Source: a virus. From it: a stretch of 29,102 nucleotides of DNA. The notes under the pieces were generated by a model. That model had not been told where the DNA came from, did not search any database, and saw only the letters and a list, made by a program, of their open reading frames with translations. Where the stretch lies: positions 1 through 29,102 of IMG/VR virus record IMGVR_UViG_3300010885_022365, one strand, 5' to 3'. Both the position numbers and the translations under genes were made by a program. Position 1 is the first letter of the stretch, and every line of letters starts with the position of its first letter. Positions 1 to 29,102 of this stretch are shown one piece after another.

Positions 1-1717
1 ATCCATGAGGTGCAATAACATTCATGTTAGGGAATCTATTTGCTAAATTTTGTGCCAAATTAACAAGTGCTTTATTTTGTGCTTCGTTAATATCATTATT
101 ATTCATGCCAACTACTTCAACACCAATACTGCTTGCGTTGGTTAAATTTTTAATTGTATTGCTATCTAAAATATGAGCAGTGCGTTTACTTAAATCAGCA
201 CCTTGATAAATTTTTCCATCTTTATCTATATAAAAATGTGTGCCAAATTCCCCTGATTTTGCCGTAGCCATTGCACCCTGTAGAGTAGAACCACCTGTGT
301 GATGCACTACTAATCCTCTGACGTTATAAGGGTCTAATTCACCATAGGTTTTAACTACGTTTTCATAAGTCATATTAGTTCTTAATACTTGGTTATTACT
401 TGTAGAAGAAGATTGTTTGCCTAAACCAAAATGATTTTTTGTTTTTTCCCAAGTGTTTTTCCACATACCTGTAGTATCTTCGTATGCACTTCCTGCATCT
501 TTTGAAAAATTATCAATAAATGATTTTAATTTTGGGTCTTTAATTTCAAAATTTTTAATTCCTTCGATAAAACTAGGAATCATTTCTACACCTTTTACAA
601 AACTTTTAATGGGAAATAAAAATTCAATAATAGGTTGTAAAAAATCAGAGATTTGTTTTAATTTTTTTGCCACTTCGCTAAATGATTCTGTATTTCTATC
701 GTACCAAGAATTAACTTCTTTTAACCTTGTAAAAAATCCTTCAACTTCTGTGCTTGCGTTTCTAAGAAAATCTTCTAGTTTTTTATTGGTTAGAATATCG
801 TCTATCCATTTAGTTAATTGAATTGTCCATTTTTCAAACAATGGCTCAAATTTAATAATTAAATTCAAAAATTTATCTTCAATGTGTGTTGTTAATCGTT
901 TAAAGGCTTCATTTAAATCTTGAGCAACCTTTAAATCTTTATCTTCTATATAGCGTTCACTTGCTATTTTTTTAATGTTTTCCAACATGGCTTTAAATTC
1001 AGAATCTTTTAAATTGCCTAATGTCTCTAAGGTGCTTGTATCTAATCCTACGTTAGCACCTTGTTGCAATGCAGTATATTTGTCTGTTTTATATAAATTA
1101 CGATACTGTGTTAATAAATCAGGCAGTACTTGGTCAGGTCGTAAGCCTTGATAAGCCACACCACCAAAGCCCACCTGTTTTGTTGGGTCTATTTGTGCTT
1201 GCAATATGCCTGATAATAAAGAATCAGCCCCTATATCGTACCTACCAAGAGCATTTCTTAAGCCTCTTGCACGTGATGGGCTAACACCTAATGATAAGTT
1301 GGTGTTTCTTTCCCTGCTTGCACCACTTGTTAAACTGCCAATGCCAAATAACGCACCTGTGCCTAATGCAAAAGCACCCAATGCACCCCATTTTAAAAAA
1401 TTAAATGTTGTTCCTGCTACGGACTTAGCAACATTACCCATGTTACTTGCTAATGAAGCAGATGTTCTTTTGCTATGCTCTAATTCTCGATTAAATCTCG
1501 TAGCATTGTTATTGATTTTGTTTTGTGTGTTGGCTACTGTATTTAAATTTTGATTAACTTGATAAACAATGTCTTTTTGTTCTTTTAAAGACTTCGTGGC
1601 TTGTTGCCATTGTTTAGGAGTTTTTCCTAATGCCTGTTGATACTTGTCAAAAGTTCTGCGAAAGTTGTCAAATGCTTGAGAATTAACGTCAATGTCTATT
1701 ACTGATTTGACTGCCAT
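1..1717 (-). CDS. Tail tape-measure protein with C-terminal amidase domain (3' end outside window)
   Basis: The frame is open from an ATG at 1717 to the left edge (572 residues visible) and is cut by the window. A GAGGA ribosome site lies 9 bases upstream, and the gene follows the tail chaperones by one base, the usual tape-measure position. The N-terminal part is helical and Gln/Asn/Lys-rich. A hydrophobic Gly/Ala/Leu stretch lies at about residues 105-130, then a long helical region. From about residue 455 the sequence matches the amidase_2/T7-lysozyme fold: VVHHTGG (His472/473, expected first zinc ligand), GTHFYIDKDGKIYQ, SIGVEVVGMN, and VIAPHG with His571 (second ligand position) right at the edge. 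Such domains open peptidoglycan during DNA injection. Tape-measure identity rests on position and composition; the amidase call rests on motifs. The third ligand would be outside the window. Confidence 0.82.
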   Translation of the reverse strand, partial: MAVKSVIDIDVNSQAFDNFRRTFDKYQQALGKTPKQWQQATKSLKEQKDIVYQVNQNLNTVANTQNKINNNATRFNRELEHSKRTSASLASNMGNVAKSVAGTTFNFLKWGALGAFALGTGALFGIGSLTSGASRERNTNLSLGVSPSRARGLRNALGRYDIGADSLLSGILQAQIDPTKQVGFGGVAYQGLRPDQVLPDLLTQYRNLYKTDKYTALQQGANVGLDTSTLETLGNLKDSEFKAMLENIKKIASERYIEDKDLKVAQDLNEAFKRLTTHIEDKFLNLIIKFEPLFEKWTIQLTKWIDDILTNKKLEDFLRNASTEVEGFFTRLKEVNSWYDRNTESFSEVAKKLKQISDFLQPIIEFLFPIKSFVKGVEMIPSFIEGIKNFEIKDPKLKSFIDNFSKDAGSAYEDTTGMWKNTWEKTKNHFGLGKQSSSTSNNQVLRTNMTYENVVKTYGELDPYNVRGLVVHHTGGSTLQGAMATAKSGEFGTHFYIDKDGKIYQGADLSKRTAHILDSNTIKNLTNASSIGVEVVGMNNNDINEAQNKALVNLAQNLANRFPNMNVIAPHG

Positions 1718-1718
1718 T

Positions 1719-2024
1719 TTAAAATATCCTCTTTATTGCCTGCAGTATATGACGTTGCCTAAACTCTAGTGCAGAAGATTTGTATTCAATTTCAGCATCT
1801 TCTAACAGTTTTGAAAATCCTCGATTCATTGCGTAATCTAAGATAAAACTGATGATATGCTCTCCATCTCTCCAATACTGTCTTCCACAGTCGATGTCGG
1901 CAAAGAACTCATGAATGCCGTACAATCCAATTGTGTTGTTAGCGACCCCCATAAGCCATTGACTGCACTCATCATATCTTCGATTTGGCTCTTTTTGTTG
2001 ACCGAAGATACGCACATAAAAAAA
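1719..2024 (-). CDS. Tail assembly chaperone, -1 frame extension (gpT-like part of a fusion)
   Basis: This is the downstream reading frame of the tail chaperone pair, in the -1 frame relative to the gene at 1838-2395. Its only plausible own start is a GTG at 2015. An in-frame TGA lies just upstream of the T8 run at 2018-2025, so the frame opens exactly at that run. Slippage there would give a fusion of about 225 residues: 126 from the first frame plus about 99 from this one. The protein sequence is well formed (WLMGVANN, IHEFFADIDC, HIISFILDYAMNRGF) and looks more like a real protein than the competing frame. An AGGTGA stretch upstream might allow independent initiation at the GTG, or might stimulate frameshifting. 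It ends one base before the tape-measure start. The chaperone role is inferred from position and architecture. Confidence 0.7.
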   Translation of the reverse strand, partial: FFYVRIFGQQKEPNRRYDECSQWLMGVANNTIGLYGIHEFFADIDCGRQYWRDGEHIISFILDYAMNRGFSKLLEDAEIEYKSSALEFRQRHILQAIKRIF

Positions 2025-2395
2025 ACTAATTCACCTAAAATATCAGATAAATCATCATCACTAATAATGCCTTTGTCTACTGCCGTTTGTAAAGGTAATG
2101 ACTGCCATCCATTTTTTCCTATTGCCATTACATTAGACAGGCGATAGATTTCATTAATTAAACCTTTTTGAACTCTATCCCAATCGTTTCCTGCCACCTC
2201 TTTTAGCATTAAGTGAGCAATTCTTGCACCACCTACTGCACCTAAACCTTCACTAAAAATACGTGTAAAAGTTTTAGAAATAACTAAATAGTATTCTTCA
2301 AATACTACCTTTGCAATTGGAGTGGAATGAACGTATGCCATTCCATTTTCCAATTCAACAGGAATTACCAAATTTAATGCACGATTTATCTTCAT
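1838..2395 (-). CDS. Tail assembly chaperone (gpG-like, zero-frame product)
   Basis: This 185-residue protein starts at an ATG preceded by AGGTGA with 6-base spacing. It lies between the tail tube gene and the tape-measure gene, where tailed phages encode the chaperones that coat the tape measure during tail assembly. I do not recognise a domain by sequence. Residues 1-126 look like an ordinary alpha/beta protein. The part after residue 127 overlaps the -1 frame for about 60 codons and is low in complexity (SSLPTSTVEDS, ESISSVLS), which suggests that the conserved coding content has moved to the other frame. The codons Val-Phe-Phe at 124-126 are written GTT TTT TTT, a slippery site. Function is inferred from gene order. 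Confidence 0.72.
   Translation of the reverse strand: MKINRALNLVIPVELENGMAYVHSTPIAKVVFEEYYLVISKTFTRIFSEGLGAVGGARIAHLMLKEVAGNDWDRVQKGLINEIYRLSNVMAIGKNGWQSLPLQTAVDKGIISDDDLSDILGELVFFMCVSSVNKKSQIEDMMSAVNGLWGSLTTQLDCTAFMSSLPTSTVEDSIGEMESISSVLS
2018..2025 (-). promoter_or_regulatory. Probable programmed -1 ribosomal frameshift site (T8 run)
   Basis: On the coding strand the sequence reads TTA GTT TTT TTT ATG, giving the in-frame heptamer T TTT TTT. Both tRNAPhe can re-pair after slipping back by one. The -1 frame is closed by a TGA three codons before the run and then open for about 100 codons. An SD-like AGGTGA lies 5 bases upstream; SD-like elements are known to stimulate -1 shifting in dnaX. 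The site is seen in the sequence; its use is inferred. Confidence 0.65.
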
Positions 2396-2423
2396 CTATC
2401 TTCACCTAGATTGTAAAAAAAAA

Positions 2424-2867
2424 TTAAACCAAATTCCACAACGTGTTGTTTGTGTAATAAATTCCTGATAGTGTTACCTGAAATGCAGGTTGGTTTCCAT
2501 CAAAGGCTAAATCTCTTACACCACGCAAAATACAGTTGACTAACTGATAATCACTTAATGTGGAAGCATCAGTAATAATGCTAACATCACCCACGTTTGT
2601 ATCTGACTCAAATCTTTGCTTATATACTTCTGCAAGGGCTTGTGTCTTTAACATATTAATCGTTACACTTGCCATTTGATATGGTTCAGGGCTTGTTACT
2701 CCACCTGTTAAAGTAGGTAATAAAACTCCTGCATCACCCTCAAACGATATGCTTATGGCTTCTCTTGTTAGATAAGGTGCAGTAATATTAAGTGTTGCAT
2801 TACGAGCATATACTACCGAACCTCTTAATCTATTTAACGTACCTTGTGGCACTAATGGATTAGGCAT
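2424..2867 (-). CDS. Tail tube-like structural protein
   Basis: This 147-residue protein starts at an ATG with a GGGGAAAT ribosome site. It directly follows the sheath gene and precedes the tail chaperones, the canonical place for the inner tube of a contractile tail. It has a beta-rich composition with alternating hydrophobics (MASVTINMLKTQALAEVYKQR, then FQVTLSGIYYTNN), consistent with a beta-barrel tube subunit, and one internal cysteine. I do not recognise a named family motif, so the call rests on size, composition and neighbours. A different tail-core protein is possible. Confidence 0.65.
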   Translation of the reverse strand: MPNPLVPQGTLNRLRGSVVYARNATLNITAPYLTREAISISFEGDAGVLLPTLTGGVTSPEPYQMASVTINMLKTQALAEVYKQRFESDTNVGDVSIITDASTLSDYQLVNCILRGVRDLAFDGNQPAFQVTLSGIYYTNNTLWNLV

Positions 2868-2881
2868 GATTTATTTCCCCT

Positions 2882-4192
2882 TTAAGCCAAAACAAAATCT
2901 GTGACATTAATATTGAAGATAATTTCAATAAAGCCACGATTAGGTGTATAAGTTACAGACAATCCTGCATATTTACCAATTGGGTAATCTGAAGGGTTAT
3001 TTTGCACGTAGGTTACAAATGGTACTGCTGATACAGGGGCTGGTCCAAGAACCAATCCGTAAGATATACCATTGTTCATTGTTCCTTGTGCTACTTTTTG
3101 CAATCTATTAATACCGTTTTGGTCATAATACAAAGGGTTAATAGGATTGTTTGAGCCATTAATAATAGCGTTAGACAAATCAAGGTCAATATTGGTTTGT
3201 ACCCAATCTACAGAATACCAATAAGTGTAATCTCTGCCATCACCTGTCGTGCCCCATAAAACAATGGTATTACTAATGCCACCTTGTGCCCCATTACCAA
3301 TGTAGTTACAGAAATTATTTTTTAATGTCTGTTGCGTTACCTTAGATATTGGAGGAATTGTTACTCCTACGACATAACTAAATGCCATTGGTGTTACTTT
3401 ATTGGTATTGCTTGGGTTGTAATTTAAACCCACATGAAACATAGATGCACAAGTAAATTCCGTAACAGGAGTGACTGCAGGGTCATAGTACATCATGACT
3501 GCTGATTTAATTCCTGTCCATTGTAGATATTCAGTTCCTTTTACTGACACCCAAAAATATAATAATGATGTCGTTGCTGAGTAATCTCTTGCCATTGTTA
3601 CTGCAGTTGGTTCACTTGCCCAATCATAAGGTAACAAATATCCGTAAAACTGTACTAATGGGTCATCAATATAAGTTCTTAATGCCGTAACACCCTCTGC
3701 AGGTGTTCCTGCACCTAATTCTAATACGTAAATACCATTAGCATTACCTTGTGCAAAATAAGTATTTACCATTGCACCTAGTTGTTGAACATCCTCAAGG
3801 GTAAATACACCTTGTGTTGTTACTACACCATAATCTACGGCAGATAGATAAGTAAATTCATCTACTGCAGTTGCAGTCACGCTTTCAATGCCGTTATAGC
3901 CTGATGGCACTACACCAACAATAATGGCTTGCTCTGTATCTCCAATGGTAATACCGTGTGGTGATGCTAGTTTGACTGTAACAACACCTAAAGCCCAAGT
4001 CATTGAGATAATGTTAATAGAGTTATTTAATAATGGGATAAGGTCTGCACGTTGTGTTAACAATGCTGAAGTCCCCACAGGCAGATTAGTGCCACCCTGA
4101 CTAATTAAAGCCCCTGTACGTTGCAACTGACTAGGTTTTGGTGCAACATTTTGGGTTACGTTTACCGTAACTATTTGAATAGTATTGCTCAT
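2882..4192 (-). CDS. Contractile tail sheath protein (DUF3383-like)
   Basis: This 436-residue protein starts at an ATG with TAGGAG upstream. The N-terminus (IVTVNVTQNVAPKPSQLQRTGALISQGG) and the overall length fit the DUF3383 family of phage proteins found in sheath position. Features typical of sheath proteins are a long domain with repeated hydrophobic strands, a region handling Asp/Tyr-rich segments (RDYTYWYSVDW), and a C-terminal strand near FIEIIFNINVTDFVLA that could extend into a neighbouring subunit. It is followed 14 bases later by the tube-like gene. This gene is the main reason to call the particle a myovirus. Family membership is from memory of the sequence pattern. Confidence 0.72.
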   Translation of the reverse strand: MSNTIQIVTVNVTQNVAPKPSQLQRTGALISQGGTNLPVGTSALLTQRADLIPLLNNSINIISMTWALGVVTVKLASPHGITIGDTEQAIIVGVVPSGYNGIESVTATAVDEFTYLSAVDYGVVTTQGVFTLEDVQQLGAMVNTYFAQGNANGIYVLELGAGTPAEGVTALRTYIDDPLVQFYGYLLPYDWASEPTAVTMARDYSATTSLLYFWVSVKGTEYLQWTGIKSAVMMYYDPAVTPVTEFTCASMFHVGLNYNPSNTNKVTPMAFSYVVGVTIPPISKVTQQTLKNNFCNYIGNGAQGGISNTIVLWGTTGDGRDYTYWYSVDWVQTNIDLDLSNAIINGSNNPINPLYYDQNGINRLQKVAQGTMNNGISYGLVLGPAPVSAVPFVTYVQNNPSDYPIGKYAGLSVTYTPNRGFIEIIFNINVTDFVLA

Positions 4193-4205
4193 GGAAAACT
4201 CCTAA

Positions 4206-4520
4206 TTAGCAAAATGATACTGCGATTGTTGCACCTGTTGGAGGTACTACCAAAATACCTTTTTGACATGGAAAATCAGCCGTATACAAATCTGCACCCA
4301 TTGGAATATTTGCAATTTTCTTTGTATCGTCAGGAGTAATTACATCTTGGTCATATACTGCACCATCAGCAGTTCCTGCTACTAATACGCTAATTTTCAT
4401 GATTCTGCCACCTGTTGTTTTGACAAGGGTTGGGGCAGTAATGTTTAAAAATGATTGTGTGCCTGATGCAACGACTAATGCACCTAATGATGATGGTACT
4501 ACAGGTGTTCCGATAGACAT
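4206..4520 (-). CDS. Small beta-rich structural protein, unknown role
   Basis: The start is placed at the ATG at 4520 (MSIGTPVVPSS), 104 residues, because AAAGGAG lies 6 bases upstream; a longer frame to 4559 lacks such a site and runs into the previous gene. The protein is beta-rich with a small-residue, Thr/Val/Gly-rich pattern and ends TGATIAVSFC. Similar short proteins are common in phage structural regions, possibly as decoration or tail-surface subunits. It sits between a neck or tail-completion gene and the sheath gene. No specific function is claimed. Confidence 0.6.
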   Translation of the reverse strand: MSIGTPVVPSSLGALVVASGTQSFLNITAPTLVKTTGGRIMKISVLVAGTADGAVYDQDVITPDDTKKIANIPMGADLYTADFPCQKGILVVPPTGATIAVSFC

Positions 4521-4530
4521 AATGACTCCT

Positions 4531-5559
4531 TTAATTGGGTAACTCGTTAATATTAACACTACAAAATGCTTCTAATATCAATTGCCTAGTAATATCTTGC
4601 ACTCGGCTTTGATAGTAGTTTACTTCAAAAACTGCTTCTTTTTTCTTTCCAATAATATTATATTCAGGTTGCGTTACTTTTTGGTCTTGAATGATTGGTG
4701 TATTCATCAAGCCCATTACGCTATCATTATCTAATGTATATTGGAATACATAATTCATAAAGTCAATAGCCTGATTGTTATTTAATCCAAACATACTTAA
4801 TCGTACTGTATCTTTAGTCAATTGATAACTGCTAGATATGGAATTGATGTAAGTTGTTTGACCTAATGCCGTTGTTTGACTTGGCTCTATATGGGCGACT
4901 ATAAATGGTGGTATTTGATTTTGTGGCACTAAAAAACTTGGGTATATTGTAATAGGGCTTTTTAATGATAACCAAATAGGCAAACTGTTAGATACTGTTT
5001 GCGTGGCTAAATCTAAATCTTCCAATGTCTCAATGATTTGAGTAAACATAATGGAATAAAGAGTATCCCCACGATAATGCCATAATCCTGCTTGTTGATA
5101 GAATGGGATTCTTTCACTAAATCCAAATTTCAACATTCCACCTTCATGAGGATACGAACAAATATACATTTGTTGCGGATTCATGGTATTAAATGCCTGA
5201 ACAAAACTTAAAGAAGTAAAAATTGCATAGTTGTATGCCGTTGTTCTGTCTTCTAATTGGTGTATTTTGGTTGAATAATGCAATGAACCTTTTACTTGAA
5301 TACTTAAAGGTTGTGCTGTGTTATCAAATTTGATACCTTCATTGTATAAAGTCTCGTTATATTCAACTGAGTTAACCAATCCCTTGCTTTGCTGAATTAA
5401 ACTTGCATTTACCCAATATGCCATGCCATCAACAGGGCTAATTTTACGTTCATATAAATTAAATGTAAGTGTTTGATTAAGAGAAAGCGTATTAACACCT
5501 GCTTCAAGAGCAGATGCTAATGGAGTTTTTGATGCAACAGATTCTTCAAGAGTTGCCAT
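4531..5559 (-). CDS. Neck/tail-completion region structural protein, unknown
   Basis: This 342-residue protein starts at an ATG preceded by GGGTAGAAG and overlapping the end of the upstream gene by 14 bases, which suggests translational coupling. Aromatic- and Gln-rich sequence (LHYSTKIHQLEDRT, YICSYPHEGGMLKFGFSERIPFYQQ) and no signal peptide or membrane segment. It lies between an HK97 gp10-like gene and the sheath, where tail terminator or neck proteins are encoded. I do not recognise the family. A structural role is inferred from the operon only. Confidence 0.55.
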   Translation of the reverse strand: MATLEESVASKTPLASALEAGVNTLSLNQTLTFNLYERKISPVDGMAYWVNASLIQQSKGLVNSVEYNETLYNEGIKFDNTAQPLSIQVKGSLHYSTKIHQLEDRTTAYNYAIFTSLSFVQAFNTMNPQQMYICSYPHEGGMLKFGFSERIPFYQQAGLWHYRGDTLYSIMFTQIIETLEDLDLATQTVSNSLPIWLSLKSPITIYPSFLVPQNQIPPFIVAHIEPSQTTALGQTTYINSISSSYQLTKDTVRLSMFGLNNNQAIDFMNYVFQYTLDNDSVMGLMNTPIIQDQKVTQPEYNIIGKKKEAVFEVNYYQSRVQDITRQLILEAFCSVNINELPN

Positions 5560-5989
5560 CTTCTACCCAAGTTTTAATACTGTTTTGCAATGTACCTGTG
5601 TCAATAAAAGATGGTCTAGGTGGTCCTTTACGACCTTTAAATCGTCTTGAATATCCCATCTTACCTGCCATTGTTCGTGGTATTCCATGTTCTTCTTTAG
5701 AGATAAAATCTTTAAAATTTTGCTCTATTTCTTGCTCTGCGTCTGCGTAAGGATTTTTAACAGGCGAACCCATTAAGATGTCATCTAAAGCGTTACCTAG
5801 ACTCTCTGTAAGGCTATCTGCTATAAATTGTAGCCTCATTTCGCCATATTTACTAAATAATTCGTATTTGTTTTCAATAATATTGGCTAATTCAAAGGAG
5901 TTAAGATTACTCTCTGGCTCAGGAACAACAGTAACCCCAAGATTAAATTTCACGTTAAACCCCATAAAGTTCCGATAGCCTGCATCCAT
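5546..5989 (-). CDS. HK97 gp10-like head-tail joining/tail completion protein
   Basis: Up to 147 residues. The C-terminal signature RPSFIDTGTLQNSIKTWV resembles the end of HK97 gp10-type proteins, where a 'DTGxLxxSI' segment is typical; the middle is basic (GYSRRFKGRKG). Three starts are possible. The ATG at 5989 has AGG 7 bases upstream but overlaps the upstream gene by 40 bases. An ATG at 5965 follows GGA. A GTG at 5953 makes a 4-base GTGA overlap with the upstream stop and would begin VKFNLGVTVV. The longest is listed. It is expected to join head and tail. The family call is moderate. Confidence 0.58.
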   Translation of the reverse strand: MDAGYRNFMGFNVKFNLGVTVVPEPESNLNSFELANIIENKYELFSKYGEMRLQFIADSLTESLGNALDDILMGSPVKNPYADAEQEIEQNFKDFISKEEHGIPRTMAGKMGYSRRFKGRKGPPRPSFIDTGTLQNSIKTWVEDGNS

Positions 5990-6423
5990 GCCAAAGCCTG
6001 TCTTCCGTATGGGTCTTTGAGTCTTTCTAAGTCAGTCAAAGTTAAATTTTGCAATCCTTGACCTACTGCCATACTTTCACTTGTGCCTTGGTCAGATGCT
6101 GATGTAATAACACCTGCTACAAAATTACCTACACCAAAACTTGTTCTTGCAGATTGGAAGTAAGTGTTATTTGGTGGTTCGGCATTTGGATTATCCTGAC
6201 CATAATTAATAAGTACACTAGCCCCCCAATAATACACGCACAAAGTAGCAATTTGAGGAGACATTTGGGACATATATTCATAGGGAACTAACTGTAAGGC
6301 TACCTCGTAAGATACTTGATACTGAATGGAATCACTAGGCAAAACTTCTAAAGGGATGCCCACCACAGTTTGACAAAACTGAATATAACCTTCTAGCGTT
6401 GGCTTAGTGGGCAATACACTCAT
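5950..6423 (-). CDS. Head-tail connector/adaptor-like protein
   Basis: This 157-residue protein starts at an ATG that overlaps the stop of the previous gene (6420-6423). The N-terminal pattern (PTLEGYIQFCQTVVGIP, then YEVALQLVP and ATLCVYYWGASVLINYG) is mostly helical with a Gly/Ser-rich middle, as in gp6-like head completion or adaptor proteins that sit under the portal. The gene lies between the capsid module and the gp10-like gene, the usual adaptor position. No motif is diagnostic, so the role is inferred from order and size. Confidence 0.5.
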   Translation of the reverse strand: MSVLPTKPTLEGYIQFCQTVVGIPLEVLPSDSIQYQVSYEVALQLVPYEYMSQMSPQIATLCVYYWGASVLINYGQDNPNAEPPNNTYFQSARTSFGVGNFVAGVITSASDQGTSESMAVGQGLQNLTLTDLERLKDPYGRQALAWMQAIGTLWGLT

Positions 6424-6926
6424 GCTTTTGGTCTTCCTCTGCGTTTAGGCTCAATGCCATCTTTAGCAACAGTTATTGTCTGCTCAAACTTTTCTTCATT
6501 ATCACCGAAATTACGCTTTTCCTCAACAACTTCAATTTCTAAGTTAGCCTTTTGACGCAACCCTGATTCTTGAGCAACTCTACTAATAATTTGGTCATTA
6601 GCAACTGCTTGAATTTTGCGTACTTCTAATGCTCTATCAATAAAATCTTGCTCACTTTGCTTCATGCCTGATTCAATAGCAGATACAGAAATAGGCTTGT
6701 CAAAACGATAACATAAACCACTAAAACCTTTTGCAACTTTTGAAACTTCTGTAAATCCATATCGTTCATGTTGTCCTATGATGTAATTAAGAATATCAGA
6801 AGTGTTTTCAATTTCTACCTGACCACCTGCACGTATGGGTTTTGCAAATCTTTTGCTATTTTCAGGAATTGTGTATTCAAAAAAATTCTCCTGTTTTGTG
6901 CAATTAGCGATATATAACTTAGTCAT
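6420..6926 (-). CDS. Unknown capsid-region protein with basic C-terminus
   Basis: The start is placed at the ATG at 6926 (MTKLYIANC), 168 residues, because AAGGGA lies 6 bases upstream; an ATG at 6953 opens the same frame without a good site. The protein is charged and mostly helical in its second half (IQAVANDQIISRVAQESGLRQ) and ends in a basic KRRGRPKA tail, similar to an AT-hook core (RGRP). A short Cys-containing N-terminus could bind metal or be structural. It is downstream of the major capsid terminator and upstream of the connector gene. Function unknown. Confidence 0.55.
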   Translation of the reverse strand: MTKLYIANCTKQENFFEYTIPENSKRFAKPIRAGGQVEIENTSDILNYIIGQHERYGFTEVSKVAKGFSGLCYRFDKPISVSAIESGMKQSEQDFIDRALEVRKIQAVANDQIISRVAQESGLRQKANLEIEVVEEKRNFGDNEEKFEQTITVAKDGIEPKRRGRPKA

Positions 6927-6946
6927 TATTTTTCCCTTTGGGGTGA

Positions 6947-6984
6947 GTGGCACGGTGAAGTCCCCTTTTTACAGGGCATGCCAC
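6947..6984 (-). other. Inverted repeat in the 5' leader of the gene starting at 6926
   Basis: GTGGCA at 6947-6952 and TGCCAC at 6979-6984 form a 6-bp stem; within it CCCT (6963-6966) and AGGG (6973-6976) form a second. It lies between the capsid terminator and the ribosome site of the next gene, so it would be a structured 5' leader or an RNA processing site. No promoter is evident. Confidence 0.35.
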
Positions 6985-7029
6985 CCATAGAAAACAACCC
7001 ATCTTCACTTGGGTAATCCATCATAACAT

Positions 7030-7053
7030 AAAAAAAGGGCTACATAGTAGCCC
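7030..7053 (-). terminator. Rho-independent terminator after the major capsid gene
   Basis: On the minus strand GGGCTAC, a 3-base loop and GTAGCCC make a perfect 7-bp stem (7037-7053), followed by seven Ts (7030-7036). It begins 21 bases after the capsid stop codon at 7074. It should lower expression of the connector and tail genes relative to the capsid. Confidence 0.85.
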
Positions 7054-7073
7054 TAATATCACGCTTAAGAAAC

Positions 7074-8102
7074 TTAACTTGCTGATGCTGACAAAATGGT
7101 TAATGCTTCAGGTCTGATAACCCATCCTGAAGTAGAACGCATTGTGTATAAAGTAGTAATACCACCATCTGCAATTGGTGTTGGAATTTCAGTAGGTGCT
7201 GAAACGTCAGTCAACATCAATGATGTAGCAGTTTGATTTGGTGTGAGTGTTGCAAAAATGTTGGTATTGATTGTGTTGTTTGCGTTCATCACTTTCAATT
7301 CAGGGGCAATTAAAATAATTGCATCTGTTCCACCTGCACCTGCACCAATGAGTGTATCGTCTACTGCAAATGATACATCATCACCACCTGACCACTTAGC
7401 AACAGTTTCTACTACACCTGCTGCGGTCTCTACACCTGCACCTATTCTTTGGAATTGTGTTAACTGAACAACTCCTGAATAAGAGATTTGGGTAATAAAG
7501 CGTTGTGGTGCTAAGAATACAAATCTTAATGGCTGACCAACTTGATATGTACGTTGCTTAAGTTGAGCAATCATGTTGAGCATATATTGTGCTAACTGAC
7601 CACTATCCCAATTTTCGTAACCAATAGAACCATTAGTATCTGCAGGCAATACCTGAGTAGTTGCACCGTTAGTGTTTAATAGACCTTCACCATTTGCAGG
7701 ATTGTATCCAAACAAAAGTGAGTTTCTTAACTGTTGTGCAATACCTTGACGAGCAGCGAGTCTCATGGCTTGTGGTAATGAATAATTCCAATTAGCAGTT
7801 GCTGATTCATCAAAGCCATCATACTGACTGCGTGTCTGCAATCTATATGTTGGTGTTGAAATCATACTAGGAATAACTGAAGCACTTGGCAAGTTGTTAG
7901 CCGTTGATTGATTAGCAGAAACCTGTGTGGTTAACTGAATCTTTTTAGCGTAAACATACAAATCACCTTCACCTAAACGTACCATTGGGTTTTCTGTAGC
8001 CAAAGTGCTGAAAGCACCTGAAGCCAAAGAATACTGCATGATGAGTTCAGGCATCATGTAATTTGGATTTACGGTGATATAACTAGGTGCGAATCCTGAC
8101 AT
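7074..8102 (-). CDS. Major capsid protein (DUF2184-like)
   Basis: This 342-residue protein starts at an ATG with a strong AAGGAG site. The sequence fits the DUF2184 phage capsid family: an N-terminal 'MMPELIMQY' segment, a beta-hinge region, RFVFLAPQRFITQISYSG in the middle, and a C-terminal domain ending in TTLYTMRSTSGWVIRPEALTIL. It has the usual length for an HK97-fold capsid of this group. A terminator follows directly, as expected for the most abundant structural protein. It is preceded by a putative decoration protein and the protease/scaffold polyprotein. The HK97 fold is inferred from family. Confidence 0.8.
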   Translation of the reverse strand: MSGFAPSYITVNPNYMMPELIMQYSLASGAFSTLATENPMVRLGEGDLYVYAKKIQLTTQVSANQSTANNLPSASVIPSMISTPTYRLQTRSQYDGFDESATANWNYSLPQAMRLAARQGIAQQLRNSLLFGYNPANGEGLLNTNGATTQVLPADTNGSIGYENWDSGQLAQYMLNMIAQLKQRTYQVGQPLRFVFLAPQRFITQISYSGVVQLTQFQRIGAGVETAAGVVETVAKWSGGDDVSFAVDDTLIGAGAGGTDAIILIAPELKVMNANNTINTNIFATLTPNQTATSLMLTDVSAPTEIPTPIADGGITTLYTMRSTSGWVIRPEALTILSASAS

Positions 8103-8112
8103 AATTTTCTCC

Positions 8113-8724
8113 TTAGATTAGCACAATGGCTACAAATTCGTTATTAACCCAATTAGCAAACCCTGTGACAGGGTCGTAACTGACTGTTTTGTTACCTGTT
8201 GTGCTTACCTTCAACACACGAACATTGATTTTGTTTGCAACAGTACCTGCAGTTAACCAATCATTCGCAAAGTCATAAGTCACATTAGAAGTAATCAATT
8301 CACCATCTAAACTAATCAATGCAGGGTCACATCTCATAGGGATACGTGCATTTGTGCCTAATCTGTAGAAGTTTACAGTCATGCCACTTGTGTATTGTGG
8401 TGCAGTAGACTGTGGAGTCGTTACACCTTGAAATGCTTGGTTAAATACACAAATACCTGTGATTTCTGCTACTGTGGTTGCACGACCAATACCACCATTC
8501 AGAATTCCTGAAGATGGAACAGTTGTAGACAATGGAACGTCTTCTAAAATTGGAAGACCACCCCACATTGGCAATGTTTCAGTTGGCTTTAAAAAACCAC
8601 TTGCTAGTTGGAATTTAACTGCAGGGTCGTCTAAAGCATCTCCCTGAGTAAATCCTGCACTATTAACATTGAATAGACCAAAAGCATTGGTCGTTAGCAT
8701 TGGATTGATAGCAATATTTGCCAT
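8113..8724 (-). CDS. Capsid-associated structural (decoration-like) protein
   Basis: This 203-residue protein has an AAGGAAT ribosome site 7 bases before its ATG. It is beta-rich with many Thr, Val, Gly and Pro residues (TVPSSGILNGGIGRATTV, then VNFYRLGTNARIPMRCDP) and no membrane or signal segment. It is located between scaffold and major capsid, only 10 bases from the capsid gene, which is where decoration or stabilising proteins are often encoded. I do not recognise a family; the decoration role is inferred from position. Confidence 0.55.
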   Translation of the reverse strand: MANIAINPMLTTNAFGLFNVNSAGFTQGDALDDPAVKFQLASGFLKPTETLPMWGGLPILEDVPLSTTVPSSGILNGGIGRATTVAEITGICVFNQAFQGVTTPQSTAPQYTSGMTVNFYRLGTNARIPMRCDPALISLDGELITSNVTYDFANDWLTAGTVANKINVRVLKVSTTGNKTVSYDPVTGFANWVNNEFVAIVLI

Positions 8725-8726
8725 GA

Positions 8727-9524
8727 TTAATTCCTTTCTACATTGTTAGTGAACCACTTTGTTGCACGTAATGGCTCTAATTTAAATTCATCCAAAAATG
8801 CAGAGATGTGTCCTTTATAAGAAGTAATCGTTCTGCCTGAAGCATCTTGCTTCTTCACTTCATATAAATGACCTGCAGGAATATGCGTTGCCATTTTTGC
8901 TGACTGTAAAGCATCATTGTGAATCTGTTTTTCAATGATGTCTAACAAAGCCATATCTTTAACAGTTTTAACAATGTCTACGGACTTGTATGTGTCTGAG
9001 TAAGACTGTAAAGGTCTTAACAAACGCTTACGATATGCTAACAATGTTTCACCTAACAATGGGCGACTTGCTTGTTTGCCAAATGCTGAATAGACTGAAT
9101 CTGCTTTAGCCTGTGCGTCTGCTTTCATGGCTTCTTCTTCATCATCTTTTTTAGCCTTCATGTCATCATCATCCATTTTGGCTTCTTCGTCATCATCATC
9201 AGGCTTCATTTCACCTGCAGGTTGTTTTTCAACACCCTTATCAGAGCCTTCAGCATCTTTGCGTTTTTTGTCCATGCGAGGAACTGATTCCTCATCATCA
9301 TCATCTTTTTTCATTTCAGGACCACAATCTTCATCATCATCCTTTGCGTGTTTAAAGACATCTTCATCTTTCTTTTTATCTGCCGCCTTCATATAAGGCT
9401 CTGCAGGCATATTCTTTTCTTCCATTGCATCTACCCTTACGGATAAACTATTAATGGCATTAAGAATAGCATCTAATTTATCCCCTGAAGCGTCTGCCAC
9501 AGGTGCAATTTCTTTAGAATCCAT
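8727..9524 (-). CDS. Nested in-frame scaffold protein (internal start in the protease gene)
   Basis: Within the protease gene an ATG at 9524 (Met390, MDSKEIAPVADAS) is preceded by a near-perfect GGAGGAAG ribosome site with about 7-base spacing, better than that of the full-length gene. It would give a free 265-residue scaffold containing the coiled coil, the acidic repeat region and the C-terminal domain, without the Nudix or protease parts. This copies the arrangement of lambda C/Nu3, where the scaffold is made from an internal start of the protease gene. The site is directly visible; production of the short form is inferred. Confidence 0.6.
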   Translation of the reverse strand: MDSKEIAPVADASGDKLDAILNAINSLSVRVDAMEEKNMPAEPYMKAADKKKDEDVFKHAKDDDEDCGPEMKKDDDDEESVPRMDKKRKDAEGSDKGVEKQPAGEMKPDDDDEEAKMDDDDMKAKKDDEEEAMKADAQAKADSVYSAFGKQASRPLLGETLLAYRKRLLRPLQSYSDTYKSVDIVKTVKDMALLDIIEKQIHNDALQSAKMATHIPAGHLYEVKKQDASGRTITSYKGHISAFLDEFKLEPLRATKWFTNNVERN

Positions 9525-10691
9525 TTTTACTTCCTCCATGTTATTAAGTAATACTCCCTGTGCAGAACCACCTTTATCCCACACTCCACGACTACCCCTA
9601 TCAGGAGTAACAATGGCTATGTGGTCTAAGATGAACGGTTTGCCCTCAATTAAAAGAGGCTTTCCACTTTCTGTAGTAAGTGTAACATTATCTGAATTAC
9701 TGTCAAACGCTACACTTGGACTTGTAGAAACTTCCTCTTTTAAAATCTCTTCCATTGCATCTTCATCATAGATTTTTGCAATGCCCCATACCTCGTCACC
9801 CTTGATGTATGGGAGTAAAACAGAGCCTATTGCTCTATCTTTAAATTCTTTACTGTTTAATACTGCTGATTCAGGATGGTCACGTATTACCATTAAGCCA
9901 TTGCATCTATCAAGGAATTCTTGATTTAAATACAGGCTTGGGTCTCTCCATACGTGTTCTTCAATACTGCTTCTATAGGCTAACCCTGTACCTGTGATAC
10001 GTATATCTAACAGGTGCATATTGAGATAAGGTTGTGGGCTTGGCAATATACCTTCTGACATCAAACGTGCCACATCCAATTCAGTATCTACACTTGCAAT
10101 TCTTAAAGCGTTTTGTAGGCTTGGATGTAATGGCAGGGGAGGATTTTTAGGGCTTGCCCAATCGTAACCTGTTGATTCATAATTCAATTTGACATCATAG
10201 CGTTTACCAACTTTTGCCAAATAAGTACAGAATTGACCATCATCATAAAGAACTTTTAATTCGCCTTGATAATTAATTCCTGTTTCTTCAAAACATTCTC
10301 GTCTTGCACACTCTTCTAATGTCTCACCTTGTGCTTGATGTCCACCTGCAACTGCCCAATGATTAGGGTAATCACCACCATTACCCCTGCGTAAGAACAA
10401 TATTTCACCATCATCAGTCATAAACATAATGCCTGATGCTCTGCCTAACGCACCTGCATCTTTATTAATTGGCATGGCTTCATTAGGTGGAACTTCATTT
10501 TGTTCTATAGGTAAAGAATCATTTTCAGGTACGCAGTTAGGCACTTCTTTGCCATTTTTTTCTTTCATACCTATTGCATGATAACCTTCCCAACAAGGGT
10601 CTGTGGCATCTGTCGACACGTTATTCGCAATAGTAAGCAATGGATTAATTTCTTTATCCAATGTTTGTTGAGAATTTATCATGTTAGCCAT
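8727..10691 (-). CDS. Nudix hydrolase - DUF2213 prohead protease - scaffold fusion protein
   Basis: This 654-residue multidomain protein begins with a cysteine motif (DPCWEGYHAIG ... KEVPNCVPEN, residues 31-56) seen in other phage head proteins. Residues 85-165 hold a Nudix domain with a complete Nudix box: Gly117, Glu123, Arg131-Glu132, Glu135-Glu136, Gly138. Residues 225-375 match DUF2213, a phage capsid-maturation protein family; His272 in DHPES and Ser323/325 in STSPS are candidate protease residues. From 390 the protein becomes scaffold-like: a coiled coil at about 400-425, then a very acidic Asp/Glu/Lys-rich stretch (about 440-535), and a basic C-terminus that could contact the capsid. 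The ATG at 10691 overlaps the MuF-like gene by 8 bases. It likely cleaves itself and the scaffold during maturation; the Nudix substrate is unknown. Confidence 0.78.
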   Translation of the reverse strand: MANMINSQQTLDKEINPLLTIANNVSTDATDPCWEGYHAIGMKEKNGKEVPNCVPENDSLPIEQNEVPPNEAMPINKDAGALGRASGIMFMTDDGEILFLRRGNGGDYPNHWAVAGGHQAQGETLEECARRECFEETGINYQGELKVLYDDGQFCTYLAKVGKRYDVKLNYESTGYDWASPKNPPLPLHPSLQNALRIASVDTELDVARLMSEGILPSPQPYLNMHLLDIRITGTGLAYRSSIEEHVWRDPSLYLNQEFLDRCNGLMVIRDHPESAVLNSKEFKDRAIGSVLLPYIKGDEVWGIAKIYDEDAMEEILKEEVSTSPSVAFDSNSDNVTLTTESGKPLLIEGKPFILDHIAIVTPDRGSRGVWDKGGSAQGVLLNNMEEVKMDSKEIAPVADASGDKLDAILNAINSLSVRVDAMEEKNMPAEPYMKAADKKKDEDVFKHAKDDDEDCGPEMKKDDDDEESVPRMDKKRKDAEGSDKGVEKQPAGEMKPDDDDEEAKMDDDDMKAKKDDEEEAMKADAQAKADSVYSAFGKQASRPLLGETLLAYRKRLLRPLQSYSDTYKSVDIVKTVKDMALLDIIEKQIHNDALQSAKMATHIPAGHLYEVKKQDASGRTITSYKGHISAFLDEFKLEPLRATKWFTNNVERN

Positions 10692-11499
10692 TAAGAAGTT
10701 GTTTCTTTGCTGATTCTAAAGCATTTTTCCCTTTAACTGTTAAATAATCTTCAGGAAGTTTGCGTAAACTAAATATATATTGATACGTGCAACGGCAATA
10801 TACCTCTTCAGCAGGTTGAGTAATTTCATCAGTATAACCCCATATTGGTTTAATAAGACCCTGTTTATCTGCCCATGAATCTCGAATAATATAAATTTTT
10901 TTTGCACGTTCTAAATGGTCAACCCTTGCGTTGTAATTTGGCTCATGCTCACCTTTACTATGCCATATACCTGCTATCGCACCTTGGTCTGTTGCAATAA
11001 TACTTCGAATGTTAGCATTTAATTTACTTGTTTGGTCAATAGATATTCGCCGTTGATTAAACCTTTCGGTTTTTGTCATCTTTTTTAACTTATCGCCACT
11101 TTTTTTGACTTCAAGGCTTTGTGTTCCTCCAACAGGAATTGATGTTGCCCAACCCTGAAATTGACGTAAGATATTAGATATAGATTCTTCTCTACGAAAC
11201 TTAATTAAATCAGCAGATGCTAGAATGCGTCTGTCTAACTCTTGACGCAAATGTGGCTTAATGCTTTGTATCGTAAATCCCTTTACATCAGGATTAATTA
11301 GATTTTTTTGCTTAACAAGTTTATCAAAGGTATTAATGAGTTGCTCACGAACTATTTGTTCGAGTCGGTGTTCAGGCAATATTGACTTTATGTAAGCATC
11401 TTTTAATCTTTTGCTTAACCGAACTATACGTTCTTGACTATCAAAGCCAAACTCTAATATTTCTTTGATAATCTCATTAATGGTTTGTGTAAACGTCAT
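10684..11499 (-). CDS. MuF/SPP1 gp7-like minor head (head morphogenesis) protein
   Basis: This 271-residue protein overlaps the preceding gene by 4 bases (ATGA). It has a helical N-terminal half, then a compact C-terminal domain: RSIIATDQGAIAGIWHSKGEHEPNYNARVDHLERAKKIY, ending in PAEEVYCRCTYQYIFSLRKLP. The late CRC motif is typical of Mu gpF/SPP1 gp7 head-morphogenesis proteins, as is the position right after the portal. These proteins bind the portal, act in head assembly and may be ejected with DNA. No toxin domain is present at the C-terminus. Confidence 0.72.
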   Translation of the reverse strand: MTFTQTINEIIKEILEFGFDSQERIVRLSKRLKDAYIKSILPEHRLEQIVREQLINTFDKLVKQKNLINPDVKGFTIQSIKPHLRQELDRRILASADLIKFRREESISNILRQFQGWATSIPVGGTQSLEVKKSGDKLKKMTKTERFNQRRISIDQTSKLNANIRSIIATDQGAIAGIWHSKGEHEPNYNARVDHLERAKKIYIIRDSWADKQGLIKPIWGYTDEITQPAEEVYCRCTYQYIFSLRKLPEDYLTVKGKNALESAKKQLLNG

Positions 11500-11951
11500 T
11501 TGTTAAGGCTTGCAAATGCTTCTTCTTTGCTTTTATGTTCCGTTACTTCGCCTGTTTTTTTGTTTTTGACTATGTATTCGTTACTTCCAATGGATGCTTG
11601 TCCTATAGTGTGCGTGTGTTCTCCACCATTATAAATTTTATGGTTATCAAATTTCTTTTCGTCAGGTGAAGATGGTTCTTTATAACTTAATTCTCCTGCA
11701 GTTGCAGGTATACCTGTTGGTTTATCTGCTGTTGATATGTTTGCTTTCATTTTAGAAATTCCACCAATGCTACCTGATGCACTTCCACCACTTCCTGATG
11801 AAAACTTGCCATTTTTATCTCTTGGATGACTGGATTCGTTAAACCCATTATCTTTAAATGATATAAACTCATCTGACCTAATCATATATTCGACTAAGTT
11901 AGGCTCAATAATAGTAAGGAAGTTTCCTGTTTTTTTATTAAGAAATCGCAT
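11496..11951 (-). CDS. Small head-region protein with HPRDKNGKF linker motif
   Basis: This 151-residue protein has AAAGGA upstream of its ATG and sits between portal and MuF genes. Residues 39-60 contain FNESSHPRDKNGKFSSGSGGS, a motif often seen in phage head proteins followed by a Gly/Ser linker. The C-terminal 60 residues form a small alpha/beta unit with HTHTIGQASIGSNEYIVKNKKTGE and a closing EHKSKEEAFASLNK helix. No catalytic motif is evident. It may be a head-packaged or portal-associated protein; function not assigned. Confidence 0.5.
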   Translation of the reverse strand: MRFLNKKTGNFLTIIEPNLVEYMIRSDEFISFKDNGFNESSHPRDKNGKFSSGSGGSASGSIGGISKMKANISTADKPTGIPATAGELSYKEPSSPDEKKFDNHKIYNGGEHTHTIGQASIGSNEYIVKNKKTGEVTEHKSKEEAFASLNK

Positions 11952-11953
11952 AA

Positions 11954-13372
11954 TTATCCTTTCGTTGGTGTAGGCATTTTTTCTTCAGGCATTACCTGTT
12001 CAGGTGGTTCATACTCGGCTAATGCTTCTAAATCAATGTCTAGTTTAGATTTAAACATATCTTGCATTTCGTTAAGATTATCTATTGCCCATTCTACCAA
12101 ACGTGCTTTGTTTTCAGGGTCTGCAATAGGTAAAAATGTGCGTAATATTTCAGTTAATCCTTTGAGTTTAATTTCATCTACTTTAACTTTCTCTGAATCA
12201 GGTTCTTCAACAAGTGATGGCCATGTTGCTTCAAATGAATCTTTCCATTCATAAAAACATTCTTCATAAGTTTTACCTAAAAATTCTTCAGGATACTGAT
12301 TTTGTAACCCTTTAAAGAACTCAGGAGTCCATGCACGGTGCATCACAATATGGTCAAAGTATTCAAAGAGTCCGTGCATATCTTCTCGAATACCTTCAAT
12401 ATACTGTGCTAATGCTTTAGCATCTTCTGTTCCTTCGCCAAATCCTTGCGTAAATGCTTCATCTTTAAGGAGAATTGATGGCACGTCTGCTGAGGCCGCG
12501 ATATTTGCAATAATATTGTTTCTAGCAGTAGTTAGCCCTGTATCTGTATTATTTAAATCTAATGATGCAATATCTTCATCAATATCAATAGACAATACGT
12601 TACCTGTTTTACCTCTTTGCAAATAGGTACGTTTAATTTCTGCTGATTGTTGCATTAAGCGATTAACAATACTACCTGCAGGTTTAACTTTTGCTACAAG
12701 CAATCCTGCTTTAGTAGTTACTAAATCATCTGTAATCATACTCTGTATAAATGATTTTAATGGGTAAAGACTGCGTTGGAAAATACTTCTGCCTGTATAA
12801 CCAAACGCTGACGCTTGATAACGCAAATAGATTGGAGTATTGTTATACACCACACATGAACGACTAGGGTGATAAGGTTGCCCTGCAGCGGTTATATATA
12901 CATTAGGCTTTTGAAAATCAGGTGCATTAGGGTTTTGATTACTTACGACTGAACCTGCTAAATTAAGCGTATCTAATTGATTAAAATAGATTTCTATTGA
13001 AGATAATTTGCTCGGTTCAATGTATTCATTTGTAGGGATTTTTGGGTCCCCATAGACAATTGCACTTGCACCATAAACTCTTGCAAGATACATAACATCA
13101 CGAATATGATTGGTTGCACCGATTCTTTCCCATTCTTTATTAAATGCTTCGACAAGAACCTCTTTCGGTTCAGCATCTACAGTAATAATTCTTGGTTTAG
13201 CAAGAGCCATTCTTATAGGCTTTTCGACTAATTTTCCACCCAAAGGATGGTATTGCCATAACAGTTTACAGGTCTCATACCCAACATCTGTGCCGACTTC
13301 AATATTGTCGACATCTAAGATTTGCATTAATGGTGATGTAATCCCTGTTTCGTTAACGGTTACGTTTGACAT
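11954..13372 (-). CDS. Portal protein (DUF1073-like)
   Basis: This 472-residue protein has an AGGA ribosome site 6 bases before the ATG and follows TerL by 8 bases. The sequence fits DUF1073-type portals: CKLLWQYHPLGGKLVEKPIRMALAKPR at the N-terminus, RDVMYLARVYGASAIVYGD, YGYTGRS-like FGYTGRSIFQRSLYPLK, then SADVPSILLKDEAFTQGFGEGTEDAKALAQYIEGIRE, a conserved clip/stem region, and WTPEFFKGLQ. It forms the dodecameric ring for DNA entry and exit and docks the terminase. The length is normal for the family. The proline/Glu-rich C-terminus carries no additional domain. Confidence 0.82.
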   Translation of the reverse strand: MSNVTVNETGITSPLMQILDVDNIEVGTDVGYETCKLLWQYHPLGGKLVEKPIRMALAKPRIITVDAEPKEVLVEAFNKEWERIGATNHIRDVMYLARVYGASAIVYGDPKIPTNEYIEPSKLSSIEIYFNQLDTLNLAGSVVSNQNPNAPDFQKPNVYITAAGQPYHPSRSCVVYNNTPIYLRYQASAFGYTGRSIFQRSLYPLKSFIQSMITDDLVTTKAGLLVAKVKPAGSIVNRLMQQSAEIKRTYLQRGKTGNVLSIDIDEDIASLDLNNTDTGLTTARNNIIANIAASADVPSILLKDEAFTQGFGEGTEDAKALAQYIEGIREDMHGLFEYFDHIVMHRAWTPEFFKGLQNQYPEEFLGKTYEECFYEWKDSFEATWPSLVEEPDSEKVKVDEIKLKGLTEILRTFLPIADPENKARLVEWAIDNLNEMQDMFKSKLDIDLEALAEYEPPEQVMPEEKMPTPTKG

Positions 13373-13380
13373 TGTTTATC

Positions 13381-14658
13381 CTAGTAAGCAAATTTGTTAC
13401 CAACACCTAATGCAATAGCATACACAAAAGCATCAAGCAAGTCATCACTACGTTTATGAGCATCAGGGTCTCCAATACGAAACTGTGCTACTTGTGAGAG
13501 TAAATGATTACGAGTTGCCGTTTTAAATGATACAGTTTTATTGTAAGCGACATCGCTAATTTTACATAATTCTTGATGAAAATATCCTGAAACGCTAATC
13601 GCACGTTCATCTTTACCCTTACTTGTAAAATTATTAGGTATGCCTTCCATGTTCCAACCTCTGTTTTTGCCCTGTTGAAGCAAGATACTACCTGAGTTAA
13701 TATCTTCTACAAATGCACGGGTAAACCCTGACCTAGAATTACATTGTTCTGCTAATCGTTCTGCTCTGTAAAACACGCTGGGCATCCACGATTCAAGCAT
13801 AGCACCATCTATTTGCACTATATCCCAATCAAGTATGATAAGTTTAGGTTTAGGGTAAGAGATAAGAGCCATATAAATGACTGCAGTTCCATCATGCTCT
13901 TGTCCTCCTTTAACTGCCGTATCTAACACGCAATAGACTGCATCACAACGATATGGATAAGAAACAGGATTTCCATTCTCTAATAGTTTTGGTATGGCAA
14001 AGAACGCTATACCTGACCAATCAATAAACTCTGCTAAGTATTCTTGTTGAAAAACTAAGGGATGGTTTAGTTTACGTTCTTTCTCTAACTCATCTAATGG
14101 TACATAAGGGTTTGTGCTAGTAGGTGCGTAAAACTCGGTAAATCCCATTTCAGGGTCGTTGCAGATTCGCCAAAAGAAATTATCAGGGTCTAATCCATTC
14201 GGTGTCGAAAATACCCACGCTTTACCTCTTGTTGTCAACATAGTTGGCTTAATGGATTTCTGCCATATATCCAACATTTGTGGGGATTTAGTAAATGAAC
14301 CTTCGTCTATTAATACGTAATCGTATTCGTATCCTCGACCTGCAAGTTCATTATCGTTTAATCGCCAAAAGTCAATTGTGCCACCTGTCTTGGTTCGAAT
14401 CTTAACCATTTTGTTTTTATAGTTAATAGCATCGCCAATGTATTTAAGAATATGGTCATAGGGCTCACCCAACTGTCGATACTCAGGTGCAAAGATTCCG
14501 ACTGATTTACCTGCTAATGCTGACGAAGATGCAATGGTTTCTAATAGTCTAGTCTTTCCCCAACGTCTGCCACATCTAATAACATTTAATTGCTTTCTCG
14601 CTTTAAATACATCTACCTGTCCTGAATGCAGGGTTGGTAAGATAACTTCTATGTCCAT
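13381..14658 (-). CDS. terL: Terminase large subunit
   Basis: This 425-residue protein is the packaging ATPase and nuclease. The N-terminal motor shows Walker A GRRWGKT (about residues 30-36), an AP-EYRQLGEPYDHI region, Walker B YDYVLIDEGS (about 114-122) and the coupling motif FSTPNG (about 151-156). The C-terminal RNase H-like nuclease shows CVLDTAVKGG (Asp about 247), RAFVEDINSG (about 316-324) and KRSDDLLDAFVYA near the end, the expected acidic residues. The ATG overlaps the TerS stop by one base (TAATG), so the two are coupled. All hallmark motifs are intact. Confidence 0.95.
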   Translation of the reverse strand: MDIEVILPTLHSGQVDVFKARKQLNVIRCGRRWGKTRLLETIASSSALAGKSVGIFAPEYRQLGEPYDHILKYIGDAINYKNKMVKIRTKTGGTIDFWRLNDNELAGRGYEYDYVLIDEGSFTKSPQMLDIWQKSIKPTMLTTRGKAWVFSTPNGLDPDNFFWRICNDPEMGFTEFYAPTSTNPYVPLDELEKERKLNHPLVFQQEYLAEFIDWSGIAFFAIPKLLENGNPVSYPYRCDAVYCVLDTAVKGGQEHDGTAVIYMALISYPKPKLIILDWDIVQIDGAMLESWMPSVFYRAERLAEQCNSRSGFTRAFVEDINSGSILLQQGKNRGWNMEGIPNNFTSKGKDERAISVSGYFHQELCKISDVAYNKTVSFKTATRNHLLSQVAQFRIGDPDAHKRSDDLLDAFVYAIALGVGNKFAY

Positions 14659-15041
14659 TATTCAGGTAATCCACCATGAATCGTAACATTAACATTTTTA
14701 TCTTCGTTATCGTGGTTTTCTTTCCATCTTGCCCTAGTTTTAAGCCAAAAGAGCATACAGGTTGTATCTCCTTGCTTTGCCTTTTGATACAGTTTTCCTG
14801 CTATCTGCATATTGGCATCTATTCTTCCTGATTCTATTTCTTCAGGGTAATACTTTACTAATGTATCTACACTAATCTTTAATTTAAAAGCAATATCTTC
14901 TTGTGTAAAACCTAATGATGCCATTGTATGCACAATTGTTTTACTCTTATCCGTTACTACATGAGGTGGTCTGCCACCACCTTTACCATGTCCTGCTTCT
15001 TTGGTATTTCCATTTTTATCTAGTCGTTTTCTTTCAACCAT
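14658..15041 (-). CDS. Terminase small subunit-like protein
   Basis: This 127-residue protein lies immediately before TerL. After a Gly-rich, basic N-terminus (HGKGGGRPPHVVTDKS) comes a helix-turn-helix, FTQEDIAFKLKISVDTLVKYYPEEIESGR (about residues 45-73), then a helical segment, IAGKLYQKAKQGDTTCMLFWLKTRARWKEN, typical of phage small terminases that recognise the packaging site. The DNA-binding role is inferred from the HTH and gene order. Confidence 0.8.
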   Translation of the reverse strand: MVERKRLDKNGNTKEAGHGKGGGRPPHVVTDKSKTIVHTMASLGFTQEDIAFKLKISVDTLVKYYPEEIESGRIDANMQIAGKLYQKAKQGDTTCMLFWLKTRARWKENHDNEDKNVNVTIHGGLPE

Positions 15042-15063
15042 TTTATATTTCCGATATTCAATG

Positions 15064-15357
15064 TTAAGATTTTATAACCAAATGGTTACTTTCAAATAAC
15101 ATTCCGATAGTTTTTCTATGTGCTTCATCCCAAGCGTTTATTCTATCTTGTTTGTCCATAAATACCCCTTGGTCGATTTCCATGTGGCAAGTATGGCATA
15201 AACTTGCAATTCTGTAATCGTGGGCTTTAATTCCCATACCTTTACCGTCTCGTTGCTGATTAGAGTGTGATGCTACTACCGTGCCATCTTGCTTGCCACA
15301 AATTGCACAGGCTAAATGTCTGCATACTTCAAGAAGATGTTTATTGCGATAATTCAT
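15064..15357 (-). CDS. HNH-like nuclease of the YbcO/DUF1364 type
   Basis: This 97-residue protein carries a zinc-type arrangement: CRHLACAICGKQDG near the N-terminus, then VVASHSNQQRDGKGMGIKAHDYRIASLCHTCHMEIDQG. Paired cysteines (CxxC twice) around a His-containing core, and the closing CHxEID, match small phage HNH/DUF1364 nucleases such as YbcO. It overlaps the ParB-like gene by 17 bases in a different frame. HNH nucleases next to the terminase often help packaging cleavage; the gene may equally act in recombination. The exact role is not resolved. Confidence 0.65.
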   Translation of the reverse strand: MNYRNKHLLEVCRHLACAICGKQDGTVVASHSNQQRDGKGMGIKAHDYRIASLCHTCHMEIDQGVFMDKQDRINAWDEAHRKTIGMLFESNHLVIKS

Positions 15358-15919
15358 GTTCTTTAAGTAATGCGTTACGTTCTACACTAAAGAAACTTGC
15401 ACAATGAGGGCATATCACTTCTACATACGCTTCTTGGGTATTCTGTGAAACAGTTTCAAACTTTTGGTTAAGATTATTTGACATATTATCAATAAAATCT
15501 TGACTAATTGGTTTAATATCTTGCCCTGCCGTAGATTGTAAGAATCTATCAATATCTAAGTCTTTAAAATAGGTTTGCATATCCATATCAGGAAGTTCTC
15601 TTAACTCCTGCATTAATTTTTCCATATCCCAAATCGCTACTTCCCCTGACTTGTTATCGGCTATACGATAAGCCTTTGCTTGTTTAACATTTAAATCATC
15701 TTTGATTAAGCAGGGAATTTCTGTCCAACCTAATTGTTGTAATGCTTTATAACGAGTATGGCCAGCAATAATAACATTGTTTGCATCTACAACAATGCGT
15801 GAATTAAAGCCAAATTGTTGTATGGATTGTTTGACAATTTCTATAGCATTGTCGTTATTTCTCGGATTTCGCCAATAGGGTTTTATGGCAGAAATTGGCA
15901 AGGTTACTTCTTTTGACAT
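15341..15919 (-). CDS. ParB-like (ParB/sulfiredoxin fold) protein
   Basis: This 192-residue protein starts with VTLPISAIKPYWRNPRNNDNAI, the usual opening of the ParB N-terminal domain, and has the nucleotide-binding box IIAGHTRYKALQQLG (residues 51-65). ITDNKS-like RIADNKSGEVAIWD follows, as in phage ParB proteins linked to methyltransferases. The C-terminus (residues 160-192) ends with a single CPHC pair that may bind metal with partner residues. AAGGA lies about 11 bases before the ATG. It is too small to be a partition protein. In phages such proteins accompany DNA modification or act as nucleases; the activity here is unknown. Confidence 0.75.
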   Translation of the reverse strand: MSKEVTLPISAIKPYWRNPRNNDNAIEIVKQSIQQFGFNSRIVVDANNVIIAGHTRYKALQQLGWTEIPCLIKDDLNVKQAKAYRIADNKSGEVAIWDMEKLMQELRELPDMDMQTYFKDLDIDRFLQSTAGQDIKPISQDFIDNMSNNLNQKFETVSQNTQEAYVEVICPHCASFFSVERNALLKEHELSQ

Positions 15920-15949
15920 ATTTATAATTTTCCTTTTCTAATGTAAATG

Positions 15950-16534
15950 TTATCCATGATTTTGGTCTTCATATTCTTTAATCATTTGAATTTGTTTTTT
16001 TGTTTGCCATGCTTTACGATATTCTACGTTTTCAAAGAGTTTAGAAAATCCTGTAACGTGCTTTAATCGTAATAATTCATCTGCAGAAACTCCAATTTCT
16101 TGAATAATGGCTTCATCACTCCAACCGTTTTCCAACATTTGAAAAACCATATTAGACATTCCATTAATCGAATGCTTACCTCTTGCTCGATTATGACGAA
16201 TTGTTGATGCCATTCTGTCGTTAATATCTTTATCTAAAACGACACATGGCAAATGATTAAAGTTCTTTTCCGAAATGTCTTTGTTAAGACGCATGGTTGT
16301 ATATCTATGAAAGCCATCTACAATAATATATAAATCTTGTTCTTTGTCATAAATGACTACCACAGGCTGAGTGTATCCATCATGAGATATGGAAGTATGC
16401 AATAATCGCATCTCGTTTGTGGCAACACTATTAGGGTTGTAATCATTTGCGTGTACTTTCTCTAAAGGTATCCATTGTACAGTTGCTACAGGGTTATTTC
16501 TTTTGATTATTTCTAACTGCTCTTGTGTAAGCAT
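15950..16534 (-). CDS. ParB-like protein of IbrB type, partner of the PAPS-reductase-like protein
   Basis: About 194 residues from the ATG at 16534, chosen because GGAG is 6 bases upstream; TTG and ATG at 16540/16537 are alternatives. The ParB box is YIIVDGFHRYTTMRL (about residues 69-83), followed by NRARGKHSINGMSNMV and a DNA-binding-like helix pair, GWSDEAIIQEIGVSADELLRLKHVTG. The pair ParB-like plus PP-loop reductase overlapping by 41-47 bases is the IbrB/IbrA arrangement known from E. coli prophages. Its molecular role is not established here. Confidence 0.72.
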   Translation of the reverse strand: MLTQEQLEIIKRNNPVATVQWIPLEKVHANDYNPNSVATNEMRLLHTSISHDGYTQPVVVIYDKEQDLYIIVDGFHRYTTMRLNKDISEKNFNHLPCVVLDKDINDRMASTIRHNRARGKHSINGMSNMVFQMLENGWSDEAIIQEIGVSADELLRLKHVTGFSKLFENVEYRKAWQTKKQIQMIKEYEDQNHG

Positions 16535-17645
16535 CATCAACTCCTCTTTTTAGTTTTCTAGCAGTAATTGCAGGTCCACGACTATTCCAATTGTCTAATT
16601 TTACAAACTCCCAATCGTTGGTCAAAATGGAAGTAATTTGTGTTTTATATAGATTTTGTTCTTCGCCTGTTCCTGAATAAGTGTTGTCCATATCTGCAAA
16701 GCGTTTTTTAAATGATGCTTGCCATTCTTCTTGTATCAAATACTTTAATAAATGGTCACGGTATTCTTTCCAATCCGTAAACATAAATGGTAATTTTTTG
16801 GGGAAATAATCATCAAAACCCATCTTACCTGCCATATCAATACCTTCTATACGTTGCGTAAGTTTTTGATAAGTCTGTGGCTCAACTTCTTGTAGGTAAA
16901 ACAAAGATTTAACTGCAGTTTCATGATGCACGTTACTTACACGCATATCCTGTATAGGTAACCCATAACGGTATTGTTGGTCATATAACGGGTTGTAATC
17001 CCATTTGTTACTGTGAATTGCTTTCCATACATCCATGTACGACCAATCGTATAAAGGGTAAAAAACGTAATGTTCACGAGGTTTGTAATGCTTACCCCAT
17101 GTTCTACCCTTATATGTGTGGGAATTTGTTAATGCAGTTAAACGATTAGGACTTTCTTCACCACGCATACCTACTAGATATGCAACCTTTTTACCCTTAT
17201 ACATAGTCTTAAGGTAACAATCAAATAACTCTTTAAACCTATCTGTACCAAATGTATTCTCGGTAATTGCATAAGGTTCTCTTGGTCGCATCCACCTGTG
17301 TTCTTCTTTTGGGTCCCAACACATTAACCAATTGTCAGTAGAAGATGTTGCATTAAATAACTTAATGGGTATTTGTAACCATAATGGCTCAACATCAGGG
17401 TGTTCCATAATCTTACGCACTGTATCTATGGTTGATTCCCACTCAGCCTCTTGGTCAAGAAACATTACTTTCAAAGGCAATCGGTTCTTTTCTCTTGCAA
17501 CCTGTAAAGCCAAATAAAAAATGCACGTTGAATCTTTACCACCTGATACCGAAGCAATTACTTCAGGAAATTCATCAAACACCCAACGCATACGTTCTAA
17601 ACCTGCGTCAAATGTTGTTTGATTACTATAGATTCTTAAAGCCAT
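16494..17645 (-). CDS. PAPS reductase-like PP-loop protein (IbrA/DUF3440-like)
   Basis: This 383-residue protein carries a PP-loop ATP-pyrophosphatase signature VSGGKDST (about residues 33-40), then VMFLDQEAEWESTIDTVR, LVGMRGEESPNR (typical second motif) and YDWSYMDVWKAIHSNKWDYNPLYD. The C-terminal half (about 250-383) has the extended IbrA-like region, MAGKMGFDDYFPKKLPF and WDNWNSRGPAI-like DNWNSRGPAITARKLKRG. Such proteins activate a substrate with ATP and either reduce PAPS or transfer sulfur. A catalytic cysteine of true PAPS reductases is not evident, so a modification role is as likely as sulfate metabolism. It follows the methyltransferase genes directly. Confidence 0.8.
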   Translation of the reverse strand: MALRIYSNQTTFDAGLERMRWVFDEFPEVIASVSGGKDSTCIFYLALQVAREKNRLPLKVMFLDQEAEWESTIDTVRKIMEHPDVEPLWLQIPIKLFNATSSTDNWLMCWDPKEEHRWMRPREPYAITENTFGTDRFKELFDCYLKTMYKGKKVAYLVGMRGEESPNRLTALTNSHTYKGRTWGKHYKPREHYVFYPLYDWSYMDVWKAIHSNKWDYNPLYDQQYRYGLPIQDMRVSNVHHETAVKSLFYLQEVEPQTYQKLTQRIEGIDMAGKMGFDDYFPKKLPFMFTDWKEYRDHLLKYLIQEEWQASFKKRFADMDNTYSGTGEEQNLYKTQITSILTNDWEFVKLDNWNSRGPAITARKLKRGVDDAYTRAVRNNQKK

Positions 17646-18209
17646 TTAAAAATACCCTTTTGCTTTTGCTAATCTTGCAGGGTTTAATTCATTACCAATA
17701 AAATTCATACCATGATGCACAGTTGCTCGTGCTGTGTAACCTGCACCACAACAAGGGTCGCATACTGTCCAATTCGGTTGAGCAACCTTACCTAACACAT
17801 ATTTAACAAATGGCAATCCCTTATATTTTTCTAACTCAAATATTTCAATAAGATTGGGCTTATAACTTCCAACAATTAAATTAGCATTTAAATTATTGCC
17901 ATATTGCATTGGATATACACCAATGTAAGGCATCTGTTTTTTTATGGCTTGTACCATTAAATCTGTATCTTTTACAGACATTTCTATAAATACATAATCC
18001 GTAACTCGTTGAATTAACTCGGAAAATTTATTGCAAAGTTCTTGATAAGTAGGTTGCACAGGTCGAATACCTGTTGCTTTTTCGGTAGCAGTTGCAAAGT
18101 ATTTTAAGAAAGAATCTCCCCAAGGTGGGTCAGAGTATAGAATATTTATGGATTCATTTAACTGAAAATCCATAACACTTCCTTGTGTAAATCGAACTTG
18201 GCTTACCAT
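17646..18209 (-). CDS. Small permuted DNA methyltransferase with intact DPPW motif
   Basis: This 187-residue protein shows a circularly permuted (beta-class) order: catalytic motif IV SDPPW at residues 26-30, and the SAM-binding motif I VCDPCCGAGY at about 149-158 with FIGNELNP (about 170-177) as the acidic motif. DPPW is typical of N6-adenine methyltransferases; the alternative is N4-cytosine. There is almost no room for a separate target-recognition domain, so a partner is likely. It overlaps the next gene upstream by 7 bases (18203-18209), and that gene encodes a similar fold. The call to methyltransferase is strong; the base modified is inferred. Confidence 0.78.
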   Translation of the reverse strand: MVSQVRFTQGSVMDFQLNESINILYSDPPWGDSFLKYFATATEKATGIRPVQPTYQELCNKFSELIQRVTDYVFIEMSVKDTDLMVQAIKKQMPYIGVYPMQYGNNLNANLIVGSYKPNLIEIFELEKYKGLPFVKYVLGKVAQPNWTVCDPCCGAGYTARATVHHGMNFIGNELNPARLAKAKGYF

Positions 18210-18763
18210 TTATCGTACTCTTGTTGAATGTACCCAATACATTTTGGGTTATAGTCCGACATAACAAAGTTTTTACCCATTTCTTTAGCAATTTTGGCTA
18301 CTCTGCCATAACCACAACAAAAATCCCCAATAGAATGATGTGCTTGTAATAATTGCTGAATAATTGAATACTCGTCAGTTATATTTGTTAATCGTGTTCC
18401 ATAAACATTTGCTATTGCAGGTGCTTTGTTAATTTCGGTTGTATATGTAAAATCAGGAATTGGTAAATATTTAATACTTTGTTTTCCTAACACAATAACT
18501 GTTGGCTTATGAAGTTGCGTTACCCATAATCCTACTTTATGTAAAAAATCTGCATAATGTCGCTCTTGTCCAATATTTGCACGTTTATCAAATTTTTTTA
18601 ATCCTGCTTGCCAAGGGATTTCTGTATAAAGTACGCTACACAATTTAAATTCATCTGCAATTCCATGCCATAGGTCATGTACAAATGCTATGTTGCCATC
18701 TTTTTCAAATCGATTACAAGGCTCGACTTTTACATCTTGTGTAAGTGCTGAATGGTAATGCAT
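18203..18763 (-). CDS. Methyltransferase-like protein with degenerate catalytic motif (probable partner)
   Basis: This 186-residue protein has the same permuted layout as its neighbour: LYTEIPW at residues 45-51 in the place of the DPPW motif, and SIGDFCCGYGRVAKIAKEMGKNFVMSDYNP (about 144-172) as SAM-binding motif I with VMSD as the acidic motif. The catalytic Asp-Pro-Pro is replaced by Glu-Ile-Pro. It may be a catalytically dead, RNA/DNA-binding partner, as METTL14 is to METTL3 (DPPW/EPPL), or it may be active in an unusual way. The start overlaps the upstream stop by one base (TAATG). Interaction is inferred. Confidence 0.65.
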   Translation of the reverse strand: MHYHSALTQDVKVEPCNRFEKDGNIAFVHDLWHGIADEFKLCSVLYTEIPWQAGLKKFDKRANIGQERHYADFLHKVGLWVTQLHKPTVIVLGKQSIKYLPIPDFTYTTEINKAPAIANVYGTRLTNITDEYSIIQQLLQAHHSIGDFCCGYGRVAKIAKEMGKNFVMSDYNPKCIGYIQQEYDKW

Positions 18764-19062
18764 TAGAATGTTGGCTTGTAAAGATAGGCTCGGTTAATAA
18801 TAATTGTTTCGTCAATTGGACTGCCCATTGTCCAATACGAATATTCTCCAATATCAAGGTAAGTGTGCCTATACTTGTGCCAAGGCCGAACTTCACCATA
18901 TTTACGTATGTGCATGACAAATCTGCAGAATTCTAAATCATTACGACATTGTTCTCTTACCACATACCAATGAGGGATGGTAGGCATTGTTTTGGCAAAT
19001 TTCCAATTGTGGGAGAGAATGAATAATTCAATCTCGTGTTCGGTCATGTCTTCGTAATCCAT
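18763..19062 (-). CDS. Unknown aromatic-rich protein in the modification operon
   Basis: About 99 residues from an ATG at 19062; TTG at 19095 or ATG at 19047 are alternatives and none has a good ribosome site, so coupling to the upstream RusA gene is likely. Trp/Tyr/His-rich sequence (IPHWYVVREQC, EVRPWHKYRHTYLDIGEYSYWTMG) with two Cys. No recognisable catalytic motif and no membrane segment. Ends at the ATG of the degenerate methyltransferase with a one-base overlap. The context suggests a role with the methyltransferase pair, but this is only inference. Confidence 0.5.
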   Translation of the reverse strand: MDYEDMTEHEIELFILSHNWKFAKTMPTIPHWYVVREQCRNDLEFCRFVMHIRKYGEVRPWHKYRHTYLDIGEYSYWTMGSPIDETIIINRAYLYKPTF

Positions 19063-19081
19063 AAGCCATGATAACAAACTT

Positions 19082-19444
19082 TTAAATATTGTCAATATTA
19101 TATTTCATAATTCTAACAACAATTTTACCTTGCTTAACAAAACCTTTTTTTGTCAATATTAGTTTGTGGATTAAACTATCATCTACCATTACCCCTGCTT
19201 TAACTAATGCGTCAGTTAACACTTTTTCATGATTAGCAATATCACGCTTACGTTTATCTGAAAAATAAATGTCATAATGAACTTCTAGGGGAATTTTATA
19301 ATAAACATTCAGGCTTTTAGACTTTACAAACCACATAATGTAAGTTTGAAAGTCTTTGGCTTTCTTAGTAGTAAACGACCTATTATTGTTGCGTAATAGG
19401 TAATGATTAACACTTGGGCTTAAAGGTACTTCAAATTCAATCAT
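19082..19444 (-). CDS. RusA-like Holliday junction resolvase
   Basis: About 120 residues from the ATG at 19444 (MIEFEVPLSPSVNHYL), whose LSPSVNHY segment matches the family start. Catalytic region: KRKRDIANHEKVLTDALVKAGVMVDDSLIHKL at about residues 64-95, with Asp68 and Asp88/89. Where E. coli RusA has a second acid, Asp72, this protein has Ala70, so the usual three-Asp site is incomplete. The ATG overlaps the upstream stop (ATGATTGA). RusA cuts four-way junctions as homodimers; in phages it resolves recombination intermediates before packaging. Family call strong; activity less certain. Confidence 0.78.
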   Translation of the reverse strand: MIEFEVPLSPSVNHYLLRNNNRSFTTKKAKDFQTYIMWFVKSKSLNVYYKIPLEVHYDIYFSDKRKRDIANHEKVLTDALVKAGVMVDDSLIHKLILTKKGFVKQGKIVVRIMKYNIDNI

Positions 19445-19718
19445 ACCCACCAAGTAAACTATTAATCTCGCCACTTGCTTGGTCAATTGCTAATTTTTCT
19501 GCATATCCGTAACACATGGATTGTAAATGTAATGCCATTAATCCTCTGTCGTGACGCAGTAAATGTTCAAAGTGTTCTATAAAATTAGGGGTTACTTTAA
19601 CATTTTCTATTGCCGATTTAAGCATTCCCCAAGTGTATATATCATTATTTTGCATAATTTCTGCAACTCTTGGCTTTATTATTTCAGGAATGCCTTTTTC
19701 TTTAGGTTTTATTGTCAT
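19437..19718 (-). CDS. Unknown small helical protein
   Basis: This 93-residue protein is coupled: its ATG is right after the upstream stop (19719). Helical, with PRVAEIMQNNDIYTWGMLKSAIENV at the N-terminal third and HFEHLLRHDRGLMALHLQSMCYGYAEKL in the middle. It has two Cys-free termini and one central Cys. The C-terminus overlaps the RusA start. I do not recognise it; it could be a small DNA-binding or adaptor protein of the replication-recombination operon. Confidence 0.55.
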   Translation of the reverse strand: MTIKPKEKGIPEIIKPRVAEIMQNNDIYTWGMLKSAIENVKVTPNFIEHFEHLLRHDRGLMALHLQSMCYGYAEKLAIDQASGEINSLLGGYD

Positions 19719-20132
19719 TTATGCAACCCTTTCATTTATGTTAAAAAGTTCTTCTAAAGTTAATTGATTATTAGAAAACTCGATTAATAAATAAGCCGTT
19801 TCTACACTTGGACGCTTACGTTTATGACACAAATGTTTAAAATGTTCATAACAAATTCCTGCGTAATCAGCCATTTCTCGACAATGGTCTATACCGTAAG
19901 TTTTCCAATATTGCATTAAATTCATGGTTTTATTAGGCTTTTTTAACAAAACAATTTTGTTACTATTGTCTAATGTAAATTTACGTTGAATATTTCCAAT
20001 GGTTTCCATTTCCCTAATTAACCCTGCCATTGTTTCTATATGAGTGGTTTTTAACATTTCCTGTACCATTGCTTTTCGTTTATCGTTAACTGCAAGTAGC
20101 AAAAGTTCTTTTTCTTGTTTAGTAAATTCCAT
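19719..20132 (-). CDS. HTH/YdaS-like regulatory protein, probable
   Basis: This 137-residue protein has AAGGA eight bases before its ATG, and the ATG overlaps the stop of the upstream 42-residue gene (TAATG). The C-terminal part (about 70-130) resembles a Cro/YdaS-type HTH: MQYWKTYGIDHCREMADYAGICYEHFKHLCHKRKRPSVETAYLLIEFSNNQLTLEELF, with a basic helix where the recognition helix should be. The N-terminal 60 residues are a separate charged helical unit. Probably a phage regulator of DNA binding; specificity unknown. Confidence 0.6.
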   Translation of the reverse strand: MEFTKQEKELLLLAVNDKRKAMVQEMLKTTHIETMAGLIREMETIGNIQRKFTLDNSNKIVLLKKPNKTMNLMQYWKTYGIDHCREMADYAGICYEHFKHLCHKRKRPSVETAYLLIEFSNNQLTLEELFNINERVA

Positions 20133-20260
20133 TAAATAATTCCTTGTTTAATTAAATAATCTAATCCGTGTTGAATTGTATAAATAGTAACTGCAACGGC
20201 ACAATATGCTAAAAATATTGTTCCTATAAATTGATAAAATTTACGTTCTAATTTCTGCAT
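20132..20260 (-). CDS. One-helix membrane protein, 42 residues
   Basis: A short gene read on the minus strand, starting at the ATG at 20260 with AGGAG 10 bases upstream: MQKLERKFYQ, then a hydrophobic segment FIGTIFLAYCAVAVTIYTIQ (about residues 11-30), then HGLDYLIKQGII. The positive N-terminus suggests Nin-Cout orientation. It ends with TAATG shared with the next gene, so it is translationally coupled to the YdaS-like gene. Small single-span phage proteins of this kind may affect the host membrane; function unknown. Confidence 0.62.
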   Translation of the reverse strand: MQKLERKFYQFIGTIFLAYCAVAVTIYTIQHGLDYLIKQGII

Positions 20261-20263
20261 AAT

Positions 20264-20608
20264 TTATAGACTCCTATTTCGATTAACGGCTTGTAATTTA
20301 TTTTCAAATGCTTCAGTTGTTAAAAAAGAATTTGTATTCCACCGATAAATAGTTCCATCTTGATAAGTGGCATAAATTTTATTATTGTTGTCATAGAAAA
20401 AGTAACAACCCTTTAATACTTGTTGACCACCACTATTTAATGTATAAAATTCATAAATAGGTTTGTCTTTAGGTATGCCTTGACAATGTATATCAGTTAA
20501 TACAACTTTTCCACCTGCTTGATTTGGACTTTCTGCAATATCCATTGCATAAGTATTAATTATTGTTAAAGTTGTTATAACAATTGCTGATTTAATTAAG
20601 TTTTTCAT
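20264..20608 (-). CDS. Exported small protein with signal peptide
   Basis: The start is the ATG at 20608 (MKNLIKSAIVITTLTIIN) because AAGGAA lies 5 bases upstream; a longer frame to 20641 has no such site. 114 residues. Residues 1-21 form a signal peptide: basic start, hydrophobic core, TYA|MD as likely cleavage site. The mature part contains two cysteines (HCQG and GCYF) that could form a disulfide in the periplasm, and ends basic (NRNRSL). It has no lipobox. It is not recognised as any known family. Exported phage proteins in accessory regions may act in superinfection exclusion; that is inference only. Confidence 0.65.
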   Translation of the reverse strand: MKNLIKSAIVITTLTIINTYAMDIAESPNQAGGKVVLTDIHCQGIPKDKPIYEFYTLNSGGQQVLKGCYFFYDNNNKIYATYQDGTIYRWNTNSFLTTEAFENKLQAVNRNRSL

Positions 20609-20609
20609 T

Positions 20610-20963
20610 TTATTTCCTTGTGTTGATACGAATATTGCCAAATGTCATTTTGCCGTTGTCGTTCGTGCAAAGTGTATCTCTGTCAAATGTAATGACCTGT
20701 CCGCCTGTTGTATCACTTGCACGGTCTATGTGTACTAATCCAATTGTTCCTGAATCTACACCAAATTTGTAACCGTTACTGGCTTTATAAGTACCATCAC
20801 CATAAGCAGTGCTAAAACCAAATGCAATTTTGCCGTTTTGGTCATCAACAGAATCCATAAAATCTGTTCTGTCTAAAAAATCATGCCAATCTGCATTGTC
20901 AATTGCATAGCATGGGTCACCTAAAAAGTATGTTCCTTTGGGAATAATTACTGAGTTTGTCAT
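20610..20963 (-). CDS. LGDPCY-motif family protein, unknown function
   Basis: This 117-residue protein has a GGAAGGAA ribosome site before its ATG. The N-terminus, IPKGTYFLGDPCYAIDNADWHDFLDR, contains the LGDPCY motif followed by an Asp/Trp-rich segment; this motif recurs in phage and bacterial proteins of unknown function. The rest is beta-rich (KIAFGFSTAYGDGTYKASNGYKFGVDSGTIGLVHID) and ends basic. It is the first gene behind a strong promoter and lies one base from the exported protein, so the two are probably co-expressed. Function unknown. Confidence 0.65.
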   Translation of the reverse strand: MTNSVIIPKGTYFLGDPCYAIDNADWHDFLDRTDFMDSVDDQNGKIAFGFSTAYGDGTYKASNGYKFGVDSGTIGLVHIDRASDTTGGQVITFDRDTLCTNDNGKMTFGNIRINTRK

Positions 20964-20997
20964 TTTATTTCCTTCCTGTTTGATTGATTAAAATTTA

Positions 20998-21071
20998 CTG
21001 CTATAGGTATATCTTATATATAATTAACGCATATGTCAACTATTTGTTGACATATTTTTAAAATATTTTTA
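20998..21071 (-). promoter_or_regulatory. Promoter P1 (minus) for the LGDPCY/exported protein genes
   Basis: Minus strand: TTGACA (21034-21039), 17-base spacer, TAAGAT (21011-21016), then 5 bases and TATAGCAG (20998-21005). An A/T-rich UP-like block TAAAAATATTTTAAAA lies at 21056-21071, 16 bases upstream of the -35 box. A perfect inverted repeat (TATGTCAAC/GTTGACATA at 21032-21054) covers the -35. The module matches the one at 21303-21376. Confidence 0.7.
21032..21054. promoter_or_regulatory. Operator-like palindrome over the -35 box
   Basis: TATGTCAAC, five bases TATTT, GTTGACATA: a perfect 9-bp inverted repeat centred at 21043 with the -35 TTGACA in one arm. It is the right size for a dimeric repressor. 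It is absent from the sister promoter at 21.34 kb, where the TTGACA occurs without the second arm. Confidence 0.45.
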
Positions 21072-21272
21072 CTTTATTACACAATTTTCTATAGTCCATG
21101 TTGGCAAATCTTTGTTTAAGACTGTTTTTACCCAACCTGCATAATCATTGTAAAAATCTATTACTTCCTGTAATGAGTTAAACAATTTACTTATATTTTT
21201 ATGTTGTCCTTCTTCATCGACTAATTCATAAAAATTTACATTTTTGATTCCGACTCTTTGTATATATATCAT
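21069..21272 (-). CDS. Unknown 67-residue protein
   Basis: The ATG at 21272 has AAAAGGAAATAAA upstream, almost identical to the sites at 20.6 and 20.96 kb. The protein is acidic and mixed alpha/beta (IYIQRVGIKNVNFYELVDEEGQ, then NSLQEVIDFYNDYAGWVKTVL) with one Cys near the C-terminus. It is the only gene behind promoter P2 before the next promoter module, so it is a single-gene unit. No family recognised. Confidence 0.55.
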   Translation of the reverse strand: MIYIQRVGIKNVNFYELVDEEGQHKNISKLFNSLQEVIDFYNDYAGWVKTVLNKDLPTWTIENCVIK

Positions 21273-21302
21273 TTTATTTCCTTTTCATTTGATTGAGTTA
21301 TC

Positions 21303-21376
21303 CTGCTATATGTATATAGTATACCCCTGTTATACGATTGTCAATCATTTTTTTACATTATTTTAAAATATTTTTA
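21303..21376 (-). promoter_or_regulatory. Promoter P2 (minus) for the gene at 21272
   Basis: Minus strand: TTGACA (21339-21344), 17-base spacer, TACTAT (21316-21321), then 5 bases and TATAGCAG (21303-21310). The same UP-like block as in P1 (TAAAAATATTTTAAAA at 21361-21376) lies at the same 16-base distance upstream. Near-consensus; the strongest sigma70 promoter match on this arm. Confidence 0.8.
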
Positions 21377-21421
21377 TCTTTTTTTTACAAATATTGCTTG
21401 ACAAGGTTAAAATATTATGAA

Positions 21422-21823
21422 TCAAATGTTTTCTTCATTAAAGATAACATCATTGTCGACCATCCATGCTTGAATCATTGTTATGTAATTAGTAAACTCT
21501 GCTACCGATAATTCGGTTGATGACATGGCAAGAGTTACACATTCGCCATCAGGAAGAGTAAATTCTTTTATTCCTATAAATCGTCTTTTAAAAAATTCTG
21601 CCCAAGTATCAGCACCTAAGTTTGTATGATTAACCAATAATTGGTCACTAATAGCATGTAGCATTTTCCAATACAGTTTGTTTTGTTCTAACCTACGCTT
21701 TACTTTTTCTCTTTGAAATGTAATGACATACCTATCTTCAGGAACTTCTGTCATTAACGAATGGATTTGAATAATTGCTTTGCGTAAATCATTTGGTGTT
21801 GCTATGAGTTTTTCGTATTTCAT
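21422..21823 (-). CDS. ninB: NinB-like recombination protein
   Basis: This 133-residue protein fits the NinB family: RRLEQNKLYWKMLHAISDQL (about residues 44-63), then GADTWAEFFKRRFIGIKEFTLPDGECV and MSSTELSVAEFTNYITMIQAWMVDNDVIF, the ninB-type core. NinB (Orf) binds single-stranded DNA and works with recombination mediators. The gene lies on the same arm as RusA, and the start overlaps the previous gene by 35 bases. Family call is good; the exact partner is unknown. Confidence 0.78.
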   Translation of the reverse strand: MKYEKLIATPNDLRKAIIQIHSLMTEVPEDRYVITFQREKVKRRLEQNKLYWKMLHAISDQLLVNHTNLGADTWAEFFKRRFIGIKEFTLPDGECVTLAMSSTELSVAEFTNYITMIQAWMVDNDVIFNEENI

Positions 21824-21992
21824 TAGGTCGTTTGTATTTAGTTTCTAAGTTTTTCATGCAGACATCATAATTCTTTTTAGAATCATTTTGGTAATTCTGT
21901 TCACATTCTTTAGAACAATATCCTTTAATTCGGTTAAGGATAAAATCTACTTTTAAGAATTGAAGCCCACATTTACATTTTTGGTATTTCAT
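21789..21992 (-). CDS. Small zinc-binding-type protein
   Basis: This 67-residue protein has four likely metal ligands: CKCG at residues 6-9 and YCSKEC at about 25-30, a compact CxC...CxxxC arrangement. The rest is basic and helical (KKNYDVCMKNLETKYKRPNEIRKTH). It overlaps NinB by 35 bases and the upstream gene by four. Lambda-like Nin regions contain similar small zinc proteins, but I cannot assign one. DNA binding is plausible. Confidence 0.5.
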   Translation of the reverse strand: MKYQKCKCGLQFLKVDFILNRIKGYCSKECEQNYQNDSKKNYDVCMKNLETKYKRPNEIRKTHSNTK

Positions 21993-22270
21993 ATAACGGC
22001 TCGCCTTTGGGGGTCGCTTCGCTTGGCTCGCCTCTCCTTTTTAAAAGTTACATACGAATTAAACTTACCTTTTACATTCTTTGCACAATAAACGCAAAGT
22101 TTTCTACCAAGCAAATCATTTGAAAATTTGTAATTCTTTAAATCATAACCACCATATTTACTTAACCCACAAACAGAATCGCTATAAAGCCATTTATGTG
22201 CAACTAAATTCTTTTGCAATTTTTCACAGTTATAGTTACGTGGTTTATAAATATAAAGACCTTCTTTCAT
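21989..22270 (-). CDS. Unknown cysteine-containing protein, HNH-like remnant possible
   Basis: Starts at the ATG at 22270 (MKEGLYIYKPRNYNC) with AGGAG 5 bases upstream; a longer frame to 22288 has no support. 93 residues. Cysteines at YNCEKL, SVCGL and LCVYCAKN suggest a zinc site. The C-terminus KKERRAKRSDPQRRAVI is encoded by a GC-rich patch with a 9-base direct repeat (GGCTCGCCT), unlike its surroundings. It is the first gene after the 420-base structured region. Function unknown. Confidence 0.5.
   Translation of the reverse strand: MKEGLYIYKPRNYNCEKLQKNLVAHKWLYSDSVCGLSKYGGYDLKNYKFSNDLLGRKLCVYCAKNVKGKFNSYVTFKKERRAKRSDPQRRAVI
22003..22035. repeat. GC-rich patch with direct repeat GGCTCGCCT
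   Basis: GGCTCGCCT occurs twice within about 33 bases (near 22007 and 22026), with TCGCTTCGCTT between. This is a sharp GC-rich island in an AT-rich genome and encodes the C-terminus of the gene at 21989-22270. It could be a fragment of a dispersed repeat or of foreign origin. Confidence 0.45.
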
Positions 22271-22543
22271 ATCATCTCCTAAAAACAAGTGTTATGTTCC
22301 CCCTCTAAAAAACAGGGAAACGTAAAACTTAGCAATTCTGTTAGGTAATTATGGATTGCTTATTCTAAAGATTCATACTTCTATAAATCCTTAACGTAGA
22401 GCCGGAGATTCCTGTCAAGGTCAACTCTATACTAGCCAATCTTTTATCTATTACTTTGTGCTACTCAAACGATTAGGGTACGGGGCATACCCACCTAACA
22501 AAACATTTACTGCTTACAACTCATCATTCCAACTACACAGACG
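22271..22543 (-). other. Gene-free structured leader downstream of the terminator-like RNA
   Basis: No credible reading frame. On the minus strand several helices are visible. GGGTA/TACCC encloses TGCCCCG. AAGGATTTATA pairs with TATGAATCTTT (11 bp with two GU pairs) around a GAAG loop. AGCAAT/ATTGCT forms another helix. TAGAG/CTCTA and CCTTGAC/GTTAAGG are interleaved. A GTTTCCC/GGGGGAAC helix lies just before the ribosome site of the gene at 22270. Length and density of helices suggest a regulatory leader or ncRNA; no known class recognised. Confidence 0.4.
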
Positions 22544-22660
22544 AAAAAAAACCTTTAAATAGATTCCGTGTTCTCACCCCCACACTAATTGTCTATAGTG
22601 GGGCACAGAACCTAATTAAAGGTCTTTACACAGGGTGAGAATCTGCTTATTTGTATATTA
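22544..22660 (-). ncRNA. Structured RNA / attenuator with interleaved helices and terminator (RNA-2)
   Basis: Downstream of a promoter the minus-strand RNA (about 105-110 bases) contains these elements in order. X' (22628-22644) is followed by S (ACCTTTAA, 22616-22623). A central hairpin comes next (GTTCT/AGAAC with CCCC/GGGG, 22570-22611). X (22561-22571) and S' (TTAAAGGT, 22551-22558) follow, then eight Us (22544-22551). X' pairs with X (AGATTC/GAATCT plus CCTGTGT/ACACGG) and S with S', which are interleaved and so compete or form a pseudoknot. A 9-bp alternative TTCTCACCC/GGGTGAGAA also exists. Seen in sequence; function inferred. Confidence 0.6.
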
Positions 22661-22683
22661 TAACTATTTTATCCTTTTGTCAA
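22655..22683 (-). promoter_or_regulatory. Promoter P3 (minus) for RNA-2
   Basis: TTGACA (22678-22683) followed by TAATAT at 17-base spacing (22655-22660), or TATAAT at 15 (22657-22662). The following bases ATACAAATAAGCAG resemble the start of the P2 transcript. It overlaps the last codons of the ATPase gene. Confidence 0.7.
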
Positions 22684-22690
22684 CACTTTT

Positions 22691-23545
22691 TTAAATATCT
22701 TTTTCAACTTCCCCAAAATATTTGACAGGTTCTTTTTTAGGAAATGTAATGATTTTGGGTATTTCAACTGTTACCTTGTTTAAGAACACTTCTCGTTCTT
22801 TGGTAATATGAAATGTTGTATCTTGAACAACACCTCTTGATTTGCCACCTTTATCTGTGTTGGCCGTGCAAAGAACATCACTACTGCCATCTGCGTGTTT
22901 TTGTTGAATAAGGTAAATAAGTTCGTCAAAGTCATTGCGTAAATCGCTTGTACCCTCGTAAATGGGATTACCATCTTCGTCTTTAAACTTGTTGGTGTGA
23001 CTTGCACAAATGATGCTCATGCCTTTAAGTGTGCATTTGCGTAATATTTTGTTAAATTCTACGATTAAGCGTTTATCCATAACTGAGGTAAACTTTTTAA
23101 GCGTATCTAATATGACGACTGTTTTGCCATAATCTGCTTTACCATTACCTACGGCTTTTAACCATTCAATAACCTTTTCAATTCCATGCCCTGTCATATC
23201 AGGATTAATTAATTTATAACCATGTTTATCTGCATGAGCAAAATAATATTTCATGTCTGATGCTGATGCGTCTACGTTAATGTAAGCAACTTTATAACCT
23301 CGTTGTACCATTTCAGTACAACAGAAATTTAAAAGGGTCGTTTTACCAACTCCTGCTTCTGAACAAAATAATGTCATGTGTGAATGTATAAAAAGTTTTT
23401 GGAATAAATGTTTGGTGTTTTCAATGTTCTTAACATGCTTCTCTGTAATTTCCATCTGCTCTAATTGTGCAAAAGGATTGTTTTGATGCTCATGTTCTTT
23501 TTGTAATTGTTGAAAATTTATTGTATCTTTTACTAAGTTTTCCAT
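22691..23545 (-). CDS. RecA/RepA-like AAA ATPase (replication-initiation type)
   Basis: This 284-residue ATPase carries Walker A CSEAGVGKTT (about residues 61-70), Walker B KTVVILDTLKKF (about 141-152), and the following motif GMSIICASHTNKFKDEDGNP (sensor-like His/Asn), then TSDLRNDFDELIYLIQ. The fold resembles RepA/KaiC-type hexameric ATPases that phages use for replication or recombination. An N-terminal helical extension (1-55) may bind a partner. The start overlaps the upstream gene by 13 bases. It is the likely replication motor of this arm; a specific helicase role is inferred. Confidence 0.75.
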   Translation of the reverse strand: MENLVKDTINFQQLQKEHEHQNNPFAQLEQMEITEKHVKNIENTKHLFQKLFIHSHMTLFCSEAGVGKTTLLNFCCTEMVQRGYKVAYINVDASASDMKYYFAHADKHGYKLINPDMTGHGIEKVIEWLKAVGNGKADYGKTVVILDTLKKFTSVMDKRLIVEFNKILRKCTLKGMSIICASHTNKFKDEDGNPIYEGTSDLRNDFDELIYLIQQKHADGSSDVLCTANTDKGGKSRGVVQDTTFHITKEREVFLNKVTVEIPKIITFPKKEPVKYFGEVEKDI

Positions 23546-23862
23546 GTATGGATTGTTCCTTCAATGTCGGCTATTAAAAATGATGGTTCTAATTCGAGTA
23601 TAGCAAGCACCCATTGAGTCGTTAACTCTATATCAGGGGTAACACTTATGATGTGTATCTTTAATCCCCTGAGGTACCAAATAGATTGACTTGATGGCAA
23701 TGTAGAGCCTGTGTAGATGCTTGGAAAAAATCCGTTGTCTAAATCGTTCTCGGTTTCTAATTCAGGAATTGTCTCAAAGGGGTGTGAGTTAATATGGAAA
23801 AATACGGCTTGTGGCTGTAACCCTTGTTGTCGGTATTTTATTATTTGTTGATGGCCGAGCAT
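23533..23862 (-). CDS. Unknown protein, coupled to the ATPase
   Basis: This 109-residue protein starts at the ATG at 23862, whose AGGA ribosome site (23870-23873) lies 7 bases upstream, inside the terminator helix of leader RNA-1. The sequence opens MLGHQQIIKYRQQGLQPQAVFFHIN, a pattern I recall from other phage hypothetical proteins next to replication ATPases, and has ITSVTPDIE-like IHIISVTPDIELTTQWVLAILELEPSFLIADIEGTIHTW at the C-terminus. It overlaps the ATPase start by 13 bases, so the two are translated together. Role unknown. Confidence 0.6.
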   Translation of the reverse strand: MLGHQQIIKYRQQGLQPQAVFFHINSHPFETIPELETENDLDNGFFPSIYTGSTLPSSQSIWYLRGLKIHIISVTPDIELTTQWVLAILELEPSFLIADIEGTIHTWKT

Positions 23863-24000
23863 AAAAAAATCCTAGTTGAGAAAACGATTCGGCAAGTGTC
23901 CGACCTGTTTTACTAAACCTACTCTCGTTTAATAAAACAGACTTACCTACTACATTTTCTCAACTAGGACTTTTCGTGTCGGACTCACTTTGTCTAATTG
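23863..24000 (-). ncRNA. Leader RNA-1: attenuator with terminator helix over the ribosome site
   Basis: The minus-strand RNA (about 140 bases) has in order: X' (23978-23990), S (TCCTAGTTGAGAAAA, 23955-23969), a hairpin CTGTTTTA/TAAAACAG plus GTTTA/TAAAC with 8-base loop (23905-23940), X (23894-23904), S' (23870-23884), seven Us and then the ATG of the gene at 23862. S and S' are perfectly complementary over 15 bp, an intrinsic terminator that also buries the AGGA ribosome site. X' and X pair over 11 bp with a 2-base bulge (AAGTG, TCCGAC). The two helices interleave, so they exclude each other or form a pseudoknot. Looks like a switch. Confidence 0.72.
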
Positions 24001-24008
24001 ATAGTATA

Positions 24009-24037
24009 ACTATAAACTACTTTTTTACTTTTGTCAA
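24009..24037 (-). promoter_or_regulatory. Promoter P4 (minus) for leader RNA-1
   Basis: TTGACA (24032-24037), 17-base spacer, TATAGT (24009-24014). Expected start near 24002, which places the whole switch inside the transcript. It overlaps the end of the regulator gene. Confidence 0.72.
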
Positions 24038-24240
24038 ATATCTGCTTCAGAACCATAAATTTCAGGACTCAGTTCAAATCTGCTAACTCCTGACATTTGC
24101 TCAATTCTTAATATGTAATGTGCAGGTATTCTGCCATTTTTTGCCCAAGCGTAAATAGCGGCTCGAGTTAATCCTAATTCTCTTGCCAACTGTGCTTTGC
24201 CAATAATTCGTAATGCTTTTTCAATTGGGGTTAAATACAT
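24034..24240 (-). CDS. Cro/YdaS-like repressor
   Basis: This 68-residue protein starts at an ATG with AGGA 7 bases upstream. Residues 16-36 form a classic HTH: AQLARELGLTRAAIYAWAKNG, followed by RIPAHYILRIEQMSGVSRFELSPEIYG, the ending of the Cro/YdaS (YdaS_antitoxin-type) family. It is the first leftward gene of the divergent control region, the position of phage Cro-type regulators. It presumably binds operators between 24.24 and 24.51 kb and perhaps the TATAGC sites. No CI-like repressor is visible beside it. Confidence 0.78.
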   Translation of the reverse strand: MYLTPIEKALRIIGKAQLARELGLTRAAIYAWAKNGRIPAHYILRIEQMSGVSRFELSPEIYGSEADI

Positions 24241-24512
24241 TTGTAAATCCTTTTTAATTTAATATACGCATATTATCACAATATTTATACGATTGCAAAC
24301 ATTTTGTAAAATTAATGTTTTGCAAAACGCTATTGACAATGTTTACAATGTGTGCTAATAAGATAATCAATTATCATATATTTTATACATTGTCAATAAA
24401 TTTATTTGCATATTTTTTACAAATAGTTAAAAATTTGTTTGACAAATGTAAAACATATCTATACTATAGAACTATAGCAATATCGCTATATATTAAATAG
24501 GAAAAAAATCAA
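24241..24512. promoter_or_regulatory. Divergent early control region
   Basis: Gene-free. Besides the rightward promoter P5 it holds a second plus-strand promoter candidate (TTGACA 24333-24338, 17 bases, TAATAA 24356-24361). On the minus strand it holds two candidates: TTGCAA 24293-24298 with TAATAT 24270-24275, and TTGACA 24391-24396 with TAATTG or GATAAT. ATTGACAATGT and ACATTGTCAAT form a long inverted repeat around the centre. TTTTGCAAAA and a CAATAGCGTT half-site (24326-24335, minus) are further candidate operator parts. Which promoters are active is inferred. Confidence 0.6.
24439..24490 (+). promoter_or_regulatory. Promoter P5 (plus) with downstream palindrome
   Basis: TTGACA (24439-24444), 17 bases, TACTAT (24462-24467), 5 bases, then TATAGCAATATCGCTATA (24473-24490), a palindrome with TATAGC/GCTATA arms. 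It lies at the transcription start, so a bound dimer would block initiation. It drives the rightward early genes from 24513. Confidence 0.8.
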
Positions 24513-24728
24513 ATGGAAGAAATAACAGAAAAAAGACCTTCGTTAGTATTTATGAAAAACGGATTATTTATAAGTGATTTGTTTTTTAACTTATATCAAC
24601 ATACATATAAGGAAATTGACAAAAAAAATCTTGAATTTTTAGCATTAAGATTTTCTCGAAGCCTATATGACATGGGTTATAACATTAAGACGCGAGATAT
24701 TATTGACGACTTTAATCACCGTTTATAA
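24513..24728 (+). CDS. Unknown early protein (71 residues)
   Basis: First rightward gene, ATG at 24513 after AATAGGAAAAAAATCAA. Mixed helical protein with charged sequence (MEEITEKRPSLVFMKNG, then LEFLALRFSRSLYDMGYNIKTRDIIDDFNHRL). No HTH or metal motif. It is followed by a GAAA-loop hairpin. Position suggests an early host-takeover or regulatory protein, but nothing in the sequence says which. Confidence 0.6.
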   Translation: MEEITEKRPSLVFMKNGLFISDLFFNLYQHTYKEIDKKNLEFLALRFSRSLYDMGYNIKTRDIIDDFNHRL

Positions 24729-24733
24729 CAACC

Positions 24734-24755
24734 TCCCCTCGAAAGAGGGGATTTA
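24734..24755 (+). terminator. Weak hairpin after the first early gene
   Basis: TCCCCTC, GAAA loop, GAGGGGA form a 7-bp stem (24734-24751) followed by TTTATC. The U-run is short, so it may be a partial terminator or a stabilising hairpin. Confidence 0.5.
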
Positions 24756-24775
24756 TCAAATAAGAAAGGCATTAA

Positions 24776-24892
24776 ATGAATCATCTTCTCTACGAACAAT
24801 ATAAGCAACAATGGGTGCATGAGAATCCTAATGCTACACCCCAAAAATATGAAGCATATATTCGTTTACTTACAAAAATGTTAGGAATTTAA
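24776..24892 (+). CDS. Small 38-residue phage protein
   Basis: MNHLLYEQYKQQWVHENPNA, then TPQKYEAYIRLLTKMLGI, from an ATG with AAAGG six bases upstream. The pattern 'LYEQYKxxWxxxNPxATPxxYExxxRxxxxxxGI' is one I recall in small early proteins of other phages. It is helical and likely a partner peptide. It is followed one base later by the next gene. Function unknown. Confidence 0.65.
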   Translation: MNHLLYEQYKQQWVHENPNATPQKYEAYIRLLTKMLGI

Positions 24893-24893
24893 T

Positions 24894-25058
24894 ATGACAA
24901 GTTGGTATTGGAATGGCGAAGGTAATATAGAAGATTTTATCTATAAAAAAGAACGTGAATACGAACAGGGTTTGAAATGGGCAGGTATCCCCCAATCAGA
25001 GATACCACAATCAAATGAAAAAGGAAATGAAAATGCACGAATTAACTCAGAGAAGTAA
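24894..25058 (+). CDS. Small 54-residue protein
   Basis: Starts at an ATG one base after the previous stop: MTSWYWNGEGNIEDFIYKKE, then REYEQGLKWAGIPQSEIPQS, ending in a Lys/Asn-rich tail. Its end overlaps the start of the DUF932 gene. Acidic-aromatic N-terminus, no recognisable domain. Coupling to both neighbours suggests it belongs to the same early unit. Function unknown. Confidence 0.55.
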   Translation: MTSWYWNGEGNIEDFIYKKEREYEQGLKWAGIPQSEIPQSNEKGNENARINSEK

Positions 25059-25998
25059 TGGTTTTGTCGAAATGGCTTATGCAGGAGATACTCCTTGGCA
25101 TCGTCTAGGCAACAAACTTGAACAAGGGGCATCTATTGAAGAGTGGCAAAAGATGGCAGGTATGGATTGGGAAATTAAATCTTCTACTGCCATGTATTCT
25201 TCTGATGGACAAAATATTTTTAATTACCCAACGCAACGAGTTTTGTATCGTTCGGATAATTTAAAACCATTATCTATCGTTAGTAACCGTTATCAAGAAG
25301 TTCAACCAAAAGAAGTTCTCGAATTTTTCAGAGATTTAGTAGACGAGCATGGATTTAAATTACATACGGCAGGAACTCTAATGGGTGGAAAAAGATTTTG
25401 GGGTTTAGCCGAAACAGGAAAGTTTGCCGAAGTTTCCAAAGACGATGGAGTAGGAGGTTATTTACTCTTATCAACTTCATGCGATAGAAGTTTAGCCACA
25501 ACGGCACGATTTACTACTATTCGAGTAGTTTGCAACAACACGCTAACGCAGTCACTTGGCAATAACAAAAACACAGTATCGTTTAGCCACATGCAGACTT
25601 TTAATCACGGAAAAGTTAAACAAGAACTTGGTTCGGCAGTTGAATCGTTCGGTGGGTTTATCCAACTTGCTCAAGCCTTACAAAATATTCAGATGAATTC
25701 TCAATCATCACATTATTTTCTAAAGCGTCTAATTAACGCAACAACCTTAACTAAGCCTGAAGGATTTGATGCTACTAAAACCAAAGGATTTCAAAAAATT
25801 ATGGAATTATTTGATGGTAGTGCCAAAGGTTCGGAAATGGCAGGGCATACTCGTTGGGGTATGTTAAACGCAGTAACCGAATATGTAGACCATCATACGG
25901 CTTCACGAACATCAGAATCAAGACTTAATAACGCATGGTTTGGTTATGGAGAAATAATGAAAAACCAAGCGTTAGATATTATAACAACGGTTGTGTAA
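25033..25998 (+). CDS. DUF932 phage/plasmid-like protein
   Basis: Starts at the ATG at 25033 (MHELTQRSNGFVEMAYAG) because AAGGAA is 6 bases upstream; the frame is open to 25015 but without a better site. 321 residues. The sequence matches DUF932 proteins: NGFVEMAYAGDTPWHRLGNKL at the start, DLVDEHGFKLHTAGTLMGGKRFWGLAETG, TTIRVVCNNTLTQSLGN with the conserved VCxNTL, and HTRWGMLNAVTEYVDHHTASR near the end. The family is common in phages and plasmids and its function is not well known. It follows the early genes and precedes the recombination module. Confidence 0.8.
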   Translation: MHELTQRSNGFVEMAYAGDTPWHRLGNKLEQGASIEEWQKMAGMDWEIKSSTAMYSSDGQNIFNYPTQRVLYRSDNLKPLSIVSNRYQEVQPKEVLEFFRDLVDEHGFKLHTAGTLMGGKRFWGLAETGKFAEVSKDDGVGGYLLLSTSCDRSLATTARFTTIRVVCNNTLTQSLGNNKNTVSFSHMQTFNHGKVKQELGSAVESFGGFIQLAQALQNIQMNSQSSHYFLKRLINATTLTKPEGFDATKTKGFQKIMELFDGSAKGSEMAGHTRWGMLNAVTEYVDHHTASRTSESRLNNAWFGYGEIMKNQALDIITTVV

Positions 25999-26004
25999 AA
26001 ATAT

Positions 26005-26028
26005 CAAGCACTCGTAAAAAAGTGCTTG
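26005..26028 (+). terminator. Hairpin after the DUF932 gene, overlapping the next promoter
   Basis: CAAGCACT, 8-base loop, AGTGCTTG form an 8-bp stem. No U-run follows on the plus strand; the right arm overlaps the -35 TTGACA of P6. It may act as a weak terminator or fold to modulate P6. Confidence 0.35.
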
Positions 26029-26085
26029 ACAATTGTAAAATAGTAGTTTATGATGTCAACATATATCGCACAATAGCGTTATATA
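26026..26085 (+). promoter_or_regulatory. Promoter P6 (plus) for the recombination module
   Basis: TTGACA (26026-26031), 17 bases, TATGAT (26049-26054). Downstream lies the near-palindrome TATATCGC ... GCGTTATATA (26062-26085) with the half-site CAATAGCGTT (26071-26080). The stretch TTGACAAWTGTAAAA matches P5, so the module looks duplicated. Confidence 0.72.
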
Positions 26086-26109
26086 ACTATCAAATGAGAA
26101 AGGAATCAA

Positions 26110-26388
26110 ATGGAATCAATTATTCAACAAATATCACGAAATTACCTAGATTTTATCCATGCTGACCATATTGGGGAAACTTCCAAAGGAATTAGCATTT
26201 GGTTAGAGTATCCATATCGTATTGCAAAAAAATACTCCGTTATTAAATTTGAACAATCTTCTATAGATGGCAAGTTTGATATTCAATTTTTACAAGTAAG
26301 CCCATCAAGAGGTTTAATCGCACGTTCTGAAATATCAACATTAACCCTAAATCAAGCAAAGCAATTTATTGCAGAAAGTATAAAATGA
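26110..26388 (+). CDS. Unknown 92-residue protein ahead of the recombination genes
   Basis: ATG at 26110 with GAAAGGAATCAA upstream. Mixed alpha/beta protein (SKGISIWLEYPYRIAKKYSVIKFEQSS, then TLTLNQAKQFIAESIK). No catalytic motif or membrane segment. It overlaps the ERF gene start by 4 bases (ATGA), so it is co-translated with the annealing protein. A recombination accessory role is inferred from the operon only. Confidence 0.58.
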   Translation: MESIIQQISRNYLDFIHADHIGETSKGISIWLEYPYRIAKKYSVIKFEQSSIDGKFDIQFLQVSPSRGLIARSEISTLTLNQAKQFIAESIK

Positions 26389-26993
26389 AACAGTCTGACC
26401 AAATTAACGAACTATTAACGGCTTTATCCAAAGCACAAGGCATGATTAAAGGTGCTAGTGCTAACTCTGTTAATCCTCATTTCAAGTCTAAGTATGCTGA
26501 TTTATCGTCTGTGTGGGAAGCGTGTCGTGATGCACTCTCACAAAATGGTTTATCAATTATTCAATTTCCTTGTGAGTTTTCCGACAATAGAATGTTCTTA
26601 ACAACACGCATAGGACACAGTAGTGGTCAATGGTTAGAACAAACCATGTCATCGCCTGTAGATAAACCTACACCACAAGGAATTGGCTCTGTGCTTTCCT
26701 ATATGCGTCGCTATGCCCTATCTTCGGTGGTTGGAATATCTCAACTAGACGATGATGCAAATGAGGCTAATATAGCACCTAAAGAAAGACCTGCAACGCT
26801 TACGGCAGACGAACAAACTCATATTAAAGTATTAGCAGAAACAACTGATACTGACCTTATGAATATTACTCGTCATTTTGGAAAACAATCATTTGACCAA
26901 ATCGAAAGATTACATTACGCAACAATTGTAAAGTCTTTAGAAAAGAAAATTACTCAAATTGAAACTAAACTTAATAAGGTAGACGAACAATGA
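26385..26993 (+). CDS. erf: ERF-family single-strand annealing protein
   Basis: This 202-residue protein fits the ERF family: NELLTALSKAQGMIKGASANSVNPHFKSKYADLSSVWEACRDAL at the start, FLTTRIGHSSGQWLEQTMSSPVDKPTPQGIGSVLSYMRRYALSSVVGI in the middle, and the acidic DDDANEAN after the core. It anneals complementary single strands. The C-terminus is a helical, charged extension (IERLHYATIVKSLEKKITQIETKL). It partners the exonuclease directly downstream (ATGA overlap). The whole is a phage annealing recombination system. Confidence 0.88.
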   Translation: MKQSDQINELLTALSKAQGMIKGASANSVNPHFKSKYADLSSVWEACRDALSQNGLSIIQFPCEFSDNRMFLTTRIGHSSGQWLEQTMSSPVDKPTPQGIGSVLSYMRRYALSSVVGISQLDDDANEANIAPKERPATLTADEQTHIKVLAETTDTDLMNITRHFGKQSFDQIERLHYATIVKSLEKKITQIETKLNKVDEQ

Positions 26994-27829
26994 TAGAAGT
27001 TTATTTAGAACAAGGTTCAAAAGATTGGCTTGATTGGAGAAGAACTAAGCGTATGGCAAGTGAAACACCTGCCGTAATGGGTTTATCTCCTTATCAAACA
27101 CCTGCAAGTATTCGCAGTATTAAACAAGGAATTGGTAGAACATTTGTTAATGATGCAATGCGTACTGGCACAGAACAGGAAAAATATGCAAGAGAGGCTT
27201 ATCAAGAAGCCACTAATGAGTTAATGAGACCTGCCGTATTTGAGTTAGATGAATATGGTTGCTCAGTAGATGGCATTAATCTTGACTGCAATTTATTAGT
27301 AGAAATTAAAACTCCCAAAGACGGTCAAAATTCCGATAGATGGAAATTGGCTAGTCAAATGAAAACCACTTCTTATGATTATGCTCAATGCCAACATCAA
27401 CTTATGGTTACAGAAGCAACTGTGTGCGATTTTATGGTGTGGGATTACATTAACAAGAAATTCCTTGTTGTGCCAATTTATCCTGATAAAGTATTTCAGC
27501 AAAAAATTATGACTGAATGGGATTTATTTAGCCTAACCTTAGGGCTTCGTAATGATGATGAGTGGTTAGCATTATCTCAAAAATATAAAGCCACTTATAG
27601 CCAATATAACGCACTCAGCAAGGAGTTAGAAGCCATTAAGGAAAAGATTAAATCGTTAATGACAAGCAATTCTAACGAGGGTGCAGGTATTAAGGCTTTG
27701 CGTTATGCCGTTGGTGGTTCGGTTGATTGGCAAAAAGTTAAAGCCGATAAAGAATTAACAGATGAATACTTGGAAGCATTTAAAAAGCCAAGTACCGAGG
27801 GTTTTAAAATTACATTAACAAAGGAATAA
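26990..27829 (+). CDS. YqaJ/lambda-exonuclease-like nuclease
   Basis: This 279-residue protein has the PD-(D/E)XK core of the YqaJ family. RRTKRMASETPAVMGLSPYQ starts the domain, then GTEQEKYAREAY (helix with acidic residue). CSVDGIN with Asp94, LLVEIKTP with Glu105 and Lys107, and CQHQLMV with Gln135 follow. A C-terminal helical region (about 190-279) is normal. It resects double-stranded ends so that ERF and SSB can anneal. It overlaps ERF by four bases and precedes SSB by one base. All catalytic residues are present. Confidence 0.88.
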   Translation: MIEVYLEQGSKDWLDWRRTKRMASETPAVMGLSPYQTPASIRSIKQGIGRTFVNDAMRTGTEQEKYAREAYQEATNELMRPAVFELDEYGCSVDGINLDCNLLVEIKTPKDGQNSDRWKLASQMKTTSYDYAQCQHQLMVTEATVCDFMVWDYINKKFLVVPIYPDKVFQQKIMTEWDLFSLTLGLRNDDEWLALSQKYKATYSQYNALSKELEAIKEKIKSLMTSNSNEGAGIKALRYAVGGSVDWQKVKADKELTDEYLEAFKKPSTEGFKITLTKE

Positions 27830-27830
27830 T

Positions 27831-28238
27831 ATGTCAGGTAGCGTAAACAAAACATTTACTTTAGGTAGATTAGGAAAAGACCCTAAAATCATTTATGGTG
27901 CTTCAGGAGATAAAGTAGCCAAGTTTTCTATTGGTACTTCATTTCAATATACTAAAGATGGACAAAAAATAGATAAAACCGAATGGATAAATTGCTCGGC
28001 TTTTGGAAAATTAGCAGATTTTATTGAAAAATATAGCCAAAAAGGTGACTTAGTATTTGTAGAAGGTTCATTACGAACTACTAAGTGGGAGAAAGATGGT
28101 ACTGACCATTATTCAACAGAAGTTATTGCCGGAAGATTTCAAAGTTTATCAAGCAAAAGAGATAAAAAAGAATCAGACTTTCCAACATCTTTAGCAAATT
28201 TACAAAATGACGACATTGACCAAGATTTACCCTTCTAA
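27831..28238 (+). CDS. ssb: Single-stranded DNA-binding protein (SSB)
   Basis: This 135-residue protein has the SSB OB-fold: KTFTLGRLGKDPKIIYGASGDKVAKFSIGTS, then TEWINCSAFGKLADFIEKYSQKGDLVFVEGSLRT and STEVIAGRFQSL. The C-terminus is the acidic tip DDIDQDLPF, typical for recruiting partner proteins. The order exonuclease-SSB-nuclease with one-base gaps indicates one recombination operon. Length is short but within phage SSB range. Confidence 0.92.
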   Translation: MSGSVNKTFTLGRLGKDPKIIYGASGDKVAKFSIGTSFQYTKDGQKIDKTEWINCSAFGKLADFIEKYSQKGDLVFVEGSLRTTKWEKDGTDHYSTEVIAGRFQSLSSKRDKKESDFPTSLANLQNDDIDQDLPF

Positions 28239-28239
28239 A

Positions 28240-28611
28240 ATGCGAAATACTTATGCTACGCATATAGATTATTCATTCTTACATTATGTAATTGAATCTA
28301 ATCCTTTATTTATGCCAAGTAATCTAGATGGCATTATAGAACGTAAAGGTAAATTTTTAGTTATGGAATGGAAACGACCTAATGAAAAAAGTAATAAAGG
28401 ACAAATACGTTTACTATGTGCGTTAGCAGAAAACCCTAAATTTGAAGTTTTGCTTATAAAAGGACATACTGATAATGGCATTCCTGAAATTGGATGGTTT
28501 TATTATGTTGTTCCTTATTTAAAACCAAAATGCAGAAAGATAGGATTTGGAACAGAAAGTTTAAAACAATTTATCAAAACTTGGTACGAAAGGTCTAATA
28601 ATGAACAATAA
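28240..28611 (+). CDS. PD-(D/E)XK-like nuclease, possible resolvase
   Basis: The start is placed at the ATG at 28240, immediately after the SSB stop (123 residues); a longer frame to 28207 overlaps SSB and lacks a ribosome site. The core reads MPSNLDGIIERKGKFLVMEWKRPNEKSNKGQIRLLCALAEN, i.e. Asp30, Glu43-x-Lys45 and Gln, a PD-(D/E)XK-like arrangement. Fits VRR-NUC or resolvase-type nucleases that accompany recombination genes. No better family assigned. Could replace or add to RusA on the other arm. Confidence 0.55.
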   Translation: MRNTYATHIDYSFLHYVIESNPLFMPSNLDGIIERKGKFLVMEWKRPNEKSNKGQIRLLCALAENPKFEVLLIKGHTDNGIPEIGWFYYVVPYLKPKCRKIGFGTESLKQFIKTWYERSNNEQ

Positions 28612-28804
28612 AACAATTAATGTTGCTATATTTTTGTGGCATATTACTGTGTTATTTTTCTTAGCCGTTGTTCTTGGTTGCTTGCTTTGGGTTTTATCTT
28701 CGCATGAAAAAACTGTTGGCTATGACTGTCAGTTAGCAGAGATTAGCCCTGATGTGCCTTTGATGTATAAAGAAGCCTGTAGAAAAGAGAGGATGAAGAA
28801 ATGA
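28601..28804 (+). CDS. Small membrane protein with YDCQLAEISPD motif
   Basis: 67 residues from an ATG at 28601 with AAAGG 7 bases upstream. A membrane segment covers about residues 8-32 (VAIFLWHITVLFFLAVVLGCLLWVL), followed by an outward or cytoplasmic tail GYDCQLAEISPDVPLMYKEACRKERMKK with a pattern (C-x-LAEISPDxP ... C) I have seen in other small phage membrane proteins. It overlaps the previous gene by 11 bases and the next by four. Function unknown. Confidence 0.62.
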   Translation: MNNKTINVAIFLWHITVLFFLAVVLGCLLWVLSSHEKTVGYDCQLAEISPDVPLMYKEACRKERMKK

Positions 28805-28938
28805 AAAAACAAACTAAACCACCAACACCTAAATGGCAAGACCCTAATTGGGTTTATGTTCCTGCAGTTTCAACTAATGTCCTACAACGTCTTAAAGACT
28901 TTGGATTTAAGCCACCTAGTGAGCAAAAGCCATTATGA
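28801..28938 (+). CDS. Small basic 45-residue protein
   Basis: MKKQTKPPTPKWQDPNWVYV, then PAVSTNVLQRLKDFGFKPPS, EQKPL. Basic and proline-rich at both ends with a short central helix. It overlaps both neighbours by ATGA-type junctions, so it is translated as part of a chain of small genes. No family recognised; possibly a peptide partner. Confidence 0.6.
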   Translation: MKKQTKPPTPKWQDPNWVYVPAVSTNVLQRLKDFGFKPPSEQKPL

Positions 28939-29102
28939 GTTTTTTATTGGGTTCTTTGATACTTTATTTTCTACCTGATTATTATGAAGTTCTAGGTGTA
29001 CCTAAAGAGGAAATATGTTTTAGCCCTGCACCTATTTGTATTTATGAAAAGGCTAAACGTGAGGAAAGAAAAGAACTATATGCTAAATATCAGCAAGAAC
29101 AG
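28935..29102 (+). CDS. Small membrane protein, cut by the window edge
   Basis: Starts at an ATG overlapping the previous stop (ATGA). Visible sequence: MSFLLGSLILYFLPDYYEVL, then GVPKEEICFSPAPICIYEKA and a charged stretch KREERKELYAKYQQEQ. The first 14 residues are hydrophobic and could be a signal anchor; the second half is a charged helix. The 3' end lies outside the window, so its length and nature are open. A spanin-like role is not supported by what is visible. Confidence 0.5.
   Translation, partial: MSFLLGSLILYFLPDYYEVLGVPKEEICFSPAPICIYEKAKREERKELYAKYQQEQ

Follow-up and report, generated by a model that had tools for sequence, protein, structure and literature searches.

A predicted phage small RNA gene with a constant terminator scaffold and an exchangeable loop-bulge pair

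Layout of the RNA2 locus

Is the short terminator-ended unit behind the ATPase gene of this phage a leader of the next gene or an RNA gene of its own, and what is its long-range pairing for? The window, meaning the whole 29,102-nucleotide stretch analysed here, is an uncultured phage record in IMG/VR, of the temperate, lambda-like type. The unit, RNA2, lies 3′ of the ATPase gene and 270 nt 5′ of a 99-aa ORF (Table 1).

As listed in Table 1, the minimum-energy fold of RNA2 consists of the small P0 hairpin and, after it, a single long hairpin whose 3′ side has a 7-nt bulge; this bulge, K, is the exact complement of the P0 loop. The long-range pairing is a 9-bp one (TTCTCACCC/GGGTGAGAA) from the P0 loop to this bulge in the terminator hairpin. 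Exact copies of GGTGAGAA are confined, within the window, to the two arms of RNA2. The first-pass annotation of this locus stands in part. The sigma-70-like promoter that it assigned to the transcript, the S/S′ stem (ACCTTTAA/TTAAAGGT, directly 5′ of the U8), the inner hairpin, and the 9-bp pairing are all present, but its primary pairing, X′/X, is not supported. In the minimum-energy fold, GAATCT and ACACGG have the adjacent strand TAGGTTCTGTG as their partner. In six homologues, AGATTC/GAATCT shows no informative variation (one G-U change, in L376), and CCTGTGT/ACACGG is replaced in the other five by CTGTAT/ACATAG with an A-C mismatch, so that it is broken in five of six. The 9-bp pairing had been ranked as an alternative fold; with three compensated types, it is rather the pairing that evolution maintains.

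RNA2 would be transcribed from the sigma-70 promoter, beginning at P0 and ending at the U8. The probable order of folding is P0, the inner hairpin, the pairing of the bulge with the P0 loop, and finally the scaffold (S, M, and inner stem), closing at the U-tract. Since S′, the last strand, is made after K, loop and bulge can pair co-transcriptionally in one molecule. A strict geometric exclusion between K/K′ and S/S′ was considered and withdrawn for RNA2, since the 7-nt linker and P0 could roughly span the 19-bp scaffold; it stays likely for RNA1.

Table 1. Features of the window and of the related loci
Feature	Sequence	Position	Strand	Remark
Sigma-70-like promoter TTGACA-17-TAATAT	window	22655–22683	minus	−10 ends 8 nt before P0
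RNA2, predicted free sRNA, ~105 nt	window	22544–22650	minus	predicted 5′ end near 22650, 3′ end in U-tract
P0 hairpin GCAG[AUUCUCACC]CUGU	window	22630–22646	minus	loop holds variable pairing sequence K′
Scaffold helix, 5′ strand	window	22604–22622	minus	S CCTTTAAT 22622–22615, then M TAGGTTCTGTG 22614–22604
Inner hairpin, variable stem	window	22578–22603	minus	apical loop motif UARACA kept in 6/6
7-nt bulge K (GUGAGAA)	window	22571–22577	minus	pairs with P0 loop
Scaffold helix, 3′ strand	window	22552–22570	minus	M CACGGAATCTA, then S′ TTTAAAGG
U8 tract of intrinsic terminator	window	22544–22551	minus	
RNA1, same architecture as RNA2	window	23863–24002	minus	P0 GUG[AGUCCGA]CAC, ~20-bp outer stem
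RNA1 bulge GUCGGAC	window	23904–23898		pairs with GUCCGAC 23984–23978 (loop AGUCCGA + first C of stem)
RNA1 promoter	window	24037–24009	minus	11/12 match
RNA3	window	7013–6940	minus	between major-capsid-type gene 7074–8102 and ORF 6420–6953
YdaS/Cro-like gene	window	24034–24240	minus	
AAA ATPase gene	window	22691–23545	minus	
NinB gene	window	21422–21823	minus	
Large terminase gene	window	13381–14658	minus	
ERF/RecE-like recombination genes	window		plus	
CxC zinc-finger-like protein	window	21789–21992	minus	
CxC zinc-finger-like protein	L310	11548–11733	minus	
CxC zinc-finger-like protein	L379	3890–4072	plus	
RNA2 homologue	L310	11510–11403	minus	
RNA2 homologue	L324	5958–6063	plus	
RNA2 homologue	L375	490–381	minus	
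RNA2 homologue	L379	4105–4214	plus	
RNA2 homologue	L376			= L390 12568–12464, minus
Terminator hairpin, loop-bulge topology, other sequence	L141 (groundwater contig)	5480–5578	plus	3′ of NinG gene, U8 adjoins ATG
Terminator hairpin, loop-bulge topology, other sequence	L168 (Pantoea phage PdC23)	37150–37271	plus	5′ of roi-like gene

Homologues and the exchangeable pair

IMG/VR was searched twice. The first search required both arms at an appropriate spacing; of the 66 loci that it gave, two (L310 and L324) were true homologues. The second, in which the M helix and the GAA end of the bulge were fixed and the 5′ loop was not, gave three more. With RNA2, the family has six sequences, all from uncultured phages. 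Each has P0, a linker, S (8 bp), M (11 bp), a variable inner stem with the UARACA loop, and a U-tract, which is U6 or longer in all five relatives. The best −10-like hexamer ends 8–10 nt 5′ of P0 in every member, which places the expected start of the RNA at P0 or immediately upstream of it. RNA2, L324, and L376 each have a good promoter match (10/12); that of L310 and L379 is moderate (9/12), and L375 has a weak one (8/12).

The gene contexts differ. In L310 and L379, the RNA gene lies 3′ of a terminase gene and a small gene for a CxC zinc-finger-like protein; in L375 it lies 3′ of a terminase gene, and in L324 and L376 it is intergenic. There is no conserved downstream gene in the family, and about 160–270 nt of non-coding DNA follow the RNA in RNA2, L310, L324, and L376. 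Since the flanking genes differ across the homologues, a free sRNA gene fits better than the leader of one gene. RNA2 is thus probably a stand-alone sRNA gene, as had been suggested from the distance to the next ORF: family members have their own promoter-like site and terminator, independent of a fixed neighbour, which is the gene layout of a trans-acting sRNA. In L310 (11398–11345, minus), visual inspection suggests a further hairpin and T-rich tail (AAACATAA...TTATGTTTTCTTTTT) 3′ of the sRNA, as if the unit were insulated, and L375 looks similar. The zinc-finger-like protein (60–67 aa, CxC...C...C motif) is encoded near or directly 5′ of the RNA2-type gene in three phages, with 47–64% identity among the copies. 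The window copy had no Pfam or PHROG match. It is possibly a partner protein of the RNA.

The K′/K pair comes in three types: UUCUCAC/GUGAGAA in RNA2, L310, and L324; UUCGACAC/GUGUCGAA in L375 and L379; and UUCAAGC/GCUUGAA in L376. It pairs without mismatch in all six sequences, and where the loop carries a one-base insertion, the bulge carries one too. Because the second search did not fix the 5′ loop, the complementarity in L375, L379, and L376 is an independent test, and it was perfect, with two new sequences and the matched length change. Between L310 and L379, all 46 scaffold-helix bases are identical, whereas the K pair and the inner stem differ; between L324 and L376, 221 of 255 aligned downstream positions agree, while K differs. 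Loop-bulge duplexes of one type have calculated energies of −7.5 to −10.3 kcal/mol, as against −0.5 to −2.1 kcal/mol for cross-type duplexes. Over the full structure, 96.6% of cells are paired and six pairs have changed on both sides; neither value was reached in 500 shuffles. P0 is paired in all six, with one-sided changes (G-U/A-U, A-U/G-U), and double changes are found at four of the eight counted pairs of the inner hairpin. Thus, the refutation that the annotation had named, helices not conserved in relatives, does not apply to the loop-bulge pairing, which is kept. No family contig has a second K site. A second K′ site is found only in L324, where one further exact copy of the loop sequence (TTCTCACC) at about 693 is a possible trans site. 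On these sequence comparisons, I regard the gene layout, the homologues, the covariation, and the orthogonality of the addresses as shown with high confidence. The diversity of K could also come from a structure-only constraint.

A covariance model of the family, R1, matches RNA2 at 22650–22543 (101.6 bits, E 6e-19) and finds all six members at E 6e-19 or better, by construction, since these are its training sequences. It found no additional member in the other loci searched and none in a shallow sample of 1,064 bacterial genomes, searched with strict filters. The L310 query had no match in INPHARED or PLSDB. The RNA was absent from the stretches read of Caudoviricetes sp. MW202545 and Caulobacter phage GB2A, terminase relatives of L375. 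Searching viral_contigs with one protein at a time (ATPase, 109-aa, DUF932, and NinB) gave no relatives, and a NinB-guided search of bacterial genomes had a low yield. TerL-guided loci and whole records contained no RNA2 homologue; RNA3 and the L141 and PdC23 units turned up there.

RNA1 and other loop-bulge units

Is the architecture repeated in this phage? Both strands of the full 29-kb window were scanned blindly for a hairpin with a 6–9-nt 3′-side bulge complementary to the upstream RNA. Exactly two sites were found, RNA1 and RNA2 (scores 19 and 20), while seven control scans, in which the upstream tail was shuffled or reversed, gave one hit in total (score 17). Thus, the common architecture, which the annotation had noticed in the same two RNAs, holds. 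The U7 of RNA1 adjoins the ATG of a 109-aa ORF. The promoter regions of RNA1 (24037–24003) and RNA2 (22683–22648), both on the minus strand, are alike (TTGACAAAAG.A...ATAGTTATA.TAT), which hints at a common promoter type or an origin by duplication. Beyond the promoter, RNA1 and RNA2 have no common sequence, and their pairing sequences differ. One covariance model for both RNAs had been proposed as a check; R1 finds the six members of the RNA2 family and leaves RNA1 unmatched at E ≤ 10. Thus, neither one sequence family nor one shared regulator is supported, and of the earlier alternative between a shared regulator and a new phage RNA family, the second is retained.

A scan for terminator-linked loop-bulge units was extended to 3.0 Mb of phage and prophage DNA, with three controls over the same sequence; Escherichia phage Rac-SA53 (L169), which carries toxin genes, was left out of the scans. 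At a score of at least 23, it was found that RNA2, the L141 contig, and Pantoea phage PdC23 have such a unit, and the three controls have no site. RNA1 alone is less certain at this scale because its score of 19 was also reached by controls. In PdC23, a short spacer separates the U-tract from the gene start. RNA1 and the L141 and PdC23 units may be leaders that have only the topology in common with the RNA2 family. The same scanner found no loop-bulge architecture in the HK022 and Gifsy-1 regions. A proposed association of the RNA with roi/antirepressor genes was abandoned, as 1.06 Mb of Roi-centred sequence had no convincing site.

RNA3 has the loop-bulge topology of RNA2 without a terminator and is absent from Rfam. 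The loop of its hairpin CCC[AAGUGAAGAU]GGG pairs with the bulge CUUCAC of the next hairpin, directly 5′ of the start codon. RNA3 is kept in 12 related phage contigs, with a GUGAUGC/GCAUCA pair instead and strongly covarying stems.

Readings of the pair and relation to known systems

With a probability of about 0.5, I take RNA2 to be a self-contained phage sRNA gene that would be transcribed and recognise its own kind through K/K′ in trans. The reason for reading K/K′ as an address rather than a mere lock is that the pair is exchanged as a unit on a scaffold that is almost invariant. The finished RNA2 may use both arms to pair with other copies, K/K′ being a private, self-matching address on a constant scaffold that is probably held by a protein. 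RNA2 would then fold on itself and bind nascent or finished sibling transcripts, resulting in a self-specific control, either autoregulation or immunity to related phages.

The main rival, somewhat doubtful in my view, is a lock that acts only in cis. K/K′ would serve folding or stability within the molecule, the terminator-ended sRNA would regulate other mRNAs, and K would be free as long as it is paired. Such a lock is consistent with a K/K′ pair that can be reached within one molecule before S′ is made, with compensatory changes, which are typical of any conserved helix, and with the family contigs, which offer no other K site and the single other K′ site in L324. However, neutral compensatory drift should also touch the 19-bp scaffold, and between L310 and L379 it has left all 46 bases untouched while K was replaced as a block.

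The two other functional readings are less likely than the lock. It is unlikely that RNA2 is a cis attenuator, in which K/K′ competes with the S/S′ terminator and a signal allows readthrough into the downstream genes. The interleaved order K′-S-hairpin-K-S′ would suit it, and the same order is found in RNA1, L141, and PdC23, where the U-tract adjoins an ATG (RNA1 and L141) or precedes a gene after a short spacer (PdC23). The RNA2 family instead has the non-coding stretches and the variable downstream genes described above, and L310 seems to have another hairpin with a T-rich tail next. A head-to-tail multimer, in which K′ of one RNA pairs with K of the next, perhaps for packaging, with addresses that separate co-infecting phages, is more doubtful still. 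Each RNA has two complementary arms of orthogonal types, the gene lies just 3′ of the large terminase gene in L310, L375, and L379, and loop-bulge and loop-loop homo-oligomers are known from bicoid and phi29 pRNA (PMC7357161). In the window, however, RNA2 lies some 8 kb from the large terminase gene and has neither a match to the Rfam pRNA model nor a three-way junction. No use of RNA in packaging is known for phages of this kind, which also counts against the multimer. An ordinary terminator with long-range matches by chance is highly improbable: promoter-like and terminator-like sites in the RNA2 region are not enriched over shuffles, but five homologues, three compensated pair types, and the scan controls contradict it.

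Does RNA2 belong to a known system? Among 4227 Rfam families, including Phage_pRNA, none matches RNA1 or RNA2 in the window, and scans of the window, L141, part of PdC23, and the P4 leader gave no family for them. The best sub-threshold hits, L20_leader and TtnuHACA9, were judged to be chance. The C4, isrK, and c4-a1b1 models have no match in the window; as a positive control, the same search finds all three in the P4 leader. It is thus supported that the RNA2 family is a new phage RNA family, in none of the tested Rfam families, with a function that I infer.

The P4 CI/C4 immunity RNA with the isrK/seqA leader (RF01695, RF01394, RF03163) is, like RNA2, a short phage unit with self-unit pairing and a terminator-ended short RNA. 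Its pairing core GUGAGAA/UUCUCAC is the 7-mer of RNA2, by coincidence or descent. Descent is kept as a lead and is not claimed because the probability of a 10-nt match arising by chance between sequences of about 100 and 200 nt is estimated at about 2%. P4 has its target (seqA) and its antisense (CI/C4) on distinct RNAs arranged in series, whereas RNA2 has both arms in one RNA, interleaved with the terminator stem. A separate antisense RNA pairing with leader sites upstream and downstream, as in P4, was not found in the window. RNA2 may thus work like the P4 immunity system while being a non-member. IsrK of prophage Gifsy-1, which works as an sRNA and also forms the beginning of a longer mRNA, resembles RNA2 in its phage promoter and its short intrinsic-terminator RNA in a phage operon (PMC4825925), but its fold is different, and the scanner found no loop-bulge complementarity around its locus. 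In the phi29 pRNA (Rfam Phage_pRNA), too, two unpaired, self-complementary elements can link copies in a head-to-tail manner, though these are two hairpin loops on a three-way junction, while RNA2 has a loop and a bulge on one terminator hairpin. In domain III of the bicoid mRNA 3′UTR, an apical loop is complementary to the RNA's own internal bulge, so that closed or open dimers can form; this is a eukaryotic mRNA, unrelated in sequence and context (PMC7357161 for both).

Among these analogies, self-specific control of its own kind, in the manner of the P4 CI/C4 RNA, seems the likeliest role for RNA2. Tentatively, K/K′ may be a phage-specific trans address by which copies identify one another, or a nascent transcript from an incoming relative, selected to differ between related phages. 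This would be an RNA-only self/non-self system in one molecule of about 100 nt, and this phage would have two such addresses, independent of each other, in RNA1 and RNA2. Since the address is 7–8 nt long and exists in three orthogonal versions on near-identical scaffolds, a loop swap can directly distinguish cis from trans pairing and measure specificity. Few phage sRNAs have a clear evolutionary signature of their pairing mode, and a constant scaffold with an exchangeable, self-matching address is what would be expected where RNAs tell their own kind from relatives, as in P4 immunity, plasmid copy control, and pRNA.

What the first reader, a model, noticed from the sequence alone, without database searches (positions are those of the whole stretch)
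23863..24037. Leader RNA whose terminator helix buries the ribosome site of the next gene
On the minus strand, promoter P4 starts a transcript of about 140 bases that ends in a perfect 15-bp helix (S/S') and U7, directly followed by the ATG of the gene at 23862. The AGGA ribosome site is in S'. An upstream element X' (AAGTGAGTCCGAC) can pair with X (GTCGGACACTT) inside the loop of S/S'. Because the pairs interleave, X'/X pairing and S/S' pairing compete or form a pseudoknot. This is the layout of a switch between 'terminate and hide ribosome site' and 'read through and translate' for the unknown protein and the replication ATPase. I do not recognise a known riboswitch class.
Basis: partly seen in the sequence, partly recalled or inferred. 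Interest (0 to 1): 0.78.

Follow-up and report, generated by a model that had tools for sequence, protein, structure and literature searches.

The report
Phage replication-gene attenuator with kissing hairpins
Just before two replication genes, a freshwater phage carries an RNA that can fold either into a stop signal hiding the next gene's ribosome site or into an alternative pair of hairpins, laid out like the replication-control switches of some plasmids, and a second, similarly built RNA lies about 1.2 kb further on.

Summary
On the minus strand a near-consensus promoter (24037-24009) starts a leader of about 140 nt. It ends in a 15-bp helix (S/S'), U7 and the ATG at 23862; AGGA lies in S'. 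It is the strongest fold in the window (z -8.5 to -8.9). (1) X is exactly a 7-nt bulge in a 44-bp hairpin. (2) The 5' end (A, UCAAUUAGAC) mimics S' and pairs with S (5/500 shuffles as good), so before S' is made the RNA folds as two hairpins whose loop (X') and bulge (X) are complementary. (3) A second element of the same topology but different sequence lies at 22648-22541; a third, in a related phage (L079), also has A/S and precedes a replication-initiation gene. Best reading: a transcription attenuator. A/S is the pre-emptor, S/S' the terminator plus ribosome-site lock, the layout of the pT181 repC leader, with an added loop-bulge contact and no visible antisense promoter. No sequence homologue, Rfam family or covariation set was found, so function and trigger are inferred. 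The controlled genes would be a 109-aa protein (start codon supported by a Bordetella phage-plasmid homologue) and a replication ATPase.

The parts
24009..24037 (-). Promoter P4, TTGACA-17-TATAGT; one of several TTGACA promoters with similar spacers in this phage
   Evidence: 11/12 consensus; similar promoters at 21344, 21039, 22683 (-) and 24439, 26026 (+)
23992..24001 (-). A (UCAAUUAGAC): near-copy of S', pairs with S; proposed pre-emptor/antiterminator arm
   Evidence: duplex -8.5, 5 of 500 shuffles as good; formed in prefix folds up to ~100 nt and again at 114-126 nt
23978..23990 (-). X' (AAGUGAGUCCGAC; core GUCCGAC 23984-23978), in the loop of hairpin I
   Evidence: complementary to bulge X, 0 of 200 shuffles
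23955..23969 (-). S, 5' arm of terminator helix; also partner of A
23941..23947 (-). S2 5' arm (GGUAAGU)
23905..23940 (-). H: 14-bp hairpin with loop GAGAGUAG
23898..23904 (-). X (GUCGGAC), 7-nt bulge between H' and S2'; extension ACUU 23897-23894 overlaps S2'
23891..23897 (-). S2 3' arm (ACUUGCC)
23870..23884 (-). S', 3' arm of terminator helix; contains the ribosome site AGGA
23863..23869 (-). U7 of the intrinsic-terminator-like site
23533..23862 (-). 109-aa gene; homologue (26%) next to a DnaB-C helicase in a Bordetella phage-plasmid; start codon supported by alignment from Met1
22691..23545 (-). Replication ATPase/helicase-like gene, start overlaps the 109-aa gene's end
   Evidence: phrog_6357 E 4e-9, phrog_239 primase/helicase E 2e-7
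24034..24240 (-). cro/YdaS-like regulator gene just upstream
   Evidence: Pfam YdaS_toxin E 4e-13, phrog_35 repressor
22655..22683 (-). Promoter of element 2, TTGACA-17-TAATAT
22541..22648 (-). Element 2: X' UUCUCAC (22641-22635) in a hairpin loop, long hairpin with 7-nt bulge GUGAGAA (22577-22571), U8; same topology, no sequence similarity, no A element, no start codon next to it

Best explanation
It is a transcription attenuator (with a short terminated RNA as product) that gates the phage's replication genes. RNA polymerase starting at P4, or reading through from the cro-like gene, first makes hairpin I (A pairs with S, X' in its loop) and then hairpin II (S2-H, with X as a 7-nt bulge). Pairing of loop X' with bulge X (about -12.7 kcal/mol as a free duplex) would hold hairpin I together; this is the read-through form. 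When S' emerges it can displace A and form S/S', an intrinsic terminator that also buries AGGA, the only ribosome site of the 109-aa gene; that gene's end overlaps the ATPase start, so both would go off together. Shown here by sequence and folding: the helices, their interleaving, their excess over chance, and the start codon. Inferred: that termination occurs, that X'/X forms and favours read-through, what shifts the balance (perhaps the terminated RNA itself, in trans), and the biological direction of control.
For: z -8.5/-8.9 and rank 1 in the window; X' complement of the bulge 0/200, A/S 5/500; successive-length folds pass through A/S, X'/X, two hairpins, then S/S'; SD closed in one form, partly open in the other; sense strand folds much better than antisense, -56 vs -38, so the RNA rather than a DNA palindrome is the likely object; a structural relative in L079 also has A/S (1/500), X' loop, X bulge and U7, and lies before a replication-initiation gene; the pT181 repC leader has the same pre-emptor / terminator-with-RBS layout (PMC5703833).
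Against: No termination data. The terminator fold is about 24 kcal/mol better than any fold with X'/X, so read-through must rely on kinetics or a factor. Element 2 lacks A (421/500) and lacks the buried ribosome site. No homologues, so no true covariation. Pseudoknot energies, kinetics and 3D reach (a linker of about 8 nt beside a long helix) were not computed.
Confidence: 0.5

Rival explanations
1. RNA-on-RNA control of the P4 CI / IsrK / C4 type: the terminated RNA of about 140 nt, or a processed piece, acts in trans. Its X' loop or S arm pairs with X or S' of other leader molecules and either enforces termination (immunity, copy sensing) or opens the buried ribosome site of read-through mRNA, as IsrK does.
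For: Strong promoter, terminator, ribosome site hidden in read-through mRNA, and translational overlap with the next gene all match the isrK locus as described (PMC4825925). Position before replication genes matches P4. A related interleaved leader precedes an antirepressor gene in Pantoea phage PdC23.
Against: No second target: X and X' core 7-mers occur elsewhere in the window only once, inside a gene, below chance expectation, and those of element 2 occur nowhere else. Elements 1 and 2 do not cross-complement. P4 itself does not match the descriptor convincingly.
Confidence: 0.2
2. Plain intrinsic terminator between the cro-like and replication genes, or an RNase III processing hairpin; X', A and the ribosome-site overlap are incidental.
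For: Perfect stem and U7; more than 40 near-continuous base pairs would suit RNase III; compact genomes often place terminators against gene starts (general knowledge).
Against: X'/X and A/S each beat shuffles, and both recur together in L079. A plain terminator does not need its own strong promoter 140 nt upstream.
Confidence: 0.17
3. A protein- or ligand-sensing leader: a phage or host protein (cro-like, 109-aa protein, ATPase) or metabolite binds the two-hairpin form and sets termination.
For: The 5/4-nt internal loop and the loop-bulge geometry could form a binding site; autoregulation by the first gene is common in leaders (general knowledge).
Against: Nothing in the sequence names a ligand; the three elements share no conserved sequence that would make a common pocket; no Rfam match.
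Confidence: 0.1
4. A DNA-level element (replication origin hairpin or inserted palindromic repeat).
For: It lies next to replication genes and is palindromic.
Against: Single copy in the genome; the RNA sense strand is far more stable than the antisense because of G-U pairs; X/X' and A do not follow from a simple palindrome.
Confidence: 0.03

Closest known systems
pT181 repC leader attenuator (pre-emptor, stem-loop IV, RNAI), PMC5703833
   Same: A terminator stem directly before a replication gene that also contains its ribosome site; its 5' arm has an upstream alternative partner (pre-emptor; here A).
   Different: pT181 is driven by a countertranscript; no antisense promoter above chance was found here. 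The X' loop / X bulge contact is extra. No sequence relationship was tested.
IsrK locus of prophage Gifsy-1, PMC4825925
   Same: Own promoter, short terminated RNA, read-through mRNA with closed ribosome site of a small gene coupled to the next gene.
   Different: IsrK acts in trans on orf45 about 100 nt further on; trans action is untested here. In IsrK the ribosome site is not described as part of the terminator stem. Controlled gene there is an antirepressor.
Phage P4 CI RNA / seqA-seqC immunity (as summarised in PMC4825925)
   Same: RNA-controlled termination before phage replication genes.
   Different: CI RNA has two complementary targets and is processed from the leader; here one internal pair X'/X, no second target, and the P4 record does not show this two-hairpin form.
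P1/P7 C4 RNA (PMC12197685)
   Same: Structured phage RNA whose loops complement sequence near a ribosome site.
   Different: C4 acts on ant mRNA; no Rfam match at all in this window.

Membership tests
pT181-type replication attenuator | Terminator stem with ribosome site immediately before a replication gene | tested here: met
   the 109-aa gene is replication-linked only by its neighbours
pT181-type replication attenuator | Upstream pre-emptor that pairs with the 5' arm of the terminator | tested here: met
   A/S, 5 of 500 shuffles
pT181-type replication attenuator | Countertranscribed antisense RNA against the leader | tested here: not met
   best plus-strand site at 23600-23990 scores 8/12, typical of shuffles; consensus scan only, so it works like but is not filed as this family
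IsrK-type dual sRNA/mRNA | Short RNA from own promoter ending at a terminator, with silent read-through mRNA | tested here: inconclusive
   layout and folding agree; no expression data
IsrK-type dual sRNA/mRNA | Short RNA activates the read-through mRNA in trans | not testable with these tools
   needs reporter experiments
P4 CI immunity RNA | One RNA segment complementary to two leader sites, one on each side | tested here: not met
   only the X'/X pair in the leader; the other genomic copy of the 7-mer is inside a gene
Known Rfam riboswitch or leader class | Covariance-model match | tested here: not met
   0 at gathering score; best permissive hits E 2-9
Intrinsic terminator | G+C-containing stem directly followed by a U-run | tested here: met
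   stem 15-17 bp, U7; termination itself not testable
Common family of elements 1, 2 and L079 | Detectable common descent (sequence or covariance model) | tested here: not met
   model R1 finds only element 1

The most novel reading that the evidence does not exclude
A new, sequence-variable class of phage attenuator in which two leader hairpins kiss through a loop and a 7-nt bulge. The kiss, rather than an antisense RNA or ligand, delays termination, and accumulated terminated RNAs could disrupt it in trans as a copy sensor for phage replication. The class would include both elements of this window, the L079/L114 element and possibly the Pantoea PdC23 leader.
Probability: 0.2. Interest if true: 0.75.

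Novelty: new variant of a known kind. Interest (0 to 1): 0.5.

Why it matters
If true, phage replication genes here are gated by an RNA switch of the plasmid copy-number type, with no antisense partner visible. The element is recognisable by architecture although sequence and covariance searches miss it, so such switches may be commoner in phages than catalogues show. Each helix predicts a specific mutant phenotype, so the idea is directly testable.

Tried and rejected
Rfam at gathering and permissive thresholds: nothing. Homologous leaders by DNA in 42 capsid-related phage contigs, in phage and plasmid collections and by exact patterns in viral contigs: no match or only chance hits, and the hits were read and folded. 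A covariance model built from the single sequence found nothing in the 42 related contigs and only element 1 and its reverse complement in the window, L079, L114, L122, L203 and P4, so elements 2 and 3 are topological, not sequence, relatives. HDV-like ribozyme: helix order is similar, but X' of element 2 does not begin with G, S is far too long and no model matches; rejected. DNA palindrome/mobile repeat: rejected as sole explanation. Start-stop AUG-UAG inside S (23955-23950): noted, not pursued. Capsid homologues and 109-aa homologues in genome contigs: none. AlphaFold of the 109-aa protein and ATPase without alignment: pLDDT 40, unusable. DUF932-linked early regions, 0.87 Mb: no further element. 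PdC23 leader in E. coli genomes: no match. A first control scan timed out and was replaced.

Full report
Observation. The promoter TTGACA-17-TATAGT ends at 24009, so transcription should start near 24002. The leader ends with S' (23884-23870), U7 (23869-23863) and the ATG at 23862. The fold is far from random: -62.6 kcal/mol against -30.3 +/- 3.8 for shuffles. It is the most extreme of 1450 windows on both strands, z -8.9, and the best terminator-linked inverted repeat in about 0.7 Mb of related phage DNA plus the window.

Anatomy. S/S' is the outer part of a 44-47 bp hairpin that continues as S2 (7 bp) and H (14 bp). On the 3' side between H' and S2' there is a single bulge of exactly seven nucleotides, GUCGGAC, which is X. 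Its complement X' lies upstream of S; none of 200 shuffles of the upstream stretch supplied a 7-bp partner. The 5' end of the RNA, A = UCAAUUAGAC, is nearly a copy of S' (UCAACUAGGA) and pairs with S; 5 of 500 shuffles pair as well. X' lies in the loop between A and S.

Order of events predicted by folding successive lengths. Up to about 100 nt: A/S and H. At 105-112 nt: X'/X with H (probability 0.93-0.99). From 114 nt: hairpin I (A/S, X' in the loop) plus hairpin II (S2-H with bulge X). By about 126-128 nt S/S' takes over, and in the full leader it is about 24 kcal/mol better than the best fold with X'/X. In the free read-through fold the Shine-Dalgarno AGGA is never unpaired; with hairpins I and II imposed it is partly open (0.31-0.9 per base). 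So the real rival of the terminator is A/S, and X'/X would be a loop-bulge contact between hairpins I and II. These are thermodynamic predictions; pseudoknot energies and kinetics were not computed.

The controlled genes. The 109-aa gene has no start codon other than 23862 in its first half (read). A homologue in a Bordetella bronchiseptica phage-plasmid aligns from Met1 almost to the end (26% identity, pairwise E 2e-14) and is likewise followed, with overlap, by a DnaB-C helicase gene. That homologue has no leader of its own, because it overlaps the gene before it. The two helicase-type proteins themselves show no convincing pairwise match; the window's ATPase matches phage families including a primase/helicase. 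Upstream lies a cro/YdaS-like regulator. The order is cro-like gene, leader, small replication-linked protein, replication ATPase.

Structure-only relatives. A second element lies in the same window at 22648-22541, behind another TTGACA promoter: X' UUCUCAC in a 9-nt hairpin loop, a long hairpin with a 7-nt bulge GUGAGAA, U8. It lacks A (421 of 500 shuffles as good) and is not directly followed by a start codon, so ribosome-site hiding is not part of it. A descriptor scan found a third in a capsid-related phage, L079 (near-copy in L114): A/S with 1 of 500 shuffles as good, X' GUGACAA in the apical loop, bulge UUGUCACC and U7. It lies about 290 nt before a gene that matches replication-initiation families. 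Pantoea phage PdC23 has a related but more elaborate interleaved switch just before a Rha/KilAC antirepressor gene.

Controls. In 2.16 Mb, 55 terminator hairpins with a 3' bulge were found; 7 had a 7-bp partner for the bulge within 50 nt upstream against 0.8 expected, and all 7 were among the 12 most stable (0.2 expected; that cut was chosen afterwards). Of the 7, L079 and L114 are near-duplicates, one lies in a coding region and one in GC-rich repeats. A reversed-sequence control of 1.25 Mb gave one independent, much weaker hit. Another 0.87 Mb of early-region DNA gave none. The relatives are rare and above chance, but a covariance model of element 1 does not find them, so common descent is not shown.

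What it works like. Pre-emptor, terminator and ribosome site within one stem directly before a replication gene is the layout of the pT181 repC leader (PMC5703833). That system is driven by a countertranscript; here no antisense promoter above chance was found. The short RNA plus silent read-through mRNA resembles IsrK of Gifsy-1 and, through it, P4 CI immunity (PMC4825925). Membership is not claimed in any of these: the antisense RNA of pT181 and the second target of CI are missing, and trans action as in IsrK cannot be tested here.

Verdict. The best-supported mechanism is an attenuator with A/S as antiterminator, S/S' as terminator and ribosome-site lock, and X'/X as a contact that would stabilise the antiterminator. 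Termination, the role of X'/X and the signal remain inferences. It is a new variant of a known kind; interest is moderate, raised by the second element in the window and the one in L079.

Noticed in passing
window 22648-22541 (-): Second promoter-hairpin-terminator RNA of the same topology and different sequence, 250-275 nt before the next gene (start about 22270).
   Followed up: yes
L079 14016-13869 (-), near-copy L114: Related-phage attenuator with A/S, X' loop and X bulge, about 290 nt before a replication-initiation-like gene; an ORF of 142 aa runs through it but matches no family.
   Followed up: partly
L122 (Pantoea phage PdC23) 37110-37276 (+): Terminator/antiterminator leader with two nested upstream complements, directly before a Rha/KilAC antirepressor gene; followed by a two-codon AUG-GGC-UAA frame.
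   Followed up: partly
window 24037, 22683, 21344, 21039 (-); 24439, 26026 (+): Set of similar strong promoters (exact TTGACA, 17-nt spacer, -10 close to TATAAT), apparently the phage's early promoters.
   Followed up: partly
window 24300-24350: Palindromic AT-rich repeats (TTTGCAAAACATT...AATGTTTGCAA) between the divergent early genes, likely operators of the cro-like regulator.
   Followed up: no
window 23955-23950 (-): AUG immediately followed by UAG inside S; a ribosome parked there would block S/S'.
   Followed up: no
window 23533-23862 (-) and L203 796-1128: Unnamed small protein family (about 110 aa) placed directly before replicative-helicase-like genes in two unrelated phages.
   Followed up: partly
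window 6940-7080 (-): Stable hairpins (z -4.9) behind the capsid gene, including GGGCTACTATGTAGCCC-U7, which looks like an ordinary terminator.
   Followed up: no
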